From positions 372,001 to 436,000 of the forward strand of contig CAJXLB010000002.1 in assembly GCA_913055905.1 (NCBI GenBank): a stretch of DNA of 64,000 bases, given 5' to 3'. How positions within the stretch are numbered: the stretch's first letter is position 1; each line of letters opens with the position of its first letter. The translations under genes were made by a program, and so were the position numbers. Positions 1-64,000 of this stretch are shown here, piece by piece. Origin of the DNA: an uncultured Winogradskyella sp. (lineage in GTDB: Bacteria > Bacteroidota > Bacteroidia > Flavobacteriales > Flavobacteriaceae). A model generated the notes under the pieces. The model was not told the DNA's origin. It saw nothing but the letters and a program-made list of their open reading frames with translations, and made no database searches.

Positions 1-482
1 ATTCGAACATAGACCCAGAAAAGACCATCTGGCAAAATTTTAGTGATGAGCAAGAGCTTATCATGATGGGTAATAGACAAGTTAATTCAAGAGCATATTT
101 AAGTCGATTCAATTTTTCTGGTAGTGAACAAAACAAGAAGGTAAAATTGCTCTCGGGCGGAGAACGCAACCGATTGCACCTTGCCATGACCCTTAAAGAA
201 GAAGGGAATGTATTACTTTTAGATGAGCCAACCAATGACCTTGATGTCAACACCTTAAGAGCCTTGGAAGAAGGGCTTGAAAATTTCGCCGGCTGTGCTG
301 TTATTATAAGTCATGATCGCTGGTTCCTCGATAGAATTTGTACACATATTCTAGCATTTGAAGGAAATTCCCAGGTTTATTTCTTTGAAGGTGGATTTTC
401 GGATTATGAAGAAAACAAAAAGAAACGTTTGGGTGCAGACGTTATGCCTAAACGGATAAAGTATAAGAAGCTAGTAAGATAA
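1..482 (+). CDS. ettA: Energy-dependent translational throttle protein EttA (ABC-F), 3' end only
   Basis: C-terminal part of an ABC-F ATPase; the reading frame is open from base 3, so the gene begins left of the window and the first internal Met is not its start. The fragment carries the second nucleotide-binding domain: signature LSGGERNR, Walker B NVLLLDEPTNDLD and the H-switch ISHDRWFLD. The end of the protein (a PKRIKYKKL-like tail) is typical of EttA. EttA binds the ribosomal E site and gates the first peptide bond according to the ATP/ADP ratio (family knowledge). There is no transmembrane segment, as expected for a cytosolic ABC-F protein. A strong hairpin follows the stop codon. Confidence 0.93.
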   Translation, partial: SNIDPEKTIWQNFSDEQELIMMGNRQVNSRAYLSRFNFSGSEQNKKVKLLSGGERNRLHLAMTLKEEGNVLLLDEPTNDLDVNTLRALEEGLENFAGCAVIISHDRWFLDRICTHILAFEGNSQVYFFEGGFSDYEENKKKRLGADVMPKRIKYKKLVR

Positions 483-487
483 AAAAT

Positions 488-515
488 AAGCCAGCTCCTA
501 AGCTGGCTTTTATAT
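488..515. terminator. Intrinsic terminator between convergent genes
   Basis: A perfect 9-bp stem (AAGCCAGCT / AGCTGGCTT) with a CCTA loop is followed by a T-rich stretch on the plus strand and preceded by an A-run, so it can work in both directions. It separates ettA (plus) from the small membrane-protein gene (minus). Confidence 0.85.
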
Positions 516-516
516 T

Positions 517-741
517 TTAATTATCACCGTAAAGGTGACCTCCTGTAAAATCTTTGTAAGATTCATCAAGGTCCTTAAATGCGTTGGTGTCCATCAATTT
601 CTTATTCTCAGCTTTCAGCTTATACATTTTTACAATAGCTATTAAAATAAAAACTAAGAAAATCGCGGCAACTGCGATTAAAATCATGGTCAACTGTGCG
701 GTGGTGACCAGAAGTGCTATGGAGGGCAGATGGTTAAGCAT
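517..741 (-). CDS. Small single-span membrane protein, function unknown
   Basis: A 74-residue protein with one strongly hydrophobic helix at about residues 15-38, followed by a basic and then acidic cytoplasmic tail (KMYKLKAENKK then DLDESYKDFTGG). No enzymatic motif is visible. Reading continues to a natural stop next to the shared terminator. Flavobacterial genomes often carry a short membrane protein beside ettA, which is why I accept this ORF rather than the overlapping plus-strand one. Function not recognised. Confidence 0.7.
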   Translation of the reverse strand: MLNHLPSIALLVTTAQLTMILIAVAAIFLVFILIAIVKMYKLKAENKKLMDTNAFKDLDESYKDFTGGHLYGDN

Positions 742-944
742 GGTTACTTTTGGTGTTAGATTTGGTTTCTACATGGCTAATATAGAAAAAAATCAAATAT
801 GCAACACGCTAAGTTTAAATTATTTACGAAAAATACCACTAAAAAACACCGATTAAACGATAGATAGTATCGTTAAAACACACTATTTTAAAGGTCTTTC
901 GCACATTTAGATGTATGCAAGAGAAAGTTATTAACACATAAAAG
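742..944. other. AT-rich intergenic region with an inverted repeat
   Basis: No gene is seen. It contains an inverted repeat at 856-874, AACGATA-(5)-TATCGTT. On the minus strand the repeat is followed a few bases later by a run of six T, so it may act as a weak terminator for the MBL-fold gene, which is read toward it from the right. Confidence 0.3.
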
Positions 945-1724
945 TTAATACCACTTTAAAAGTGAAACTTCTATGGATGCATCTTCTTCTTCCACTAAAG
1001 ACTTAAACTTATTGACATCACTTAGACCTTCAGTTCCTCTGTAATGATAGGGGAATACTTGCTTTGGCTTGAAGTCCAAAACGGCACTAGCTGCACTCTC
1101 CACAGGCATGGTATACGGTAAGTTCATGCAAACAAAAGCTTTGTCTATGTTTTTTAGATTTCGCATCTCAGGAATATCTTCAGTATCTCCAGAAATATAA
1201 ACGCGCTCATCACCGAGCGTGAGTAAATAGCCGTTTCCCCTTCCTTTTTCATGAAATTTCAATGCTTCTTCTCGTAGATTATACATTGGAATTGCCTCAA
1301 TATTAATTCCTGAAACTGTCTTAACTTCTCCATTGGACATTACTGTTGGGCTGTCGTGAATCTCGCTTGGAATTTTGTCCACAACGGCTTGGGGCGCAAC
1401 CAATGGAATAGCCTTGATGTTAAGCGCTTCCAGTGTTTCGGTATTTAAGTGATCGCCATGAATGTCGGTGATTAAAACCAGTGTAGGTCTCTTTTGACCT
1501 TCAAATGCTTTGGTACCACCAACAGGGTCTACATAGATGACATTTTCACGATACTCTAAAACTAGCGTACCATGATTAATGGGAATAACCTTTACATTGG
1601 CATCAGTAGTTTCAACTGTTTTTTCAGTCTCTTCGGAATTGGTTGCTGTCTCTTTGGCTTCATTCTTACAGCTTGAAAAAAGCGTTAATACAACAAGTAG
1701 GGTAAATAGTTTGTAATTTTTCAT
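945..1724 (-). CDS. MBL-fold metallo-hydrolase, predicted lipoprotein
   Basis: About 259 residues when started at the Met directly before the signal peptide (MKNYKLFTLLVVLTLFSSC); an in-frame Met six codons upstream (1742) would put extra residues before it. The lipobox FSSC predicts diacylation and an envelope location. A low-complexity Thr/Glu linker follows, then a beta-lactamase-fold domain with DIHGDH, ISGDTED and YHYRG motifs, as in the UlaG-like branch. The first His of the classic HxHxDH metal motif is Asp here (TDIHGDH), a variant I recall as usual for this subfamily. Substrate unknown. Confidence 0.85.
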   Translation of the reverse strand: MKNYKLFTLLVVLTLFSSCKNEAKETATNSEETEKTVETTDANVKVIPINHGTLVLEYRENVIYVDPVGGTKAFEGQKRPTLVLITDIHGDHLNTETLEALNIKAIPLVAPQAVVDKIPSEIHDSPTVMSNGEVKTVSGINIEAIPMYNLREEALKFHEKGRGNGYLLTLGDERVYISGDTEDIPEMRNLKNIDKAFVCMNLPYTMPVESAASAVLDFKPKQVFPYHYRGTEGLSDVNKFKSLVEEEDASIEVSLLKWY

Positions 1725-1884
1725 AAGGTTAGTTTTAGTCAAAATTACTTAACTCTTTTCTGTATCGCGCAGTTGTAACATTTTTATAACATTTACTACC
1801 TATATTTTACAGGATAAATTTTTATTCTCATTTAAAAATACCGACATTGTATATCCATTTTTTTAAACTTTAACACCTTATCAT

Positions 1885-3225
1885 ATGTCCGAAGAATTTG
1901 ATTTGCTAGAGACCAACTCTAACGAAAAACCAGAAAAGGTTGATGTCAATTGGGGAAAAGCCATTGACCAAATGAAATCTAAATTGGCCCAGGAAGACGA
2001 CCCGGAAAGTCGACAGAAAATACTAAATGCAACTTTAGATAGTGTCGTAGAAATGGCAGAAAAAGACCGTTCTACGCTATTAGATGCCATTAAGGATTTA
2101 ACGGACTATCAAGACGAAGTGGGAATCATGTTCGAAGGTTTTTCTGCTTTAAACGAAGAAGAACAAAAAGTTATAAATGATGCCGTAAAACGTTTAGAGC
2201 GTGCCAAAGTCGAACTGGAAGATGCTCAAAATAAACCGGATACTTGGTGGAATAATCTCTGGGGCCGTAAGTCTAAAATAAAGCGTGCCGAAGATGAGTT
2301 AAAAGCAGCCCAAAAAGAACGCGATTCAGCTGACAATAGAGCCAAAGCTATGTTTCAACAGCGCATTGAGAATGCAGACGTGCAAACCTTGCTCAACGAG
2401 CTGTCCTTTAAGAGCCAAGCGGCCATTAAACGTTTAAAGGACCGTGAGCTCGAAATAAAGGAAGTTGAGGAAAACCTTAAAACGGCTATTGTTGAGGCTA
2501 GTAACAACCATACAAAGGCTCTTGAGAAAAAGGCAGAGGTAGAATCTCAATTAGAAGAGCAGTATGCACTCCTAAAGCAAGCAAGGCAAGCACTGGATGA
2601 AGTAGCAGATAAACAGTCTACGGAATATTCAGAGGCCTTAGAGCGCGTAACGAAATTAGAGCAAAAGGTTGAGGAGCTAGAAGGACTTAAAAATGCTTAT
2701 ACCACACTAGCGGCTTCTAAAGATAGCTTTGTACACAAGCACAACCTTACCATTAAAGTACTAACATCACTTAGAAGTAATCTGCAAACGCATAGGGCAA
2801 AGCTTAAAAGTGATACGGATGAAAGATTGAAATATTACGATGGCTATGTTGTGGCACTAAAAGCACGTACAGATCAAGAATTTGCAGCTATTTTAGAGCA
2901 CTTAGGAGTGAAAACCGATGAGCACATTGGTGAGACCCTTGCGGCAATGCACACGGCTAGTGCCAAGGCAAGACAGGAAATGATGGATAACATTCCGGTG
3001 CACGAAAAAGTGATGCAAGGTGTTTACAGCAGTTATGCAGAAGCGCTTAAGGAAATTAGAAATAAGGATGGCGAGATTCAAAAGAATTTTGCCGATCGCT
3101 ACGGAATAGATATGAAGGAAATCTTTGATGCCTATTACAATGCTGAAGAAACCGCACCAGATGGTAATGATGCAGAAGTACCTTCAAAGAAATCTGAACC
3201 CAAAGAAGACGACTTACTCTCGTAA
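1885..3225 (+). CDS. Long coiled-coil protein, first gene of an uncharacterised seven-gene operon
   Basis: A 446-residue, highly charged and almost entirely helical protein with no signal peptide or membrane span, so probably cytosolic. Heptad-like coiled coil runs from roughly residue 75 to 115 and again from about 130 to 290, separated by a Pro-containing turn with a Trp-rich patch (TWWNNLWGRK, around residues 118-128). The C-terminal third is helical and ends in an acidic, Lys-rich disordered tail. The family is not recognised with certainty; weak similarity in style to TelA/PspA-type coiled-coil proteins is inference only. It is followed after 67 bp by another gene on the same strand and probably co-transcribed with six downstream genes. 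It may form the filament or scaffold worked on by the AAA ATPase two genes on. Confidence 0.85.
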   Translation: MSEEFDLLETNSNEKPEKVDVNWGKAIDQMKSKLAQEDDPESRQKILNATLDSVVEMAEKDRSTLLDAIKDLTDYQDEVGIMFEGFSALNEEEQKVINDAVKRLERAKVELEDAQNKPDTWWNNLWGRKSKIKRAEDELKAAQKERDSADNRAKAMFQQRIENADVQTLLNELSFKSQAAIKRLKDRELEIKEVEENLKTAIVEASNNHTKALEKKAEVESQLEEQYALLKQARQALDEVADKQSTEYSEALERVTKLEQKVEELEGLKNAYTTLAASKDSFVHKHNLTIKVLTSLRSNLQTHRAKLKSDTDERLKYYDGYVVALKARTDQEFAAILEHLGVKTDEHIGETLAAMHTASAKARQEMMDNIPVHEKVMQGVYSSYAEALKEIRNKDGEIQKNFADRYGIDMKEIFDAYYNAEETAPDGNDAEVPSKKSEPKEDDLLS

Positions 3226-3292
3226 CAGCTAATATTAAAATTCAATTTAGGCTCTACCATGAATAGTTTCATCGGATAAAGCATCGATATCA

Positions 3293-4330
3293 ATGATTGT
3301 AACACCATTAGATTCAGCAGTATTAGACTCTAAGGAACAATATGTGTTCTATCACAGAATGATAGATTTTACACTTAAGGAGCTCGTGGTGGCAGTACAA
3401 GCAAATGGGCTCTGTAACTCTCAAGAAGTGCAATTATTTAAACAGTATTGTGATTTGTTGCTCTATTCCATTGAGGCTATGCGTGTAAAATACATGTATG
3501 ATGATGAGGAAAACATGAAAGTAGACCTTACAGATTCTGGCTTCCCAAATTACCTGGAGTTTCGATATTTGTTCAATGATTTGGGTCTACGAGAAGAGTT
3601 TCTGGGAAAGCTAACACCTATTGCTGATTTAAAAGCTGAATTTTTAGATACATTAATGCGACAGAAACAGCCTATCTCTAAGCGAAAGTTATTTCAAGCG
3701 GCTTCGATTGTATATTATTCTTCGGCAAAGAAGGAATATATCTTTAATAGGTTTGTTCAAGGTAAAATATTAAGAAATCCTGAAGGTAATGAAGGTGATT
3801 ATTTAGTGAGTTGGAGTTTTTACGATGTTACGCATAATAGACCTTTTATGTGCTTTATGTATTTCAATTATAATGGCTCAGAGGTAATGGATTATAAGGA
3901 CCAAATTTATAAGGTGCTAAAGAATGTAGCCGACAGGGATATGAATTTAGACACGATGGCCTATGCCATTGATAAAAGGTTGCCAAAATTGCTTCCAAAG
4001 CGCATAAAACGTGTCGATTTAGGGCCAATTCACAATGTATTTGCAAAAGACAAGAATGAGATGACCCACGCCATTTTAGAAGGTATAGCCAAAAAAACCA
4101 TATCAATTGAGGCTTTTGCCATATCGCTTAAAATAGATGAGTTAAACTCTGAAAGTGAATTCAAGGAAGGTGGAATTTTTAACAAGCAAACCTTTCAGAA
4201 ATGGGATAAGGTTTTTAAGCAAACCTACATATTGGCGCCACATAGAATCATCCAACTTCTTTACAACAAAACACCGGAGTTAATCCATACATTGACACAA
4301 CCACCTATAGAAGTGGCTGGACTAAAATAA
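3293..4330 (+). CDS. Uncharacterised soluble protein of the AAA-ATPase operon
   Basis: 345 residues with no signal peptide or transmembrane helix. The N-terminal half is helical (YHRMIDFTLKEL), the middle has a beta-rich, aromatic stretch (SWSFYDVTHNRPF, FMYFNYNG at about 180-205), and the last third is mixed with a conserved-looking RVDLGPIHNVF segment. I do not recognise the family and see no catalytic motif. It sits between the coiled-coil gene and the AAA ATPase gene (67 and 61 bp gaps), so an adaptor or regulatory role for the ATPase is the simplest inference. Confidence 0.8.
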   Translation: MIVTPLDSAVLDSKEQYVFYHRMIDFTLKELVVAVQANGLCNSQEVQLFKQYCDLLLYSIEAMRVKYMYDDEENMKVDLTDSGFPNYLEFRYLFNDLGLREEFLGKLTPIADLKAEFLDTLMRQKQPISKRKLFQAASIVYYSSAKKEYIFNRFVQGKILRNPEGNEGDYLVSWSFYDVTHNRPFMCFMYFNYNGSEVMDYKDQIYKVLKNVADRDMNLDTMAYAIDKRLPKLLPKRIKRVDLGPIHNVFAKDKNEMTHAILEGIAKKTISIEAFAISLKIDELNSESEFKEGGIFNKQTFQKWDKVFKQTYILAPHRIIQLLYNKTPELIHTLTQPPIEVAGLK

Positions 4331-4391
4331 ACCTTACCGAAAAATGGTTTTGACCAAATAAGGATGGATTAAGATTAACAACACTAAGCAC

Positions 4392-6359
4392 ATGGAACAT
4401 AATTCTACATTTCCAATTAAACAAAAAGAACTAGACATGCTTAGGGACGAAGCTTCGTCCTACCTTAAGTCGGTACAATGGGAACAGTCACAAAGGGCTA
4501 AATCTAAGAGTAATGACAATAAGGATGAGTCTATTTTGTTGTTCTTGTCTAGAGCCAACAACGGAACTAATGTCACATCGACCTCTGTTTCTAAAACCAT
4601 TTTGGCCCTTAAAAAGAAACTTTTACCTGAGTCCATAGCCATACCTATTCATTTAAATCAAGCCTTATTTGCAGTGCAAGAAGGCATTGTTTTAGGGCAA
4701 TGGATTAAAGATAATTACTACGACTCGTCCGGCTTATCAACCCTTGCAGAAAATAAAGCTGCTTTGGACCAAAAGGAAAGACGAGAGTACGACAGTAAAA
4801 TGCAAACCGCAACGGCATACATGCTCTTTGCTACCGCCTACAAAATAGTGCACGATTTAATGCCTTACGCCTCCGATGATTTAACCGTGATGAAGCACAA
4901 ATTTGCAGGTATACCTGAGGTGGCTTTGCTTACACCGGTTAAAGGCATGTCTTGTCAATTATTTTATTACGATAAATATTTGAGCCATCCTGAAATTATC
5001 CATTCAGATAAAGATGTGGTGGATTTCACCATGGTTTATTTTCAAGCCTTGATAGATGAAATTCAACTTCGTAAAAGTGCTTTGGAATATACCGAGACCA
5101 TTCTGGATAGAACGTATAAATTAGAGCATTCGGATTTTGCAATTTCTGGTTGGGAAAATGTATTTCAAGGAACGGCCAAAAGTGTCGAATTCAATAAAGT
5201 TAAGTTTGAAGAAATTGTAGGGAATAAGGATGCAAAACACTTTGCCAGAAGACTAACAGAACGAATCTTAAGCTATGACTTCCAAGCACAGAAAAACCCA
5301 TTTCAAGAATTGGGAGGATTTATGCCTGTTTTTATGGGTTACGGAATTCCTGGCACAGGTAAGAGTATGCTTATTGCAGCTATAGCGACGCGTTTAAAGG
5401 AGTATACAGATCAATTGGAAATCCCATTTTTGTTTCATCCAATGCCAGACACCTTAATATCAACCTTTCAAGGTGGCTCGGCAGAAAAAATGGTAGAATG
5501 GATGAAACCCTTGCAAGATCCAACTCGACTGATTTTTGCACCTATTGACGATGCAGAGAACAACTTGCAAGAACGCACGGCGCAAGGAGTTTCAGCTGGT
5601 GTAAAGGAAGTAATTGGTGTGTTCTTGAGATATACTGAAGGTGCCTATGCCATAAACTATGGCAATAGTGCAATAGGTCTTTTTACCAACTTGCCCGAGA
5701 TGTTGGATAAAGCCGTTATTTCTAGAGTACAAGGTCGGTTTAAAATAGATGGTGCACGCACAGCAAATGATTTCTTGGATCAGGATTATTTATGGTGGCG
5801 AAAGTTTGAAAAAACACTGCCACAATTTGTAAATATGAATGGACCGGAGAATTATGACTATTTACAAGACCAAGGCTTGGCAAAATCCTTGGGAGAGATT
5901 TTAAAGGCGGTCGAGAAACCATCAGAAGATCGCGTAAATGAAATATTTGAGAAAGTAGAGCAGGCACATGGGCACCAGAACCATATGTTCTATGCCAATC
6001 TGTACAAAGAAATACAGGCTGTCTTTCCATTTTTCTCGTCTAGGGACGTGAGAAATATTCAATCGGCTATTTCACTACGATTGACGGATTTTGACCTTGA
6101 AGATGACTGGTTTGACAATCCGGAATTATATTTTAAAAAGGATTACGACACCAAGTTGAATATGCTAAAGGAACTTATGAAGGCTAACATGAAAGGACTC
6201 AATTTTTCTGATATTCGCCGTCAAGAAGTTATTCGCTACTTGGATAATGTTGCAACTATTGCCGATACGGATTTTAAACGCAAGGTAGACCAACGTATCA
6301 AACAAATGAATATAGAATTAGAAGCTCGAGAGCAATTTAACAACGGTTCAAATTCATGA
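4392..6359 (+). CDS. Classic AAA family ATPase with a long helical N-terminal domain
   Basis: 655 residues. The first ~290 residues are helical with no known domain. The ATPase module has Walker A GIPGTGKS at residues 318-325, an unusual Walker B stretch IFAPIDDAE at about 381-389 (DD rather than the standard DE), a sensor-1 region LFTNLPEMLD, and an arginine-finger-like SRVQGRF. The TN...LD.A..R..GRF pattern is that of classic AAA proteins (FtsH/Vps4/katanin type). A further ~190-residue helical C-terminal region follows. No membrane span. The stop overlaps the start of the Nudix gene (ATGA), indicating translational coupling. Probably the motor of the cluster. Confidence 0.88.
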   Translation: MEHNSTFPIKQKELDMLRDEASSYLKSVQWEQSQRAKSKSNDNKDESILLFLSRANNGTNVTSTSVSKTILALKKKLLPESIAIPIHLNQALFAVQEGIVLGQWIKDNYYDSSGLSTLAENKAALDQKERREYDSKMQTATAYMLFATAYKIVHDLMPYASDDLTVMKHKFAGIPEVALLTPVKGMSCQLFYYDKYLSHPEIIHSDKDVVDFTMVYFQALIDEIQLRKSALEYTETILDRTYKLEHSDFAISGWENVFQGTAKSVEFNKVKFEEIVGNKDAKHFARRLTERILSYDFQAQKNPFQELGGFMPVFMGYGIPGTGKSMLIAAIATRLKEYTDQLEIPFLFHPMPDTLISTFQGGSAEKMVEWMKPLQDPTRLIFAPIDDAENNLQERTAQGVSAGVKEVIGVFLRYTEGAYAINYGNSAIGLFTNLPEMLDKAVISRVQGRFKIDGARTANDFLDQDYLWWRKFEKTLPQFVNMNGPENYDYLQDQGLAKSLGEILKAVEKPSEDRVNEIFEKVEQAHGHQNHMFYANLYKEIQAVFPFFSSRDVRNIQSAISLRLTDFDLEDDWFDNPELYFKKDYDTKLNMLKELMKANMKGLNFSDIRRQEVIRYLDNVATIADTDFKRKVDQRIKQMNIELEAREQFNNGSNS

Positions 6360-6937
6360 AGAAAATAAAAGATATTGAACCAATTACCTTGTCGAGTGCT
6401 TGGGCAACCTTAAAACGAATAGATTTCGATTATAGGTTTAAGAATGGGCAGTGGAAGCGCTTATCAAGAGAAACCTACGATAGAGGAGATGGTGCTGCAA
6501 TCTTACTCTATAATACTCAAAAGCAATCTGTAATTTTAACGAAGCAATTTCGTATGCCCATTTATGTGAATGCACCTTCAGAATCTTATTCTATCGAGGT
6601 GTGTGCTGGTGCTATCGATAACAACGAAGATCCCTTAGAAACTATATTGCGTGAAGTTGAAGAAGAGACAGGTTATCGCATAAAATCTGCACAGCAAGTA
6701 TTAGCTGCCTACACATCACCTGGAGCGTTGACTGAAAAGATGTTTCTTTTTGTTGCTGAGTATCATGATGACCTTAAGAAAAGCAGTGGTGGAGGCTGTG
6801 AAGATGAAAACGAAGAACTAGAAGTTATTGAGTTATCATTTGAAGATGCCATGACTATGATAAAAGAAGGGAGCATAAGGGATGCAAAGACGATTATGCT
6901 GCTGCAATATGCCAAAATCGAAAAGTTATTTGAATAA
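6356..6937 (+). CDS. Nudix hydrolase, NudK (GDP-mannose pyrophosphatase)-like
   Basis: 193 residues. A complete Nudix box is present: G-x5-E-x7-REVEEETGY at about residues 82-105. The N-terminal half (opening near TLSSAWATLKR, then QFRMPIY) matches the NudK/ADP-ribose-pyrophosphatase branch, which hydrolyses sugar nucleotides such as GDP-mannose or ADP-ribose to the sugar phosphate and a nucleotide. All Nudix residues are intact, so an active enzyme is expected. It overlaps the AAA ATPase gene by 4 bp and precedes the next gene by 13 bp, so it is an integral member of the operon and not a chance neighbour. Confidence 0.9.
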   Translation: MKKIKDIEPITLSSAWATLKRIDFDYRFKNGQWKRLSRETYDRGDGAAILLYNTQKQSVILTKQFRMPIYVNAPSESYSIEVCAGAIDNNEDPLETILREVEEETGYRIKSAQQVLAAYTSPGALTEKMFLFVAEYHDDLKKSSGGGCEDENEELEVIELSFEDAMTMIKEGSIRDAKTIMLLQYAKIEKLFE

Positions 6938-6950
6938 TTATTATTTATAA

Positions 6951-8186
6951 ATGGACAAACTCAAGCAGGCCAACTTGTATCGTAGCGACCTCATTTCTGT
7001 AGGTGGTAAGCTCGTAGAGCGGTATAACAAGTGTTTAGAAACGCTTGGTTTCCCAAGAACTAAATTAACCTCATTTTCTATAGATGGAATGGGTTGGAGC
7101 CCAGAAGTAGCAGAAGAGCGAAAAGATATGCACTATCTAAACCATGGCGATGCCAATCCGCACGGCATTATTATCTCTCCATTGCAAAAGGGAAAACCGG
7201 TTTATTTGCCTTTTCATTCTTTTGATAAGGAAATGATGCAACACATTTTTAGAACGCATGGACGTAAAATAAATGACATTACTAGGGATTCTGCTATTTG
7301 TATAGATTTTGACCAAGATATTGATGTCTTTTACGAACCTCTGGATATTTTAAAGTATAAAGATGTAAGTATAACATTTAGATTGATTGATAATTTAGAA
7401 GAAAAGCAAAAGCAGCAGCAGCTATTAATTGATAAATTCAATCATGGTAATAATTTCATTGACGAAGATATTCACCAAGAACTTCTAGAATCGGCAAAGA
7501 CCTTTGGTGATCTGAGAAATCGCGATTTAACCTTGCATTCCATCCACTACTCAACAAAATCATTTTTTACCAGAGCCTTTAATGGTGTTTATCTCTTAAG
7601 GGATTTTATCAAACCTATCGTGGTTTTTGAAGATTTAAAATATTACAAGGAAGCCATAAAAGACACCATCCACGATGTATTAATCTATCATATTTCTCAA
7701 CCGGAACTCATCGAAAAACTAAAAAGTCATCTCATAATTGAGTGCGATTTAGATCGTATTGTAAATACACCAATTTACGACCGCGTTAAAAAGTTTATGT
7801 TGTATTCCGTTTTGGAAAATCCTGAGCATCCAATAAGAGACATCCTTAATAACAAGGTATTGCTAAAGAGCTATCTTAATAAAATAGAGGTGTCAAAACG
7901 TAAAAAAGTAATGGGTGTAGAGCTTTACTTGGAACGATTGGCGAGAAGCAATGCCTATAAGTTGGAAGATATGGTGGATGAGTCTTTTTATTTTGCCTTA
8001 CACCAGCCACATTCCTCATTAATGCCAGATCAACGGGATTTAATTCATAAGTTGCTTATAAACATTGCACCAAAGGATGTTTTATTCTTGTATTGGTATG
8101 ATAAAGAACAGTTTTACAAAAACTACGAGACTTGGGACGATTCGTTTCGGGAATGGGTAATAGAGCAGATTAGTAACAATATTTAA
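6951..8186 (+). CDS. Uncharacterised conserved soluble protein of the AAA-ATPase operon
   Basis: 411 residues, no signal peptide and no membrane span. The N-terminal ~100 residues contain WSPEVAEE and NHGDANPHGIIISP; the remainder is mostly helical with many charged residues. I recall a family of this length in Bacteroidota carrying only a DUF number (possibly DUF6638) but cannot verify it. No catalytic motif is seen. It lies 13 bp after the Nudix gene and 39 bp before a membrane-protein gene. Confidence 0.78.
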   Translation: MDKLKQANLYRSDLISVGGKLVERYNKCLETLGFPRTKLTSFSIDGMGWSPEVAEERKDMHYLNHGDANPHGIIISPLQKGKPVYLPFHSFDKEMMQHIFRTHGRKINDITRDSAICIDFDQDIDVFYEPLDILKYKDVSITFRLIDNLEEKQKQQQLLIDKFNHGNNFIDEDIHQELLESAKTFGDLRNRDLTLHSIHYSTKSFFTRAFNGVYLLRDFIKPIVVFEDLKYYKEAIKDTIHDVLIYHISQPELIEKLKSHLIIECDLDRIVNTPIYDRVKKFMLYSVLENPEHPIRDILNNKVLLKSYLNKIEVSKRKKVMGVELYLERLARSNAYKLEDMVDESFYFALHQPHSSLMPDQRDLIHKLLINIAPKDVLFLYWYDKEQFYKNYETWDDSFREWVIEQISNNI

Positions 8187-8225
8187 CTTTAATAGACTAA
8201 CTTTATAAGAAACTAAGTAGCAATC

Positions 8226-8768
8226 ATGGGCATAGAATTGGTTATTTTTTTAGTGGCAATATTATTTGGGGTTTTCTTGTACTGGAGAGAATCTAATGGT
8301 AATGGCGCCTATCGTTTCTTAAACAAAATCGTGAATAGTAAAGAACTTCAAATGAGTCCAGATAATCCTAAAGGCTTTGTTTACAAACAGGCTTTTATTC
8401 CAAGATTGATTTTTGTGGTAGCCCTGGTTCTGGTTGCTGCACTCATTTTAGAGTTTTTAACACCAATTTCTGTGTTTGCCAGCTATAACGGTGTGTCTGC
8501 TTTTGCATCCTTTGCCGTTGGAGCGCTATTAGGTACGTATCTAGCGAGTTTTGTTATTAAAACAAGTGAGGTTGTTGAAGAAAAGAGTGGTAGCATAGGA
8601 GACTTAGTTGAAGACGCGGTTGATAAAGGAAAAGATTTTCTAGACGATTTAAAGAATTCAGATAATAAATCTGTTGAAAGAGCCAAGGAAGAAATTGAAC
8701 CTAGGCCTTCCTCAGAGCAAGATAAGAAAAGTGCTCGTGAGCGTCTCAAAGACAAAGGCTTAATGTAA
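8226..8768 (+). CDS. Small membrane protein with charged C-terminal tail (AAA-ATPase operon)
   Basis: 180 residues. One membrane helix at about residues 3-19, a ~30-residue loop, then two more hydrophobic segments around 53-76 and 85-110. The last ~65 residues are hydrophilic and charged (many Asp, Glu, Lys), presumably cytosolic and possibly a docking tail for the soluble partners encoded upstream. No recognised domain. An antisense ORF covering the same bases is rejected. The next gene follows after 18 bp. Confidence 0.78.
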   Translation: MGIELVIFLVAILFGVFLYWRESNGNGAYRFLNKIVNSKELQMSPDNPKGFVYKQAFIPRLIFVVALVLVAALILEFLTPISVFASYNGVSAFASFAVGALLGTYLASFVIKTSEVVEEKSGSIGDLVEDAVDKGKDFLDDLKNSDNKSVERAKEEIEPRPSSEQDKKSARERLKDKGLM

Positions 8769-8786
8769 TATGCTCGAATAAAATAT

Positions 8787-10481
8787 ATGATAAAAAGGTA
8801 TTGGAATAAAGGTAAGCGACAAAAGCGAACAACCATATTAGCGGCTTTGGGCCTCCTTTTGGTGTTGTTCTTTTTTAGGTATGATTATCAACCAGCGCTA
8901 TTGTTTCTCAGAAAATTCTTTTTCGTAATTGCTGTTAGCACCATTTTTCTTGTGTTAGGACTGAGACGATTCAGAAGAACACCTAGTACAGGAAAACGAT
9001 TGGGAATATTAGGTATGCTAATCGCTTTTTTTGGCTTTTTATATTGGGTTGGTTGGCATTTGCAACTTTATGATTATATGAAAACCTACAACGTTTTTAA
9101 CGATTTGAATAAAGTTGAAATTAACGAATTACCATTGACCCAGAATGAGCGCATTCAACCTTTAAGAAATATATTTTCTATGGCCAATGAAAGTGTTGGT
9201 GAGACCAAGGATGTTTCACTGCCGCATTTGGTAAGAATTGACCGAGAAAATAAGTGGACTATGGCTATTCAGCCTAGTGAAAAATATATCATGCAGCGCA
9301 TTAGCGATAATACGGAAGAAGTTTTTTCCGTAAGCAGTACAACTCCCTTTCCAAGATTCTCTAATGAAAATCGAATTCCTGTGGTGTTTTCTATAGGTGA
9401 ATCTCTAAAATTTAGCCGAAACACATACAATGCAGTGGTTCAGCGTTTTAATCCATGGATGCTTTTTAACTATGAGCCTAGTGATACGTTTTACATGAAG
9501 AATGATAATGGTGAGTGGGTTCAGGTTGTAAGCCTTATAAAATGGAAAGGATTCTTTTTTCCTTATCCCACTTTTGGTGGTGTTATGATTATTGAAAACG
9601 GACCTCACGATTTTAAAGATTACCTGGAACGGGTTTTGATTGGTAAGGGTACTTTTGTGAGTCCAGAGGATATTAAGAATTATCCATTTTTAACCAAGCA
9701 AAACACATTATCCGAGAAAGTATCTCAATTACAGGCAGAATCCCTTAAATTCCTTGGAGGTTTTAGTGATCCCTTACCATGGAATATGGAAACTGCCGTT
9801 AAAATACCTGCGATGCCAAAAGATCAAAACCAGCAGCCTTATGTCACAGATTTTGATTTTTCCGGAACTAATACAAATGCTTACAGTGGGCTTTACCATT
9901 GGTTTGGTTTAGAACCCGTAGGCGAGGAGCGCACTAGCTTGAGCTTTAGTGTTTTTGTCCCTGCTGATGGAAGTAAGGTCTTATATTATTATGACCATGC
10001 ATCAAAAAAGCAGGGTTACGCAGGCGTATCGGCAATGCCTTTAAAGGTTAAGGAGTCTAGAAAAGAATATGATTGGGAAGCTAACTCTCCTGTAGAGTTT
10101 AGGCCTTATATAAAGGATATAGCAGGCCGTAAGCGCATGTTTTTCTTAGGAACCGTTTCTACAATTAGTAGAACCAATGCACAACAATTTGATGGTTCTG
10201 CAACACCAGACTTAGTCCTAATTGATAGTGAATACAGAGATGTGATTTGGATTGATGTAAAGCACCCTAGCCAATGGGATAAAACCGTTTATGACCAATT
10301 AAACGAAGCCTGGCGTGCCAGTGAAGGCATAGGTTATTACTATCAAGAAGAACCTAAAGACCCAGACCTAAGGAGTAGAATTACAGATTCATTAAAGTCA
10401 GTTCCAAACCAAGATGATAAATCAAAAATGATAGAAACGCTTCAGCGTAAGCTAGATTCACTTAAATCGCTTGAAAATTAA
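8787..10481 (+). CDS. Membrane protein with large extramembrane domain, last gene of the AAA-ATPase operon
   Basis: 564 residues. A basic N-terminus is followed by three hydrophobic helices at about residues 17-35, 42-60 and 72-92, then a ~450-residue hydrophilic, beta-rich region with many aromatic residues (FFFPYPTFGG, YHWFGLEP, FSVFVPADGS). The tail is helical and charged (KSLEN end). With three spans and a positive N-terminus the large domain would face the periplasm, but this topology is inference. No family recognised. It ends the seven-gene run; about 150 bp separate it from the carbonic anhydrase gene. Confidence 0.8.
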   Translation: MIKRYWNKGKRQKRTTILAALGLLLVLFFFRYDYQPALLFLRKFFFVIAVSTIFLVLGLRRFRRTPSTGKRLGILGMLIAFFGFLYWVGWHLQLYDYMKTYNVFNDLNKVEINELPLTQNERIQPLRNIFSMANESVGETKDVSLPHLVRIDRENKWTMAIQPSEKYIMQRISDNTEEVFSVSSTTPFPRFSNENRIPVVFSIGESLKFSRNTYNAVVQRFNPWMLFNYEPSDTFYMKNDNGEWVQVVSLIKWKGFFFPYPTFGGVMIIENGPHDFKDYLERVLIGKGTFVSPEDIKNYPFLTKQNTLSEKVSQLQAESLKFLGGFSDPLPWNMETAVKIPAMPKDQNQQPYVTDFDFSGTNTNAYSGLYHWFGLEPVGEERTSLSFSVFVPADGSKVLYYYDHASKKQGYAGVSAMPLKVKESRKEYDWEANSPVEFRPYIKDIAGRKRMFFLGTVSTISRTNAQQFDGSATPDLVLIDSEYRDVIWIDVKHPSQWDKTVYDQLNEAWRASEGIGYYYQEEPKDPDLRSRITDSLKSVPNQDDKSKMIETLQRKLDSLKSLEN

Positions 10482-10633
10482 AATGCGTTCTACGAATTAG
10501 TTCATTCTAGACAAAGCACTTACAATCTTAAAATTGCGTTAAATTTTAGTTTTGACTTTTCAAATAATTTGATTTCCAAGCAATGGGCGTTATTTTTAGT
10601 CAGCTATTAACAACTTTAAAACACTCAGATACC

Positions 10634-11323
10634 ATGGCTAAACATTCAAAATTAACGTATTCACCAGACAAAGGAAGCGATATTGAGATAAGACCGCTTG
10701 TAGAAAAAGTTTTAACTGCAGAGGAACAAGCAAAACTCACACCAGACGATGTCATTAAAAGCTTAAAAGAAGGTAATCAAAGGTTTGTCAACAATGATTT
10801 AACGGCTAGAGACCATACAGCTCAAATAAGAAAAGCCACAAACGGACAGTATCCTAAAGCTGTTGTGCTGTCTTGTTTAGATAGTAGAATTCCGGTTGAG
10901 GATGTTTTTGATAAAGGTATTGGAGATTTATTTGTGGCACGCGTCGCAGGTAACTTTGTAAATGAAGATATTTTGGGTAGTATGGAATTTGGATGCAAAG
11001 TCGCAGGCTCTAAATTAATTTTGGTTCTTGGTCACGAGCACTGTGGTGCTGTAAAGGCAGCGGTTGATGATGTAAAGCTCGGTAATATCACTGCCATGCT
11101 CACTAAAATTAGACCTGTTGTAGAAGAATTAAGTGACTATGAAGGTGATAAATCCTCTAAAAACCCTGAATTTGTTCATATGGTATGCGAGCAAAATGTG
11201 AAGAAGACGATTCAAGACATTAGAAACAACAGTCCTATTTTGAAGGAAATGGAAGATAATGGTGAGATCAAAATCATCGGAGGGGTTTATGACATGGACA
11301 CCGGAGAGGTAGAATTCTTATAA
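10634..11323 (+). CDS. Beta-class carbonic anhydrase
   Basis: About 229 residues from the Met of MAKHSKL; an in-frame ATG 17 codons upstream (10583) gives an N-terminal extension without signal-peptide character, so I prefer the inner start. Zinc ligands are visible in CLDSRIP (Cys, Asp-Arg pair) and GHEHCGAVK (His and Cys). The enzyme interconverts CO2 and bicarbonate. A SulP transporter gene follows after 26 bp, an arrangement known for coupled bicarbonate transport and hydration. Confidence 0.93.
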   Translation: MAKHSKLTYSPDKGSDIEIRPLVEKVLTAEEQAKLTPDDVIKSLKEGNQRFVNNDLTARDHTAQIRKATNGQYPKAVVLSCLDSRIPVEDVFDKGIGDLFVARVAGNFVNEDILGSMEFGCKVAGSKLILVLGHEHCGAVKAAVDDVKLGNITAMLTKIRPVVEELSDYEGDKSSKNPEFVHMVCEQNVKKTIQDIRNNSPILKEMEDNGEIKIIGGVYDMDTGEVEFL

Positions 11324-11349
11324 TCTTCATAACTCTCTAAATTTATTTT

Positions 11350-13005
11350 ATGGTGACTAAATTTTATGATCTCAAATACTTAAAGGGAGATCTTACAGGA
11401 GGACTTGTAGCTGGTGTGGTGGCACTTCCCTTGGCACTAGCATTTGGTGTTCAATCTGGGTTAGGTGCAATTGCTGGTTTATATGGTGCAATTGCGGTAG
11501 GAATATTTGCAGCAATTTTTGGTGGTACAGCTACTCAAGCTAGTGGTCCTACTGGCCCAATGACCGTGGTATCAGCTGCTTTAGTGGCGAGCGCTGTAGA
11601 AATGACAGGAAGTTTAGAAAGTGCCATGGCAATTATCGTGGCCACCTTTTTATTAGGAGGACTATTTCAGATTGTTTTTGGTCTTATCAATATTGCAGGA
11701 TATGTTAAATATTTTCCATACCCAGTGGTTTCTGGGTTTATGAGTGGTGTAGGCCTTATAATAGTTATTCTCCAAATTTTTCCTTTCGTTGGGTTGACAT
11801 CGGCCAAATCCACTTGGTTGGTAATGCAAGATTTACCAAGGCTCTTTTCTGAGTTTAACTGGCAAGCCCTTGCCTTGGGAGGCTTAACTGTGCTCATTTA
11901 TTATGTATTCCCATACATTACTAAGGTTATACCAAGTGCCTTGGTAGCCTTGATAATTGCTACCCTTGTTGGCTATTTCCTTAGTTGGGATGTTCCTATA
12001 ATCGGAGAAATACCATCTGGTTTACCAAGCTTGCAATTAGACGGCATTTTTTCTATAGATTCAAGTGCTTTTATTCTAATCGGTGAATATGCCACCATCC
12101 TAGCTGTTCTTGGCTCTATTGATTCGTTACTCACATCTGTTATAGCAGACAATATGACGAAGACAAAACACAACAGTAATCGTGAACTTATTGGACAAGG
12201 TATAGGTAACGCAATTGCAGCGATTTTCGGCGGTATTCCTGGCGCTGGTGCCACAAAAGGTACAGTTGTTAATATCAATTCTGGTGGTAGAACGCGTGTC
12301 TCAGGTACTATCCATGGTCTTGTTCTTTTAGCTGTTTTATTAGGATTAGGAAAATTGGCAGGGTATATTCCTTTATCTGTTTTAGCTGGTTTGCTTATTC
12401 CAATCGGATTTAAAATTGTAGATACTAAAGGTTTAAAACACCTATTAAGAGTGCCCAGAGCGGATGCAATAGTTTTGATCATTGTTTTACTTATGACCAC
12501 CTTTGGTAGCCTTATCCAAGCAGTAGGCGTTGGTTTGTTATTGGCATCCCTTTTGTTTATGAAGCGTTCTAGCGATATTAGTGAAGAAGGTCTTAACGTT
12601 GGAACATTAGCCGGTTTTGATGGTGAAAAACCATGGCAAGACGAAAAAGAATTCTATGAGGCCTATAAGGACAAAGTGTATATTAAACATCTGTACGGAC
12701 CTTTATTTTTTGGCTTTACCTCTCATTTTCAAGATGAAATAAAGAATATTCCTGATGATGTAAAAGCGCTTATCATTAGGATGGACAGAGTTCCATATAT
12801 AGATCAATCAGGTCTTTATGCTTTAGAGAATGCTGTTTTGGATTTGGAGAAAAGAGGTATAAAAGTTGTCCTTACATGTGTGCAACAGCAGCCCTTGGAT
12901 AAATTGATTTCCATAGATATTGTGCCGGATTTAATTCCGAAAACACAAATTTTTGATTCCATTGATGAAAGTTTTGCCTATTTAAAATCTGAGTTTAAAA
13001 TCTAA
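11350..13005 (+). CDS. SulP family anion (sulfate/bicarbonate) transporter with STAS domain
   Basis: 551 residues. The first ~410 are a multi-span transporter core with the SulP opening LKGDLTGGLVAGVVALPLALAFG and the GPTGPMTVV segment. The C-terminal ~110 residues form a STAS domain, recognisable by the phosphorylation-type loop RMDRVPYIDQSGLYAL. Adjacent carbonic anhydrase makes bicarbonate the most likely substrate, as in BicA-like systems, though sulfate cannot be excluded from sequence. The stop is only 5 bp from the convergent hutG gene with no clear hairpin between them. Confidence 0.92.
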   Translation: MVTKFYDLKYLKGDLTGGLVAGVVALPLALAFGVQSGLGAIAGLYGAIAVGIFAAIFGGTATQASGPTGPMTVVSAALVASAVEMTGSLESAMAIIVATFLLGGLFQIVFGLINIAGYVKYFPYPVVSGFMSGVGLIIVILQIFPFVGLTSAKSTWLVMQDLPRLFSEFNWQALALGGLTVLIYYVFPYITKVIPSALVALIIATLVGYFLSWDVPIIGEIPSGLPSLQLDGIFSIDSSAFILIGEYATILAVLGSIDSLLTSVIADNMTKTKHNSNRELIGQGIGNAIAAIFGGIPGAGATKGTVVNINSGGRTRVSGTIHGLVLLAVLLGLGKLAGYIPLSVLAGLLIPIGFKIVDTKGLKHLLRVPRADAIVLIIVLLMTTFGSLIQAVGVGLLLASLLFMKRSSDISEEGLNVGTLAGFDGEKPWQDEKEFYEAYKDKVYIKHLYGPLFFGFTSHFQDEIKNIPDDVKALIIRMDRVPYIDQSGLYALENAVLDLEKRGIKVVLTCVQQQPLDKLISIDIVPDLIPKTQIFDSIDESFAYLKSEFKI

Positions 13006-13010
13006 TATGT

Positions 13011-14030
13011 TCACTTGTTATTGGCCCTCATAAAATCAGTTATAAAGTAACTGTGAAGTTTTCCTATGGCCTGTATTGATTTTTTCTTTGCGATGGCTTC
13101 GCAGATGTGAAAATAAACCACAGTATTTTGTCTGGCAAAGAAAGTAATAAACTGTCGTGCTTGTAATGTGGTAAACCCAGAAGGAGTAGCTGCCGAGCTA
13201 GGAATGTTGGCGATAGCATCACAATCTAGTTCAAGTCCAAAATACCTGTCGCAGACGTGTTTTTCAGCTTCAGTAAGCGCTTGGGTAAACGTTGTTTTTT
13301 GTCTAACCTCTAAATCTTCATAAGTGATATATTGTATATCCTTTAACTTATTTATGGTTTTAAAAAGTTTGTCGGACGTATAATTCTCATGAAGCCCAAA
13401 AACAAAATAGCGCTTTAAGAATCCTTCAGCATAAGCATAACTGAAACCATTTCCGCTATGACGGCCTTCTTCTGGCCTAAAGTCTGAATGCGCATCAAAA
13501 TTCACGGCACTTATTTTTTTATTCAGTGCTAAAGAAGCGCCTTTGATATTGCCGTAACTATTATTATGTCCACCACCTATAACGATAGGAATTTTTCCGG
13601 CCTTTACAATAATACTTACCAAATAGGATACATCTTTGTCTATCTCTTCAACAAAACTACGTGCTTTTGCAATTTGCTTTTTAGCGGATTTATTCGACTT
13701 AAGTATATTTTGAAAGACATCTGTATAATCTAAATGACCTAATATTGCCACCTTTTTTGCTTTGGTAGATGCATTAGACTGTACATTTAACAAATATTTT
13801 ATTGCAACATCCCAAGTACCAGAAGTCCCTGTTTTTCCGTGGTTTGCAAAGACTCCAATATCATCTTTAATTCCAAAAATCACATAGCTAACATCTAAAT
13901 CTTCTAAAGAATCGTATATGTTATTGAGGTTAGGTAATAATTGAATATGTTCTCCAAATTTTGATTCTCCTTTACGCGCTTTTACAATGGTATCGCGATC
14001 TTGTGAAGTGAATAAATTGAGATATTGCAT
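13011..14030 (-). CDS. hutG: Formimidoylglutamase (arginase/agmatinase superfamily)
   Basis: 339 residues of the ureohydrolase fold. Manganese-binding motifs are seen as GGGHNNSYG (about residue 152), NFDAHSDF (about 176) and ELDCDAI (about 268). The enzyme converts N-formimidoyl-L-glutamate to glutamate plus formamide in histidine degradation. The assignment to HutG rather than arginase rests on the flavobacterial-type sequence and on imidazolonepropionase being encoded 1 kb away. It is divergent from the coiled-coil membrane gene at 14116. Confidence 0.85.
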   Translation of the reverse strand: MQYLNLFTSQDRDTIVKARKGESKFGEHIQLLPNLNNIYDSLEDLDVSYVIFGIKDDIGVFANHGKTGTSGTWDVAIKYLLNVQSNASTKAKKVAILGHLDYTDVFQNILKSNKSAKKQIAKARSFVEEIDKDVSYLVSIIVKAGKIPIVIGGGHNNSYGNIKGASLALNKKISAVNFDAHSDFRPEEGRHSGNGFSYAYAEGFLKRYFVFGLHENYTSDKLFKTINKLKDIQYITYEDLEVRQKTTFTQALTEAEKHVCDRYFGLELDCDAIANIPSSAATPSGFTTLQARQFITFFARQNTVVYFHICEAIAKKKSIQAIGKLHSYFITDFMRANNK

Positions 14031-14115
14031 TTGGTTACAGATTTAAAGTAAAATTAGGTTTTATTTTCTAACCCTTAGAAAAACAGAAATTAAAAATTTA
14101 TTTAAAACACTCATT

Positions 14116-15000
14116 ATGGAAGATTCAAAGAACTCAAATATCGGCTTAAAGGTAGGGCTCGGTATTCTATTGGTCTTATTTTTAGGTACTGCTTTTTATG
14201 CATCAAAACTTTACAGCGATAAACAGGAAACTGAGCGTGTGTTGGTTAATGAAAAACAACAGGTCATGAATGACCTTAACAACATGGCCAAACAGTATGA
14301 CGAGGCTATCGCACAAAACGAAGTTGCCAATCAGGACTTAATCGAAGCAAGAGAACGCATTCAAGGATTAATGGACTCTCTTAAGATATCTCAAAACAGT
14401 GTCAATAGTTTATGGCGTTACAAGAAAAAGTATTTAGCGCTACAAGAAGAGATGGATGAGTTGTTAGCAGAAAATGATAGACTTAAAGTAGAAAATGAAC
14501 TTTTGGCAACTACTTTAGATAGTACTCAAGTTCAACTTGAAGAACGTACTATGTTTACAGATTCCTTATTGGTGCAGAACACCGAATTAGCCAATGTGGT
14601 CGAAGATGCCGCTACTTTACAAACTGTAGGCCTAAAAGGCATGGGTGTTATAGAAAGGAGCAGCGGCAAACAAATCCCAACGGAGCGCGCGAGACGAAGC
14701 GATAAAATAAAAGTGTGCTTTACGGTTGCAAAAAATAACTTAGCCGAAGCGGGAGATAAGGAGCTTTATGTCCAAGTTATTGATCCAAAAAACAATGTGT
14801 TAGGAACCAACAACCAAATTCAATTTGACGATCAGGTTCTTAACTATAGTTTGATTAGTAGGTTCAATTATGAAAACAGGAATCTTAATATTTGTGAGTA
14901 CATTTCTAGAGGTGACGAAAAATTCGAAAAAGGGCGCTATACAGTTAACGTATTTAATGAAAAAGAACTCATATCAACTTCAGAATTTGAATTGAGATAA
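14116..15000 (+). CDS. Membrane-anchored coiled-coil protein of unknown function
   Basis: 294 residues. A short cytoplasmic N-terminus is followed by one hydrophobic helix (about residues 11-28), then ~130 residues of coiled coil (to about residue 160), and a C-terminal beta-rich domain starting near GLKGMGVIERSSGK. The topology is single-span with the coiled coil and C-terminal domain probably periplasmic. Bacteroidota homologues are, to my recollection, sometimes named chromosome-partitioning proteins, but no ParA-type ATPase motif is present, so I give no function. It lies between hutG and hutI on the opposite strand. Confidence 0.8.
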   Translation: MEDSKNSNIGLKVGLGILLVLFLGTAFYASKLYSDKQETERVLVNEKQQVMNDLNNMAKQYDEAIAQNEVANQDLIEARERIQGLMDSLKISQNSVNSLWRYKKKYLALQEEMDELLAENDRLKVENELLATTLDSTQVQLEERTMFTDSLLVQNTELANVVEDAATLQTVGLKGMGVIERSSGKQIPTERARRSDKIKVCFTVAKNNLAEAGDKELYVQVIDPKNNVLGTNNQIQFDDQVLNYSLISRFNYENRNLNICEYISRGDEKFEKGRYTVNVFNEKELISTSEFELR

Positions 15001-15028
15001 ATTTCTCTGATAGAATTTAGAACAAAAG

Positions 15029-15055
15029 CCGTGGGCAATAGCTCACGGTTTTTTT
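15029..15055 (+). terminator. Intrinsic terminator after the coiled-coil membrane gene
   Basis: Stem CCGTGGGC / GCTCACGG (8 bp with one G-T pair), loop AATA, followed by seven T. The T-run overlaps the stop codon of the convergent hutI gene. Confidence 0.85.
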
Positions 15056-16292
15056 ATGGCCATAATTGACCGTTAACAATCACTTGTTCTATAGGATTAT
15101 GGGCAAAGTAATACGGAATGTCACGGTAATCATTTAAGGGTTTGGTGATTAAGACATTAGCTTTTTTACCTCTTGTTATACTCCCGTACATATTACTAAT
15201 TCCCATGGCATAAGCACCATTTATGGTTGCAGCATTAATAGCCTCTTCTGGCGTTAACCTTAGTTTAATACATGCTGTACTTACTACAAAAGACATATTA
15301 CCGCTTGGTGCAGAACCTGGATTAAAATCTGAGGCAATGGCTAGTGGTAGTCCGCTATCAATTATATCTCTTGCAGGCGTGTATGGTATACCAAGGAAAT
15401 ACGAACAGTTGGGTAATGCTACTGGCATGGTCTCACTACCTTTCAAGGCTTTTATGTCTTCTTTATTGAGTAACTCCAAATGATCTACCGATTTTGCATT
15501 GTAATTTACACCAAGAGCTACGCCTCCAAGAATATTAAATTGATTTACATGTATTTTTGGCACCAAACTATAAACCTCTGCTGCTTTTAGTATGCGCTCT
15601 GTTTCTTCTATATTAAAATACCCTTTTTCACAGAAAACATCAATGTACTTGGTAATTTTCAGTTTGGCTGCTTTAGGGATGAGCTCATCGGTAATTAATT
15701 TAAGGTATGCAGCCTTGTTGGTTTTGTATTCTTCTGGTACGGCATGGGCAGCCAAAAGGGTAGGCGTTACTTTAATAAGGCTCTCTCGTTTGAGACGATT
15801 AATAACCCTTAGCATTTTTAATTCTGCCTCAACGGTGAGTCCATACCCTGTTTTTATTTCTATAGCGCCTGTTCCCATGGCAATGAGGTCGTTCAAGCGA
15901 TTAAGGGACTGTTCATAGATGATATCTTCAGAAGTATTTTGCAGGGTTTTAGCTGAATTCAAAATACCTCCACCTTTCTTGGCGATGTCTTCATAGCTGA
16001 GTCCATTTATGCGATCCACAAATTCCCCGACGCGATTTCCAGAATAGACCAAATGCGTATGGGAATCGCACCAAGAAGGCAAAACGACTTTACCTGTGGC
16101 ATCAATTATAGTTTCAGGCTCAAATCCTTCACAGTTGTCCATAGTACCATATTCAATAATGGTATCATTTTCAATATAGAGGTAAGCATTTTCCAGTATT
16201 GGCAATTGCTTCATGGCGTCGCCCTTTACAATGGTTACATTGGTTTCATGAACCTGAAGCAATTGCTTAATGTTTTTTATAAGTATGGACAT
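15054..16292 (-). CDS. hutI: Imidazolonepropionase
   Basis: 412 residues, amidohydrolase superfamily. Metal and substrate motifs are present: SHTHLVYSGN near residue 75, HAVP near 182, HVNQFN near 247 and ASDFNPGS near 322. It hydrolyses 4-imidazolone-5-propanoate to N-formimidoyl-L-glutamate, the substrate of the HutG encoded nearby. hutH and hutU are not in this window. It lies downstream of fumC on the same strand with a terminator between them. Confidence 0.93.
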   Translation of the reverse strand: MSILIKNIKQLLQVHETNVTIVKGDAMKQLPILENAYLYIENDTIIEYGTMDNCEGFEPETIIDATGKVVLPSWCDSHTHLVYSGNRVGEFVDRINGLSYEDIAKKGGGILNSAKTLQNTSEDIIYEQSLNRLNDLIAMGTGAIEIKTGYGLTVEAELKMLRVINRLKRESLIKVTPTLLAAHAVPEEYKTNKAAYLKLITDELIPKAAKLKITKYIDVFCEKGYFNIEETERILKAAEVYSLVPKIHVNQFNILGGVALGVNYNAKSVDHLELLNKEDIKALKGSETMPVALPNCSYFLGIPYTPARDIIDSGLPLAIASDFNPGSAPSGNMSFVVSTACIKLRLTPEEAINAATINGAYAMGISNMYGSITRGKKANVLITKPLNDYRDIPYYFAHNPIEQVIVNGQLWP

Positions 16293-16333
16293 GACTCAGC
16301 GTTTACGTAAATATTGTACTTTTTTTGAATAAA

Positions 16334-16368
16334 AAAAAGCGCTAACACAAAATGTATAAGCGCTTTTT
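16334..16368 (-). terminator. Intrinsic terminator of fumC
   Basis: Ten-base arms AAAAAGCGCT / AGCGCTTTTT with a 15-nt loop; on the minus strand the stem runs into eight T. It lies just downstream of the fumC stop codon and before hutI. Confidence 0.8.
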
Positions 16369-16387
16369 GGATTATTATCAATTTCTA

Positions 16388-17785
16388 TTATTTCAAACTT
16401 CCCACCATATCTTCAGGTTTTACCCATTCGTCATATTCCTCTGGCGTAACGTAGCCCAAGTTTATGGCTTCTTCTCGCAGTGTTGTTCCATTTTTGTGTG
16501 CCGTGTTGGCTATTTCAGCGGCTTTGTAATAACCGATTTTTGTGTTGAGAGCCGTGACCAACATTAATGAGTTGTTCAATAACTGCTTAATTACGTCGTG
16601 GTTTGGTTCTATGCCAACGGCACAGTTGACATCAAAACTAACACAGGCATCGCCCAATAGCTGCGCAGATTGTAATAGGTTGGCGGCCATAACGGGTTTA
16701 AATACATTAAGCTCGTAGTGTCCTTGCGTACCACCAACAGAAATGGCGACGTCGTTACCCATGACTTGGGCACAGACCATCGTTAGGGCTTCGCATTGTG
16801 TTGGGTTTACCTTTCCTGGCATTATCGAACTACCAGGCTCATTGGCAGGAATAATAATTTCACCAATTCCAGACCGAGGACCAGAAGCCATCATTCTAAT
16901 GTCGTTAGCTATTTTATTGAGTGATACAGCAAGTTGCTTCAATGCACCGTGGGTCTCAACTATGGCATCGTGGGCTGCTAAGGCTTCGAATTTGTTCTGG
17001 GCTGTTACAAAGGGAAGTTCTGTAAATTCACTTATGTATTTGGCAACCAATACATCATAACCTACTGGAGTGTTTAGGCCAGTACCTACGGCCGTGCCAC
17101 CTAAGGCCAACTCACTTAGATGAGCCAAAGTCGACTCTAAGGCCTTTAAACCGTGATCGAGCTGCGACACGTATCCAGAAAATTCTTGACCTAATGTTAA
17201 CGGTGTTGCGTCCATAAGATGCGTGCGTCCTATTTTAACAACGTCTCTAAATTCTAAGGATTTTTTATGAAGCGTATTACGCAATTGGATAATTCCAGGA
17301 ATGGTCGTTTCCACAATTTTTTTGTAGGCCGCAATGTGCATTCCCGTTGGGAAGGTATCATTAGAAGATTGGGATTTGTTTACATCATCATTGGGTTGTA
17401 TTGTTTTTTCACCTTCGCCAATAACTTTTCCAGCTATTTGATGTGCTCTATTGGCAATAACTTCATTAACATTCATATTGCTCTGCGTACCAGAACCTGT
17501 TTGCCAAATCACCAACGGAAATTGATCATCGTGTTTACCATCAAGAATTTCATCACAAACAGTTGCTATAAGGTCTCGTTTATCCTTGTCCAAAACGCCT
17601 AATTCACAATTGGCGTAGGCTGCAGCTTTTTTAAGATATGCAAAACCATACACTATTTCCAAAGGCATTGAAGCTGGTGCTCCTATCTTGAAATTATTGC
17701 GAGATCGTTCTGTCTGGGCGCCCCATAATTTATCCGAGGGTACCTTTACTTCGCCCATGGTATCCTTTTCTATTCTATATGACAT
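16388..17785 (-). CDS. fumC: Class II fumarate hydratase
   Basis: 465 residues, the usual length for FumC. The superfamily signature [15 protein letters not shown], which holds the catalytic serine loop, lies at about residues 318-332, and the typical [12 protein letters not shown] and [11 protein letters not shown] motifs are present. It catalyses reversible hydration of fumarate to malate in the TCA cycle. It stands alone transcriptionally, with its own terminator and a -7-like element upstream. Confidence 0.97.
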
Positions 17786-17807
17786 TGTTTTTGATTTACA
17801 GTGAACA

Positions 17808-17815
17808 CAAATTTA
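17808..17815 (-). promoter_or_regulatory. Possible Bacteroidota -7 element for fumC
   Basis: TAAATTTG on the minus strand fits the Bacteroidota TAnnTTTG consensus 23 bp before the fumC start. No convincing -33 TTG is seen at the right spacing, so confidence is limited. Confidence 0.35.
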
Positions 17816-17876
17816 AGGAAATCCTGTGGTGTATAATATTTGTTGAAGGGTAAATTTTGAGATATGGCTATTACAA

Positions 17877-18965
17877 TTAAAAGCCAAATGTGTCTTCAAA
17901 CCATCCGAAAAATTTACGCATTGGTTTGTTATCATTAAATCGGTAACCCAGGTGAACACTGAAAAAGGAAAAGTTTCTACTTAATTGGTTGGATTCGTTG
18001 TTGTTGTTATTGTAATTTCTGAAATTTCCCGATAAGCCAAAAAACCAACGATAAGCATTATAGCCCAGAGCTGCTTCTGTTTCCGCCGAAAAGAACAAGG
18101 CGTCAAAAGTCTCATTTTCAATACCAGGTCTAACATAGGTTGAGTTATTGTACCCAGCGCCAAAGTGCAAGCCAATGGTTGCAAACCACTTGCTTTTATA
18201 TACAAAGGTATGCATGTAGCCCAGCTGGCCAATGACATCAAAACTCTGAATTTTTGAGAGCGATGGTCCTTGCAGATTTGCAATATCCAAATTGGGCTGT
18301 GTAATGCCATAGGAGTACATAAGCCTAGGTATGAGGCTACCTGCGCTTTTGAGTTGTCGTTCTGTTTGGGCATAATACGCTCTAAAAGAAAAGTTGGGAT
18401 TAACGATAAAAAAAGTACTTCCGCGAAATAAGTTTAATTCCGTATTGCTAAAATCTATACCTTCCGTTAATTCATTTGAGACGTTATTTCTAAAACCTTT
18501 TACATACGTGTATTCCAGTTCTTGTCGCCACTGATCGGAATAGAAAAAATTTAGGCTAGTACTTAGTGAGGAGGCATTTTCGGCAATCTGGTCACTTGCG
18601 TTAATTAAAAAACTTGGAGACCATGACACTTCCAAAGCAATCCATTTATAGTCGAATGAAACGCCCAAAAAATATTCTCCCAAAGGTTCTAATTCCAGAA
18701 GCGTCTCACCACTTGGAGATTGGGCTTGAAAGCGGTTGGTGTTAGCAGTGAAAAATGATTTTATAATTATATTTTCAAAATAATTGACTCTATAGGTAGA
18801 ATCGTACCCTTTAAGTCGAGCATGTTGAATTTGCTTTTCCTTATCATAGGGTCTCATTTTTTGGGCGAAAGACCAATTGGCACCAAAAATGAAAAAAATT
18901 ATAACGACTATAACGGAGAGTCTGATCTTTTGACCAATAAAAAGTTTAGTGTGAAATCTTACCAT
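17877..18965 (-). CDS. DUF4421 family outer-membrane protein
   Basis: 362 residues. An N-terminal basic stretch and hydrophobic segment end in a likely signal-peptidase site (NWSFAQ), after which come alternating amphipathic strands rich in aromatic residues, ending in a strand with terminal Phe (FEDTFGF), as in outer-membrane beta-barrels. The pattern [10 protein letters not shown] near the end is typical of DUF4421, a Bacteroidota family of unknown function. Its start overlaps the end of the upstream ABC-ATPase gene by 20 bp, so the two are co-translated. Confidence 0.82.
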
Positions 18966-19617
18966 CGATCATGGTCAATTTTTTGTCTGCCATATCGGCT
19001 AACTCCCTATTGTGGGTAACGATAACGAAGGTTTGTTTAAACTCATCACGAAGTTTAAAAAATAACCTATGTAATTGTTCTGCAGATTCGCTATCCAAGT
19101 TGCCAGAGGGCTCATCGGCAAAAATGATTTTGGGGTCATTCATAAGGGCTCTTGCTACGGCAACGCGTTGCTGTTCTCCTCCAGACAAACTATTCGGTTT
19201 ATGGTGATAGCGTTTAGATAAGCCCAAATAATCTAAAAGTTCCTTAGCTTTTTTCTCTGCCTTTGAAACGGAAGATTTATTTATAAAAGCTGGTATGCAT
19301 ACATTTTCTAAAGCTGTAAATTCAGGTAGTAACTGATGGAATTGAAATATAAAACCAATTTTCTGATTTCTGAATTTTGCCAAGGCCTTGTCGTTCATTT
19401 TTTTGACGGAAACACCATCAATCACTAACTCTGTGTTCGGCGCATTATCAGGTTTGTCCAAAGTTCCCAAAATCTGTAGGAGGGTGGTTTTCCCCGCTCC
19501 GGAGGGCCCTACAATTGAGATGATATCACTTTCTGAAATAGTGATATCTACGCCTTTTAAGACTTCTAAGTCTCCGTAAGACTTATGAATATTTTTTGCT
19601 TCTATGATTACTCCCAT
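18946..19617 (-). CDS. LolD/MacB-type ABC transporter ATP-binding protein
   Basis: 223 residues, single nucleotide-binding domain. Walker [10 protein letters not shown] (about 38-46), signature [10 protein letters not shown], Walker [13 protein letters not shown] and a switch His in VTHN are all present. The sequence belongs to the LolD/FtsE/MacB group, which drives lipoprotein release or mechanotransmission across the periplasm. No permease gene is adjacent; instead it lies 38 bp after a DUF5916 gene and overlaps a DUF4421 gene, both encoding predicted outer-membrane proteins. Confidence 0.9.
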
Positions 19618-19655
19618 CAGGAAGTGAAAATAGTATTAAAAGTGTTAATGCGCAA

Positions 19656-22082
19656 TTAGGATGACCTTTTATTTCCCTTGAATATAGAACTTATACCTCG
19701 CCAATCTATAAAATACTGCAAACGAACAGATATGGTGTGTTGCACGGGTTGTGCAAAGAGCAGGTCTAGACTTTCATTAAAATTGTCATCTATATTTTCG
19801 TCATTATTGAATAGCTGATTTCTATAAAGAACGGTAAGAAAACTACCTTGGACAAATTGCCAAGAATAGCTCAAATCAATATTCCAGGTACTGAAATTAA
19901 TATTTGGATTATCGCTTACATTGGAAACGGTATAACCAGAATCTGTGGTTAAGCGTCCATTATCCAAAAGCGTAAAAAGTTGTTCATCATATTTAACAGT
20001 ATCCCAATAATGCCTAAAGGTTAAAGAGAGGGAGTGAAAAGGGTTAAAATTATAGTTCCCTGACAAGGTGTTGGTAACGCGCTGCCTATTGCGTTCTCCA
20101 AAGATAGGTTCATCGTTCTCTTGTGTAGCATAACCGCGATCACCGTTTCTGAAATCAAAATTAAAACCGTATCTCAATAACAGTTTGTCACTGGCTCTAA
20201 CCCGTGGTTCAATTTCAAAATCATAGCCAAAATAATCCCGTCCTTGTTCAAACAATGTTTCAACATTTGCCCGTAAATCTATAGCAAATATGCGGTTATA
20301 GTTGGAAGAAATCCAACCACCTGTACTTACCGTGTTCTCAAATATGAATGGTCTTCCATCTCTCGACTCAAAAAAATCATATTGTTTTCCTGGCTCTATA
20401 TTAAGTCTTAGCCCGTAGGAGTCTAGTTTTGTAGTTGTTGCTCTGTAACCACCACCGATATTGAATCGGGCAAATCTATTAGGGTCTACTAAACGTCTGT
20501 AATTTATAAAAGCATTTACTCTGTAGCTATTAAGCTTTCCCTGAGGCTCAAAGATTTGATAGGAAATATCTGCACCAAAATCATTTTGATTATTTCTGAG
20601 ATTTAAGCCCAAATCATTTATGTTGTATTTGGTATCTGCAAAGCGGTGGTCAAAACTGTAGCGTAGATTACCATGAACCTTGCCAACTCTTAAGAAACTA
20701 CTAAAGCCAGTTTCCCAACCAGAGTCAACATAATTTACATTACTCATTCTTAGCTCCGTATCAATACGGTAAGTGTTTCTTCGATTTACGATATTGGCAA
20801 CCAAAGCTGTGGCGTTTCCATCTCTAAAACCACCTTCACGGGTTACGTTGGTATTGATTAAACTCACTGCCGAATTTCCATTAAACTGCTGATCGACAAC
20901 GAGAATATTGTAATTGGCAAAAGGCTCTACAACTTGCTGGCGCTGCTCTCCTGTGATGGTATCCGTAATAACAGCATTGGTCTTTTCAGTGATGGCATTA
21001 AAGAATCCAACTCCCAATCCTTTTTTGGTACGTCCAGAAACTTTGACGGCATTAAGAACCTTGACTTCATCTGGTACATTGGCCACCTCATTGTCATTCA
21101 GGTCTACATCGCCAGTTGGACCATTACCGACACGTCGGGAAAAGAAAAGGCCACCTTTGGAAAATAAATCGACACCCTCAGTAAAAAATTGACGTTGTTC
21201 TCTAAAGGTTTGTTCAAAGGGACCTAAATTGAGTACAATGTTATCAAAACCCGCCTGACTGAAATCTGGCACGAGCGTAGCATCTAGAGTGAAGTTATCG
21301 CTTATACCATATTTTACATCCATACCAAAGGTAAGGTCTGTTGTGGTTTCGTTGTCAAAATTATCTACAATCCCAGTAGAGAAGGGGTAAAGGTTTAATC
21401 GAACAGGTGGTTTTAAATTATTAAGACCTGTTAACTCTCCATGGTAAAGTCCAACATTTCCTTTGGTGGGATCAATGGCATTCCAGCTGTATTGGGACCG
21501 TTCTCTTCTAAAGTTTCTATGAAGTTGTAAACCCCAAATAGGTCTTTCCTGTTCCGGGAACCGCAAAGTTCTATAGGGAATTTCCATTTCTACTATCCAA
21601 CCGTCTTCAACAATTTTAACGGCACTGCGCCAAACGGCATTCCAACTTCTGTCCGTGCCTATACTAGGGTTTGCAATAGCATCCACTTGTTGTCCAGAAC
21701 TAAAGACCGTAAACTGAGTGTCGTTTTGCGAATCATTGTTGGGATTAAGCACCACCATGAAAAAATCAGCCTGCCCAAAATTATCTCTGGCCGTAAGCTG
21801 TTTCATAATGCTCTTGGGGTCATCATAGAGGTAGGCACCAACATAAATGGCTTTATCGTCGAAACTAATCTTTACTTCGGTACGCTCTTCAAATGGTCTC
21901 GTATTTCCTATGTCTGGCTCAAACTGAATGAAACCAGTAGCTATATCTGCATTTTGCCAAGCCTCATCATTAAGTATGCCATCAATTTTTGGAGGTGTTT
22001 GTGTTCTTTTGGCTTCCAATGTCTTTTTCTCTTGCCCATGTGAAGAAATGCCACAGCAGAAAAAGATAAGACAGCAAAACAT
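19656..22082 (-). CDS. DUF5916 outer-membrane protein with CBM9-like N-terminal domain
   Basis: 808 residues. A signal peptide (hydrophobic residues 1-16, ending near SHGQ) is followed by a carbohydrate-binding-like domain starting with PPKIDGILNDEAWQNA, as in family 9 CBM-like modules, to about residue 220. The remainder is a beta-barrel-like region with repeated aromatic strands. This is the architecture of the Bacteroidota DUF5916 family. The substrate is unknown. Leads an apparent operon with the LolD-type ATPase and the DUF4421 protein. Confidence 0.88.
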   Translation of the reverse strand: MFCCLIFFCCGISSHGQEKKTLEAKRTQTPPKIDGILNDEAWQNADIATGFIQFEPDIGNTRPFEERTEVKISFDDKAIYVGAYLYDDPKSIMKQLTARDNFGQADFFMVVLNPNNDSQNDTQFTVFSSGQQVDAIANPSIGTDRSWNAVWRSAVKIVEDGWIVEMEIPYRTLRFPEQERPIWGLQLHRNFRRERSQYSWNAIDPTKGNVGLYHGELTGLNNLKPPVRLNLYPFSTGIVDNFDNETTTDLTFGMDVKYGISDNFTLDATLVPDFSQAGFDNIVLNLGPFEQTFREQRQFFTEGVDLFSKGGLFFSRRVGNGPTGDVDLNDNEVANVPDEVKVLNAVKVSGRTKKGLGVGFFNAITEKTNAVITDTITGEQRQQVVEPFANYNILVVDQQFNGNSAVSLINTNVTREGGFRDGNATALVANIVNRRNTYRIDTELRMSNVNYVDSGWETGFSSFLRVGKVHGNLRYSFDHRFADTKYNINDLGLNLRNNQNDFGADISYQIFEPQGKLNSYRVNAFINYRRLVDPNRFARFNIGGGYRATTTKLDSYGLRLNIEPGKQYDFFESRDGRPFIFENTVSTGGWISSNYNRIFAIDLRANVETLFEQGRDYFGYDFEIEPRVRASDKLLLRYGFNFDFRNGDRGYATQENDEPIFGERNRQRVTNTLSGNYNFNPFHSLSLTFRHYWDTVKYDEQLFTLLDNGRLTTDSGYTVSNVSDNPNINFSTWNIDLSYSWQFVQGSFLTVLYRNQLFNNDENIDDNFNESLDLLFAQPVQHTISVRLQYFIDWRGISSIFKGNKRSS

Positions 22083-22217
22083 GATTTTATGCCATACTTT
22101 GGAATCTATTAGTAACGTTATGATAGAAAACGGGTAAATTGGAGTTCGTTTTTTTCCTCGTGCAAAACTACATTGAAGAACTAAAGCCCGCTCTTAACTA
22201 AACGTTAAAACTAAATG

Positions 22218-22225
22218 TATCTTTG
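22218..22225 (+). promoter_or_regulatory. Possible -7 promoter element for the small membrane-protein gene
   Basis: TATCTTTG fits the TAnnTTTG consensus of Bacteroidota sigma factors and lies 54 bp before the start at 22280. The -33 TTG is not clear. Confidence 0.35.
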
Positions 22226-22279
22226 CAGTGTAAACAAAAGAGGCTTTTCTTAACTTCGTTATGAAAGAAATATCTTTTT

Positions 22280-22546
22280 ATGAGTAAATACAAAAAATTA
22301 GCCATAAGCTTGCTGTGCGACGCCCTAGGTTACGTTTCTTTTTTGTTTCCTGCTTTTGATTTTGTATGGGCTCCTTTATCCGCCTACGTTATGACAAAGC
22401 TTTACAAAGGCAAAGAAGGCAAAGTTGCTGCGGTAATTTCTTTTATTGAAGAGGCGTTGCCTATGCTAGATGTTATACCAACATTCACTTTTATGTGGTT
22501 GTATACTTATGTTTTTAAGACTGAACAGACAGTGCCTAAAACGTAA
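22280..22546 (+). CDS. Small conserved-type membrane protein, function unknown
   Basis: 88 residues with two or three hydrophobic segments (about 7-40 and 62-78) separated by a KGKEGKVAA loop. The central acidic helix FIEEALPMLDVIP is part of the membrane region. No known function. It is monocistronic: a -7-like element lies upstream and a strong bidirectional terminator directly follows its stop codon. Confidence 0.72.
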   Translation: MSKYKKLAISLLCDALGYVSFLFPAFDFVWAPLSAYVMTKLYKGKEGKVAAVISFIEEALPMLDVIPTFTFMWLYTYVFKTEQTVPKT

Positions 22547-22573
22547 AATAGCCCTCAAAACGAGGGCTATTTT
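22545..22573. terminator. Bidirectional intrinsic terminator
   Basis: Perfect 12-bp arms AAAATAGCCCTC / GAGGGCTATTTT around a 5-nt loop, with A/T runs on both sides. It serves the small membrane-protein gene (plus) and the lipoprotein gene (minus), which converge here. Confidence 0.9.
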
Positions 22574-22597
22574 ACATAAATAATGACTTAAACAATA

Positions 22598-23167
22598 TTA
22601 AATAACTGCAAAATTGAAAGTTACTTCGATATCCGTTTCTCCGCCTGCGTTTGTAGGGTCGCCATCGCTTACTCCTGGTGCATCTTTGTCTGGCTCATGC
22701 AATAATGTAACGGTTAAAGTATTGGTAGACCCATTAGCACCTGTAGTTAAGGTAATATCCAAACCTACAGGGTTTCCATTATCGTCCTGATCGTTATAAA
22801 CTATAGTTGGACCAACTCCTCCTGTATATTGGAAGAAGAATTGATGCTCATCATCTTCTTCGGCAATTTCAGTGGTTTTGTCTTCGATTGGGTCTTCCAA
22901 TTCGTTCAATACTTCAACACTTCCATTATAAACGGTATTCACGTTTAATGTCCCTGTTGTAACTATTGGTGCATCCGGACCATCACCATCGAGGTCTCTA
23001 GACTCAAAAACAACTGGGTTTCCGCCACCTTGAGGTGTTAAGGTTAACCTTAACGTTGTAATAACCTCTTCCTCATTTACTGGAATTGGTGCGTCATCGT
23101 CATCTGAACATGATGTAAAGGCAATACTAAAAAGCAAAGCTAAACTGAGTAATTTAATTGTTTTCAT
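22598..23167 (-). CDS. Acidic lipoprotein linked to a TonB-dependent receptor
   Basis: About 189 residues from the Met before the signal peptide (MKTIKLLSLALLFSIAF then TSC lipobox); an upstream in-frame Met at 23224 would bury the signal. The mature protein starts SDDDDAP and is very rich in Asp, Glu and Gly, with TLTPQGGGNPVVF and a DQDDNGNPVG loop resembling metal-binding segments. No enzymatic domain. It lies 65 bp downstream of the TonB-dependent receptor gene and is probably a surface or periplasmic partner of it. Confidence 0.85.
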   Translation of the reverse strand: MKTIKLLSLALLFSIAFTSCSDDDDAPIPVNEEEVITTLRLTLTPQGGGNPVVFESRDLDGDGPDAPIVTTGTLNVNTVYNGSVEVLNELEDPIEDKTTEIAEEDDEHQFFFQYTGGVGPTIVYNDQDDNGNPVGLDITLTTGANGSTNTLTVTLLHEPDKDAPGVSDGDPTNAGGETDIEVTFNFAVI

Positions 23168-23232
23168 GGTATTAATTGTTTTTACTTGGTTATTTAAATA
23201 ATTATTGAGATTCATATAAGACATTAATTGTA

Positions 23233-25632
23233 TTAATAATTAAATTGTATTTGTAATAAGATGTTTCTTCCTACATCATCAGCAAAATAGCGCAGTCTAT
23301 TAAGATAAGATCGGTACTGCGTATCAAATATATTATTCACGCTCAATGCTACTTTTATATCAGAAGTTTTGAAAGCGTTAAAGGTCATTTCGCCATAAAG
23401 GTGCATAAGGTGATAGGCTGGTGGCGGTGTGCTTATGTCTACTAGTACAGTTTCATTTCTAGAAGGTATAAACACATTAAAATTGTTATCAGGGAAACGG
23501 GTTTGTTCCAAAACCAATTGACTCGTAAGTCCGATGGTAAAATCTTTCCAATTAGAGTTGGTATAGCTTAGTGTATTCTCGGTTGTAAATGCAGGAATAT
23601 CAATAAGCGGACGATTTCGGTCTAAATCATTACCAATTATAAAGGCTGACTTATTTCGTAAGTTCCAGTTCTCTGTAATATTATAAGCTGCATTTAAATC
23701 TATGCCATATAGCTCTGAATCGGATTGGACATAATTCCATACAGGAAAGGCACCACGTATGGTTTGCTCTACGCCAAAAGGTTCAATGTAAATAAAGTCA
23801 TTGATTCGATTGTAAAAACCCTCTAATAGCATGTTAAAGTTGCTGTCTTTATAGGAATAGCTCAATGCCACACGGTGTGATAGTTCTTGCCCAAGCCTTA
23901 AATCACCCAATTCTATACGAGCAGCAGAGTGGTGGAGCCCTTCACTAAACAATTCTGACGGATTGGGAGGTCTTCTCGCTAAACTATAATTACCAATAAT
24001 GTAGCTATGCTCATTTAGGTTGGCCTTTATTCCAGCAGAAGCTGAAATATTATGAAAATTAAACACAGGATTTGTGAGTAACTGCGTGCCAATATCCTCA
24101 ATAACAATGTCAGCAAAATCGATATCATAGCCACGTTCTTCCCAACGGCTCGTTCTATAAAACTTTAAAGCATCTATGCGGTTAAAATCATACCGAATAC
24201 CAGCATCTAATAACAGATTTTCATTTACCGAATAAGATGACGTAACATAAGCCCCAAAATCGTATTTGTCGTAATCAGGGATTAAACGTCTTACTCCAGT
24301 TTCTGGATTGGCAAAATTGTTCTGATATCTGCCCATGACACCGAAGTCAATACTATAATCTTGATTGGAATCCAGATTCACATCAAACAAAACCGTATGC
24401 GTTTGTAGATTTAGGTCTATGGCAGGTTTGTTTCGGTCATCACCAACACGAACATCAAATTCAAACCGTTGATTATTCTGATAATCATACTGCACATTAA
24501 CCTTACCAAATTTTTTAAAACGTTTATAATATTGCGCCTTTACCAAATGGTGTGTTATCTCTTGTCTTGGTGAGACAATGTCATAGGTAAAATCATTAAT
24601 TACAGCTGGCTGCTGGCTGTTTATTGCATCGACCAAGTCGGTAATATTTCCTATATGAGCAGCCCTTAATATCCCTATTGTATTATTGAGATAACTGTAG
24701 AATACCTCAAAACCAGATTCAAATTTGCGCTTACCACCTTTAAAAGTGAAACCTCCGGACTGCAACCCAGTATTACTCAAATTATAATCTGGTGCTTCAA
24801 AATCGCCGTTCTGCTTGTAAGAGCCTTGCGCATTGACATACCAACCTCCTTTAAAGCTTTTGTTTAGACTAGAGCTAAAATTAAAACCTCTTCCGTTGGT
24901 TTGGCCACCAATTATGGTTTGTCCATATAGTGTGTCTGTAAGAATCGTTGGCCTTGGATTAATGACAATAACACCACCTACAGCATCACCACCAAAAGCT
25001 AAAGCTCCAGCACCTTTTATGACTGAAATTTGATCTGCAGAATTGATATCTACGCTAGGAGCATGTTCAATTCCCCATTCTTGATCTTGCAAGCGTACAT
25101 TATTATTTAAAACAAGTAAACGACTGCTGTGCATACCGTTAATCATTGGTTTAACTATTGTATTTCCTGTATTTATCGATGATACTCCCGGAACTTCCTT
25201 AAGGGCATCACCAAGGCTTAAGGCACTGTATTTGGATAAGGTTTCAGCTTTGATTACAGTCTCTTGAGCTGTTTCCGTGACATTTCGCTGTATTTTTCCA
25301 CTTACAGATACTTCGCTTAATTCTTCGATATGGTGCTCCAGGGCAATGGACTTAAAAGTATCACCATTGATGTTATAGGATACGGTTTTTGTCTCGCATC
25401 CAATGTGTGATATCGTAAGTGTTAATGGGCCTTTACAAAGATTCTCTATTTTGAATTTACCATCAAAATCTGAGGTGGTGTATCGATCTCTTTCCTTAAT
25501 GTATATGGTTGCAGAGATGATAGGCGTTCCATCATGAAAATCTGTAAGTTCCCCTAAAAATGTGTAATTACAGTCTTGGCTATAACTAAAACTAGTTATC
25601 ACCAAAAACAGGAGTCCTATATATCGGAACAT
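23233..25632 (-). CDS. TonB-dependent receptor with carboxypeptidase-regulatory-like N-terminal domain
   Basis: 799 residues. Signal peptide at 1-18, then a ~80-residue CarboxypepD_reg-like domain (TPIISATIYIKERDRYTTSDFDGKF), a TonB plug (from about 115, with LGDALKEVPGVSS and GAGALAFGGDAVGGVI) and a C-terminal barrel ending in an aromatic strand (LLQIQFNY). There is no SusD gene next to it, so it is not a polysaccharide-uptake SusC. The plug resembles receptors of the ZnuD/metal type; together with the His-rich exported protein encoded just upstream this suggests metal uptake, which is inference. Confidence 0.93.
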   Translation of the reverse strand: MFRYIGLLFLVITSFSYSQDCNYTFLGELTDFHDGTPIISATIYIKERDRYTTSDFDGKFKIENLCKGPLTLTISHIGCETKTVSYNINGDTFKSIALEHHIEELSEVSVSGKIQRNVTETAQETVIKAETLSKYSALSLGDALKEVPGVSSINTGNTIVKPMINGMHSSRLLVLNNNVRLQDQEWGIEHAPSVDINSADQISVIKGAGALAFGGDAVGGVIVINPRPTILTDTLYGQTIIGGQTNGRGFNFSSSLNKSFKGGWYVNAQGSYKQNGDFEAPDYNLSNTGLQSGGFTFKGGKRKFESGFEVFYSYLNNTIGILRAAHIGNITDLVDAINSQQPAVINDFTYDIVSPRQEITHHLVKAQYYKRFKKFGKVNVQYDYQNNQRFEFDVRVGDDRNKPAIDLNLQTHTVLFDVNLDSNQDYSIDFGVMGRYQNNFANPETGVRRLIPDYDKYDFGAYVTSSYSVNENLLLDAGIRYDFNRIDALKFYRTSRWEERGYDIDFADIVIEDIGTQLLTNPVFNFHNISASAGIKANLNEHSYIIGNYSLARRPPNPSELFSEGLHHSAARIELGDLRLGQELSHRVALSYSYKDSNFNMLLEGFYNRINDFIYIEPFGVEQTIRGAFPVWNYVQSDSELYGIDLNAAYNITENWNLRNKSAFIIGNDLDRNRPLIDIPAFTTENTLSYTNSNWKDFTIGLTSQLVLEQTRFPDNNFNVFIPSRNETVLVDISTPPPAYHLMHLYGEMTFNAFKTSDIKVALSVNNIFDTQYRSYLNRLRYFADDVGRNILLQIQFNY

Positions 25633-25669
25633 ATTTAAAGGTTAAATTAGCGAAATGAACTTGTGTGCA

Positions 25670-26008
25670 CTAAGCTAACATAGGCGGACCTCGCAAATAA
25701 GAGACTAATTGCTGATGCGGAAGAAAATATAAATAACAAGCGTCTTCTAATTCAGATTTAAAATTTTGAACGACAACTTGTTTTTCCTTAGGAATGAAAA
25801 AATGTGAATTAGTGAGTTTAAATTTGTAAAACTCACAATCCACGTCAAGTTCGTGGAGATGAGTCTTTGATGCGTCATTGCTCTCACAAACCTGATGCTT
25901 GTGATGGGTAAAAACGTGTGCCAGTTTTACAGCGGAGGGCGCAAATACAGCCATTACTAACACGAGCGCTAGTCCTTGTAGGTAAGATTTGTAAGTAGTT
26001 TTGCGCAT
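25670..26008 (-). CDS. Small exported histidine-rich protein
   Basis: 112 residues. A hydrophobic helix at about residues 12-28 looks like a signal or anchor. Just after it comes a His/Cys cluster (HVFTHHKHQVC) and then HLHELDVDC, giving at least seven His and two Cys within ~35 residues, the look of a periplasmic metal-binding segment. No known family recognised. The gene starts 1 base before the stop of the DUF6787 gene (TAATG overlap) and precedes the TonB receptor by 37 bp, so it likely works with that receptor. Confidence 0.75.
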   Translation of the reverse strand: MRKTTYKSYLQGLALVLVMAVFAPSAVKLAHVFTHHKHQVCESNDASKTHLHELDVDCEFYKFKLTNSHFFIPKEKQVVVQNFKSELEDACYLYFLPHQQLVSYLRGPPMLA

Positions 26009-26502
26009 TAATCTAAAAAACGTTTAAATCCCATTCGTTTCAACATTTTCTTCTCAAATTCCCAGAAAAATTTGAATTGACCAAAAAGCCAACCGAAGGT
26101 TACCAAAAGAATTTGATAAAAAATTAGCCCAATGATAACAAATAAAATCCAGTATAGAACAGGGTTTAAGTTTTCTTTAGTAATTCCAATAAGTTTTATA
26201 ATTGGTCTTCCAATATATAACGACGAACTTCCAGTTACTGCAAAGACTATAAAAACGCGTATCATTTCCCAGCGGTAGGTGAGTACCCATTTGTTTTCCA
26301 GTTTTTTAAAGAGAAAAAGTGTGAATTTCAGCAATACAAAACCTATGACAATAGCAAAGGCTATTACGAAGAAAAGTCCATAATTGTTGAAAAGCAGTGA
26401 GCTAAATTTAAATGCCGAGTATCCTAATCCTAAAATACCGAGTAAGGGAAAAATCAATTGCCAGTTTCTCTCAATATCCCAATCTTCTTTAAATTTTTTC
26501 AT
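26008..26502 (-). CDS. DUF6787-like membrane protein with internal duplication
   Basis: About 164 residues from MKKFKEDW; an alternative Met seven codons upstream (26523) adds only a polar stretch. Four hydrophobic helices occur as two pairs, and each half begins with a similar amphipathic motif (ERNWQLIFPLLGI and LTYRWEMIRVFIVFAVTGSSSLYIG). The second half matches, as I recall it, the DUF6787 family of Bacteroidota inner-membrane proteins. Function unknown. Its stop overlaps the start of the His-rich protein gene. Confidence 0.75.
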   Translation of the reverse strand: MKKFKEDWDIERNWQLIFPLLGILGLGYSAFKFSSLLFNNYGLFFVIAFAIVIGFVLLKFTLFLFKKLENKWVLTYRWEMIRVFIVFAVTGSSSLYIGRPIIKLIGITKENLNPVLYWILFVIIGLIFYQILLVTFGWLFGQFKFFWEFEKKMLKRMGFKRFLD

Positions 26503-26530
26503 AGCAGCAGTTTGAGGCTGCAAAATTACA

Positions 26531-26971
26531 TCAAATTCTAGGAATAAAACTAGACAAACGTTGACCGTAGGTTAATTGAAAGTAAATGAAATAATTATAC
26601 AATAAATAGTTGACTTCGTAACCGTAATCAGTTCTCGGGTCATAATCTATTGGTAGCATATATAGATTAGGGTCAAATTCTGAGGGCTGATAGTGTCTTA
26701 AATTCCAATTTTGTACCAAAATAGCATTGCGACCCTCTAAAAATTGTTGCGAATAGTATCCTCTAGGCCGCGCTGTACTTAAGAGCCATTGATTAAATCC
26801 TGGTTCAATGATTATGATTTCGTAATCCGTTTCTTCACTGCTTATCCTTACGGTATCGGTTTTAACTAGTGGATTAGGTTTGTCATGATTAATGACTTGG
26901 GTTGATTGATAGGACTTGCAAGACAGCAAGACGATGGCAATGATTACAATTTGTGCGTAAAAATATTTCAT
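26531..26971 (-). CDS. DUF6146-like lipoprotein
   Basis: 146 residues with a signal peptide and lipobox (IVLLSC, Cys at about 18). The mature part holds YEIIIIEPGFNQWLLSTARPRGYYSQ and GYEVNYLLYNYFIYFQ, which I recognise from memory as the DUF6146 family confined to Bacteroidota. No function is known. It is first in a run with the DUF6787 gene (28 bp gap). Confidence 0.8.
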   Translation of the reverse strand: MKYFYAQIVIIAIVLLSCKSYQSTQVINHDKPNPLVKTDTVRISSEETDYEIIIIEPGFNQWLLSTARPRGYYSQQFLEGRNAILVQNWNLRHYQPSEFDPNLYMLPIDYDPRTDYGYEVNYLLYNYFIYFQLTYGQRLSSFIPRI

Positions 26972-27109
26972 AATATAAAGGTATTAAATTAATAAGTTCT
27001 AAATCTCAGCATATAGTTGCTCCACCAAAGGAACAACTAAAAACACTGTTTTGAAATCAGGAACTAGTGAACACACCTTTCCAATGAGTTTGCGAAACAA
27101 TTCACAAAA

Positions 27110-27139
27110 AAAAGCAGCTCCGTGATCAGAACTGCTTTT
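27110..27139 (-). terminator. Probable terminator after the DUF937 gene
   Basis: Arms AAAAGCAG / CTGCTTTT around a 14-nt loop; on the minus strand the stem leads into a T-run (seven T). It lies 20 bp downstream of the DUF937 stop codon. Confidence 0.7.
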
Positions 27140-27159
27140 ATCATTTATAGTAGCATTAG

Positions 27160-27795
27160 TTATTTTCCAAATAATCCGCCTAGCATACCGCCTAAACCAC
27201 CACCTTTTTTAGAACCTCCGAGCAACATACCTGCTACGTCATCTACAACGCTGCCGTCACCATCGGCATCAAGTACTTGTTCTAAGAAACTTTGTTCCTG
27301 GGCAGCACTGCTACCTCCAAGCATGCCGCCTAACAGATTGCTTATATCGTTTTGTGAACTCAAATTATTTTGACGTGCCTCTTTTCCTAACACACCCATT
27401 AGAATTGGCGCTGCAACCTCCATGATACTGGCTACGGTATTAGCATCCAAACCTGCCTTTTGCCCAATGACTTGTTGCACACCTTGTTGTTTTGAGCCCA
27501 ACACATGATTTAAAATTTTGGAGCCATCCGTTTTAACGTCGCTATCAACACCACCATCAAAAAGCCCACTTAAGTTGTCTAAAATACTGCCATCGTGTTT
27601 ACTGGTTAAAGCTCGCATAAGGCCTTGTGCTCCCTCTGGTGTTGCCGCATTACGCTCCATGGCTTTCATTAAAACGGGTAAGGCCATGGTTAAAACACTA
27701 CTTGTTTTACTTTGCTCAGCGCCTGTGGTTCCAGAAACACCATTGATTATGGATTTGCCCATATCACTGTTTAAAAGATCTAAAATTCCTTTCAT
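27160..27795 (-). CDS. DUF937 domain protein
   Basis: About 211 residues from MKGILDLLNSDMGKSI, the usual DUF937 beginning; the longer frame to 27837 adds a non-homologous stretch. The helical DUF937 core spans about residues 1-160, followed by an Asp-rich loop DADGDGSVVDD that resembles an EF-hand-type calcium loop, and a Gly-rich tail (GGGLGGMLGGLFGK). No signal peptide. The family is common and uncharacterised; related YidB-like proteins have no agreed function. Confidence 0.85.
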   Translation of the reverse strand: MKGILDLLNSDMGKSIINGVSGTTGAEQSKTSSVLTMALPVLMKAMERNAATPEGAQGLMRALTSKHDGSILDNLSGLFDGGVDSDVKTDGSKILNHVLGSKQQGVQQVIGQKAGLDANTVASIMEVAAPILMGVLGKEARQNNLSSQNDISNLLGGMLGGSSAAQEQSFLEQVLDADGDGSVVDDVAGMLLGGSKKGGGLGGMLGGLFGK

Positions 27796-27838
27796 TTTTT
27801 TACAAAATAAGATTAATAATTCAGGGAAAAGATACAAA

Positions 27839-27866
27839 AAAAGTCCTCATTTTATTAAGGACTTTT
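27839..27866 (-). terminator. Terminator of serA
   Basis: Perfect 9-bp arms AAAAGTCCT / AGGACTTTT around a 10-nt loop, followed by T on the minus strand; 35 bp after the serA stop. Confidence 0.75.
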
Positions 27867-27900
27867 CTATTAAAAATTTTAATACTTAATTGTTGTAATT

Positions 27901-28851
27901 CTAACCCAGTATGTCATTAATTTGCTCGGCAAGTTCAACACCTATACGGTCTTGAGCTTCATTTGTAGCCGCACCAGTATGTGGTGTAAGCGATAATGCC
28001 GAATTCATTAAAAGTTGAACTTCCGGTTGCGGTTCTTTTTCAAAAACATCTAACGCAGCTCTTGCTACTTTACCACTTTCAATAGCTTTAACCAAAGCAA
28101 CTTCATTAATAACACCACCACGTGCTGCATTGGCGATAATAACACCATCCTTCATTGTTTTGAAGTCGTTTTCATCAATGATATATTCCTTTTGCGCCGG
28201 AACATGAAGTGTTAAGAAATCGGCTTGTTTTAATACCTCTTCCTTTGAGACCGTATCTATCTTAAAAGAAACAGACTGGCCGTCGAAGAAATCTAAGGTT
28301 AAGTCTGCAGTTTCTATATAAGGATCGTAGGCTACAACGTTCATTCCAGCACCTAGGCCTATTTTTGCCGTAGCCTGGCCGATTCTACCAAAACCTATAA
28401 CACCAAGTGTTTTACCTTTAAGCTCAACACCCTTGGCATAGGCTTTTTTGAGACCTTTAAAGTTTTTATCGCCTTCTAATGGCATGTCCCTGTTGGAATT
28501 ATGTAAAAATCGTGCTAAACCATAAAAGTGGGCAAAAACCAACTCTGCAACCGAATGTGAAGATGCGGCTGGTGTGTTTATAACTTTGATTCCCTTGCTG
28601 CGTGCGTACTCAACGTCTATGTTGTCCATGCCAACGCCACCACGCCCAATAATCTTTAGGTTAGGGCAGTTGTCTATAATATCCTTGCGCACTTTGGTAG
28701 CGCTTCGTACTAAAAGCACAGCGATATCTTTATCATTTATATAATTTTGAAGTTGCTCTTGAGCCACTTTAGTTGTAATAACTTCGTGTCCGGCCGCTTC
28801 TAAAGCAGTAATTCCACTTTGCGAAATTCCGTCGTTTGCTAATATTTTCAT
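27901..28851 (-). CDS. serA: D-3-phosphoglycerate dehydrogenase (short form)
   Basis: 316 residues, a D-2-hydroxyacid dehydrogenase. The NAD-binding loop is VIGFGRIGQ at about residue 150; the catalytic Arg lies in NAARGGVINE (about 238) and the catalytic His in LTPHTGAAT (about 287). It oxidises 3-phosphoglycerate to 3-phosphohydroxypyruvate. The C-terminal ACT regulatory domain of longer SerA is missing, so serine feedback through that domain is not expected. It follows serC in the same transcription unit (37 bp). Confidence 0.9.
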   Translation of the reverse strand: MKILANDGISQSGITALEAAGHEVITTKVAQEQLQNYINDKDIAVLLVRSATKVRKDIIDNCPNLKIIGRGGVGMDNIDVEYARSKGIKVINTPAASSHSVAELVFAHFYGLARFLHNSNRDMPLEGDKNFKGLKKAYAKGVELKGKTLGVIGFGRIGQATAKIGLGAGMNVVAYDPYIETADLTLDFFDGQSVSFKIDTVSKEEVLKQADFLTLHVPAQKEYIIDENDFKTMKDGVIIANAARGGVINEVALVKAIESGKVARAALDVFEKEPQPEVQLLMNSALSLTPHTGAATNEAQDRIGVELAEQINDILG

Positions 28852-28888
28852 TTCAAAAAATCGATTTAAATTCTTTTGAGTCCTTGGC

Positions 28889-29950
28889 TTACGCTTTTCG
28901 TTCTAATTCACTCATAACTTCTACCAATGTTTTTACACTGTCTAAGGAGAGCGCATTATACATGGAAGCTCTATAACCACCAACACTTCTATGACCGTTG
29001 AGACCATTTATTCCTGCTTCTTTCCACATGGCATCAAAGGTTTCCTTTAGATTTTCGTTTTCCAAGGTAAATGTGGCGTTCATTGTAGAACGATCTTCTT
29101 TAACAGCAAAGCCTTTAAACAGTGGATTGAGGTCAATTTCCGAATAAATCATTTGTGCCTTCTTTTCATTTTCTTCCTCAATAGCGGCAATACCGCCTAG
29201 GTCCTTTAACCACTCAAGTGTAAGCATGGACACATACACCGCAAAAACAGGTGGCGTGTTAAACATGCTACTTTTACTTATGTGAACCTTATAATCCATC
29301 ATAGAAGGTATCTTGCGAGAGACCTTTCCTAAAATGTCTTCTTTTACCACAACAAGGGTCGTACCAGCTGGACCCATGTTTTTCTGAGCTCCAGCGTATA
29401 TTAAATCAAATTGTGTAAAATCTAATTGACGTGAAAAAATATCGCTACTCATATCACATACCATTGGAATAGGGCAATTTGGAAAACTTTTCATCTGTGT
29501 TCCAAAAATGGTGTTGTTGGATGTGCAGTGAAAATAGTCGTATTCTTCAGGAATATCGTAACCCTTAGGGATATAGTTATAATTAGCGCTTTTGGATGAC
29601 GCTACTTCGTAGATGTCGTCATAAATGCGTGCTTCTTTTATGGCTTTGTCAGACCAAGTTCCTGTATTTAAGTAGCCTGCACGCTTTTCCAATAAGTTTA
29701 GTGCAACCATTAAAAATTGTGTACTCGCACCGCCTTGTAAAAACAATGCTTTGTAGCCTTTTCCTTCTAAGCCAAGTAGTTCCAGGGCCAAAGCTCTTGC
29801 TTTTTCCATAACATCTACAAAAGGTTTACTTCGGTGTGAGATTTCCAATAGTGAAAGGCCATCATCAAAATTGAGTATTGCCTCTGAAGCTTTTTGCATT
29901 ACCGATTTGGGCAAAACGCAAGGACCGGCACTAAAATTGTGTATTTTCAT
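28889..29950 (-). CDS. serC: Phosphoserine aminotransferase
   Basis: 353 residues from MKIHNFSAGPCVLP, the standard SerC start; an upstream Met at 30004 would add 18 non-homologous residues. The PLP lysine is in GAQKNMGPAG (about residue 190), and the C-terminal NGHRSVGGYRASMYNA is typical. It makes 3-phosphoserine from 3-phosphohydroxypyruvate and glutamate. Upstream of serA on the same strand, so the two first committed steps of serine synthesis are made together; serB is not here. Confidence 0.95.
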   Translation of the reverse strand: MKIHNFSAGPCVLPKSVMQKASEAILNFDDGLSLLEISHRSKPFVDVMEKARALALELLGLEGKGYKALFLQGGASTQFLMVALNLLEKRAGYLNTGTWSDKAIKEARIYDDIYEVASSKSANYNYIPKGYDIPEEYDYFHCTSNNTIFGTQMKSFPNCPIPMVCDMSSDIFSRQLDFTQFDLIYAGAQKNMGPAGTTLVVVKEDILGKVSRKIPSMMDYKVHISKSSMFNTPPVFAVYVSMLTLEWLKDLGGIAAIEEENEKKAQMIYSEIDLNPLFKGFAVKEDRSTMNATFTLENENLKETFDAMWKEAGINGLNGHRSVGGYRASMYNALSLDSVKTLVEVMSELERKA

Positions 29951-30064
29951 CTTATACTGACTTTGGTTTTCAGAATCTACATACGACTCCGAGTTTATTT
30001 TCAAACGATTACAAAGGTGGTAAATTCAATTGATTTTCGTATTACCGAATCGATAAATTTTGCC

Positions 30065-31126
30065 TTATATTTTCAACAAGAATTCAACAGTATCTACATC
30101 ATCTGCATAGTCCGATAATTCTGGGAGCTGGGTTTTTCCAAACGGGATATCATTTTCTGAAAACCCTTCAGCCACGACGCACTGAATATGCTCTTTGTCA
30201 CGTTCTAGTTTTTCCCTTAAGGACGTTGTATCGTTGTATGTTTCATAAAATAAGGTAGCTATTGGAGAGGCATAGCTGGTATCTTCCTTTAGCATTAAGA
30301 ATCCGTTTTCCAAAAGGTCAAATTCGCTCATGAGGTAGACTGCTTTGTTGTAGTCATAATTATTGGCGTATTTGGTTTCGTGAATGACCTCGTGCCACGG
30401 ATAAACGGATTTAAAAAAAGCATCAAAATTATAAGATTCGGGAACAAAAAGTTTGGATACACTTCTACAACCCAAACCATAATATCTGAAAATATCGTCT
30501 GCCAATGCCTCTAATTGCTCTTGGCTTTCCGTGCCTGTTAAAACGGCAACGGAATTTCTGTTTTTTCTTATGATAGAAGGTTTGTCCTTAAAATAATATT
30601 CAAAATAGCGCGCTGTATTATTGCTGCCAGTGGCAATTACGGCGTCGAAATTATCTAATTTGTCGTTTGTGAATAAAATTTTACCCTTAAAATTAGGCTC
30701 TATGGCTTCCAAATATTTTGCTAAAAAGGGGAGGAGATGTCTATCGTTGGAGCTTTGCTTAACGAGTACCTTATGGCCTAAGAGTAGAACGGACAAAAAA
30801 TCATGAAATCCTACTAAAGGAATGTTTCCCGCCATAATAATACCAATAGTTTTGGGCTTTAGAATTATATTAAAGTTATACTTTGATATCCAATGCTTAA
30901 TATTACTTTCTGTCAATTGTTTAGACCATGTATCGAAAGCAAAATTTAGATTTTTCGTGGTAAACCAACCGTTGTGTTCTTGGGCTAGTTTTATTTGATG
31001 TTTAAACCCGTCGAAAAAAAGGTCATTTGCTTCAACAGAAGGATTTTTAGTGTAGGGTGTTTTGGCAAATTGCCCTAAAAAGGCTCCTAATTTTGAAAAT
31101 GCGTTAATTCTTTCTTGTATTTCCAT
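30065..31126 (-). CDS. Acyl-CoA reductase (LuxC family)
   Basis: About 353 residues from MEIQERINAFSKLGAFLG; the frame is open to 31198 but those residues overlap the promoter side of the divergent ferredoxin gene. LuxC-family features are GNIPLVGFHDFLSVLL, a QSSNDRHLLPF segment and the catalytic Cys in YGLGCRSVSK (about residue 218). LuxC-type enzymes reduce acyl-CoA to aldehyde with NADPH. No luxAB or luxD genes are present, so luminescence is not implied. Divergent from ferredoxin and upstream of serC. Confidence 0.85.
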   Translation of the reverse strand: MEIQERINAFSKLGAFLGQFAKTPYTKNPSVEANDLFFDGFKHQIKLAQEHNGWFTTKNLNFAFDTWSKQLTESNIKHWISKYNFNIILKPKTIGIIMAGNIPLVGFHDFLSVLLLGHKVLVKQSSNDRHLLPFLAKYLEAIEPNFKGKILFTNDKLDNFDAVIATGSNNTARYFEYYFKDKPSIIRKNRNSVAVLTGTESQEQLEALADDIFRYYGLGCRSVSKLFVPESYNFDAFFKSVYPWHEVIHETKYANNYDYNKAVYLMSEFDLLENGFLMLKEDTSYASPIATLFYETYNDTTSLREKLERDKEHIQCVVAEGFSENDIPFGKTQLPELSDYADDVDTVEFLLKI

Positions 31127-31270
31127 GTATGATTTGGTAAAACGTCTTACAGCCCTTAACTTTGCAAGTGCAAAAGTAGGCAATAAAATCAGAAACATAA
31201 ATGAAGTTTAGCCTTGGTTTTTGCCGTGAAAAAGATTTAGGTCGCTTCATAATAAAGAAAAAGAAAAGTT

Positions 31271-31624
31271 ATGGCAATTATTATAACAGACGAATGTATT
31301 AATTGTGGTGCTTGCGAGCCCGAGTGCCCAAATACAGCGATATATGAAGGTGCCGATGATTGGCGCTACAAAGATGGTACAAGCCTTACAGGAAAGGTAG
31401 TTTTACCTAACGGAAAAGAGGTTGATGCAGATGAGCCTCAGAAGCCAATAAGTGACGAAGTATACTACATAGCACCAGATAAATGTACTGAATGCATGGG
31501 CTTCCATGAAGAGCCACAATGCGCAGCGGTATGTCCTGTAGATTGCTGTGTGCCTGATGAAAATCACGTAGAGACGGAAGAAGAGTTGTTAGGAAAACAA
31601 CGCTTTATGCATCCTGAAGGATAA
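31271..31624 (+). CDS. 2[4Fe-4S] ferredoxin (Alv type)
   Basis: 117 residues with two cluster motifs: [11 protein letters not shown] (followed by P) and [22 protein letters not shown]. The eight-residue insertion between Cys residues of the second motif and the C-terminal extension mark the Allochromatium vinosum-type ferredoxins. It acts as a cytosolic one-electron carrier. Transcribed divergently from the acyl-CoA reductase gene, an arrangement I recall from many Flavobacteriaceae. Confidence 0.95.
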
Positions 31625-31649
31625 TTAAAAGGTGAAAATTAAATAGAAT

Positions 31650-31679
31650 ATCCCAAGCCAATAGGTTTGGGATTTTTTG
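31650..31679 (+). terminator. Terminator of the ferredoxin gene
   Basis: Arms ATCCCAAGCC / GGTTTGGGAT (10 bp, one G-T pair), loop AATA, then six T. Confidence 0.85.
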
Positions 31680-31786
31680 TTTTAAATAGGCTTGTTTTTG
31701 CATGCTCATTACAAGTTTTGGAAAATCCCTATTTTAGAGGAATTTTTGAATCTAACTAACTAAACCAATTAAATTAATCGTTATAC

Positions 31787-32617
31787 ATGATTAGAAAAAC
31801 AGTACGAAAAGTACTCTCTACACTAAACAAAGAACAAAAAGTTTCGCTACTCTCTAAAGACTATGTTCTAGAAGAAAAAGTACCAGACGCCCAAGTTATT
31901 GATCTCATTAAAAAGTTAAGACCCTATAATATTGGAAAACCCTTAATCCGGATGGGGCCTAAACGCGATGGTGGTTATTTAGTACCTGATGATTTAGAGG
32001 GTGTTGTAGCTTGTTTTTCGCCAGGTGTAAATAAAATCAGTGAATTTGAGATGGATTGCTATAACAAAGGCATGAAAATTTTCCTGGCTGACAAATCGGT
32101 AGAAAAACCAAGACTCAGTTTACCGGAAACCGAGTATAGTTTCTTAAAAAAATTTATTGGGTGCTACAATAATGAGGACTTTATTACACTAGACAAATGG
32201 GTTGAAAACAATAGCATGAAGAAAAAGGAAGACCTTATGTTGCAGATGGATATTGAAGGAGCAGAGTATATGAGCTTATTGAACACGTCGGAAGACTTAT
32301 TAAAATCCTTTAGAATCATAGTGCTAGAAATTCACAACCTACATAAGTTTTGGAACAAGGAGTTTTTTAAATTGGCTTCTACGGCATTTGATAAATTACT
32401 TCAAAATCATGTCTGTGTTCATATTCACCCGAATAATAGGAGTAGGTTGGAAGTGCATAACGGTATTGAGATACCATCAGTTGCAGAGATTACTTTTATA
32501 CGTAATGATAGAGTTAAGGAGAAGACTCCACAAACCACTTTTCCGCATCCTCTGGATGTAGACAATGCGACGGATAGGGAACCAATAGTTTTATCCGAAT
32601 TATGGTATGCTGATTAG
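31787..32617 (+). CDS. FkbM family methyltransferase
   Basis: 276 residues. The FkbM-type core has RMGPKRDGGYLVPDD (about 56-70), a motif ACFSPGVNKISEFE in the SAM-binding region and the family hallmark LQMDIEGAEYMSLL (about 152-165). These enzymes transfer methyl groups to sugars or small molecules, often in surface-glycan pathways, but this gene stands alone. A Lys-rich N-terminal ~35 residues precedes the domain. Target unknown. Confidence 0.82.
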   Translation: MIRKTVRKVLSTLNKEQKVSLLSKDYVLEEKVPDAQVIDLIKKLRPYNIGKPLIRMGPKRDGGYLVPDDLEGVVACFSPGVNKISEFEMDCYNKGMKIFLADKSVEKPRLSLPETEYSFLKKFIGCYNNEDFITLDKWVENNSMKKKEDLMLQMDIEGAEYMSLLNTSEDLLKSFRIIVLEIHNLHKFWNKEFFKLASTAFDKLLQNHVCVHIHPNNRSRLEVHNGIEIPSVAEITFIRNDRVKEKTPQTTFPHPLDVDNATDREPIVLSELWYAD

Positions 32618-32655
32618 TCGAATTTTTCAACTTGTTATTTGGGTTTAATAGTTAC

Positions 32656-32672
32656 GCAATGTTACGCATTGC
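32656..32672. repeat. Short inverted repeat in the ychF upstream region
   Basis: GCAATG-TTACG-CATTGC, also readable as two near direct copies of TTACGCA. The T-run needed for a terminator is absent, so its role is open. The surrounding 225-bp gap (32618-32842) holds no gene. Confidence 0.3.
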
Positions 32673-32812
32673 CTTAATTATAAAAAGTTTCACCTTAACT
32701 TATTGATAGATAAAAAACTATTAAAACAGTTATTTATCATGACGATAAGCACACATAAAATTTCTCTAAGTATTCCAGCTATTTTTTCATTTAAAGACAA
32801 CATAGAATTACC

Positions 32813-32820
32813 TACATTTG
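32813..32820 (+). promoter_or_regulatory. Probable -7 promoter element for ychF
   Basis: TACATTTG matches TAnnTTTG, with a TTA trinucleotide 19 bp upstream in the -33 position. It sits 22 bp before the ychF start codon. Confidence 0.45.
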
Positions 32821-32842
32821 CAGTCGCAAAAAATAATCAACT

Positions 32843-33937
32843 ATGAAAGCTGGTATTGTAGGGTTGCCCAATGTAGGAAAGTCCACTTTGTTTAACTGTT
32901 TATCTAACGCCAAAGCGCAAAGTGCCAACTTTCCGTTTTGTACCATAGAACCCAATATTGGTGTGGTTAATGTACCAGACCCAAGATTGGCAAAGTTGGA
33001 GGAATTGGTAAAACCGGAAAAGGTGGTGCCAGCTACCGTAGAAATTGTTGACATAGCGGGTTTGGTCAAAGGCGCCAGTAAAGGTGAGGGACTAGGTAAC
33101 CAGTTTTTAGCCAATATTCGTGAAACGGATGCTATATTACACGTCTTACGCTGCTTTGATAATGATAATGTGGTGCATGTTGATGGTTCCGTAGATCCCA
33201 TACGCGATAAGGAAACTATAGACATGGAGCTTCAATTGAAGGACCTCGAGACTGTTGAAAAGAAACTGGATAAGGTGAAGCGTGCTGCCAAAACTGGTAA
33301 TAAGGAAGCCCAAGCCGAGGAAGCGGTACTCAACAAGATAAAAACTGGACTTGAGGCAGGTAGTTCCGTACGTGCTTTAGAATTTTCAGAGGAGGATTAT
33401 GAAGACTATGTAAAACCCTTGCAGTTGATTACCGAAAAACCTGTAATGTATGTCTGTAATGTGGATGAGGGTTCAGCTACGACTGGTAATGCCTACGTAG
33501 AGCAGGTACGTGAAGCCGTTAAGCATGAGCAGGCGGAAGTCTTGGTGCTGGCCGTTGGTACAGAGGCCGACATCAATGAACTTGAGGACTATGAAGAGCG
33601 CCAAATGTTTTTGGAGGATATTGGGTTGGACGAACCTGGTTCAGCCAAGTTGATTAGAGCGGCATACAAACTCCTAAAACAACAAACTTATTTCACTGCT
33701 GGACCAAAGGAAGTGAGGGCATGGACCGTAACCGTTGGCGCAACAGCACCTCAAGCGGCAGGTGTTATTCATACCGACTTTGAAAAAGGCTTTATCCGAG
33801 CAGAAGTGATTGCTTTTGATGATTACGTCAGCTATGGCAGTGAAGCCAAGGTAAAGGAAGCTGGTAAAATGCGTGGAGAGGGTAAAAATTATATCGTTAA
33901 GGATGGCGATGTGATGCATTTCCTTTTCAATATCTAA
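32843..33937 (+). CDS. ychF: Redox-regulated ATPase YchF (Obg family)
   Basis: 364 residues, standard length. Walker [10 protein letters not shown] at about residues 7-15, [19 protein letters not shown] switch region, and the nucleotide-specificity motif NVDE in place of NKxD, which explains ATP preference in YchF. The C-terminal ~85 residues are the TGS domain (ending [12 protein letters not shown]). It is a universally conserved translation-associated ATPase with roles in stress response. Confidence 0.97.
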
Positions 33938-34170
33938 GAGCTGCATTTAAGCTTAGTGGTTATCTTCTGTCCAAGACGTCTAAAATCGTTAGAAATAGCA
34001 CATGAATATTTACCGAGAGTTTTTTGGTGGAATATTCTTACAAAATAGGCTATCTTGTCAACAATACTGCGGTTTTATTGTTAATTACTTTAGTGAATGT
34101 ATATTTCATTTTTTGAGGTATAGGCTTATCTTAGCGTTTCATCCTTACAAACTTTATTGTCTCAAATTTT

Positions 34171-36027
34171 ATGGCACAGTCTAATTACACTGAAGAAAAT
34201 ATTCGCTCGCTCGATTGGAAAGAACACATCCGAATGCGTCCCGGGATGTACATCGGAAAATTAGGTGATGGTTCTTCTCCTGATGATGGCATTTATATTC
34301 TTCTTAAAGAAGTGTTGGACAACTCCATTGACGAATTTGTTATGGGTGCTGGTAAGACCATAGAAGTGTCTATTCAAGGCGATCGTGTAACGGTTAGGGA
34401 TTACGGTCGTGGTATTCCATTAGGAAAGGTTGTAGATGTGGTCTCTAAAATGAACACTGGTGGTAAGTACGATACAAAAGCCTTTAAAAAATCCGTAGGA
34501 CTTAATGGTGTGGGTACTAAGGCCGTGAATGCCTTGTCTACCTACTTTAGGGTAGAATCTACAAGGGATAGTAAATCGGCATCGGCAGAATTTGAGCTGG
34601 GAGAACTCACCAATCAAGAGATGCTGGAAGAAACATCTCGACGTAAAGGGACTAAAGTCACCTTCGTGCCGGATTCCAATATTTTCAAAAATTATAAATA
34701 CAGAAGTGAATACATAGTTCGCATGCTAAAGAACTATGTCTACCTTAACCCAGGATTGACTATCGTTTTTAATGGTGAAAAGTTCTATTCTGAAAACGGC
34801 CTAAAAGACTTGTTGTCTGAAAATATTTCAGATTCCGATTTGTTATATCCAATTATTCACCTTCGTGGCGATGATATTGAGGTGGCCTTAACCCATAGTA
34901 AAACGCAATACAGTGAGGAATACCATTCCTTTGTTAACGGACAAAATACCACTCAGGGTGGAACCCACTTATCAGCCTTTAGGGAAGCTATTGTAAAGAC
35001 CATTCGAGAGTTTTTTGGTAAGAATTATGATGCCTCAGACATCCGTAAGTCGGTAGTGGCAGCCATAGCTATTAAGGTGATGGAGCCTGTGTTTGAAAGT
35101 CAGACCAAGACTAAGTTAGGTTCAACAGATATGGGAGGCGACCTACCAACGGTGCGCACCTACATCAACGATTTTGTAAAGCGTAATCTGGATAACTATT
35201 TACATAAAAATCCAGATACTGCAGAAAAAATCCAGCGTAAAATTCTTCAGGCAGAGCGCGAGCGCAAGGAATTATCTGGAATTAGGAAGTTGGCTAAGGA
35301 GCGCGCAAAAAAAGCCAGTCTTCACAACAAAAAATTACGCGATTGCCGTATTCATTTTGGTGATACTAAAAGCGATAGAAGCTTAGAAACTACCTTGTTC
35401 ATCACTGAGGGTGATTCGGCATCCGGAAGCATAACGAAATCGCGCGATGTTAATACGCAAGCAGTATTCAGCCTAAAAGGAAAGCCCTTAAATTCTTATG
35501 GTCTTTCTAAAAAGATAGTGTATGAGAATGAGGAGTTTAACCTTTTGCAGGCTGCTCTAAATATTGAAGAATCCATTGAGGATTTACGTTACAACAACAT
35601 TGTAATCGCCACTGATGCTGATGTAGACGGGATGCATATTCGCTTATTGTTGATTACCTTCTTCCTGCAATTTTTCCCTGAAGTCATAAAGGAAGGGCAT
35701 TTGTACATTTTACAAACACCATTGTTTAGAGTCCGAAATAAGAAGGAAACGATTTATTGCTATTCCGAAGAAGAGCGAAGGGCAGCCATAGAAAAACTAA
35801 AGCCAAAACCAGAAATCACTAGATTTAAAGGATTGGGTGAGATTTCACCTGATGAATTCAAACACTTTATTGGTGATGATATGCGCTTAGATCCAGTAAT
35901 GCTAGACAAAGACATGTCCATTGAGGAGCTATTGTCCTTCTATATGGGAAAAAACACACCATCGCGACAAGAATTTATCATCGAAAATTTGAAGGTTGAA
36001 CTAGATTTGGTTGAAGACAACGTATGA
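34171..36027 (+). CDS. parE: DNA topoisomerase IV subunit B
   Basis: 618 residues. GHKL ATPase features ([10 protein letters not shown] near residue 48, DYGRGIPLG near 77), transducer domain, and TOPRIM with [12 protein letters not shown] (about 409) and the DADVDG metal motif (about 481). The length and the downstream ParC identify it as ParE rather than GyrB. With ParC it decatenates daughter chromosomes. Its stop overlaps the start of the next gene (ATGA). Confidence 0.95.
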
Positions 36028-36500
36028 GAACCGACAATAGGCAGGTAAAAAATACGGTAATATCGATATATTTCATCCTTATTGTTTTTGCCATTCTGCT
36101 ATTTACGGTATTTAGGTCTATAGATTTATTTTCAGAACATACAATCTATATTTTTCTGGTTGCCTTTGTACTAATGGTGTTATTTCATGCGGTAGCCAGC
36201 TATTTTGAATATGATAGTGATGGCGAAAAGATTTCGGTAATCAATAAAGGGTTAATTTTAACAGAATACATCAATTATCGCGAAAAGCAAGTTGAGTTTT
36301 TACGATCGCAATTATTGGGATTTAAGATTCGTGATTTTGTGGTGTATAAAAGCTTAATCTTAATATTAAGGTCCAGTGACGGTAACGTACGTCAAGAACG
36401 TTTTAATATTACCTTGCTAAAGCGACGGAAACGGCGATACGTAAGACAATCACTGGGGAAAATTATTAAACAAAACAAAAAGAACAAACAAGGGAAATAG
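36024..36500 (+). CDS. Two-span membrane protein encoded between parE and parC
   Basis: 158 residues. Two hydrophobic helices (about 13-31 and 40-60) are followed by a ~90-residue soluble region of alternating strands and a very basic C-terminus ([22 protein letters not shown]). The fold of the soluble part looks like a small beta domain; no family recognised. It overlaps parE by 4 bp and ends 3 bp before parC, so translation of all three is coupled. The polybasic tail could contact DNA or phospholipid (inference). Confidence 0.8.
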
Positions 36501-36503
36501 AGG

Positions 36504-39164
36504 ATGTCAGAAGAACTTGAGGATTCATTACATGAGGAGAATGGCAGCCAGGAGACCATTACTAAGGTCACTGGTATGTATAAAGATTGGTTTTTAGATT
36601 ATGCATCGTATGTTATTTTAGAGCGTGCGGTGCCTGCTATAGAAGATGGATTTAAGCCGGTTCAGCGGCGTATTATGCATTCCATGAAGGATTTGGATGA
36701 TGGTCGGTATAACAAGGTTGCCAATATCGTAGGGCATACCATGCAGTATCACCCTCATGGTGATGCTAGCATTGCGGATGCCATGGTTCAGATAGGTCAG
36801 AAAGATTTGCTTATTGATACCCAAGGGAACTGGGGAAATATACTAACAGGTGATAGTGCGGCCGCATCACGTTACATTGAGGCGCGTCTCTCTAAGTTTG
36901 CCTTAGACGTAGTTTATAACCCAAAAATTACCGAATGGCAAGCTTCCTATGACGGTAGACGCAAGGAGCCTGTTAACCTTCCGGTAATGTTTCCGTTGCT
37001 ATTGGCTCAAGGTGGAGAGGGTATTGCCGTTGGGCTCTCGACAAAGATATTGCCCCATAATTTCATTGAGCTTATAGATGCTTCCATAAAACACCTCAAA
37101 GGCAAGCGTTTTACACTTGTGCCAGATTTTCCAACAGGAGGAATTGCCGATATTACAAACTATAATGATGGTATGCGCGGTGGGAAAGTACGTGTGAGAG
37201 CTCGGATTTCACAGTACGATAAAAATACCTTAGTCATTACTGAAATTCCTTTTGGCACCACGACATCCTCCCTAATTGATTCTATTCTTAAGGCCAACGA
37301 CAAAGGGAAAATTAAAATAAAACGCATCGAAGACAATACGGCAGCAGAAGTTGAGATTTTGGTCCACTTACCTTCAGGGATTTCGCCCGATAAGACTATT
37401 GATGCCTTATATGCCTTTACAAATTGCGAAGTTTCCATATCGCCATTGGGCTGTGTTATTGAAGATAATAAACCATTGTTTATTGGTGTTGCTGAAATGT
37501 TGCGTCGTTCTACGGATAATACAGTGCAGCTTCTTAAACAAGAACTTGAGATAAAGCTTGGGGAGTTTGAGGAGCAGTGGCATTTTGCTTCGTTGGAGCG
37601 CATTTTTATAGAAAACCGCATTTATCGCGACATTGAGGAGGAAGAAACTTGGGATGGCGTTATTAGTGCTATTGACAAAGGACTTCAGCCACATATTAAA
37701 CATTTGAAACGCGAGGTTACGGAAGATGATATTGTGAGATTAACCGAAATTCGGATTAAGCGTATTTCCAAATTCGATATTGATAAGGCCCAGCAAAAAA
37801 TTGAAGCTCTAGAAGACCAAATTGCTGAAGTTAAAAACCACCTTGCTAATCTTATAGAGTATGCGATTGCTTATTTTGAGCGTTTAAAGAAAGACTATGG
37901 TGAAGGTAAGGAACGCAAAACAGAAATTCGGGTATTTGATGATGTAGATGCTACTAAAGTAGTAATCAGAAATACAAAATTATACGTTAATAGGGAAGAA
38001 GGTTTCGTTGGAACAGCACTGCGCAGAGACGAATACGTCTGTGATTGTAGTGATATAGATGATATCATCGTGTTTACCAACGAAGGTAAAATGATGGTGA
38101 CCAAGGTAGACTCCAAGACCTTTGTTGGCAAAAACATTATTCATGTTGCTGTCTTTAAGAAAAAAGACAAACGCACCATCTATAATATGATATATCGCGA
38201 TGGCAAGAAAGGGCCATCCTATATAAAGCGTTTTGCTGTTACCAGTATAACTCGCGACAGGGAATACGATTTAACTAATGGGAATAAAGGCTCTGTGGTT
38301 TGGTATTTTTCGGCTAATCCTAATGGAGAAGCAGAAGTGGTAACTGTTTTATTGCGTCAATCCGGTAGCATTAAAAAGCTAAAGTGGGATTTAGATTTTG
38401 CTGATATTAGAATTAAAGGGCGTGGCTCTAAAGGTAATTTGGTAACCAAGTATGCCATAAAACGTGTGGAGCTCAAAGAGAAAGGTGTTTCTACCTTGAA
38501 ACCACGTAAAATTTGGTTTGATGATACGGTACAGCGCTTAAATGTTGATGGTAGAGGTGAACTTATTGGCGAATTTAGGGGAGAAGACCGTTTATTAATC
38601 ATTACACAATCCGGAATTGCAAAGACGATTATTCCTGAACTAACAACCCATTTTGATAGCGATATGATTGTCTTGGAAAAGTGGATTCCTAAAAAGCCCA
38701 TTTCAGCCATCTATTTTGATGGAGAGAAGGAACGCTATTATGTAAAACGCTTTTTAATTGAAAATGAAGGTAAGGAGGAGTGCTTTATTTCAGACCATCC
38801 TAACTCACAATTAGAGATAGTGTCTACGGATTGGCGACCAATGGCAGAGGTGGAGTTTACCAAAGAACGTGGTAAAGACCGAAAGCCCAATATGGAAGTA
38901 AATCTTGAAGAATTTATTGCAATAAAAGGTATTAATGCATTAGGAAATCAATTAACTAGAGATAAAATAAATCAAATAAGTCTTTTAGACCCATTGCCTT
39001 ATGAAGCTCCAGAGGAAGTCCATGCAGATGACCTGGAAGTTGTAGATGAAGAGACGGTGTCTTCAACAGAGAAATCAAAATCAGAGACTGAAGATTCAAA
39101 GGATTCATCTGGCTCAGATAAAGACCCGGAAGTGGATGGGTCGGGTCAAGCGACTTTATTTTAA
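36504..39164 (+). CDS. parC: DNA topoisomerase IV subunit A
   Basis: 886 residues. The breakage-reunion domain starts at DYASYVILERAVPAIEDGFKPVQRR and the catalytic Tyr is Y124 in SRYIEARLS. The C-terminal beta-pinwheel lacks the intact GyrA box (QRRGGKG); the equivalent segment is IKGRGSKGN, which supports ParC over GyrA. A long acidic, Ser-rich tail follows (ending GSGQATLF). Third gene of the parE operon; terC converges on it 52 bp downstream. Confidence 0.95.
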   Translation: MSEELEDSLHEENGSQETITKVTGMYKDWFLDYASYVILERAVPAIEDGFKPVQRRIMHSMKDLDDGRYNKVANIVGHTMQYHPHGDASIADAMVQIGQKDLLIDTQGNWGNILTGDSAAASRYIEARLSKFALDVVYNPKITEWQASYDGRRKEPVNLPVMFPLLLAQGGEGIAVGLSTKILPHNFIELIDASIKHLKGKRFTLVPDFPTGGIADITNYNDGMRGGKVRVRARISQYDKNTLVITEIPFGTTTSSLIDSILKANDKGKIKIKRIEDNTAAEVEILVHLPSGISPDKTIDALYAFTNCEVSISPLGCVIEDNKPLFIGVAEMLRRSTDNTVQLLKQELEIKLGEFEEQWHFASLERIFIENRIYRDIEEEETWDGVISAIDKGLQPHIKHLKREVTEDDIVRLTEIRIKRISKFDIDKAQQKIEALEDQIAEVKNHLANLIEYAIAYFERLKKDYGEGKERKTEIRVFDDVDATKVVIRNTKLYVNREEGFVGTALRRDEYVCDCSDIDDIIVFTNEGKMMVTKVDSKTFVGKNIIHVAVFKKKDKRTIYNMIYRDGKKGPSYIKRFAVTSITRDREYDLTNGNKGSVVWYFSANPNGEAEVVTVLLRQSGSIKKLKWDLDFADIRIKGRGSKGNLVTKYAIKRVELKEKGVSTLKPRKIWFDDTVQRLNVDGRGELIGEFRGEDRLLIITQSGIAKTIIPELTTHFDSDMIVLEKWIPKKPISAIYFDGEKERYYVKRFLIENEGKEECFISDHPNSQLEIVSTDWRPMAEVEFTKERGKDRKPNMEVNLEEFIAIKGINALGNQLTRDKINQISLLDPLPYEAPEEVHADDLEVVDEETVSSTEKSKSETEDSKDSSGSDKDPEVDGSGQATLF

Positions 39165-39216
39165 TACTTGGCTAACAATTTCATTAGCACAGTTTTTTGG
39201 CCAAAGTCAGTCTCCT

Positions 39217-40014
39217 TTAGTTCTTGGTAATAGTTCTTTTGGCCATCTTGTGGTTTAAGAACTCCACAAATAATGAAAAGGCTATGGCAAAATAAAGATA
39301 GCCTTTAGGGATGGCACCTACGGTTTGACCAAAAATTTCTGTATCCGACAAATGAGCAGCCTCCGTAATTAGCATAAAACCAATTAAAATAAGAAAGGCC
39401 AACCCTAGGACTTGCATACTCGGATGTGTATCTATAAACTTACGGATTGGATTGGCGAAACCGATCATTACAATAATTGAGATTACAACAGCAATGATCA
39501 TAAGTATTAGGGTGTAATTGGTGTTTGGGTGAAGACCATTGGTCATTCCAACCGCAGTAAGAATAGAATCTACAGAAAAAATAAAATCTATAATAAGAAT
39601 TTGGGTGATTGCTTGTCCTAATGACTTTATTACTTTCGATTTAAGGTTTGCTTCATCATGCTGCGGGGTTTCAACCTTTTCCCTAATTTCAGAGGTGCTT
39701 TTGTAAATTAAAAACAACCCACCAGCAAAGAGAATCAAAGCTTGCCAACTGACGGCCACATGGACCCACTCCTTATTTATAACGAAAAAGGGTTCGCTTA
39801 AGCTGATTAAAAATGAGACGAAAAACAATAAGAGTATCCGCTGGACCATAGCGAGCAATAGCCCAATATTAGTTGCTCTACTTCTTTGATGTTCAGGGAG
39901 CTTGTTGGCTGCAATTGAGATAAATACAATGTTGTCTATTCCCAGAATAATCTCCAAGAAGGTCAAGGTCAAAAGCGCCATTATGGACTCCGAAGACAAT
40001 AAAAACTCTAACAT
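39217..40014 (-). CDS. TerC family integral membrane protein
   Basis: 265 residues with seven or more hydrophobic helices. The family motifs with acidic intramembrane residues are seen as EIILGIDNIVF (about 22-32) and DFIFSVDSILTAVG (about 140-153). TerC/Alx proteins are implicated in metal (manganese) efflux and tellurium resistance. No TerD-type gene is near, so a metal-efflux role is likelier. It is the last gene of a three-gene run with a lipoprotein and an XRE regulator. Confidence 0.92.
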   Translation of the reverse strand: MLEFLLSSESIMALLTLTFLEIILGIDNIVFISIAANKLPEHQRSRATNIGLLLAMVQRILLLFFVSFLISLSEPFFVINKEWVHVAVSWQALILFAGGLFLIYKSTSEIREKVETPQHDEANLKSKVIKSLGQAITQILIIDFIFSVDSILTAVGMTNGLHPNTNYTLILMIIAVVISIIVMIGFANPIRKFIDTHPSMQVLGLAFLILIGFMLITEAAHLSDTEIFGQTVGAIPKGYLYFAIAFSLFVEFLNHKMAKRTITKN

Positions 40015-40019
40015 TGGAA

Positions 40020-40406
40020 CTAATCTATTTTTGTAGCTATACCTTTTTCCACCCTCAAGGGCCTGTTCGGTTTTTTAACGGCTAGTTTATATTCAAAGGT
40101 ATAAGAATCGCCAGAGGTAGACAGTATTTTCATGTGAATAGCTTCTTTTTCTGAATTGCTTTGAGGATTGAGTTTGGTTAAAATAAACTCGCAATCATTT
40201 ATCCATCGAACAGAAGAAGTATCTACTTTTCCCTCGTAAAAATCGATATTATACTTGTCTGTGCGCTTAAATTGTCCTACTTTCTCAACACCGTCCAGGG
40301 TGTATTTAAACTCAAACATACCTGTTTTAAAGTCTGAACAATGACGTTCCACCTCATAACAACCAAACGTCAGAAAACATATAAAAAGAATAGCGAAATA
40401 ACGCAT
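40020..40406 (-). CDS. Small lipoprotein (homologues often mislabelled DNA topoisomerase IV)
   Basis: 128 residues with a signal peptide and lipobox (FLTFGC, Cys 16). The mature part is a small beta-rich domain: CSDFKTGMFEF, YEGKVDTSSVRWINDCEFILTKLNP. From memory, homologues in Flavobacteriaceae carry the product name DNA topoisomerase IV, apparently inherited from the parC neighbourhood; nothing in the sequence resembles a topoisomerase. It lies 5 bp before terC. Confidence 0.85.
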   Translation of the reverse strand: MRYFAILFICFLTFGCYEVERHCSDFKTGMFEFKYTLDGVEKVGQFKRTDKYNIDFYEGKVDTSSVRWINDCEFILTKLNPQSNSEKEAIHMKILSTSGDSYTFEYKLAVKKPNRPLRVEKGIATKID

Positions 40407-40445
40407 ACCAAATTTTCTTGCAAAGGTAAGAAATAGGTGGCTTAA

Positions 40446-40817
40446 TCAAGGCTCGTAGCTCTTAAAAGTACCGTCCTTGTAAAATATAACTATCTTTTCA
40501 ATTGCGTTATTATCTCGCTTAATGCGCTCTTGGCCTGTGTTTAAATCTTCTGTAGAATCAGAAGGACTGGAGAGGGCAGTTGCGGTTTCGTTTTTTGGAA
40601 ACTTTCCCTTGCCGTTGAGTAGCCAATACAATTCCACTTCTGGATAGGCGTGAAGCACCTTCATTACAAAATCTAAGCTTGGTTTGTTTCTTCCAGAAAG
40701 AATGTGGGAAATACTAGAACGTTGTACGCCTATTTTCTCGGCAAAGCTAGAGGCAGTTTCGTCGTAATAATCTATTACATTTTGAAGCCGTTTGGAAAAT
40801 TCACTGATGTTTATCAT
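40446..40817 (-). CDS. XRE-family helix-turn-helix regulator
   Basis: 123 residues. HTH domain at about residues 6-67 (SSFAEKIGVQRSSISHILSGRNKPSLDFVMKVL pattern, with the recognition helix around QRSSISHI), then a linker and a short basic segment. It leads the lipoprotein-terC transcription unit and lies opposite an M14 carboxypeptidase gene. Inverted repeats over its own start codon and in the divergent region suggest autoregulation. Confidence 0.9.
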   Translation of the reverse strand: MINISEFSKRLQNVIDYYDETASSFAEKIGVQRSSISHILSGRNKPSLDFVMKVLHAYPEVELYWLLNGKGKFPKNETATALSSPSDSTEDLNTGQERIKRDNNAIEKIVIFYKDGTFKSYEP

Positions 40818-40825
40818 TGTAAACA
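40808..40825. promoter_or_regulatory. Candidate operator over the XRE start codon
   Basis: Perfect inverted repeat TGTTTA-(6)-TAAACA that covers the regulator's ATG. Confidence 0.4.
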
Positions 40826-40845
40826 GTTAATTCTAGTCTTAATGA

Positions 40846-40860
40846 GTTACAAATGTAAAC
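40846..40860. promoter_or_regulatory. Candidate XRE operator, copy 1
   Basis: Inverted repeat TTACA-AA-TGTAA; the 13-mer TTACAAATGTAAA recurs exactly at 41069-41081 on the other side of the divergent region. Confidence 0.45.
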
Positions 40861-41066
40861 AATTGTAGTTACGCGTATAAAAAATAATTTAAATATTACT
40901 ACTTTAAATTAAAGTAAATTCTAGATAAATAAATTTAAAATACTGAAATTAAATATTATATATTTATTTTATTCGAGGTGTTAAGAATTTTTCAAAGTCT
41001 TAAGTATTGTAATCTCCAAAATAAATTCAGGCGTATACAAAAGTGAAAACTATAGGCGACATTTAT

Positions 41067-41082
41067 GTTTACAAATGTAAAA
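41067..41082. promoter_or_regulatory. Candidate XRE operator, copy 2
   Basis: Inverted repeat TTTACA-AA-TGTAAA, identical in 13 bases to copy 1; a degenerate third copy (TTACATTTGTGTA) lies at 41093-41105. It sits upstream of the preferred carboxypeptidase start at 41122. Confidence 0.45.
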
Positions 41083-41121
41083 TACTTATTGATTACATTT
41101 GTGTACTGTTCACTAAGTCTC

Positions 41122-42267
41122 ATGGAAATTCATCAATTACTCAGCTTGTTTAATTCGGTAAAATCAGAACAGCTTTATGGTAGATATGTAACCAATTCTC
41201 ATATCGAAGGATGCTTTTCGGGCTTACCGGATTCTTGCATTTCAGTGATAGGCTATTCTGTAGAAAGACGACCGATTTATTCCATAACGATGGGAGAAGG
41301 TCCAAATCGTATTTTGATGTGGTCCCAGATGCACGGAAATGAGTCGACAACAACAAAGGCTCTTTTTGATTGTTTCAACCTTCTACTAAGAGACGACAAC
41401 TATTTCAGGACAATCCTGAAGCAATGCACATTGTGCGTTATTCCGATATTAAATCCGGACGGTGCTGAAAAGTACACACGTTTTAACGCTAACTCTGTTG
41501 ATTTAAATAGGGACGCTCAAAATCTATCACAACCGGAAAGCAGGCTACTGCGTGAAGTTTACGAGAATTTCAATCCTGATTATTGTTTCAATCTTCATGG
41601 TCAACGCAGTATTTTTGGCGCTGGCCATAATGGGAGTGTGGCTACATTGTCATTCCTTTCGCCGTCCCAAGACGAAGAACGGAGCCTTACACCAAACCGC
41701 AAGAAGGCAATGGCCCTTATTTCGAGAATTGCATTGGAGTTAAAGGATGTATTGCCTCATGGCATTGGCCGCTATGATGACGGATTTAATATAAATTGCG
41801 TTGGTGATACATTTCAAAGTCTCGGTACACCAACGTTACTTTACGAAGCTGGTCATTTTCAGGAAGACTATGACCGCGAAGAGGTTAGGCGTTTTGTGTT
41901 TTTAGCCTTAGTTAAAGGCATCGAAGCCATAGCTAATAGTTATGAGGTTGATTTATTCAAATCCTACTTCGAAATTCCAAATAATGTTAAAAACTACAGG
42001 GATTTGGCCATAACAAACGCTATTACAGCAAAAGACCAGGTTGAAACCCTGACGATTGTATTTCAGTTTAAAGAAGTTCTAAAAAGGGGCAAAATTGAAT
42101 TTAAGCCTGTTGTTGAATCTATTTTTGAATCAACAGATTTAAAATTTCATAAGACCATAAATGCAAATGGACAATTGGTAAGAACAATTGATAATAAAGA
42201 AATCCAAGTTGGTTACGAAAACGATTTCGTTTTGATAAATAATAAGAAAACCGCATTAAATCCCTGA
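41122..42267 (+). CDS. M14 family zinc carboxypeptidase
   Basis: About 381 residues from MEIHQLLSLF; the frame is open to 41065 but that stretch carries an operator-like repeat. Zinc ligands are the His and Glu of MHGNESTTT and the His of FNLHGQRS; substrate-binding NPDGAEKYTRFNANSVDLNRD is typical of the family, and a catalytic Glu is likely in LLYEAGHFQ. No signal peptide with this start, so it may be cytosolic, cutting peptides or peptidoglycan fragments. Function beyond metallopeptidase unknown. Confidence 0.87.
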   Translation: MEIHQLLSLFNSVKSEQLYGRYVTNSHIEGCFSGLPDSCISVIGYSVERRPIYSITMGEGPNRILMWSQMHGNESTTTKALFDCFNLLLRDDNYFRTILKQCTLCVIPILNPDGAEKYTRFNANSVDLNRDAQNLSQPESRLLREVYENFNPDYCFNLHGQRSIFGAGHNGSVATLSFLSPSQDEERSLTPNRKKAMALISRIALELKDVLPHGIGRYDDGFNINCVGDTFQSLGTPTLLYEAGHFQEDYDREEVRRFVFLALVKGIEAIANSYEVDLFKSYFEIPNNVKNYRDLAITNAITAKDQVETLTIVFQFKEVLKRGKIEFKPVVESIFESTDLKFHKTINANGQLVRTIDNKEIQVGYENDFVLINNKKTALNP

Positions 42268-42340
42268 AATAATTCAATTTTAGTAAGACATCCTTAATTT
42301 TTTTCTTCTATTTTTGCATATAATTTAATAATTATCAAAA

Positions 42341-42820
42341 ATGGGGAAATTTAAATTAGACGAAATCGACCATCAAATTCTTGATATGTTAATTGACAAT
42401 ACGCGTATTCCGTTTACGGATATCGCTAAAAAACTTTTGATTTCTGCGGGTACGGTACATGTAAGGGTGAAAAAAATGGAAGAGGCTGGTATCATCAAAG
42501 GTTCGTCATTGACTTTAGATTATAAAAAACTTGGATACTCCTTTATTGCCTATGTTGGTGTATTTCTTCAGAACACGTCCCAAACAAAATTCGTTTTAGA
42601 ACGCATTAATAATATTCCTTTCGTAACCGTAGCACACATTACCACTGGAAAATTTAATATCTTTTGTAAAATACGAGCTAAAGATACCATGCATGCTAAG
42701 GAAATTATCTTTAAGTTAGACGATATAGATGGTGTTTACAGAACCGAAACCATGATTTCGCTGGAAGAGAGCATTAACGACAAAAAACGATTAATGCATA
42801 CTATTTTTAATGAATTATAA
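42341..42820 (+). CDS. Lrp/AsnC family transcriptional regulator
   Basis: 159 residues: winged HTH (about 5-65, LDEIDHQILDMLIDNTRIPFTDIAKKL) and an AsnC ligand-binding RAM domain (about 70-150). Members sense amino acids and form octamers. Regulated genes cannot be read from sequence; proline dehydrogenase 1.3 kb away is a typical target of this family but this is inference. A perfect terminator follows. Confidence 0.93.
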   Translation: MGKFKLDEIDHQILDMLIDNTRIPFTDIAKKLLISAGTVHVRVKKMEEAGIIKGSSLTLDYKKLGYSFIAYVGVFLQNTSQTKFVLERINNIPFVTVAHITTGKFNIFCKIRAKDTMHAKEIIFKLDDIDGVYRTETMISLEESINDKKRLMHTIFNEL

Positions 42821-42845
42821 ATAATATAGTCTAAGACTAATAATG

Positions 42846-42878
42846 AAAAAACCTTAGCAGTTGTTGCTAAGGTTTTTT
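42846..42878. terminator. Bidirectional intrinsic terminator
   Basis: Perfect 14-bp arms AAAAAACCTTAGCA / TGCTAAGGTTTTTT around GTTGT; separates the Lrp-type regulator (plus) and aroB (minus). Confidence 0.93.
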
Positions 42879-42907
42879 CTTTAATACAGATTGCATTAAA
42901 TATTTAT

Positions 42908-43981
42908 CTAAATCTTGTCATAGTACGAAAATGCTTCCAGTATGAGGTTGCTGCTCACTTCACAATCTAACACTGGTTTACCTATATCTTCTAGCAAAAC
43001 AAAGTTAATCTTTCCGTGGCTATTTTTCTTATCGTGCTTTAGTAAGTCCATGATTACTTCTATATCACGCGAACTCAAGCGTACCTTTTTAAATGAAGCT
43101 AGTATAACGTTAGTTATGTTGGAAAGCTTAGATTGACTTAGCCCACATATTTTGTGGGAAAGATAAGTTTCCAAAATCATACCAACAGCAATAGCCTCAC
43201 CATGCAGTAAGGGAGTTTTATCACCGTTGTCTAGGAAATAACTTTCTATCGCATGTCCAAGAGTATGGCCATAGTTTAGAATTTTTCTAAGGCCTTTTTC
43301 GGTTGGATCTTCTGCAACAATGGTATTCTTAATTTTAATAGACTCATAAATCATACTGTCGAGCTCAGAAAAATCTAAATTCTGAAGGTTACTTAATTTG
43401 TTATAGTAAGCCTCATCAAAAATCAACCCATGCTTAAGCATTTCGGCATAACCGGAAACCATATGGTTTTGAGGTAGAGTTTCTAAAAAGGAGGTGTCAA
43501 CAAGCACCATACTGCCTTCATTTATAACGCCAACCAAATTTTTTAGATGGCCCAAATCAACGCCCGTTTTTCCACCAACAGAAGCGTCTACCATGGCCAA
43601 TAGGGAAGTAGGGACATTTATATAATCAATTCCTCTCATGTAAGTGCTAGCCACAAAACCTCCCAAGTCAGTGACAACTCCTCCGCCGAGATTTATCAAT
43701 AAGCTTTTTCTATCTGCATAGTATTCTGCCAAAGCTTCCCAAACGCCAGTGCAGATATCTATGGTCTTGTTGTCCTCACCATAAGGCATTTCCATAACTT
43801 CCACAATGATGTCCCCAGAATCCATTTGGGACAAAAACTTTGGTAAGCAATGGTCGTGAGTATTGGTATCTACAAGAATGAATATTTTGGAAGGATTAGT
43901 CTGTTTAATGTATAAATTCAATTGCTCATAAACTAGAGAATTAAAGTGAACAATGGACTTACTGGTTTTTATGGATTCCAT
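42908..43981 (-). CDS. aroB: 3-dehydroquinate synthase
   Basis: 357 residues. NAD/zinc-fold features are LLINLGGGVVTDLGGFVASTYMRG, the NVPTSLLAMVDASVGGKTGVD motif and the zinc ligands in LNYGHTLGHAIE and HGEAIAVGM. It converts DAHP to 3-dehydroquinate, the second step of the shikimate pathway. Single gene, divergent from proline dehydrogenase with a 97-bp gap. Confidence 0.96.
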   Translation of the reverse strand: MESIKTSKSIVHFNSLVYEQLNLYIKQTNPSKIFILVDTNTHDHCLPKFLSQMDSGDIIVEVMEMPYGEDNKTIDICTGVWEALAEYYADRKSLLINLGGGVVTDLGGFVASTYMRGIDYINVPTSLLAMVDASVGGKTGVDLGHLKNLVGVINEGSMVLVDTSFLETLPQNHMVSGYAEMLKHGLIFDEAYYNKLSNLQNLDFSELDSMIYESIKIKNTIVAEDPTEKGLRKILNYGHTLGHAIESYFLDNGDKTPLLHGEAIAVGMILETYLSHKICGLSQSKLSNITNVILASFKKVRLSSRDIEVIMDLLKHDKKNSHGKINFVLLEDIGKPVLDCEVSSNLILEAFSYYDKI

Positions 43982-44050
43982 AACATAAAATTAGGCATTG
44001 AAAGCGTGAAATTACTCAGATTTTACGAATTAACTAAACCCAAGAATAAA

Positions 44051-44058
44051 TATATTTG
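44051..44058 (+). promoter_or_regulatory. Probable -7 promoter element for proline dehydrogenase
   Basis: TATATTTG matches TAnnTTTG, with TTA 18 bp upstream in the -33 position; 20 bp before the start codon. Confidence 0.45.
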
Positions 44059-44078
44059 TAGTACTATTTTTAACATTC

Positions 44079-45251
44079 ATGATTAATCGTTCGTTATTTG
44101 AAGATACGGCCACAGCCTTTGCGCTAAAAACAGATTCGCAACTAGAGCGTGCCTATTTTCTGTTTAAAATGATATCCTCACAACCATTAGTTCGCATAGG
44201 TACGGCAGCTACCAATTTCGCACTTAAGGCTCATTTGCCTGTTGAAGGTCTTATTAGGTCCACGGTATTTGATCATTTTTGTGGTGGTGTTAATGAGGAG
44301 GACTGTTTGCCAGTAATTGATAACCTCTATACTAAAGGCGTCAGTTCGGTACTGGATTATTCGGTAGAGGGTAAAGAAACAGAAGACCAATTTGACAATG
44401 CAGTAGAAAAGATATTAAAGATAATTGAATTTTGTGACAAACGCGATGCAATGCCTATTGCTGTTTTTAAACCAACAGGATTCGGTCGTTTTAAATTGTA
44501 CCAGAAAATTACTGAGAAGAAATCCTTGACAGCAGAAGAAAAGGATGAATGGAATAGGGTGGAGGAACGATTTAATAAAGTCTGTAAACTGGCCAAGGAG
44601 CGCGATGTTGAAGTGTTGATTGATGCTGAGGAAAGTTGGATGCAAGATGCCGCTGACATGTTGTGCGAAAAAATGATGCGCATTTACAATACCGAAAAAC
44701 CAATTGTCTACAATACCTTACAGTGCTATCGATGGGATCGCTTGGACTATTTAAAATCACTTCATGCAAGAGCTAAGTCAGAAAACTTCAAAATTGGGAT
44801 GAAAATTGTACGTGGCGCCTATATGGAAAAGGAACGGATAAGAGCAGTAGAGAAGGGGTATCCATCTCCAATTTGCGAAACAAAGCAAGCTACCGATGAC
44901 ATGTTTAATGCCACGTTAAGGTATATTCTTGACCATTTGGAAGATATTGCTGTATTTATTGGAACGCACAATGAAGAGAGCAGTTATCTTGCCATGGAAC
45001 TTATGGCACAAAAAGGTATAGATAAATCCAATAATAACGTTTGGTTCGGCCAACTTTATGGTATGAGTGACCACATTAGTTTTAATCTAGCCAAGGAAGG
45101 TTACAACGTGGCAAAGTATATCCCTTTTGGCCCTGTTAAGGATGTTATGCCTTATCTGATACGAAGGGCAGAGGAGAACACATCGGTTGCTGGGCAGACT
45201 AGCAGGGAACTCTCGCTTTTACAAAGGGAAAAGAAGAGACGGAGACTTTAG
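44079..45251 (+). CDS. Proline dehydrogenase (single-domain)
   Basis: 390 residues, TIM-barrel FAD enzyme. Motifs include VEVLIDAEESWMQDAAD, FKIGMKIVRGAYMEKER and IGTHNEESSYLA, and the C-terminal PYLIRRAEENTSV, which carries the conserved substrate-binding Arg pair. It oxidises proline to pyrroline-5-carboxylate and passes electrons to quinone. The P5C dehydrogenase partner is not fused and is not in this window. Confidence 0.95.
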   Translation: MINRSLFEDTATAFALKTDSQLERAYFLFKMISSQPLVRIGTAATNFALKAHLPVEGLIRSTVFDHFCGGVNEEDCLPVIDNLYTKGVSSVLDYSVEGKETEDQFDNAVEKILKIIEFCDKRDAMPIAVFKPTGFGRFKLYQKITEKKSLTAEEKDEWNRVEERFNKVCKLAKERDVEVLIDAEESWMQDAADMLCEKMMRIYNTEKPIVYNTLQCYRWDRLDYLKSLHARAKSENFKIGMKIVRGAYMEKERIRAVEKGYPSPICETKQATDDMFNATLRYILDHLEDIAVFIGTHNEESSYLAMELMAQKGIDKSNNNVWFGQLYGMSDHISFNLAKEGYNVAKYIPFGPVKDVMPYLIRRAEENTSVAGQTSRELSLLQREKKRRRL

Positions 45252-45270
45252 TTCTAAGAGAGTTGTTAGT

Positions 45271-47640
45271 TTACCTGAATTGATACCATTTCTTCTTTTT
45301 ACCAGGGCTATTTCCATAACCGTAGCCGTAGCCGTAGCCATACCCCTTTTTTCCAGTTTTGGTACCGTTAAGTAGTAGTGTCATGTTAGGCAATCTATTT
45401 TGATCGTAAAGCGGCTGAGCTACATGCTTAAGCAAACGCTTATCTATGCCATCTGCACTAACCACATAAATGAACATATCTGCGAATTTAGAGATCAAGA
45501 GGGTATCGCTTACTATACCAACGGCAGAAGTATCAACTACAATGTAATCGTATTTATTTTCAAAATAGTTAAAGAGTTCTGGAACTCTGTCGCTCATTAA
45601 TAGTTCGGATGGGTTAGGAGGAATCGTTCCTGAAGGAATGATATCCAAATTTTTGTTTTCTGGGTGTTTTACGACGATATCTTGTGGCTTGACAGATTTA
45701 TCGGCAATGTAATCTGAGAGCCCAATTTTTTTTGACGTTTCTATTTCTAAATAATCCAAAATTTTAGGTACTCTAATATCCATTTCTATTAATAGTACTT
45801 TTTTATCTGAAAAAGAAATAGAGGAAGCCAAGTTTGTGCTTGTATGGGATTTTCCTTCTTGTGCTCTTGTTGAAGTTATAAATAATTTTTTGGTGCCTTC
45901 CTTTAAGCTGCTTAACTTAAAGTCAATATTGGATCTTAATATTCTAAAAGCTTCTGCTTTTGGTGAATAATCTACTTTACTTATTAGCTTTGACTTCTTT
46001 GATGTTTTTGGAATATCGCCAATATATGGGATATCCGTTATTCTTTGCAAATCATCTTTTGTGTATATTTTGGTGTCTAATAAATCTATGGCATAAATAA
46101 CCCCAAGTGGAATTGTTAGACCAAAAATAAATGAAGCTAAATATACAATCATATGATTTGGGGCGACCGGAATAGACGAAGCATATGCATAGTCTACAAC
46201 TTTGGCAATAGGTGTGTACATTCCCAATTTTATAGCCGATTCTTCCCTTCGTTGAAGCAGGTATAGATACAATGATTCTTTGATGTCTTGCTGTCTTTTA
46301 ATGTCTCTAAATTCTCTAGCTTTTGTTGGTGCCGCATATAATTGACCGCTAATTCGGTTCCGCTCATTATTTAGATTGTTAAGTGTAAGCTGAGTGGATT
46401 GTTTCATATTTTGGAGAGAACTGCTTAAATTTTGCTTTAATGCATTAATCTGGTCATTTAAATTTATGATTACAGGGTTTCTCTCGCTTGATGTTCTTAA
46501 AAGTCGGTTTCTTTGCGCTACTAATTCATTATGGCTTTTTATAATTTGAGACGTGTTAGAGTCTCCTATTCCTAAATCAGCAGGAAGCATATCACTTGTC
46601 TTATTTTCTTTATCTAGCTCTTCTTCTAAATAAGAAATCAATTGAATGTTGTTAGCCGCATTAGATATTTCATCTTCAAGTTGGCGTTTGCTTTGCAGGT
46701 TAAGGTTTTGCTGTGAATTAAGGTTTGTTAAGTTTTTGTCCTTTTGAAGCTGCTCGGCAGTGTAGTCCACTTCTTCGAGCTCTTTGGAAACCCTTTGAAG
46801 CCTATTATCTATAAAATCAGAAGTGATTTTTACAACTTCTTCTTTATCAATTAAGGCATCCTCATTATATTCTAAAACTAGTTCATTCAAGTAATCTACA
46901 GCTTTTTCCCGGACGGGTAATAGCATTTCCAAGTTAAGAACACTTGAACCTTTTTGAGTTGAAATAGCCAAGCTAGATTGATAACTTTTAATTAAACTGG
47001 CAACAGGTGAAATATTAATTCTTAAATTACTTCCTGGTTTGGGTTTGTAATTTCCTACACTAGGGGTTAAAACAATGCCCCCGTATCCAGTTTCAATCTT
47101 TTCGCCAAATGAATATTTTTCACCCTCACTATCGTCTCTTTCTCCAAATGTTTTACCATCATTATCAAATAATATGAATTCATTATCTGAAATAACTTTT
47201 ATAAATAAATTAGTTTTAATCTTGCTGATAACGGAGTCATTAGCAAAAAAATTAACTTTTATCGGTGACTTCTTATATAATTCCTTTTCTTTTATTCTGC
47301 CTTGTTCATAGCAGCTAATGTTCAAGCCAAGATTTTTAATTACATTTTCGTTTAGCCTTCTAGATTGTAAAACTTGGATTTCATCTTTAATTTTATCACT
47401 CCCTGAAGCAAAAAGCCCTTCACTTTTTAATTGGTCAATGCTTGGCAATTTTGCAGCCTCTTCTTCCTCTTTTATCTTAATTACCATGGTAGCCTTATAT
47501 TGTTCTTTGGCATACCTCAAGTAGGTAAATCCTATTGATAAAGCAATTACTAAAGATAATAGAATCCATTTCCAATACGATAAATAGAAATCAACTTTTT
47601 GTTTAATATCTACCGTAGAAATCCGTTCATTACTCTTCAT
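45271..47640 (-). CDS. Polysaccharide co-polymerase and BY-kinase (Wzc-like)
   Basis: 789 residues. N-terminal Wzz domain with a first span at about 21-41, a long periplasmic coiled coil, a second span around 497-520, then a cytosolic BY-kinase: Walker A-like AQEGKSHTSTN (about 590-600), A' motif LLIEMDIRVPK and Walker B YIVVDTSAVG. The tail has the Tyr cluster GYGYGYGYGYG (about 764-774), which is the autophosphorylation site in such kinases, before a KKKKWYQFR end. It controls chain length and export in Wzy systems. It is the last gene of the minus-strand polysaccharide locus, 26 bp after the export lipoprotein gene. Confidence 0.93.
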   Translation of the reverse strand: MKSNERISTVDIKQKVDFYLSYWKWILLSLVIALSIGFTYLRYAKEQYKATMVIKIKEEEEAAKLPSIDQLKSEGLFASGSDKIKDEIQVLQSRRLNENVIKNLGLNISCYEQGRIKEKELYKKSPIKVNFFANDSVISKIKTNLFIKVISDNEFILFDNDGKTFGERDDSEGEKYSFGEKIETGYGGIVLTPSVGNYKPKPGSNLRINISPVASLIKSYQSSLAISTQKGSSVLNLEMLLPVREKAVDYLNELVLEYNEDALIDKEEVVKITSDFIDNRLQRVSKELEEVDYTAEQLQKDKNLTNLNSQQNLNLQSKRQLEDEISNAANNIQLISYLEEELDKENKTSDMLPADLGIGDSNTSQIIKSHNELVAQRNRLLRTSSERNPVIINLNDQINALKQNLSSSLQNMKQSTQLTLNNLNNERNRISGQLYAAPTKAREFRDIKRQQDIKESLYLYLLQRREESAIKLGMYTPIAKVVDYAYASSIPVAPNHMIVYLASFIFGLTIPLGVIYAIDLLDTKIYTKDDLQRITDIPYIGDIPKTSKKSKLISKVDYSPKAEAFRILRSNIDFKLSSLKEGTKKLFITSTRAQEGKSHTSTNLASSISFSDKKVLLIEMDIRVPKILDYLEIETSKKIGLSDYIADKSVKPQDIVVKHPENKNLDIIPSGTIPPNPSELLMSDRVPELFNYFENKYDYIVVDTSAVGIVSDTLLISKFADMFIYVVSADGIDKRLLKHVAQPLYDQNRLPNMTLLLNGTKTGKKGYGYGYGYGYGNSPGKKKKWYQFR
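45314..45343. repeat. Hexanucleotide tandem repeat encoding the Tyr-Gly tail of Wzc
   Basis: Three exact copies of CCGTAG-type hexamer flanked by two one-base variants, encoding the alternating Gly-Tyr tail. The copy number could change by slippage without breaking the frame. Confidence 0.75.
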
Positions 47641-47666
47641 AAATAGTTCTATTGTTAACTCCTAAC

Positions 47667-48455
47667 TTAATTATTATCTGTATTAGCTAAAATTACAGCT
47701 ACAATCGTTGTAACTGTCCCAATTGCACTAAGTATCAAAAAGTTATTTTGATTCACGGTTGATGACCTAACACGTGCATTGTTGGGTGCTACATAAATAA
47801 CATCATTCTGCTGTAAATAATAGACCGGGGAATTGATTGCATTAATTGATCGTAAATCTACCTTAGCGAATTTCTTTTCTCCATCTACCTCTCTAATAAC
47901 TAATATGTCCTTTCGTTCTCCGTATATTGTTAAATCATTTGCAAGTCCTAAGGCTTCTAATAAGGTAATACGCTCATCTTGAATAGTAAAAGAACCGGGT
48001 CTATTCACTTCACCTATAACTGTAATAGTAAAATTAACTAGTCTTACATTTACAATAGGATTATTTACGTATATGCTAATTCTCTCTGTTAAAAGAGCTG
48101 TAAGTTGAGGACGTGTTAAACCAGCAACCTTAATTTTACCTAATACAGGGAAATCAATATTACCATCGTAATCAATGAGATATGTCTGTAATATCTGTTG
48201 ACCCATAAGTCTACTTGCGTCATTCACATTGTTTGAGGGCACAGTTAGATTAAAGGGTCTAACAGATTCAGGTTCTTCCGCTGCGATAGTTATAGATAAA
48301 ATATCATCTGTTTTATAGATTAGCTCTTTTGGCTGTGAAAGGCTTAATCCTTCCTTCATGGGTTCATCTTGAAAATAAACGATATCTCGTCTTGAGCCAC
48401 AGGAATACATTAAAGCAATAGCTAAAACTGGGATGAGAATTTTTCGAAGTTTCAT
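47667..48455 (-). CDS. Polysaccharide export lipoprotein (Wza/OPX family)
   Basis: 262 residues with signal peptide and lipobox (ALMYSC). Poly_export domain at about 40-130 with YKTDDILSITI, followed by a SLBB domain (VNFTITVIGEVNRPGSF) and a hydrophobic C-terminal helix at about 235-255. It is the outer-membrane-side export component paired with Wzc. The C-terminal membrane helix, rather than an amphipathic barrel helix, is typical for Bacteroidota. Confidence 0.92.
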   Translation of the reverse strand: MKLRKILIPVLAIALMYSCGSRRDIVYFQDEPMKEGLSLSQPKELIYKTDDILSITIAAEEPESVRPFNLTVPSNNVNDASRLMGQQILQTYLIDYDGNIDFPVLGKIKVAGLTRPQLTALLTERISIYVNNPIVNVRLVNFTITVIGEVNRPGSFTIQDERITLLEALGLANDLTIYGERKDILVIREVDGEKKFAKVDLRSINAINSPVYYLQQNDVIYVAPNNARVRSSTVNQNNFLILSAIGTVTTIVAVILANTDNN

Positions 48456-48475
48456 AAAGATTGATTTATTTAAAA

Positions 48476-50377
48476 TTAGAGCTTATTTTTTTCATCTAAC
48501 ACTTCAAAAGTGGAGTTGTTAGAAATGTATTCTGGCACAAGGCTTTTAATAAGAGAAACCATCTCAAGAGGTTGTGTTAATGAAGTCATTTTTGTTAGTT
48601 TCAATATTTCTCCTTCAACATGACTGGAGTCAATTAGCTTTGATTTTGCAATCATTATCTTTTCATGATACGTTTTTCTGGTATTCTCGCCATCAGCAAG
48701 TAGTTCTTCATAAATCTTTTCACCAGGACGTAGCCCGGTTATTTTAATATCAATATCGTCTGGATAGCGCAATCCGGATAAAACAATCATGTTTGTGGCT
48801 AAATTAAAAATCTTGATGGGTTCTCCCATATCAAACACAAATATTTCACCGCCATTACCCATTGCAGCCGCTTCAAGTACAAGTTGACAGGCTTCTGGGA
48901 TAGTCATAAAATACCTTGTAATATCTTTATGGGTTACTGTCAAAGGCCCGCCATTTTCAATTTGTTTTTTAAAGAGTGGTATAACAGAGCCATTTGAACC
49001 TAATACATTACCAAATCTAGTTGTAATAAATTTAGTGTGTCCTTTGCCTTTTAAGCAGGTCACATAAAGCTCTGCAATACGCTTGGTTGCACCCATAACA
49101 TTAGTTGGGTTCACCGCCTTATCTGTAGAAATCAAAACAAATTTGTCCACGCTATGTTTAACAGCAATATCCGCTACATTTTTAGTTCCTCCCACATTGA
49201 CACTAATGGCCTCATAAGGATTGTTTTCCATTAGCGGTACGTGTTTGTAGGCTGCCGCGTGAAAAATGATTTTTGGCTTATGTAGATTGAAGATTTGATC
49301 GATTCTTGTTTTGTTTCTTACATCCGCGACTATAGCTTCTATGTTTTTTAGACCACGTTGATTAAATTCTTGTTGGATATCATACAGCGCAGATTCAGCA
49401 TTATCAACTAAAATTAATTTTTTATAGTTATAAAGACTAACTTTTCTTGATATTTCACTACCTATAGATCCAGCAGCTCCAGTGATTAAAATCACCTTGT
49501 TATCATATTGTTCCTCTAAATCTGGATTCTTTATGTTTATAGGGTCTCTTCCAAGAAGATCCTCAATTTTTACCTCCTTGATTTGACCTACACTTAAATC
49601 GCCATCTATCCAATTTTGAACTGGAGGAACAATTTTCACCTTTAAACCTAATCCAAATAAACCGCTAGTTATTTGAAGTAAGCGTGTTGGTTCAATATTT
49701 TGAATGGAGATAATAACATCTTCAACACCATGCTTTTTAATAAATTTCTCATCTATTGATGATAAACCATATACCTCAATTAGATTTATTTTTTTCCCAA
49801 TTTTTCGCTCATCATCGTCTATAAAACCAACGACTTCAAAACCACTCTTTGCATCGTTTTGTATGGCATCATAGGTTAACATACCAGAACTTCCGGCTCC
49901 AAAAATTAAAACATTTGAAATGTTTTTTTCTTCTTGTATTATATAGTTATACAAGGATTTTATAAATAACTTAGAACCGATAAGGAATAATATATTCAAT
50001 AACAAGTGAATATAAATAATAGAGCCTGATATATTAAAAACACTATCTTCTGTTAAAAACTTGCGGCTCAAAAACGTACAACATATTAATATAGTAGCTA
50101 ATATGTTGGCTCCAATAATTATGTTTATAATGTCCTTAAATCCAGTAAAACGAACCACACCCTTATAAGACCCAACTGCTATGAAGCTAATTGCGGCAAC
50201 TATTGCTATATAAGGAATTTGTTGAAGAAAGTCTTCAAGGCTAAAATCTAATTGAAAATTATATCTAATTAAGTAAGCCCCAAAAAAGGTTAAAAGGATG
50301 ATACTCACATCAAATAACAGCACTAGCCACTTTGAGGCGTATTTCTCTGATATTTTATGTAAATATTTAATTAACAT
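48476..50377 (-). CDS. Membrane-bound nucleotide-sugar 4,6-dehydratase (PglF/WbpM/CapD-like)
   Basis: 633 residues. Four N-terminal membrane helices (about 15-140), a cofactor-binding domain with LIFGAGSSGM (about 157), and a catalytic SDR domain beginning ILITGAAGSIGSEISRK (about 292). The YxxxK tyrosine is replaced by Met in NVMGATKR (about 421-428), as in WbpM/PglF, and STDKAVNPT precedes it. It would convert UDP-GlcNAc to the 4-keto-6-deoxy sugar, the first step to bacillosamine- or QuiNAc-type residues. Overlaps the aminotransferase gene by 7 bp. Confidence 0.93.
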   Translation of the reverse strand: MLIKYLHKISEKYASKWLVLLFDVSIILLTFFGAYLIRYNFQLDFSLEDFLQQIPYIAIVAAISFIAVGSYKGVVRFTGFKDIINIIIGANILATILICCTFLSRKFLTEDSVFNISGSIIYIHLLLNILFLIGSKLFIKSLYNYIIQEEKNISNVLIFGAGSSGMLTYDAIQNDAKSGFEVVGFIDDDERKIGKKINLIEVYGLSSIDEKFIKKHGVEDVIISIQNIEPTRLLQITSGLFGLGLKVKIVPPVQNWIDGDLSVGQIKEVKIEDLLGRDPINIKNPDLEEQYDNKVILITGAAGSIGSEISRKVSLYNYKKLILVDNAESALYDIQQEFNQRGLKNIEAIVADVRNKTRIDQIFNLHKPKIIFHAAAYKHVPLMENNPYEAISVNVGGTKNVADIAVKHSVDKFVLISTDKAVNPTNVMGATKRIAELYVTCLKGKGHTKFITTRFGNVLGSNGSVIPLFKKQIENGGPLTVTHKDITRYFMTIPEACQLVLEAAAMGNGGEIFVFDMGEPIKIFNLATNMIVLSGLRYPDDIDIKITGLRPGEKIYEELLADGENTRKTYHEKIMIAKSKLIDSSHVEGEILKLTKMTSLTQPLEMVSLIKSLVPEYISNNSTFEVLDEKNKL

Positions 50378-51498
50378 GTTGCAAAATAATCATTTATAGC
50401 TGAAACTACACGTTCTAATTGCGGTTCAGTTAAATTAGAGCCACTAGGAAGACAGAGGCCTCTTTCAAATAAATCATCCGAAACACCATTAAGATAACTT
50501 GGAGCATCTTTGAATACAGGTTGCGAATGCATAGGCTTCCATAATGGACGAGATTCTATGTTGTCTTTTTCTAGAGTCAGTCTAATTTCTTCTCTCATTT
50601 TGTAATTAGGTAAAAGTATACATGTTAGCCACCTATTTGAGAAAAACCCGTCCGGTTCCTCTAGAAAAACAATTTCCTCACAGTTTTTAAAGACATCCTT
50701 GTAAAACTCATAGTTGTTTCTACGCTTTGACACATGACTATCTAAAACAGTCATTTGCCCGCGTCCAATTCCTGCTACGATATTAGACATCCTGTAGTTG
50801 TATCCTATTTCAGAATGTTGATAATGCGGTGCATTATCCCTAGCTTGTGTTGATAAAAATACTGCCTTGTCTTTAACTTCCTTGGATTTAGCCACTAATG
50901 CACCTCCACCAGAGGTTGTAATAATTTTATTTCCATTAAATGAAAGAATTGATAAGTCGCCAAAGGTTCCACATTTGATATTATTAAATGAACTGCCAAA
51001 AGCTTCTGCACTATCCTCAATAATAGGAATCTCAAATCTATTTGCTATTTCTCTAATTTTATTGACTTTATAAGGCATTCCATACAGGTGGACTGCAATA
51101 ATAGCTTTAGGCTTCTTTCCACGAGAAATCCTATCTTTTATAGCATATTCCAGTTGTTCTGGACATATATTCCATGTATCAGATTCACTATCAACAAAAA
51201 TTGGTGTGGCACCTTGATAAACGATAGGATTAGCCGAAGCGGAAAATGTTTTACTTTGACACAACACCTCATCATCTTTTTCTACACCTAGTAATATGAG
51301 CGCTAAGTGTAACGCTGCGGTTCCCGAAGAAAGTGCAGCTACTTCTATGTTATTATCAAGATATTTTTGAATATCGGTTTCAAAGCCATTGACGTTAGGG
51401 CCTAACGGAGCCACCCAATTGGAATCGAAAGCTTCCTTTATGTAGAATTGTTCATTTCCACTCATATGTGGAGAGGACAACCATATTTTTTCGTTCAT
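50371..51498 (-). CDS. DegT/DnrJ/EryC1 aminotransferase (PglE-like)
   Basis: 375 residues, PLP-dependent sugar aminotransferase. The PLP Lys lies in SFNGNKIITTSGGGAL (about residue 190); SSGTAALHLAL and EDSAEAFGS are family motifs. It would transaminate the 4-keto sugar made by the dehydratase it overlaps, giving a 4-amino sugar as in the bacillosamine route. The expected PglD acetyltransferase is not next to it. Confidence 0.92.
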   Translation of the reverse strand: MNEKIWLSSPHMSGNEQFYIKEAFDSNWVAPLGPNVNGFETDIQKYLDNNIEVAALSSGTAALHLALILLGVEKDDEVLCQSKTFSASANPIVYQGATPIFVDSESDTWNICPEQLEYAIKDRISRGKKPKAIIAVHLYGMPYKVNKIREIANRFEIPIIEDSAEAFGSSFNNIKCGTFGDLSILSFNGNKIITTSGGGALVAKSKEVKDKAVFLSTQARDNAPHYQHSEIGYNYRMSNIVAGIGRGQMTVLDSHVSKRRNNYEFYKDVFKNCEEIVFLEEPDGFFSNRWLTCILLPNYKMREEIRLTLEKDNIESRPLWKPMHSQPVFKDAPSYLNGVSDDLFERGLCLPSGSNLTEPQLERVVSAINDYFATC

Positions 51499-51677
51499 AG
51501 GTTATAGCTTTAATACAAAACCTAATGGTTTTAATTTAAGGTGTTTGGGACCTGATTACTAGTTTTAATATCAATGCTAATATAACTCCTAACTCTTCAA
51601 AAATTAAAACAAAAAACACATATTACGTTGAAAGGTTCAAATTAAACGATGTATATGTAATATATAAATTTGAAGCG

Positions 51678-51685
51678 CAAATATA
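51678..51685 (-). promoter_or_regulatory. Possible internal promoter element (-7) in the polysaccharide locus
   Basis: TATATTTG on the minus strand, in the 238-bp gap between the sugar-transferase stop and the aminotransferase start. No -33 match at the right spacing, so weak. The rest of this gap is AT-rich and without a reading frame. Confidence 0.25.
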
Positions 51686-51736
51686 TTAGACGAAAAACAA
51701 ATTGAATAAACCCAATCTAAAATCTCCCTTATTTTA

Positions 51737-52372
51737 TTACAAGTTTTTTTCTCCCTTTTTTTTGCTCATTAAATCAAATCCCGGCATTTCACTCGTTTCT
51801 GAATAATTGACATCGTCTCTCTTAATAAGCTTATGAAATGTACCCCATAATATTTTTAAATCGAAAAAAAACGAAACATGGTCAACGTAATAAACATCAT
51901 AATCAAACCTTTTTTCCCATGTTATTGTGTTTCTGCCGTTGATTTGTGCCCAACCAGTAATTCCAGGCATAACCTCATGTCTTCTGTTTTGCTCTTTAGA
52001 ATAATAGGGCAAATACCTTGGCAACAATGGTCTAGGCCCAATCAGGCTCATATCTCCTTTTAGGATGTTAATAAGTTGTGGAATTTCATCTAGAGAAAAC
52101 TTCCGACAAATGTTTCCAATTGTTGTGATTCGTTCCATTTCTGGTAATAAGACGCCTTGGTCGTCGGTCTTATCAGTCATGGTTTTTAATTTGAGTATGG
52201 TAAATATCTTGCCGTTTTTTCCTGTTCTTTTTTGTTTAAAGAAAGGTTCTCCCTTGTTAGTAACTGTTAGGATTATTATTAAGGATAAAAAAACTGGAGA
52301 TAACATCAACAGTCCTACTAGAGCAGCTAAAAAGTCAAAAGTTGGTTTAATGATTTTCAAGTAAAAATTCAA
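51737..52372 (-). CDS. Initiating sugar phosphate transferase (PglC-like monotopic PGT)
   Basis: 211 residues. One N-terminal hydrophobic re-entrant helix (about 11-32), KQKRTGKNGKIF, LKLKTM, then FSLDEIPQLINILKGDMSLIGPRPLL with the catalytic Asp-Glu, and PGITGWAQINGRN. This is the small PGT family that moves a sugar-1-phosphate from UDP-sugar to undecaprenyl phosphate. It is the likely starting enzyme for repeat-unit assembly here. Confidence 0.94.
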   Translation of the reverse strand: MNFYLKIIKPTFDFLAALVGLLMLSPVFLSLIIILTVTNKGEPFFKQKRTGKNGKIFTILKLKTMTDKTDDQGVLLPEMERITTIGNICRKFSLDEIPQLINILKGDMSLIGPRPLLPRYLPYYSKEQNRRHEVMPGITGWAQINGRNTITWEKRFDYDVYYVDHVSFFFDLKILWGTFHKLIKRDDVNYSETSEMPGFDLMSKKKGEKNL

Positions 52373-52399
52373 AGCCTCAAGATTTATGTAATGATTAAT

Positions 52400-53533
52400 T
52401 TAGTCTAATATTGAATCTATGATTTTAATTAAGTTGGCATTAATTATGTTAACGTCAAACCTTTCTTCTGCATATTTTCTACTATTCTTGCCCATTTCAT
52501 TTATAAGTTCTGGATGTTTGATGAAATGTTCCATTGGTTCTATTAATGCCATTAGATTTCGAGGTTCAATTAAGTAGCCATTAATTCCATCTTTTACTGC
52601 CTCCCTGCATCCAACAGAGTCCGTGGAAATAATTGGATTGCCACATGCTAAAGCTTCAAGGGATGTTCTAGGTAATCCTTCTCTATAATAGCTTGGTAAA
52701 ACGAAAACATCTGTTTTGTGAAAGTATTCTTGAACATTCATTTGTTTCCCATGAAAGATAATAACCCCTTCTTTATGTAATTCATTTATTTCAGCTTCAT
52801 CTATTGCAGTTGGTGAAGTTTCGGGAGATCCTATTAAATGAAATTCAGTCTTGGGAAACTTTGCCTTAAGGTGTTTGGCAGCTTCCATATATAAGCTTAT
52901 ACCTTTTTCCTTAATCAGCCTTGCAATAAGCAAGAAACTCACCTTGTCTTTTGGATTTTTGGCCTTGAACGAGAACTCATTTAAATTTACACCAGAGCCC
53001 GATACAAATTCCACTCTTTGCTTTTTTGATATTACGCCTCTGTTCAATAAAAGTTGATAATCGTCCTTATTCTGAAAAACAATAGCTTTATTTTTTCTAA
53101 CCGTCAATTTATATAGGACTTCATTAAATCGTTGCAATAGTTTTGTTTTAAACGAAATTCCAGAGAAAGCATAACCTAATCCTGTAATAAGCGAAATTAC
53201 TGGAACTTTACATAAATTGGCTGCCAGAGAGCCATAAATTACAGGTTTAATAGTATAAGGGAATACAAGGTCAATGTCATTTTCCTTTATGATTGCCTTT
53301 AAAGCTTTAATTGACCGTATATCATTTAAAGGATTTAATCCTGTACGCTGCAGATAGAATTCTTTGGTTGTAACACCAATTTTGGAGAGTAGCTTGCGGT
53401 TTTTTTCACTGTATTCTGGAGCTGCCGTTATGACTTCATAACCTTCAGCTAGAAGGTTTTTTATAAAATCCCCTCTGAACCTTAACAGAGATCCATCAAA
53501 AGAGGCAATTACAAGAATTCGTTTGTTTTTCAT
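52400..53533 (-). CDS. GT4 glycosyltransferase, PglA-like
   Basis: 377 residues, GT-B fold, no membrane span. Its donor-site motif EGLPRTSLEALACGNPIIST (EX7E) and the following VGCREAV segment match the PglA-type alpha-1,3 transferases that act second, right after PglC. It lies 27 bp upstream of the PglC-like gene, supporting that order. Acceptor and donor sugars cannot be fixed from sequence. Confidence 0.9.
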   Translation of the reverse strand: MKNKRILVIASFDGSLLRFRGDFIKNLLAEGYEVITAAPEYSEKNRKLLSKIGVTTKEFYLQRTGLNPLNDIRSIKALKAIIKENDIDLVFPYTIKPVIYGSLAANLCKVPVISLITGLGYAFSGISFKTKLLQRFNEVLYKLTVRKNKAIVFQNKDDYQLLLNRGVISKKQRVEFVSGSGVNLNEFSFKAKNPKDKVSFLLIARLIKEKGISLYMEAAKHLKAKFPKTEFHLIGSPETSPTAIDEAEINELHKEGVIIFHGKQMNVQEYFHKTDVFVLPSYYREGLPRTSLEALACGNPIISTDSVGCREAVKDGINGYLIEPRNLMALIEPMEHFIKHPELINEMGKNSRKYAEERFDVNIINANLIKIIDSILD

Positions 53534-53546
53534 ATTTAGATTAAAC

Positions 53547-55445
53547 TTATTGCAGATAATTGTATTTGTACCATTTTTGAAAACAGTAATAAGACCACAC
53601 TCTAAAGGTACTGTCTTTTTTGCTGCTAAGATGGTCCTTTACTAAACGCGTAATGTAATCTACATTAAAAATCCCTTGATCTTCGAGCAGCTTTGGTTCT
53701 ATATAACTTTCAAGTTCTTTTCTTAAGCTTTGACGCAACCAATCTCCTGTTGGTGAGCCAAAACCACTTTTGCTTTTTTCTAGAAAATTTTCTGGAAAAT
53801 CCTCTCTAAAGGCTTCCTTGAGAATATACTTTTTATTCCAGCCTTTCATAAGGTATGATTCCGGTAGTGTATTGGTAAATTCCCAAATGCTCTTGTTCAA
53901 GAAAGGCGCTCTACATTCAAGCGATGTCATCATACTTGTGCGATCTACTTTTGCGAGCATTCCGCCTTCAAGACTTAATATTTTGTCAACTAGTCTAAAA
54001 TCCGTAAGGCTTTCAATTTTGCGATTACCTAAAACTTCACTGAACTCTTTAAAAAGATTAGGCTCGTAAGATTCTGAAACCAATAGCTCCTGTATCTGTT
54101 TATTCGTATTGGCCAATGAAATGATATCCCAATAAAATTCACCGTTATAATTAATGGCATTGAGTAGTTTATTAATTCTAAATTTCAAACCACGATTATC
54201 GTCTTTATTCACCAAGTATTTATTACTCAAATTCGTTATGGAATTATGAAGAAATTCAGGAACAACACTTGTATATCTCTTATTCATTTTGCCAATATAG
54301 TACTTGTTGTAACCACCAAAAACTTCGTCTCCTCCATCTCCTGTGAGGGCCACTGTTACATGTTCACGAGTTTTTTTGGAAAGTAGGTGAGTAGGTAAGG
54401 CAGCCGTATCAGAAAAAGGTTCATCAAAATTTACCAATATATCGTGAATACTGTGTTTTAAATCATCTTCATCAATTATAAATTCATGATGATTGCTGTT
54501 TATTAAATTGGCAACAACGCGCGACTTATCAGTTTCGTCGTAAGATGCTTTTTTAAAGCCAATAGAAAAGGTTTCAATTTTTTTGGATGAGGATTGGGAT
54601 AAACAAAGTGACACTATTGAGGAATCTACACCTCCGGAAAGAAAAGTGCCTAGCCCAACATCTGCAATAGATCTACTTTCTACACTATTGAAAACTAATT
54701 CTTTGGTCTTTTTTTTGGCATCGTTAAATGAAATAGTGCTTGTCTTGGGTTCAGGCTCATGATTTATTCTATGAATTGTAGATTGATGGGAATTTAAATC
54801 GTACTCGAGGTAGTGATTGGCTTCTAGTTTTTTGATGCCTTCATATATAGTATATGGCGCAGGTATATAGGTTAGTCTAAAATATAAGTTGAGGCCTTTT
54901 CTTGAAATTTTTGGTTTCTTATCTAAGTTTTTAATGATAGATTTTAATTCTGAAGCCCATATAAACCCCTTGTCATTGTCCGTATAGTAAAGTGGTTTTT
55001 CACCAAAAAAATCTCTTGCAATAAAAACCTTATTTTTCTTTTTATCAAAAATGCTAAAGCCATACATACCATCTAGCCATTTAAATGACTCAACGCCATG
55101 TTTTTCATAGGCTTTAAGAATAACTTCTGTGTCACTTGTCGTTGAAAAATCTACACCTTCCTGCTGTAACCTGTTTTTTAAGCTTAAAAAATTATAAATC
55201 TCTCCATTGAATACAATAACAATTTGCTTGTCACTTGAATATATGGGCTGTTTTCCTGAAGATAAGTCTATTATCGATAGTCGACGCATACCCATGCCTA
55301 GCGAGAAGTCATCATATTGCTCAGCAAATACACCATCCTCATCCGGACCTCTATGAATAATAAGGTCATTCATTGCGTGAATGGAGGCGATTATATCACT
55401 TTCGCTTTCGTGTTGTTTACTGATTATACCATTAATGCCACACAT
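53547..55445 (-). CDS. asnB: Asparagine synthase-like glutamine amidotransferase
   Basis: 632 residues. N-terminal class II amidotransferase domain with Cys2 (MCGINGI) and a C-terminal ATP-pyrophosphatase domain with the PP loop SGGVDSS (about residue 268). All key residues are present. In polysaccharide loci this AsnB type is thought to amidate uronic acids or other carboxyls of the glycan rather than to make asparagine; both are possible here. Lies within the run of glycosyltransferases with 13-bp and 3-bp gaps. Confidence 0.9.
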   Translation of the reverse strand: MCGINGIISKQHESESDIIASIHAMNDLIIHRGPDEDGVFAEQYDDFSLGMGMRRLSIIDLSSGKQPIYSSDKQIVIVFNGEIYNFLSLKNRLQQEGVDFSTTSDTEVILKAYEKHGVESFKWLDGMYGFSIFDKKKNKVFIARDFFGEKPLYYTDNDKGFIWASELKSIIKNLDKKPKISRKGLNLYFRLTYIPAPYTIYEGIKKLEANHYLEYDLNSHQSTIHRINHEPEPKTSTISFNDAKKKTKELVFNSVESRSIADVGLGTFLSGGVDSSIVSLCLSQSSSKKIETFSIGFKKASYDETDKSRVVANLINSNHHEFIIDEDDLKHSIHDILVNFDEPFSDTAALPTHLLSKKTREHVTVALTGDGGDEVFGGYNKYYIGKMNKRYTSVVPEFLHNSITNLSNKYLVNKDDNRGLKFRINKLLNAINYNGEFYWDIISLANTNKQIQELLVSESYEPNLFKEFSEVLGNRKIESLTDFRLVDKILSLEGGMLAKVDRTSMMTSLECRAPFLNKSIWEFTNTLPESYLMKGWNKKYILKEAFREDFPENFLEKSKSGFGSPTGDWLRQSLRKELESYIEPKLLEDQGIFNVDYITRLVKDHLSSKKDSTFRVWSYYCFQKWYKYNYLQ

Positions 55446-55448
55446 TGA

Positions 55449-56597
55449 TTAATCTTGAATAAAATGTTTAAACTTAGCATATACCTGTTCGAGTGAATAT
55501 GTTTTAGATCGTTTTAAGCTTAATTGGCTAAACCGTTCTCGCTCTTGAGGGTTATTGTGAAGATAATCTAGTGCTTTGCTAAGCCCTATATGATCATCGT
55601 TATTAACTAAAACACCATATTTACCAACATAAAAATCGCCATTTTCAATTGATATGGGTTCATTTTCATTTAACAGCTCTAGAGGTCCTGAAAGACAATT
55701 TGTTGAAATACACGGTAAACCGGAAGCCATGGCTTCTAACAAGGCATTAGGAAAGCCTTCTGTAAATGATGATAGAATAAAGCATTGGCTTTTCACAAAG
55801 TATGAATTAACGTCTTTGACCACTCCTTTTAAAGTGACACTATCAACTAAGTCTAGGGTACTTATCTGGTCATTTAGATAATTTTCAAGTTCTCCACCTC
55901 CAAGTATCAAGAAATTATAATTTAGGTTAGATTCTTTAATAGCCCTTATTACCATTATTTGGTTTTTTCTTATTATGAGTGAGCCGGCTGTAATTATTTC
56001 CAACTTATCCGTTACCTTAGTTAAAAGACTCGATTCAACCGTTTTATCTGGCATTTCAATTGGGTTATAGATCACTTCCATTGGAATTCTAACACCAAAA
56101 TTGTCTTTAAGATCATTATTGATATGAATAGAATTGGAGAATAGTTTATCGCATTTATTGTAGAGAATTGGATAAAAAACTTTTGAAATTAAATGGGATG
56201 TTTTACTTGTTGTATTATCTGATGGGTAACCTCTCTCGCTGATTATTGTTTTGACATGGCTATTAAACATTGAAACAAAACCATTTATAAGGTTTGGAAA
56301 AGCCAAAAATGATATCGATATATCAATATTGTTTTTTCTAACAAATCTCAAATATTTAAAAACGAAACGGACCGAATCATAAACTTTAAGAAGGAAAGGC
56401 CTAATAGACTTTGAACTAGAAAATACCTTTAAATTCACATCTTCAGGAATAGGGAAGTGGATATCCCTGTAAAAAATCACCAATGTTACGTTGTAATCTT
56501 TCTTCAATTCCTTTAAGAGAAGACTAATTACTTTTTCAGCACCACCACTACCAAGAGTAATGCTTAAAATTGTGATGTTTTTTTTATTTGGGGACAT
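55449..56597 (-). CDS. GT4 glycosyltransferase
   Basis: 382 residues, GT-B fold. Opens with the N-terminal nucleotide-fold pattern LGSGGAEKVISLLL, and the donor site is EGFPNALLEAMASGLP (EX7E). Adds one sugar of the repeat unit from a nucleotide-sugar donor. Ends 3 bp before asnB begins. A 295-bp gap separates it from the next gene upstream. Confidence 0.9.
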   Translation of the reverse strand: MSPNKKNITILSITLGSGGAEKVISLLLKELKKDYNVTLVIFYRDIHFPIPEDVNLKVFSSSKSIRPFLLKVYDSVRFVFKYLRFVRKNNIDISISFLAFPNLINGFVSMFNSHVKTIISERGYPSDNTTSKTSHLISKVFYPILYNKCDKLFSNSIHINNDLKDNFGVRIPMEVIYNPIEMPDKTVESSLLTKVTDKLEIITAGSLIIRKNQIMVIRAIKESNLNYNFLILGGGELENYLNDQISTLDLVDSVTLKGVVKDVNSYFVKSQCFILSSFTEGFPNALLEAMASGLPCISTNCLSGPLELLNENEPISIENGDFYVGKYGVLVNNDDHIGLSKALDYLHNNPQERERFSQLSLKRSKTYSLEQVYAKFKHFIQD

Positions 56598-56892
56598 GAA
56601 GCTTTTAATTCTAAAACCTCAGAAATTATATGATTTCATTGGTCATTACTAGTATCTTTATAAAGTATAGTATCTCAAAGTAGGTCTTTTAATTTATGCG
56701 GATAAAAGTAGGATAAAATATCAGTAATACTGCATTTCTTCGATTTCATGATAGATTTTAATGATAAATAGCTGAATATTTAAACATTAATTCTACATTT
56801 TGAATATGTTATTTGTATTCAATTATGCCAATGTAACGAGGCAATGTATTGATTTTCCAATAATTTTTAAACTAGTGTTTATATATTAAATT
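56598..56892. other. AT-rich gap inside the polysaccharide locus
   Basis: No reading frame, hairpin terminator or repeat of note is seen in this stretch. It is the largest break in the minus-strand gene run and may hold an internal promoter for the genes downstream (to the left). Confidence 0.4.
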
Positions 56893-57948
56893 TCAATGCC
56901 TAAGATTTTCCCAATTTAAACCAGTAAAACAAGGACCTTGCACCATTTCGTTAAAGGTGATTCCATTATGGCCACCATTTAGTTCAATTATTACAACTTC
57001 TTCATTTTCATCAACTATTATATCCCATCCTATACAACGGATAAATGGGATCAAGCTATGTTTTTTCTTAATTTCAGAAATACATTTATCAAAAAAAGGA
57101 AGTTTCATCCCAGGAAAATCTATGTCATTGTCAGGTAGTTTCTTTGTAAATTCTGATTTAGGATAGAAAGCTAATTGCTTATTCCAAAGTGTGCCTTTTG
57201 TAATATCTATAGGGATTCTCATTTGACGGCTCGATATAACGTGTGTATCATTGGTACGGCCAAATCTAAAATAACCAGCTCTTACTTCAACATCTCCATT
57301 ATCCTTGCACACAGAAGTTAATCTAATTGTTGCTACTGCGGAATCGTTAAATTTGTTGAAAAAAGGGTGTTGTTTAATGAATTTTTGAAAAACTCCATTG
57401 CCCAAAGATTGTATCTTTTTAAGATTAAATGTTTGCTTATCAAAAAAATAGATTCCTTTTCCTTGCAATGAATTCTCAACTTTGAAAACTATCCTGTCAT
57501 GGTGTTGAAAGATTAAGTCTCTAAAGCTTTTACTATCAAATATCTTATTATTTGTATCGAGAAATAATTGATTGATGTAATAACCTAAATCTGTAGAATT
57601 GTTGTCTTTTAATAATTTTGATATTACTGGCGACCTATCACAAATCTTCCCGTAATCCCCTTTTAATTTTGAAACCACATATTCTCCATAATAATTATCG
57701 GGAATCCAACCTTCCTTAAATTCATGAGAAAAAACGCAGTAGGACATTAGCCATGGTGCATATTTTTTGTGACCAAAAATATCCAGGGCGTATTCAATAC
57801 AAAGGTTTTTATTCTTTGTGCTAAGTTTGCCAGTTTCATTTTCAACCAGGTTTTGCATTCGCTTAGCTTCTTGGTTTTGCTCTTTGTGATAAACGTAATT
57901 TTTTCCTTTTAGCAGAGTATCTTTAGCAATTTGTTTTAGAGCACTCAT
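56893..57948 (-). CDS. Sugar-transfer-associated ATP-grasp protein
   Basis: 351 residues. An N-terminal helical region is followed by an ATP-grasp fold: KVENSLQGKGIYFF (about 151), VATIRLTSVCKDNGDVEVRAGYFRFGR (about 210-236), and the metal site EEVVIIELNGGHNG (about 327). This matches the ATPgrasp_ST family found in surface-glycan loci, which joins a carboxyl to an amine at ATP cost. It suggests an amino-acid or similar substituent on the glycan. Confidence 0.85.
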   Translation of the reverse strand: MSALKQIAKDTLLKGKNYVYHKEQNQEAKRMQNLVENETGKLSTKNKNLCIEYALDIFGHKKYAPWLMSYCVFSHEFKEGWIPDNYYGEYVVSKLKGDYGKICDRSPVISKLLKDNNSTDLGYYINQLFLDTNNKIFDSKSFRDLIFQHHDRIVFKVENSLQGKGIYFFDKQTFNLKKIQSLGNGVFQKFIKQHPFFNKFNDSAVATIRLTSVCKDNGDVEVRAGYFRFGRTNDTHVISSRQMRIPIDITKGTLWNKQLAFYPKSEFTKKLPDNDIDFPGMKLPFFDKCISEIKKKHSLIPFIRCIGWDIIVDENEEVVIIELNGGHNGITFNEMVQGPCFTGLNWENLRH

Positions 57949-57994
57949 AATTATTCTTTTTCGTTAAGTCTAAGGTAAATGTATGTTATTGGAA

Positions 57995-59071
57995 TTATAC
58001 TAATTCGGCAAAAAGCTTTTCATAATCTCTTGCAATTTTGTGTGTATTGAATTTTTTATAAACAGACTCTCGAACTATTCTCGGGTCCCACTGTTTTTCA
58101 ACATTCAATTTTTGGATAAATTCATTTTCGTTAGAGACAAGGAAACCATTAACCCCGTTTTCAATAATTTCATTTAGGCCACCGGGAGCTTCAAAAGCAA
58201 TTACCGGCGTACCTACTGAACAACTCTCTAATAGACAATTCGGAAATCCTTCAGCGTATGAGCCCATAATATAATAATCACTTTTAGAGAGGTATTTCGC
58301 GACTTCATTTGTATATGGCACATGTTCAACTTTATCCTCAAGTCCTAGATCAGCGACTTGTTTGAAAATATTCTCCCTTTCTGAGCCATCTCCTACAATA
58401 GAATAATGAAATGGTATTTGAAGTTTAGATAGCATATTCAGAAGCCTACTGTGACCTTTAACTTTAACCAATCTTGACACGGTAATCAATCGTAGTGGTC
58501 TGTTATGCGTGCCATCAAGTGATTTTAAATCGAAATTATCTCTAATCGGATTATTAATGACCCTCAATTTATGTTTAGGAACCTTAAAGTTATTGGTTAA
58601 CATGTCATTGCGCATATCGACAGACTGACATAATACTATATCTAAAAATTTATAACCCAATTTTGTTCTTAGTCTCGCTAATTTACTTAATAAACTTTCA
58701 CTTCGTTTTATATATTTGTTTGCTGCACGACTAACAATACAATGCCTGCCAATAAACTTAATCTTTGGAAAAATTATAGACATGAATCCCATTAATGAAT
58801 TTAAATGGGTCAACGTGCTCAGCACTACTTGTGGCTTTTCTTTTTTAAATAATTTAATTAAAGCTAGTGGCGCTTTTAAGACTCTTGTTTTATTCAAAAA
58901 AATAATTGGCACTCCTGAAACATTAAAAGTGCTATCCTTTTCAAACCCAATAATAATGAGGCTAACATCAAATTTATCCTTATCTATATATTGTGGTATA
59001 TATGAGGTTATTCTTTCAGCACCACCTCCATATAACGTAGGTACAATAAAAAAGACTTTAATTCTGTCCAT
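57995..59071 (-). CDS. GT4 glycosyltransferase
   Basis: 358 residues. GT-B fold with LYGGGAERITSYIPQYI at the start and donor site EGFPNCLLESCSVGTPVIAF (EX7E near residue 270). No membrane span. Located between two ATP-grasp genes with short spacers; role is addition of one repeat-unit sugar. Confidence 0.9.
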   Translation of the reverse strand: MDRIKVFFIVPTLYGGGAERITSYIPQYIDKDKFDVSLIIIGFEKDSTFNVSGVPIIFLNKTRVLKAPLALIKLFKKEKPQVVLSTLTHLNSLMGFMSIIFPKIKFIGRHCIVSRAANKYIKRSESLLSKLARLRTKLGYKFLDIVLCQSVDMRNDMLTNNFKVPKHKLRVINNPIRDNFDLKSLDGTHNRPLRLITVSRLVKVKGHSRLLNMLSKLQIPFHYSIVGDGSERENIFKQVADLGLEDKVEHVPYTNEVAKYLSKSDYYIMGSYAEGFPNCLLESCSVGTPVIAFEAPGGLNEIIENGVNGFLVSNENEFIQKLNVEKQWDPRIVRESVYKKFNTHKIARDYEKLFAELV

Positions 59072-59086
59072 TTGAGTTAATGATAT

Positions 59087-60055
59087 TTATTTAATTCTTT
59101 CTTTCTGTAGATGGGATATATCTAGCATTTTACCAAAATTTTCATCGCATTCTTTTTGATAGAATGCCTGTAACCCAGAAGCATGATAAAAGGTAAGTTC
59201 GCCAAAATAGATTGAATTTTTCACTAAATATAAATCTACTCTGACATAGGTAAAATCTTTGGCTAGTTTTTCTGCTACCTCAATCATCTCCTCAAGGTTG
59301 TCTGGTTTTTTTAATTCTTTACCATATGGTCGTCCCCAATTGCATTCAATCAAATTCCAATTCCTGTCATATAAATTTCTCGTTCTTATTGCTCCAAAAC
59401 GATCAAAATCAATCATGATAAATGCCAGTTTGCCATTAAAGCAATGGAATTTGTAATCTTCAGGAATACTGCCATCTTCATAAGTCAATAGTTTTTCAAC
59501 TATAATCCTTGGTTCTATATTTTTATATTGCCACTCTATTGTGGTATAGTAGTGGTTTTCTCTTAATAACCGTCTAAACCTTTTTTTCGCCTGTTTCCAA
59601 TCCACCTTGTCTTTGTCCCTTACAATAAGACCTCCTGAGCTATCATGATTGGTTTTGATTATAAAAGGAGAATCTGGTAAATTTTCAGGGCTGATATCAT
59701 TAGGATTACTTGTATGATAGAGCAGTGGTATCAAATACTTATCACCAACCTTTTCCTTTACATAGGGCCTTACCTTAAACTTATCTGCAACAACCGTATG
59801 AATAGATTTTCGATTGTATAGCTTTAGCCAATTGATCTTTTCGTTTAATGTCTTTGGATTATCCAAATCCAATTTATAGCCCATATGTTTTTTAAAACTA
59901 TTTTTAATAATTAGCTTGTCTGGTATTAGTCTTAGTCCTATTTCATAGAGCTTGTAAAAAGGTCTTAAGAACGAATAGCCGAGGTCAGATGTCCTGTAGA
60001 TATCGGATATGAACTTTCTAATTCTTAATGAGAGGTTACCAGAGTTTTGATACAT
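59087..60055 (-). CDS. TupA-like ATP-grasp amidoligase
   Basis: 322 residues. Features of the TupA-type family are LNEKINWLKLYNR (about 65-77), VADKFKVRPYVKEKVG, FIIKTNHDSSGG, and PEDYKFHCFNGK, ending in a metal-binding IYFGELTFYHASG. TupA adds gamma-linked glutamate to teichuronopeptide in Bacillus halodurans (family knowledge), so an amino-acid ligation to the glycan is plausible. Adjacent to the acetyltransferase gene (gap of 0 bp). Confidence 0.87.
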   Translation of the reverse strand: MYQNSGNLSLRIRKFISDIYRTSDLGYSFLRPFYKLYEIGLRLIPDKLIIKNSFKKHMGYKLDLDNPKTLNEKINWLKLYNRKSIHTVVADKFKVRPYVKEKVGDKYLIPLLYHTSNPNDISPENLPDSPFIIKTNHDSSGGLIVRDKDKVDWKQAKKRFRRLLRENHYYTTIEWQYKNIEPRIIVEKLLTYEDGSIPEDYKFHCFNGKLAFIMIDFDRFGAIRTRNLYDRNWNLIECNWGRPYGKELKKPDNLEEMIEVAEKLAKDFTYVRVDLYLVKNSIYFGELTFYHASGLQAFYQKECDENFGKMLDISHLQKERIK

Positions 60056-60658
60056 CTATATGTGTTTTATAATTTTCTTTATATCGACATCTCCAATAAC
60101 CTTAGCTGGCACACCTGCTAAAACAGTATTTTCATCTTTGAACGATTTATTTACAACCGCATTGGCACCAATGGCAGTATTACTTGCAATTGAGATGTCG
60201 CCATATATTTTGGCTCCTGGTGCTATATATACATTATCACCGATTTGTGGTGCTAAAATCGATCCGCCCGAAGCACCTATATTAACACAGGCATGCATTC
60301 TACAATTGGCACCAACCTTTGATCTTCTGTTTACAACAATAGTTCCGTAATGCACAATGGATAAACCTGGACCAAATACATTAATAGGAATAGAAAACCC
60401 AAGCTTAATAGATATTTTTTTAAATCTATATCTTAGGTAAGCAATGAACAATTTGTTTAGGCCTTTGCTTCTGCAGTTATTATAATATTCCAATTTCCGC
60501 ATGGTTTTTTGAAAAACCCATATTGGGTTTGGAGATAAATAGTGAATCAATTTGGCTTCAAAACCTACAGGGTTTATTCCTAAAGCTTTTTTATCTTGCT
60601 TAAGATAGTATATGTAGTCTTTTTTAGATTGAATCATGGTCTTTAGGTTATAAGTCAA
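60056..60658 (-). CDS. Serine acetyltransferase-like hexapeptide-repeat transferase
   Basis: About 193-200 residues; a second Met (IQSKKDYIYY context) at 60637 is an alternative start. Left-handed beta-helix repeats begin around residue 90 (GLSIVHYGTIVVNRRSKVG), with the conserved active-site HACVNIG and the CysE-like end GVPAKVIG. In such loci CysE-like enzymes O- or N-acetylate a sugar or make O-acetylserine. It could stand in for the missing PglD, but it has the CysE architecture, not PglD's N-terminal domain. Overlaps the polymerase gene by 11 bp. Confidence 0.85.
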   Translation of the reverse strand: MTYNLKTMIQSKKDYIYYLKQDKKALGINPVGFEAKLIHYLSPNPIWVFQKTMRKLEYYNNCRSKGLNKLFIAYLRYRFKKISIKLGFSIPINVFGPGLSIVHYGTIVVNRRSKVGANCRMHACVNIGASGGSILAPQIGDNVYIAPGAKIYGDISIASNTAIGANAVVNKSFKDENTVLAGVPAKVIGDVDIKKIIKHI

Positions 60659-61766
60659 TTTCTTTTAAAGATTCTTCTTTAGGCTGACTCAATTTGTAGA
60701 TTTGATATTGTATCCACATCGCAGTAAATACCATATAATAAAAGGTAAAAAAATTATGATTAGCCAAAAGAAATACAGCCAATGCAATTGTTTGCATTAT
60801 GAGAAAAGGTGCCTCGTCAAAGAGCCTGAAGCTTTTGTAAAAAAGGTATCCAATATAAGTAAGGAAAAGCAGAAAAGGTAAAATACCTGCCTCGCCTATT
60901 ATCATTAAATAAGTATTATGTGCGCCTAATGGTCTTGTTGGCAATTTACCAGAAAATTGACCATAGCCATTACCAAACAAAGGAGCATTTAATACGTCAT
61001 CATAAAATAACGCCCAAGTTTCAGTTCGTGAATCCTGGCTTATCTCTTCTGTAGAAACATTATTTTCTTTACTTACAATATTTTTTAATTGTTGAAAGCG
61101 CGGATTATTAAGACCAACAACTTGGTCAATTAATAACATTGTAGAAAAAATCAAAAATCCTAGTCCAAAAATCCGTATATTCTTAAAACTTATTTTTAAT
61201 GAAATTAAGTTTAGCAACAACCAAATTACTATAAAGGTTCTTGAAAAAGTAAGCAATCCCATCAACGTAAATACAAATTGCCCTAGTAATTTTAAAGAGG
61301 TATTTTTTAGAGAAAACACTATGGCATAACTATATATGCATATGAAACCAGCAACATTTGGATTAATATAAAAGCCTGCATATCTGCCAAAATCACTGGG
61401 TAAGAATAATGCCTCAAGGCCAATACTTAAAGAACCAATGAGCAAGAATACAAAAAGCTCATTTTTGTTGATGTTTTTTGCCAGTTCATAGCCAGCTATA
61501 AGAAAGGTGAAAAATTTTATTATTTCATATATAAAAAATGTAGTTAATCCAGTGAATTGAAGCCCAGAAATCATAAAATAGAGTATCGCAATAGATATAA
61601 TCCACCAATTCGGAGCCGTTTTTTCCACAAGTGCGTAGTAAAATAGTAGCATCAAAAGCGTAAGTAGACTCAATCCTGAACCCATTCCTGGACCAAACGC
61701 AGCCAGACCTACTGCAGGCAGGTTTAAAATAATCAAGGCAAAGGTGATGTACTTAATTATTTTCAT
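60648..61766 (-). CDS. O-antigen polymerase/ligase family (Wzy-like)
   Basis: 372 residues, about ten hydrophobic helices. The Wzy_C-like periplasmic loop has SRTETWALFYDDVL, FGNGYGQFSG and GAHNTYLMIIGEAG, the pattern typical of O-antigen ligase/polymerase proteins. With Wzx, Wzc and Wza-type proteins in the same locus the polymerase role is preferred over ligase. Confidence 0.87.
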   Translation of the reverse strand: MKIIKYITFALIILNLPAVGLAAFGPGMGSGLSLLTLLMLLFYYALVEKTAPNWWIISIAILYFMISGLQFTGLTTFFIYEIIKFFTFLIAGYELAKNINKNELFVFLLIGSLSIGLEALFLPSDFGRYAGFYINPNVAGFICIYSYAIVFSLKNTSLKLLGQFVFTLMGLLTFSRTFIVIWLLLNLISLKISFKNIRIFGLGFLIFSTMLLIDQVVGLNNPRFQQLKNIVSKENNVSTEEISQDSRTETWALFYDDVLNAPLFGNGYGQFSGKLPTRPLGAHNTYLMIIGEAGILPFLLFLTYIGYLFYKSFRLFDEAPFLIMQTIALAVFLLANHNFFTFYYMVFTAMWIQYQIYKLSQPKEESLKEIDL

Positions 61767-61775
61767 TTTAATTGT

Positions 61776-62879
61776 TTATAAGTGAGATTTAATGAGTTGT
61801 TCCCACTGATTTACGACATTTTTGGCCACATATTTTCTGGTGGATTCTACCGCGTTTCTTGAAAATTTTTGCCTTAATGTTTCATCATCCATTAACTCTG
61901 CCAATCGGTCGATAAGCTCTTCCCGTCCATCTACATCTATAAGAAATCCATTTTCACCATTTTCGATTATGTCAGCTGGGCCAAATTCACAATCTGTAGA
62001 TATGGTTGCTAAACCAAAATGCATAGCCTCCAATAATGCATTAGGAAAGCCTTCATTTCTGGAGGAAAGGACAAATATTGATGACTTATTATAATACTCA
62101 TGTATATTTTTTACCTTGGAAATAATTTCAATTTTATCTGTAAGTTTATTTTGTTCGATTAAGTCTTCCAGTTCTTTACGTTCTTCTCCATAACCTACGA
62201 TTAATAGCTTCCAGCCCTTGGTATTGAGTTTTGCAAAAGCTCTAATTATCATATCTTGCCGTTTTTGAAAATGTAATCGGCCTACCGTTAAAATAATCTT
62301 TTCCCTGTTTTTCTGTTCTAAATCTTTTTTTAAGGCTGTTAGTTCTCTTGAGATTGGGTTTGGTAAGATCACTAACTTCTTTGGACTTATCCGCTTTTCA
62401 TAAAGGGCTTTTACTCCTTTAGTCTGAAGAACTAAAGTATTAGCCCTAGGATATAAAAAATGCCTTAAAACCCTCCAAAATTTAGGGACATACTCAACTT
62501 TAGGATTGTTTCTCTCACTAATTATGGCAGGAATTCCTGTAATTTTAGAGGCAATAACGGTTAACACGTTGGCAGAGGTAATAAAACCTATTAAAACTTC
62601 AATCTTTTCTTCCTTGGTAATTTTTGAAATTTGCCTTGCCAACTTATAATTTAATTGAACTGACTCCAGGAACGATTTTGGTTTTTTGGACTTATCTGAG
62701 CACGAAATAACCTTAATACGTTCGTCTAGAGGATAAAAAGGTTTTGATTTGGTAAGAGTTATGATAGTTATCTCAAATTTTTCAATAAGATCATTGCTAA
62801 GTGTAGAAATTACCCTTTCTGCGCCACCAGAAGTTAACCCTCCAATTACAAAACCGATTTTCCTTTTATTATTTTTCAC
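61776..62879 (-). CDS. GT4 glycosyltransferase
   Basis: 367 residues, GT-B fold with FVIGGLTSGGAERVISTLS at the start, a helix HFQKRQDMIIRAFA and donor site EGFPNALLEAMHFGLATIST (EX7E). No membrane span. Its closest resemblance among the four GT4 proteins of this locus is to the one at 55449. Ten bp lie between it and the flippase gene. Confidence 0.9.
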   Translation of the reverse strand: MKNNKRKIGFVIGGLTSGGAERVISTLSNDLIEKFEITIITLTKSKPFYPLDERIKVISCSDKSKKPKSFLESVQLNYKLARQISKITKEEKIEVLIGFITSANVLTVIASKITGIPAIISERNNPKVEYVPKFWRVLRHFLYPRANTLVLQTKGVKALYEKRISPKKLVILPNPISRELTALKKDLEQKNREKIILTVGRLHFQKRQDMIIRAFAKLNTKGWKLLIVGYGEERKELEDLIEQNKLTDKIEIISKVKNIHEYYNKSSIFVLSSRNEGFPNALLEAMHFGLATISTDCEFGPADIIENGENGFLIDVDGREELIDRLAELMDDETLRQKFSRNAVESTRKYVAKNVVNQWEQLIKSHL

Positions 62880-62889
62880 AATAAAATAA

Positions 62890-64000
62890 TTATTTACCTA
62901 TTTTTCTTATTGCCATAACCTTCACTCTGAAAACAAAATTCTTAAACCCAGTATTAAATAAAAATAAAGAAAGGCCGTAAATACCTGTAACCACAAAAGT
63001 TATGAAGATAGCATAAATTACCCAGTCCCATAAGTCTGCAGACTCTCTATCGTAGGTAAAGCTATGAGCAATGAAATTAACCGCGAATGCAGAGACACAA
63101 AATAGAATCACGAGCGGAAGAACTCCCTTCCAATAGTACCATACACTTTTTTTGAAACCTTTTTTAAATAAATAATAGGGCTTCCATATAACAACTAATA
63201 ATATAAGACTAACTAATGTTCCTAATACAACACCATCTATTCCCCAGATACGGCCGCAAAAAAAAGATATCCCAAGATTAAGTAATGCTTCGGTTCCTGC
63301 AGCCCAAGTATCGCCATAAAGACCATACGCGTTCTTAAAACGCTCGACTGTAGAGCTTATTTGGAAAATAAAAAAATTGGCTATTAATAAAATCAAGGTG
63401 GTTTTAGCCAAAACATACTTTTCGCCCAACCAAAGAATTATAAAAGGTTCCATTGTGTAAAAAAGAATTAAACTAAAAAAACCTGCCACGAAAAACTGTA
63501 TGGCCATTAACTCCCAAAAAACTTTTTTAATGTTTTCTTTATCATCCTCTGCAATCAAATTTCCAACAGCTGAGCCTGTTCCCGCAAAAGCCATTTTAAC
63601 AAGACCTGCTAATTTGGTGATGATTAATTGGTAATTGCCAAAAAAAGCAACACTTTGGACATTTACTAATGCGAAAATTAGAATATTATCGGTACTGTTC
63701 TTCACAAAGGTGCTCATTTTATGCACAAAAACCTGTTTTATTTTTTTTATAATTTCTGGGTAAGCCTTTATCACTTCACCCTTTTCTTTAGAATTGATAA
63801 TTAACCAAGGGTATTCTTTTCTTATCTTCTGTCTTAGGACAATACTATATAGTATACTGAAAAGAAGCTCTAATGTTATGTACAGATAAAAATCTTGTAG
63901 ATAAATGGCTACAAAACACTGAATTATAACCCTAACAATTATAAGTGTTTGAAAATACCCCTGTATGATATAACCCTTTTGATCGGCACCTAAAAGGCTC
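62890..64000 (-). CDS. Polysaccharide repeat-unit flippase (Wzx-like), 5' end outside window
   Basis: The reading frame is open without a stop from the right edge, through base 63774, to the stop at 62890, giving at least 370 codons. A GTG at 63774 is internal: the translated sequence upstream of it (QTLIIVRVIIQCFVAIYL then LLFSILYSIVL) is hydrophobic helix, as expected for the flippase. About nine membrane helices are visible. The family moves undecaprenyl-linked repeat units across the inner membrane. The true start lies to the right of the window. Confidence 0.88.
   Translation of the reverse strand, partial: SLLGADQKGYIIQGYFQTLIIVRVIIQCFVAIYLQDFYLYITLELLFSILYSIVLRQKIRKEYPWLIINSKEKGEVIKAYPEIIKKIKQVFVHKMSTFVKNSTDNILIFALVNVQSVAFFGNYQLIITKLAGLVKMAFAGTGSAVGNLIAEDDKENIKKVFWELMAIQFFVAGFFSLILFYTMEPFIILWLGEKYVLAKTTLILLIANFFIFQISSTVERFKNAYGLYGDTWAAGTEALLNLGISFFCGRIWGIDGVVLGTLVSLILLVVIWKPYYLFKKGFKKSVWYYWKGVLPLVILFCVSAFAVNFIAHSFTYDRESADLWDWVIYAIFITFVVTGIYGLSLFLFNTGFKNFVFRVKVMAIRKIGK

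Follow-up and report, generated by a model that had tools for sequence, protein, structure and literature searches.

A AAA ATPase operon with an apparently fixed core and an exchangeable gene slot, possibly an undescribed conflict system

Introduction

Zorya is said to be built on a membrane-linked fixed core with long coiled-coil elements, to which type-specific partner genes are added. Type I restriction operons carry accessory conflict genes embedded between their core genes, and the IetAS anti-phage system consists of a AAA protein and a protease. How does the AAA ATPase operon described here compare with such systems? As in the type I restriction operons, accessory genes sit between the core genes of one operon, but there is no restriction core and many of the embedded genes encode small membrane proteins. 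The AAA ATPase matches the IetA model weakly (1.8e-5); nothing outside the AAA domain matches, however, and the core proteins, unlike those of IetAS, include no protease. Zorya (PMC11890865) is an example of modular anti-phage systems, in which a fixed core is combined with exchangeable effector genes. The operon here likewise joins a fixed core to swapped genes, but its core has no match to ZorA or ZorB, with a AAA ATPase and a DUF6638 protein instead, and the swapped gene is internal to the operon, with a core gene on either side. The encoding of a AAA ATPase together with coiled-coil and membrane proteins, and the VCP- and Vps4-like proteins that are the best PDB sequence matches of its AAA domain, recall the Vps4/ESCRT-III and PspA/Vipp1 systems. 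We know of no counterpart in those systems of the second gene (g2), the DUF6638 protein, or the gene slot. In our judgement the odds are even that we are dealing with a hitherto undescribed machine driven by ATP, in which a fixed core is combined with accessory genes that can be exchanged, and which may serve in biological conflict.

Results and Discussion

The window, by which we mean the whole 64,000-nucleotide stretch of DNA that was analysed, carries seven genes (g1 to g7), all on the + strand, with intergenic gaps of 67, 61, -4, 13, 39, and 18 bp in order; the ORF list agrees exactly with the number of genes, common strand, and gaps that the first-pass annotation had given. In a sequence scan, the number of sigma-70-like promoter and terminator sites was not above that in shuffles. 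The first-pass annotation had proposed one unit around the AAA ATPase with coiled-coil and membrane partners, and the neighborhood survey bears this out. Among 61 loci of the window's family (the window and 60 picked from 114 AAA-bearing genomes), the six genes other than the fourth are complete in 59, and order and strand are kept in 59/59, an arrangement that is for this reason far beyond chance; the operon is real. All four of g1, g2, g3, and g5 are also found in Alpha- and Gammaproteobacteria, in 75 of 80 loci, with order and strand kept in 75/75. Sequence comparison shows that these four genes form a core, the order of which is the same in Proteobacteria as in the window's family. A phage or plasmid source of the AAA gene was considered and rejected: there was no phage match, and the 10 plasmid records, from Vibrio and rhizobia, were all predicted to be non-mobilizable. 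No system could be named for the cluster in the first reading, and the core matched no characterized system in our searches; among the matches listed in a full-text literature search, none was on this operon.

The g3 protein (4392..6359, + strand, 655 amino acids), which aligns across phyla, was correctly called a AAA ATPase, matching PF00004 with 35.4 bits against a cut-off of 21.2 (E 1.7e-8), although the usual Walker B ending is absent. Its Walker A motif, GYGIPGTGK (residues 316-324, 5337..5363, + strand), has the GxxxxGK[ST] form; seven of the nine residues (G316, G318, P320, G321, T322, G323, and K324) are invariant in eight cross-phylum rows and are followed by serine or threonine. In classic AAA proteins Walker B ends in DE, whereas in g3 aspartate replaces the glutamate, and the resulting acidic pair, D386-D387 (5547..5552, + strand), is invariant in 8/8 rows. 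Residues N433, D439, R445, and R449 are also invariant in the eight-row alignment, with a spacing 1-2 residues longer than in the classic second region of homology, and the region of R445 and R449 (5724..5738, + strand) is a candidate arginine finger, a role that we assume from classic AAA proteins.

The long coiled-coil protein g1 (1885..3225, + strand, 446 amino acids) has 0 hydrophobic segments in a hydropathy scan and has relatives in other phyla; its predicted structure consists of long helices (pLDDT 64). The remodeling of an ESCRT-III/PspA-like polymer, which had been suggested for the cluster, is unsupported: the PDB profile search returned PspA/Vipp1 only at E 1.9-3.9 and listed no ESCRT-III, and the g1 model is too poor for a fold test. 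With that poor model as query, the best Foldseek match was a chemoreceptor complex model (E 8.5e-3). Could g1 instead be a TelA relative, which would place the operon distantly among the TelA/Ter-type systems for envelope or metal stress? The TelA (KlaB, YaaN) toxic anion resistance proteins resemble g1 in length and in helical, coiled-coil character, but there is no detectable homology: g1 has no PF05816 match, hhalign put the probability at only 0.2% when g1 (44 sequences) was compared with five aligned TelA sequences, and a comparison with a single TelA sequence was also negative. The window's own genome has no TelA family match, and no AAA gene was present among the immediate TelA neighbors shown within a 200 bp flank; we consider this already disfavored explanation highly improbable.

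The first-pass annotation had described g2 (3293..4330, + strand, 345 amino acids) as an unknown helical protein, but the predicted structure (pLDDT 89.1, pTM 0.86) contains nine strands among its helices, which makes g2 a predicted soluble mixed alpha/beta protein rather than an all-helical one. It belongs to no Pfam family and its model matches no solved structure (best PDB E 0.11), so that within a cross-phylum AAA system there is a confidently folded protein that matches nothing solved. The g2 model also matched viral folds weakly, many of them levivirus maturation proteins; among the matches listed, neither the probability (at most 0.2) nor TM (under 0.2) was notable, and we take them as chance. 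The g5 protein (6951..8186, + strand, 411 amino acids) had been called an unknown soluble protein; it is still without a function but does have a family name, DUF6638 (PF20343, 109.9 bits against a cut-off of 27, E 1.9e-31), and PF20343 is matched by 44/44 members of the g5 alignment, window included. A full-text literature search found no paper naming DUF6638, and the PDB profile search gave no convincing solved relative of g1, g2, DUF6638, or g7.

Downstream of DUF6638, the hydropathy scan agrees with the earlier report of two membrane proteins, one with a large extramembrane domain. The small g6 protein (8226..8768, + strand, 180 amino acids), one of the six-gene set, has three hydrophobic segments, and g7 (8787..10481, + strand, 564 amino acids) has three at its N-terminus followed by a large, highly conserved domain. 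Both are lineage partners; the membrane side of the operon is lineage-specific, with different proteins in this position in rhizobia and in loci of the Roseobacter type. In Roseobacter-type loci DUF6638 is followed by an 88-amino acid protein with two hydrophobic segments (60/80 loci) and by DUF1523 (63/80), and in rhizobia by DUF2333 relatives (10/80); none of the run of module genes at the Vibrio locus could be recognized as a membrane gene. The recurrence of membrane genes after DUF6638 in the window's family, Roseobacter-type loci, and rhizobia favors an envelope housekeeping or stress machine, in which the AAA ring would take apart coiled-coil assemblies at the inner membrane, with g6/g7, or DUF1523/DUF2333, as the membrane anchor. 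On this view the slot would be no more than a site where a well-expressed operon tolerates insertions. Common carriage points the same way, with the AAA gene in 114 of 397 genomes of the window's family and in 45 of 100 in a second count. We rate this housekeeping explanation as rather unlikely, on the evidence of the slot given below, although it too would leave a cross-phylum AAA system of interest.

Locus comparisons define a variable slot between the AAA stop codon and the DUF6638 start (6360..6950, + strand). In the window genome it is occupied by the fourth gene (6356..6937, + strand, 193 amino acids), whose ATG overlaps the AAA stop codon, 4 bp being common to both genes. Its earlier description as a NudK-like Nudix hydrolase is right at the level of the YffH/AdpP (NudK-type) family (TIGR00052, 157.2 bits against a cut-off of 79.55), whereas it is below the cut-off of the NudK equivalog model (NF011585, 179.3 against 234 bits). 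It is not the fixed part of the cluster that it had seemed to be: the Nudix gene lies outside the core, in an exchangeable position. Is the Nudix hydrolase nevertheless the catalytic heart of a nucleotide-sugar- or ADP-ribose-processing unit, to which the AAA and coiled-coil proteins deliver substrate? It is in the slot in 38/59 complete loci of the window's family, and at E 0.001 the Nudix protein of the window has no match but itself in its own genome. It is, however, missing from the other 21/59 complete family operons. All 8 NUDIX members among 89 scanned slot ORFs (101 were listed, of which 12, most of them as likely wrong-frame, had been set aside beforehand) come from loci of the window's family. 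The scanned slot genes of Proteobacteria yielded none, and a Nudix-centered unit is improbable.

Slot content turns over fast. Gaps longer than 250 bp are present at the g2/g3 junction in 8/79 loci and at the g3/g5 junction in 61/76, and in Roseobacter-type loci the g1/g2 junction is a second slot. In pairs of loci with AAA proteins at least 85% identical, slot content is common to 29/187 pairs, the membrane genes to 195/195, and the downstream flank to 171/195. A closer set of 137 pairs with at least 94% AAA identity was reduced to 136 by dropping one pair that aligned as a single block; the pairs come from 23 loci, many of them from Ruegeria, and are related rather than independent. An unaligned slot segment of more than 150 bp is present in 136/136 of these pairs, and detectable common slot content is absent in 124/136 and present in 12/136. 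No unaligned segment lies between aligned blocks of the downstream flank in 136/136, with a mean of 5.8 kb aligned of the 6.5 kb available, but less than half of this flank aligned in 16/136; upstream of g1 there is also an unaligned segment in 127/136. The stable downstream synteny of close loci is as expected of a housekeeping machine. Some loci, among them those of Vibrio, Psychromonas, and Halomonas, have an empty or short slot, so cargo is not always needed; the slot measures at most 60 bp in 10/76 loci, and at most 250 bp in 13/59 loci of the window's family.

What is placed in the slot? A same-strand ORF beyond 99% of shuffles is found in 32/61 large slots, compared with 3/61 on the opposite strand, and the remaining 29/61 have no such ORF. 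The cargo genes are on the operon strand and are mutually unrelated in Proteobacteria. In 12/32 the cargo start is at -4 from the AAA stop and in 16/32 the cargo stop is at -4 from the DUF6638 start; the sequences show unrelated genes placed at the AAA/DUF6638 junction, often with 4-bp overlaps. Among related cargo pairs, nonsynonymous change is lower than synonymous change in 108/110, and we take the two exceptions (2/110) for wrong-frame ORFs. The classes include toxin-antitoxin (ParE/RHH), DUF559, Mrr, HTH, AbiJ_NTD4, and many small membrane proteins; of slot ORFs of at most 165 amino acids, 23/26 encode membrane proteins, compared with 10/104 flanking genes. One cargo family, searched in 374 genomes, has 13/15 of its matches between AAA and DUF6638 (12/14 without one query-genome match). 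Dedication to the slot rests on this one family; a second query of 98 amino acids, with 0 matches in 100 genomes, carries no weight. The overlaps at both slot ends, the constraint on cargo, the near confinement of one family to the slot, and the strong enrichment of small membrane proteins are all unpredicted by the neutral insertion that the housekeeping explanation requires. A mobile origin of one cargo protein was also considered and rejected; plasmids gave no match to it, and the sole phage concerned, present in two records, matched it partially.

In the machine that we propose, the AAA ring would spend ATP to remodel or pull a target near the inner membrane, the target being presented by the coiled-coil protein, g2, and DUF6638. 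The slot protein would be a swappable effector or specificity subunit, produced in step with the core. In the window genome the Nudix hydrolase may be that subunit, cleaving a nucleotide-sugar or ADP-ribose-like substrate, which we presume from the role of its family. Of the possible roles we rank conflict with phages or competitors first, as in our view the likeliest that the sequences suggest, because turnover is fast and the cargo includes nuclease, toxin-antitoxin, AbiJ-like, and small membrane proteins. In a more specific version, which we hold tentatively, the operon would represent a new modular conflict class whose core would detect intruders or damage to the envelope and then drive interchangeable, dedicated effectors, exchanged with exact ends at AAA/DUF6638 and, in Roseobacter-type loci, also at g1/g2. 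The effector pool would then comprise the Nudix hydrolase, nuclease, AbiJ-like, and small membrane proteins, large in number. Should the slot proteins prove to be subunits, near-identical ATPase cores with differing partners would constitute a large natural swap experiment, a direct route to core function and a source of many uncharacterized small membrane effectors.

The PADLOC results bear on the conflict role in both directions. Among the slot proteins, two have matches to type IV restriction models and several to candidate defense models, but the core proteins have no specific defense-model match, with only weak AAA-domain, coiled-coil, and Nudix matches. A single stable Nudix gene is the most frequent cargo in the window's family, and the other cargo there is metabolic-looking (amidohydrolase, signal peptidase). 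This mixed cargo favors the housekeeping explanation, and, together with the stability of the Nudix gene (38/59), is unlike conflict.

Conserved core and lineage-specific partners

The core of this operon is conserved and its membrane genes are lineage-specific. The first-pass annotation had described seven same-strand genes in the window (1885-10481; gaps of 67, 61, -4, 13, 39 and 18 bp), and both coordinates and gaps were recovered exactly, in a genome of 2.95 Mb. Searches of Pfam, NCBIfam, PADLOC and PHROGs named three products, an AAA domain (gene 3), a Nudix enzyme (gene 4) and DUF6638 (g5), and gave no convincing family for the other operon proteins. In a cross-phylum alignment of eight rows the AAA Walker A motif, N433, D439, R445 and R449 are invariant, and Walker B is Asp-Asp. 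The predicted structure of the mixed alpha/beta protein g2 is confident (pLDDT 89.1, pTM 0.86); nothing in the PDB matches it (best E 0.11), and a viral fold library gave only weak hits. The coiled-coil protein g1 is poorly modeled (pLDDT 64), and with that model a fold search returned only generic coiled-coil matches. A relationship of g1 to TelA was tested and gained no support.

For the window's family, probably Flavobacteriaceae, we compared 60 loci, chosen from the 114 genomes with the AAA gene, and the window itself, 61 in all. The first-pass annotation had called for a neighborhood survey, and here its six non-Nudix genes proved to travel together: g1-g2-AAA-DUF6638 and the membrane genes g6 and g7 are complete in 59 of 61 loci, with order and strand kept in all 59 (L051 lacks g1 and g2; L052 lacks DUF6638, g6 and g7). 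From a scan of named genomes, the best 80 of 559 AAA relatives served as the proteobacterial locus set; we take these to be Alphaproteobacteria, except a Psychromonas and a Halomonas, and the list is skewed to Proteobacteria because the first query row was a Vibrio protein. All four core genes are present in 75 of these best 80 loci, in the same order and on a single strand in 75/75. The other five comprise three short contigs (L060, L083, L085), L065, with no recognized DUF6638, and L135, where AAA is the sole recognized core gene.

Behind DUF6638 stand g6 and g7 in the window's family and, among the best 80 of 559 relatives, an 88-aa protein (60/80) and DUF1523 (63/80) in Roseobacter-type loci, and DUF2333 relatives in rhizobia (10/80). 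In a Vibrio locus the next gene is mfd (L037:15130-18591). From this survey, membrane partners are common, not universal. The 88-aa protein has two hydrophobic segments and lies with DUF1523 at L061:14152-15089, with equivalents in L060-L139; by eye, the g6 layout resembles it. In Psychromonas an mfd-sized ORF follows DUF6638 (L063:13358-16831). Seven of the best 80, all rhizobial-type loci (L062, L073, L102, L108, L116, L123, L138), carry a thymidine kinase gene upstream of the module, as does S. meliloti (L038).

At the operon borders of the window, a divergent gene (945-1742, minus strand) bears by eye a metallo-beta-lactamase-like HGDH motif and has a relative within the compared stretch in 4/20 family loci. 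Downstream (10583-13005) lie a gene that resembles a carbonic anhydrase and one for a SulP-like transporter, both named by eye; neither has a relative inside the 20 family loci, which places them outside the conserved operon.

Distribution

The AAA protein occurs in 114/397 genomes of the window's family, its own included (E 1e-20), and in 5/395 of a phylum sample, all five from that family, as are the three of 198 phylum-sample genomes with DUF6638. It is found in 20/299 genomes of a Pseudomonadota sample and 45/100 of the Roseovarius atlanticus family (centre genomes counted). Plasmid records held 10 AAA relatives, in Vibrio and rhizobia; phage records held none.

Turnover at the slots

The AAA/DUF6638 junction (the slot) exceeds 250 bp in 61/76 proteobacterial loci, and so does g1/g2, a second slot in Roseobacter-type loci, in 45/78; the corresponding counts are 8/79 for g2/g3 and 6/72 behind DUF6638. 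In the window's family the slot exceeds 250 bp in 46/59 loci, and the other four junctions in 17, 15, 15 and 5 of 59. A same-strand ORF longer than in 99% of shuffles fills 32/61 large AAA/DUF6638 slots, which leaves 29/61 with no ORF clear on this measure, and 18/45 large g1/g2 gaps, against 3/61 and 0/45 on the opposite strand. In 17 Ruegeria-type loci, shared sequence stops at or near the AAA stop codon and resumes at the DUF6638 start codon. Relative to the AAA stop codon, 12/32 clear slot ORFs begin at -4, as does the window's Nudix gene, and relative to the DUF6638 start codon 16/32 terminate at -4; in the g1/g2 slot 9/18 ORFs begin at -4. In the wider family cargo start sites are ambiguous, since the first start codon was used.

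Among pairs with AAA identity of at least 85%, g1, g2 and g5 are homologous in 196/196, membrane genes in 195/195, the downstream flank in 171/195, the upstream flank in 116/195, the g1/g2 gap in 32/162 and the slot in 29/187. At 94% or more there are 137 pairs from 23 loci, 136 after one single-block pair was dropped; the pairs have loci in common and hence are not independent. Unaligned segments over 150 bp occur in the slot in 136/136, at g1/g2 in 128/136 and elsewhere in the core in 31/136, with none between aligned blocks downstream; slot content is related in 12/136 (translated search). Past the membrane genes, a mean 5.8 kb aligns of 6.5 kb available, with less than half aligned in 16/136. 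Such segments also lie upstream of g1 in 127/136 pairs, so that region is variable as well, apparently as a few recurring genes are acquired and lost. In Ruegeria-type loci (L089-L133) recurring genes of ~500 and ~750 aa are gained or lost there, outside the operon.

Cargo and possible function

The slot genes, or cargo, are coupled to the core and constrained, and in one family dedicated to it. Nonsynonymous change is below synonymous in 108/110 related cargo pairs, which marks them as real proteins, and slot GC averages 8 points below the AAA gene. A membrane and coiled-coil family with seven slot members matched 15 times across 374 Roseovarius-family genomes (E 1e-10). In 13 cases the match falls between AAA and DUF6638; one of the 13 is a query genome, so 12/14 are independent of the query. 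The two weakest matches have no core gene within 1.5 kb on each side. By hydropathy, 23/26 ORFs no longer than 165 aa, taken from both slots, are membrane proteins, versus 10/104 conserved flanking genes. Family scans covered 89 of 101 slot ORFs (counts from the 25 commonest of 30 families) and gave, among others, eight NUDIX members, every one of them from loci of the window's family, ParE 4, DUF559 3, SnoaL-like 3, and Mrr, HTH_3, RHH and signal peptidase 2 each, with AbiJ_NTD4 1; a further scan added an HNH match below cut-off, a DUF2971 match and a weak HEPN match. PADLOC matches included type IV restriction models (2) and candidate systems.

What might such a system do? The AAA ring may act on a target near the membrane, which g1, g2 and DUF6638 would present, with the slot protein as a swappable subunit. 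Full-text searches of one paper library found no paper naming DUF6638 and, among the matches listed, no literature on this operon; no characterized system was matched. Turnover and cargo type suggest that it possibly serves in conflict, but the stable Nudix and metabolic cargo of the window's family point against that role. Cargo there is more conservative, with Nudix in 38/59 loci and the other cargo genes unrelated. Its bAvd-like and GIY-YIG-like proteins (the latter label by eye) occupy mostly other junctions; bAvd/23S-IVP-like ORFs, at L040:12098-12457 and 12 similar places in the family, sit at g2/g3 (7) and g5/g6 (6).
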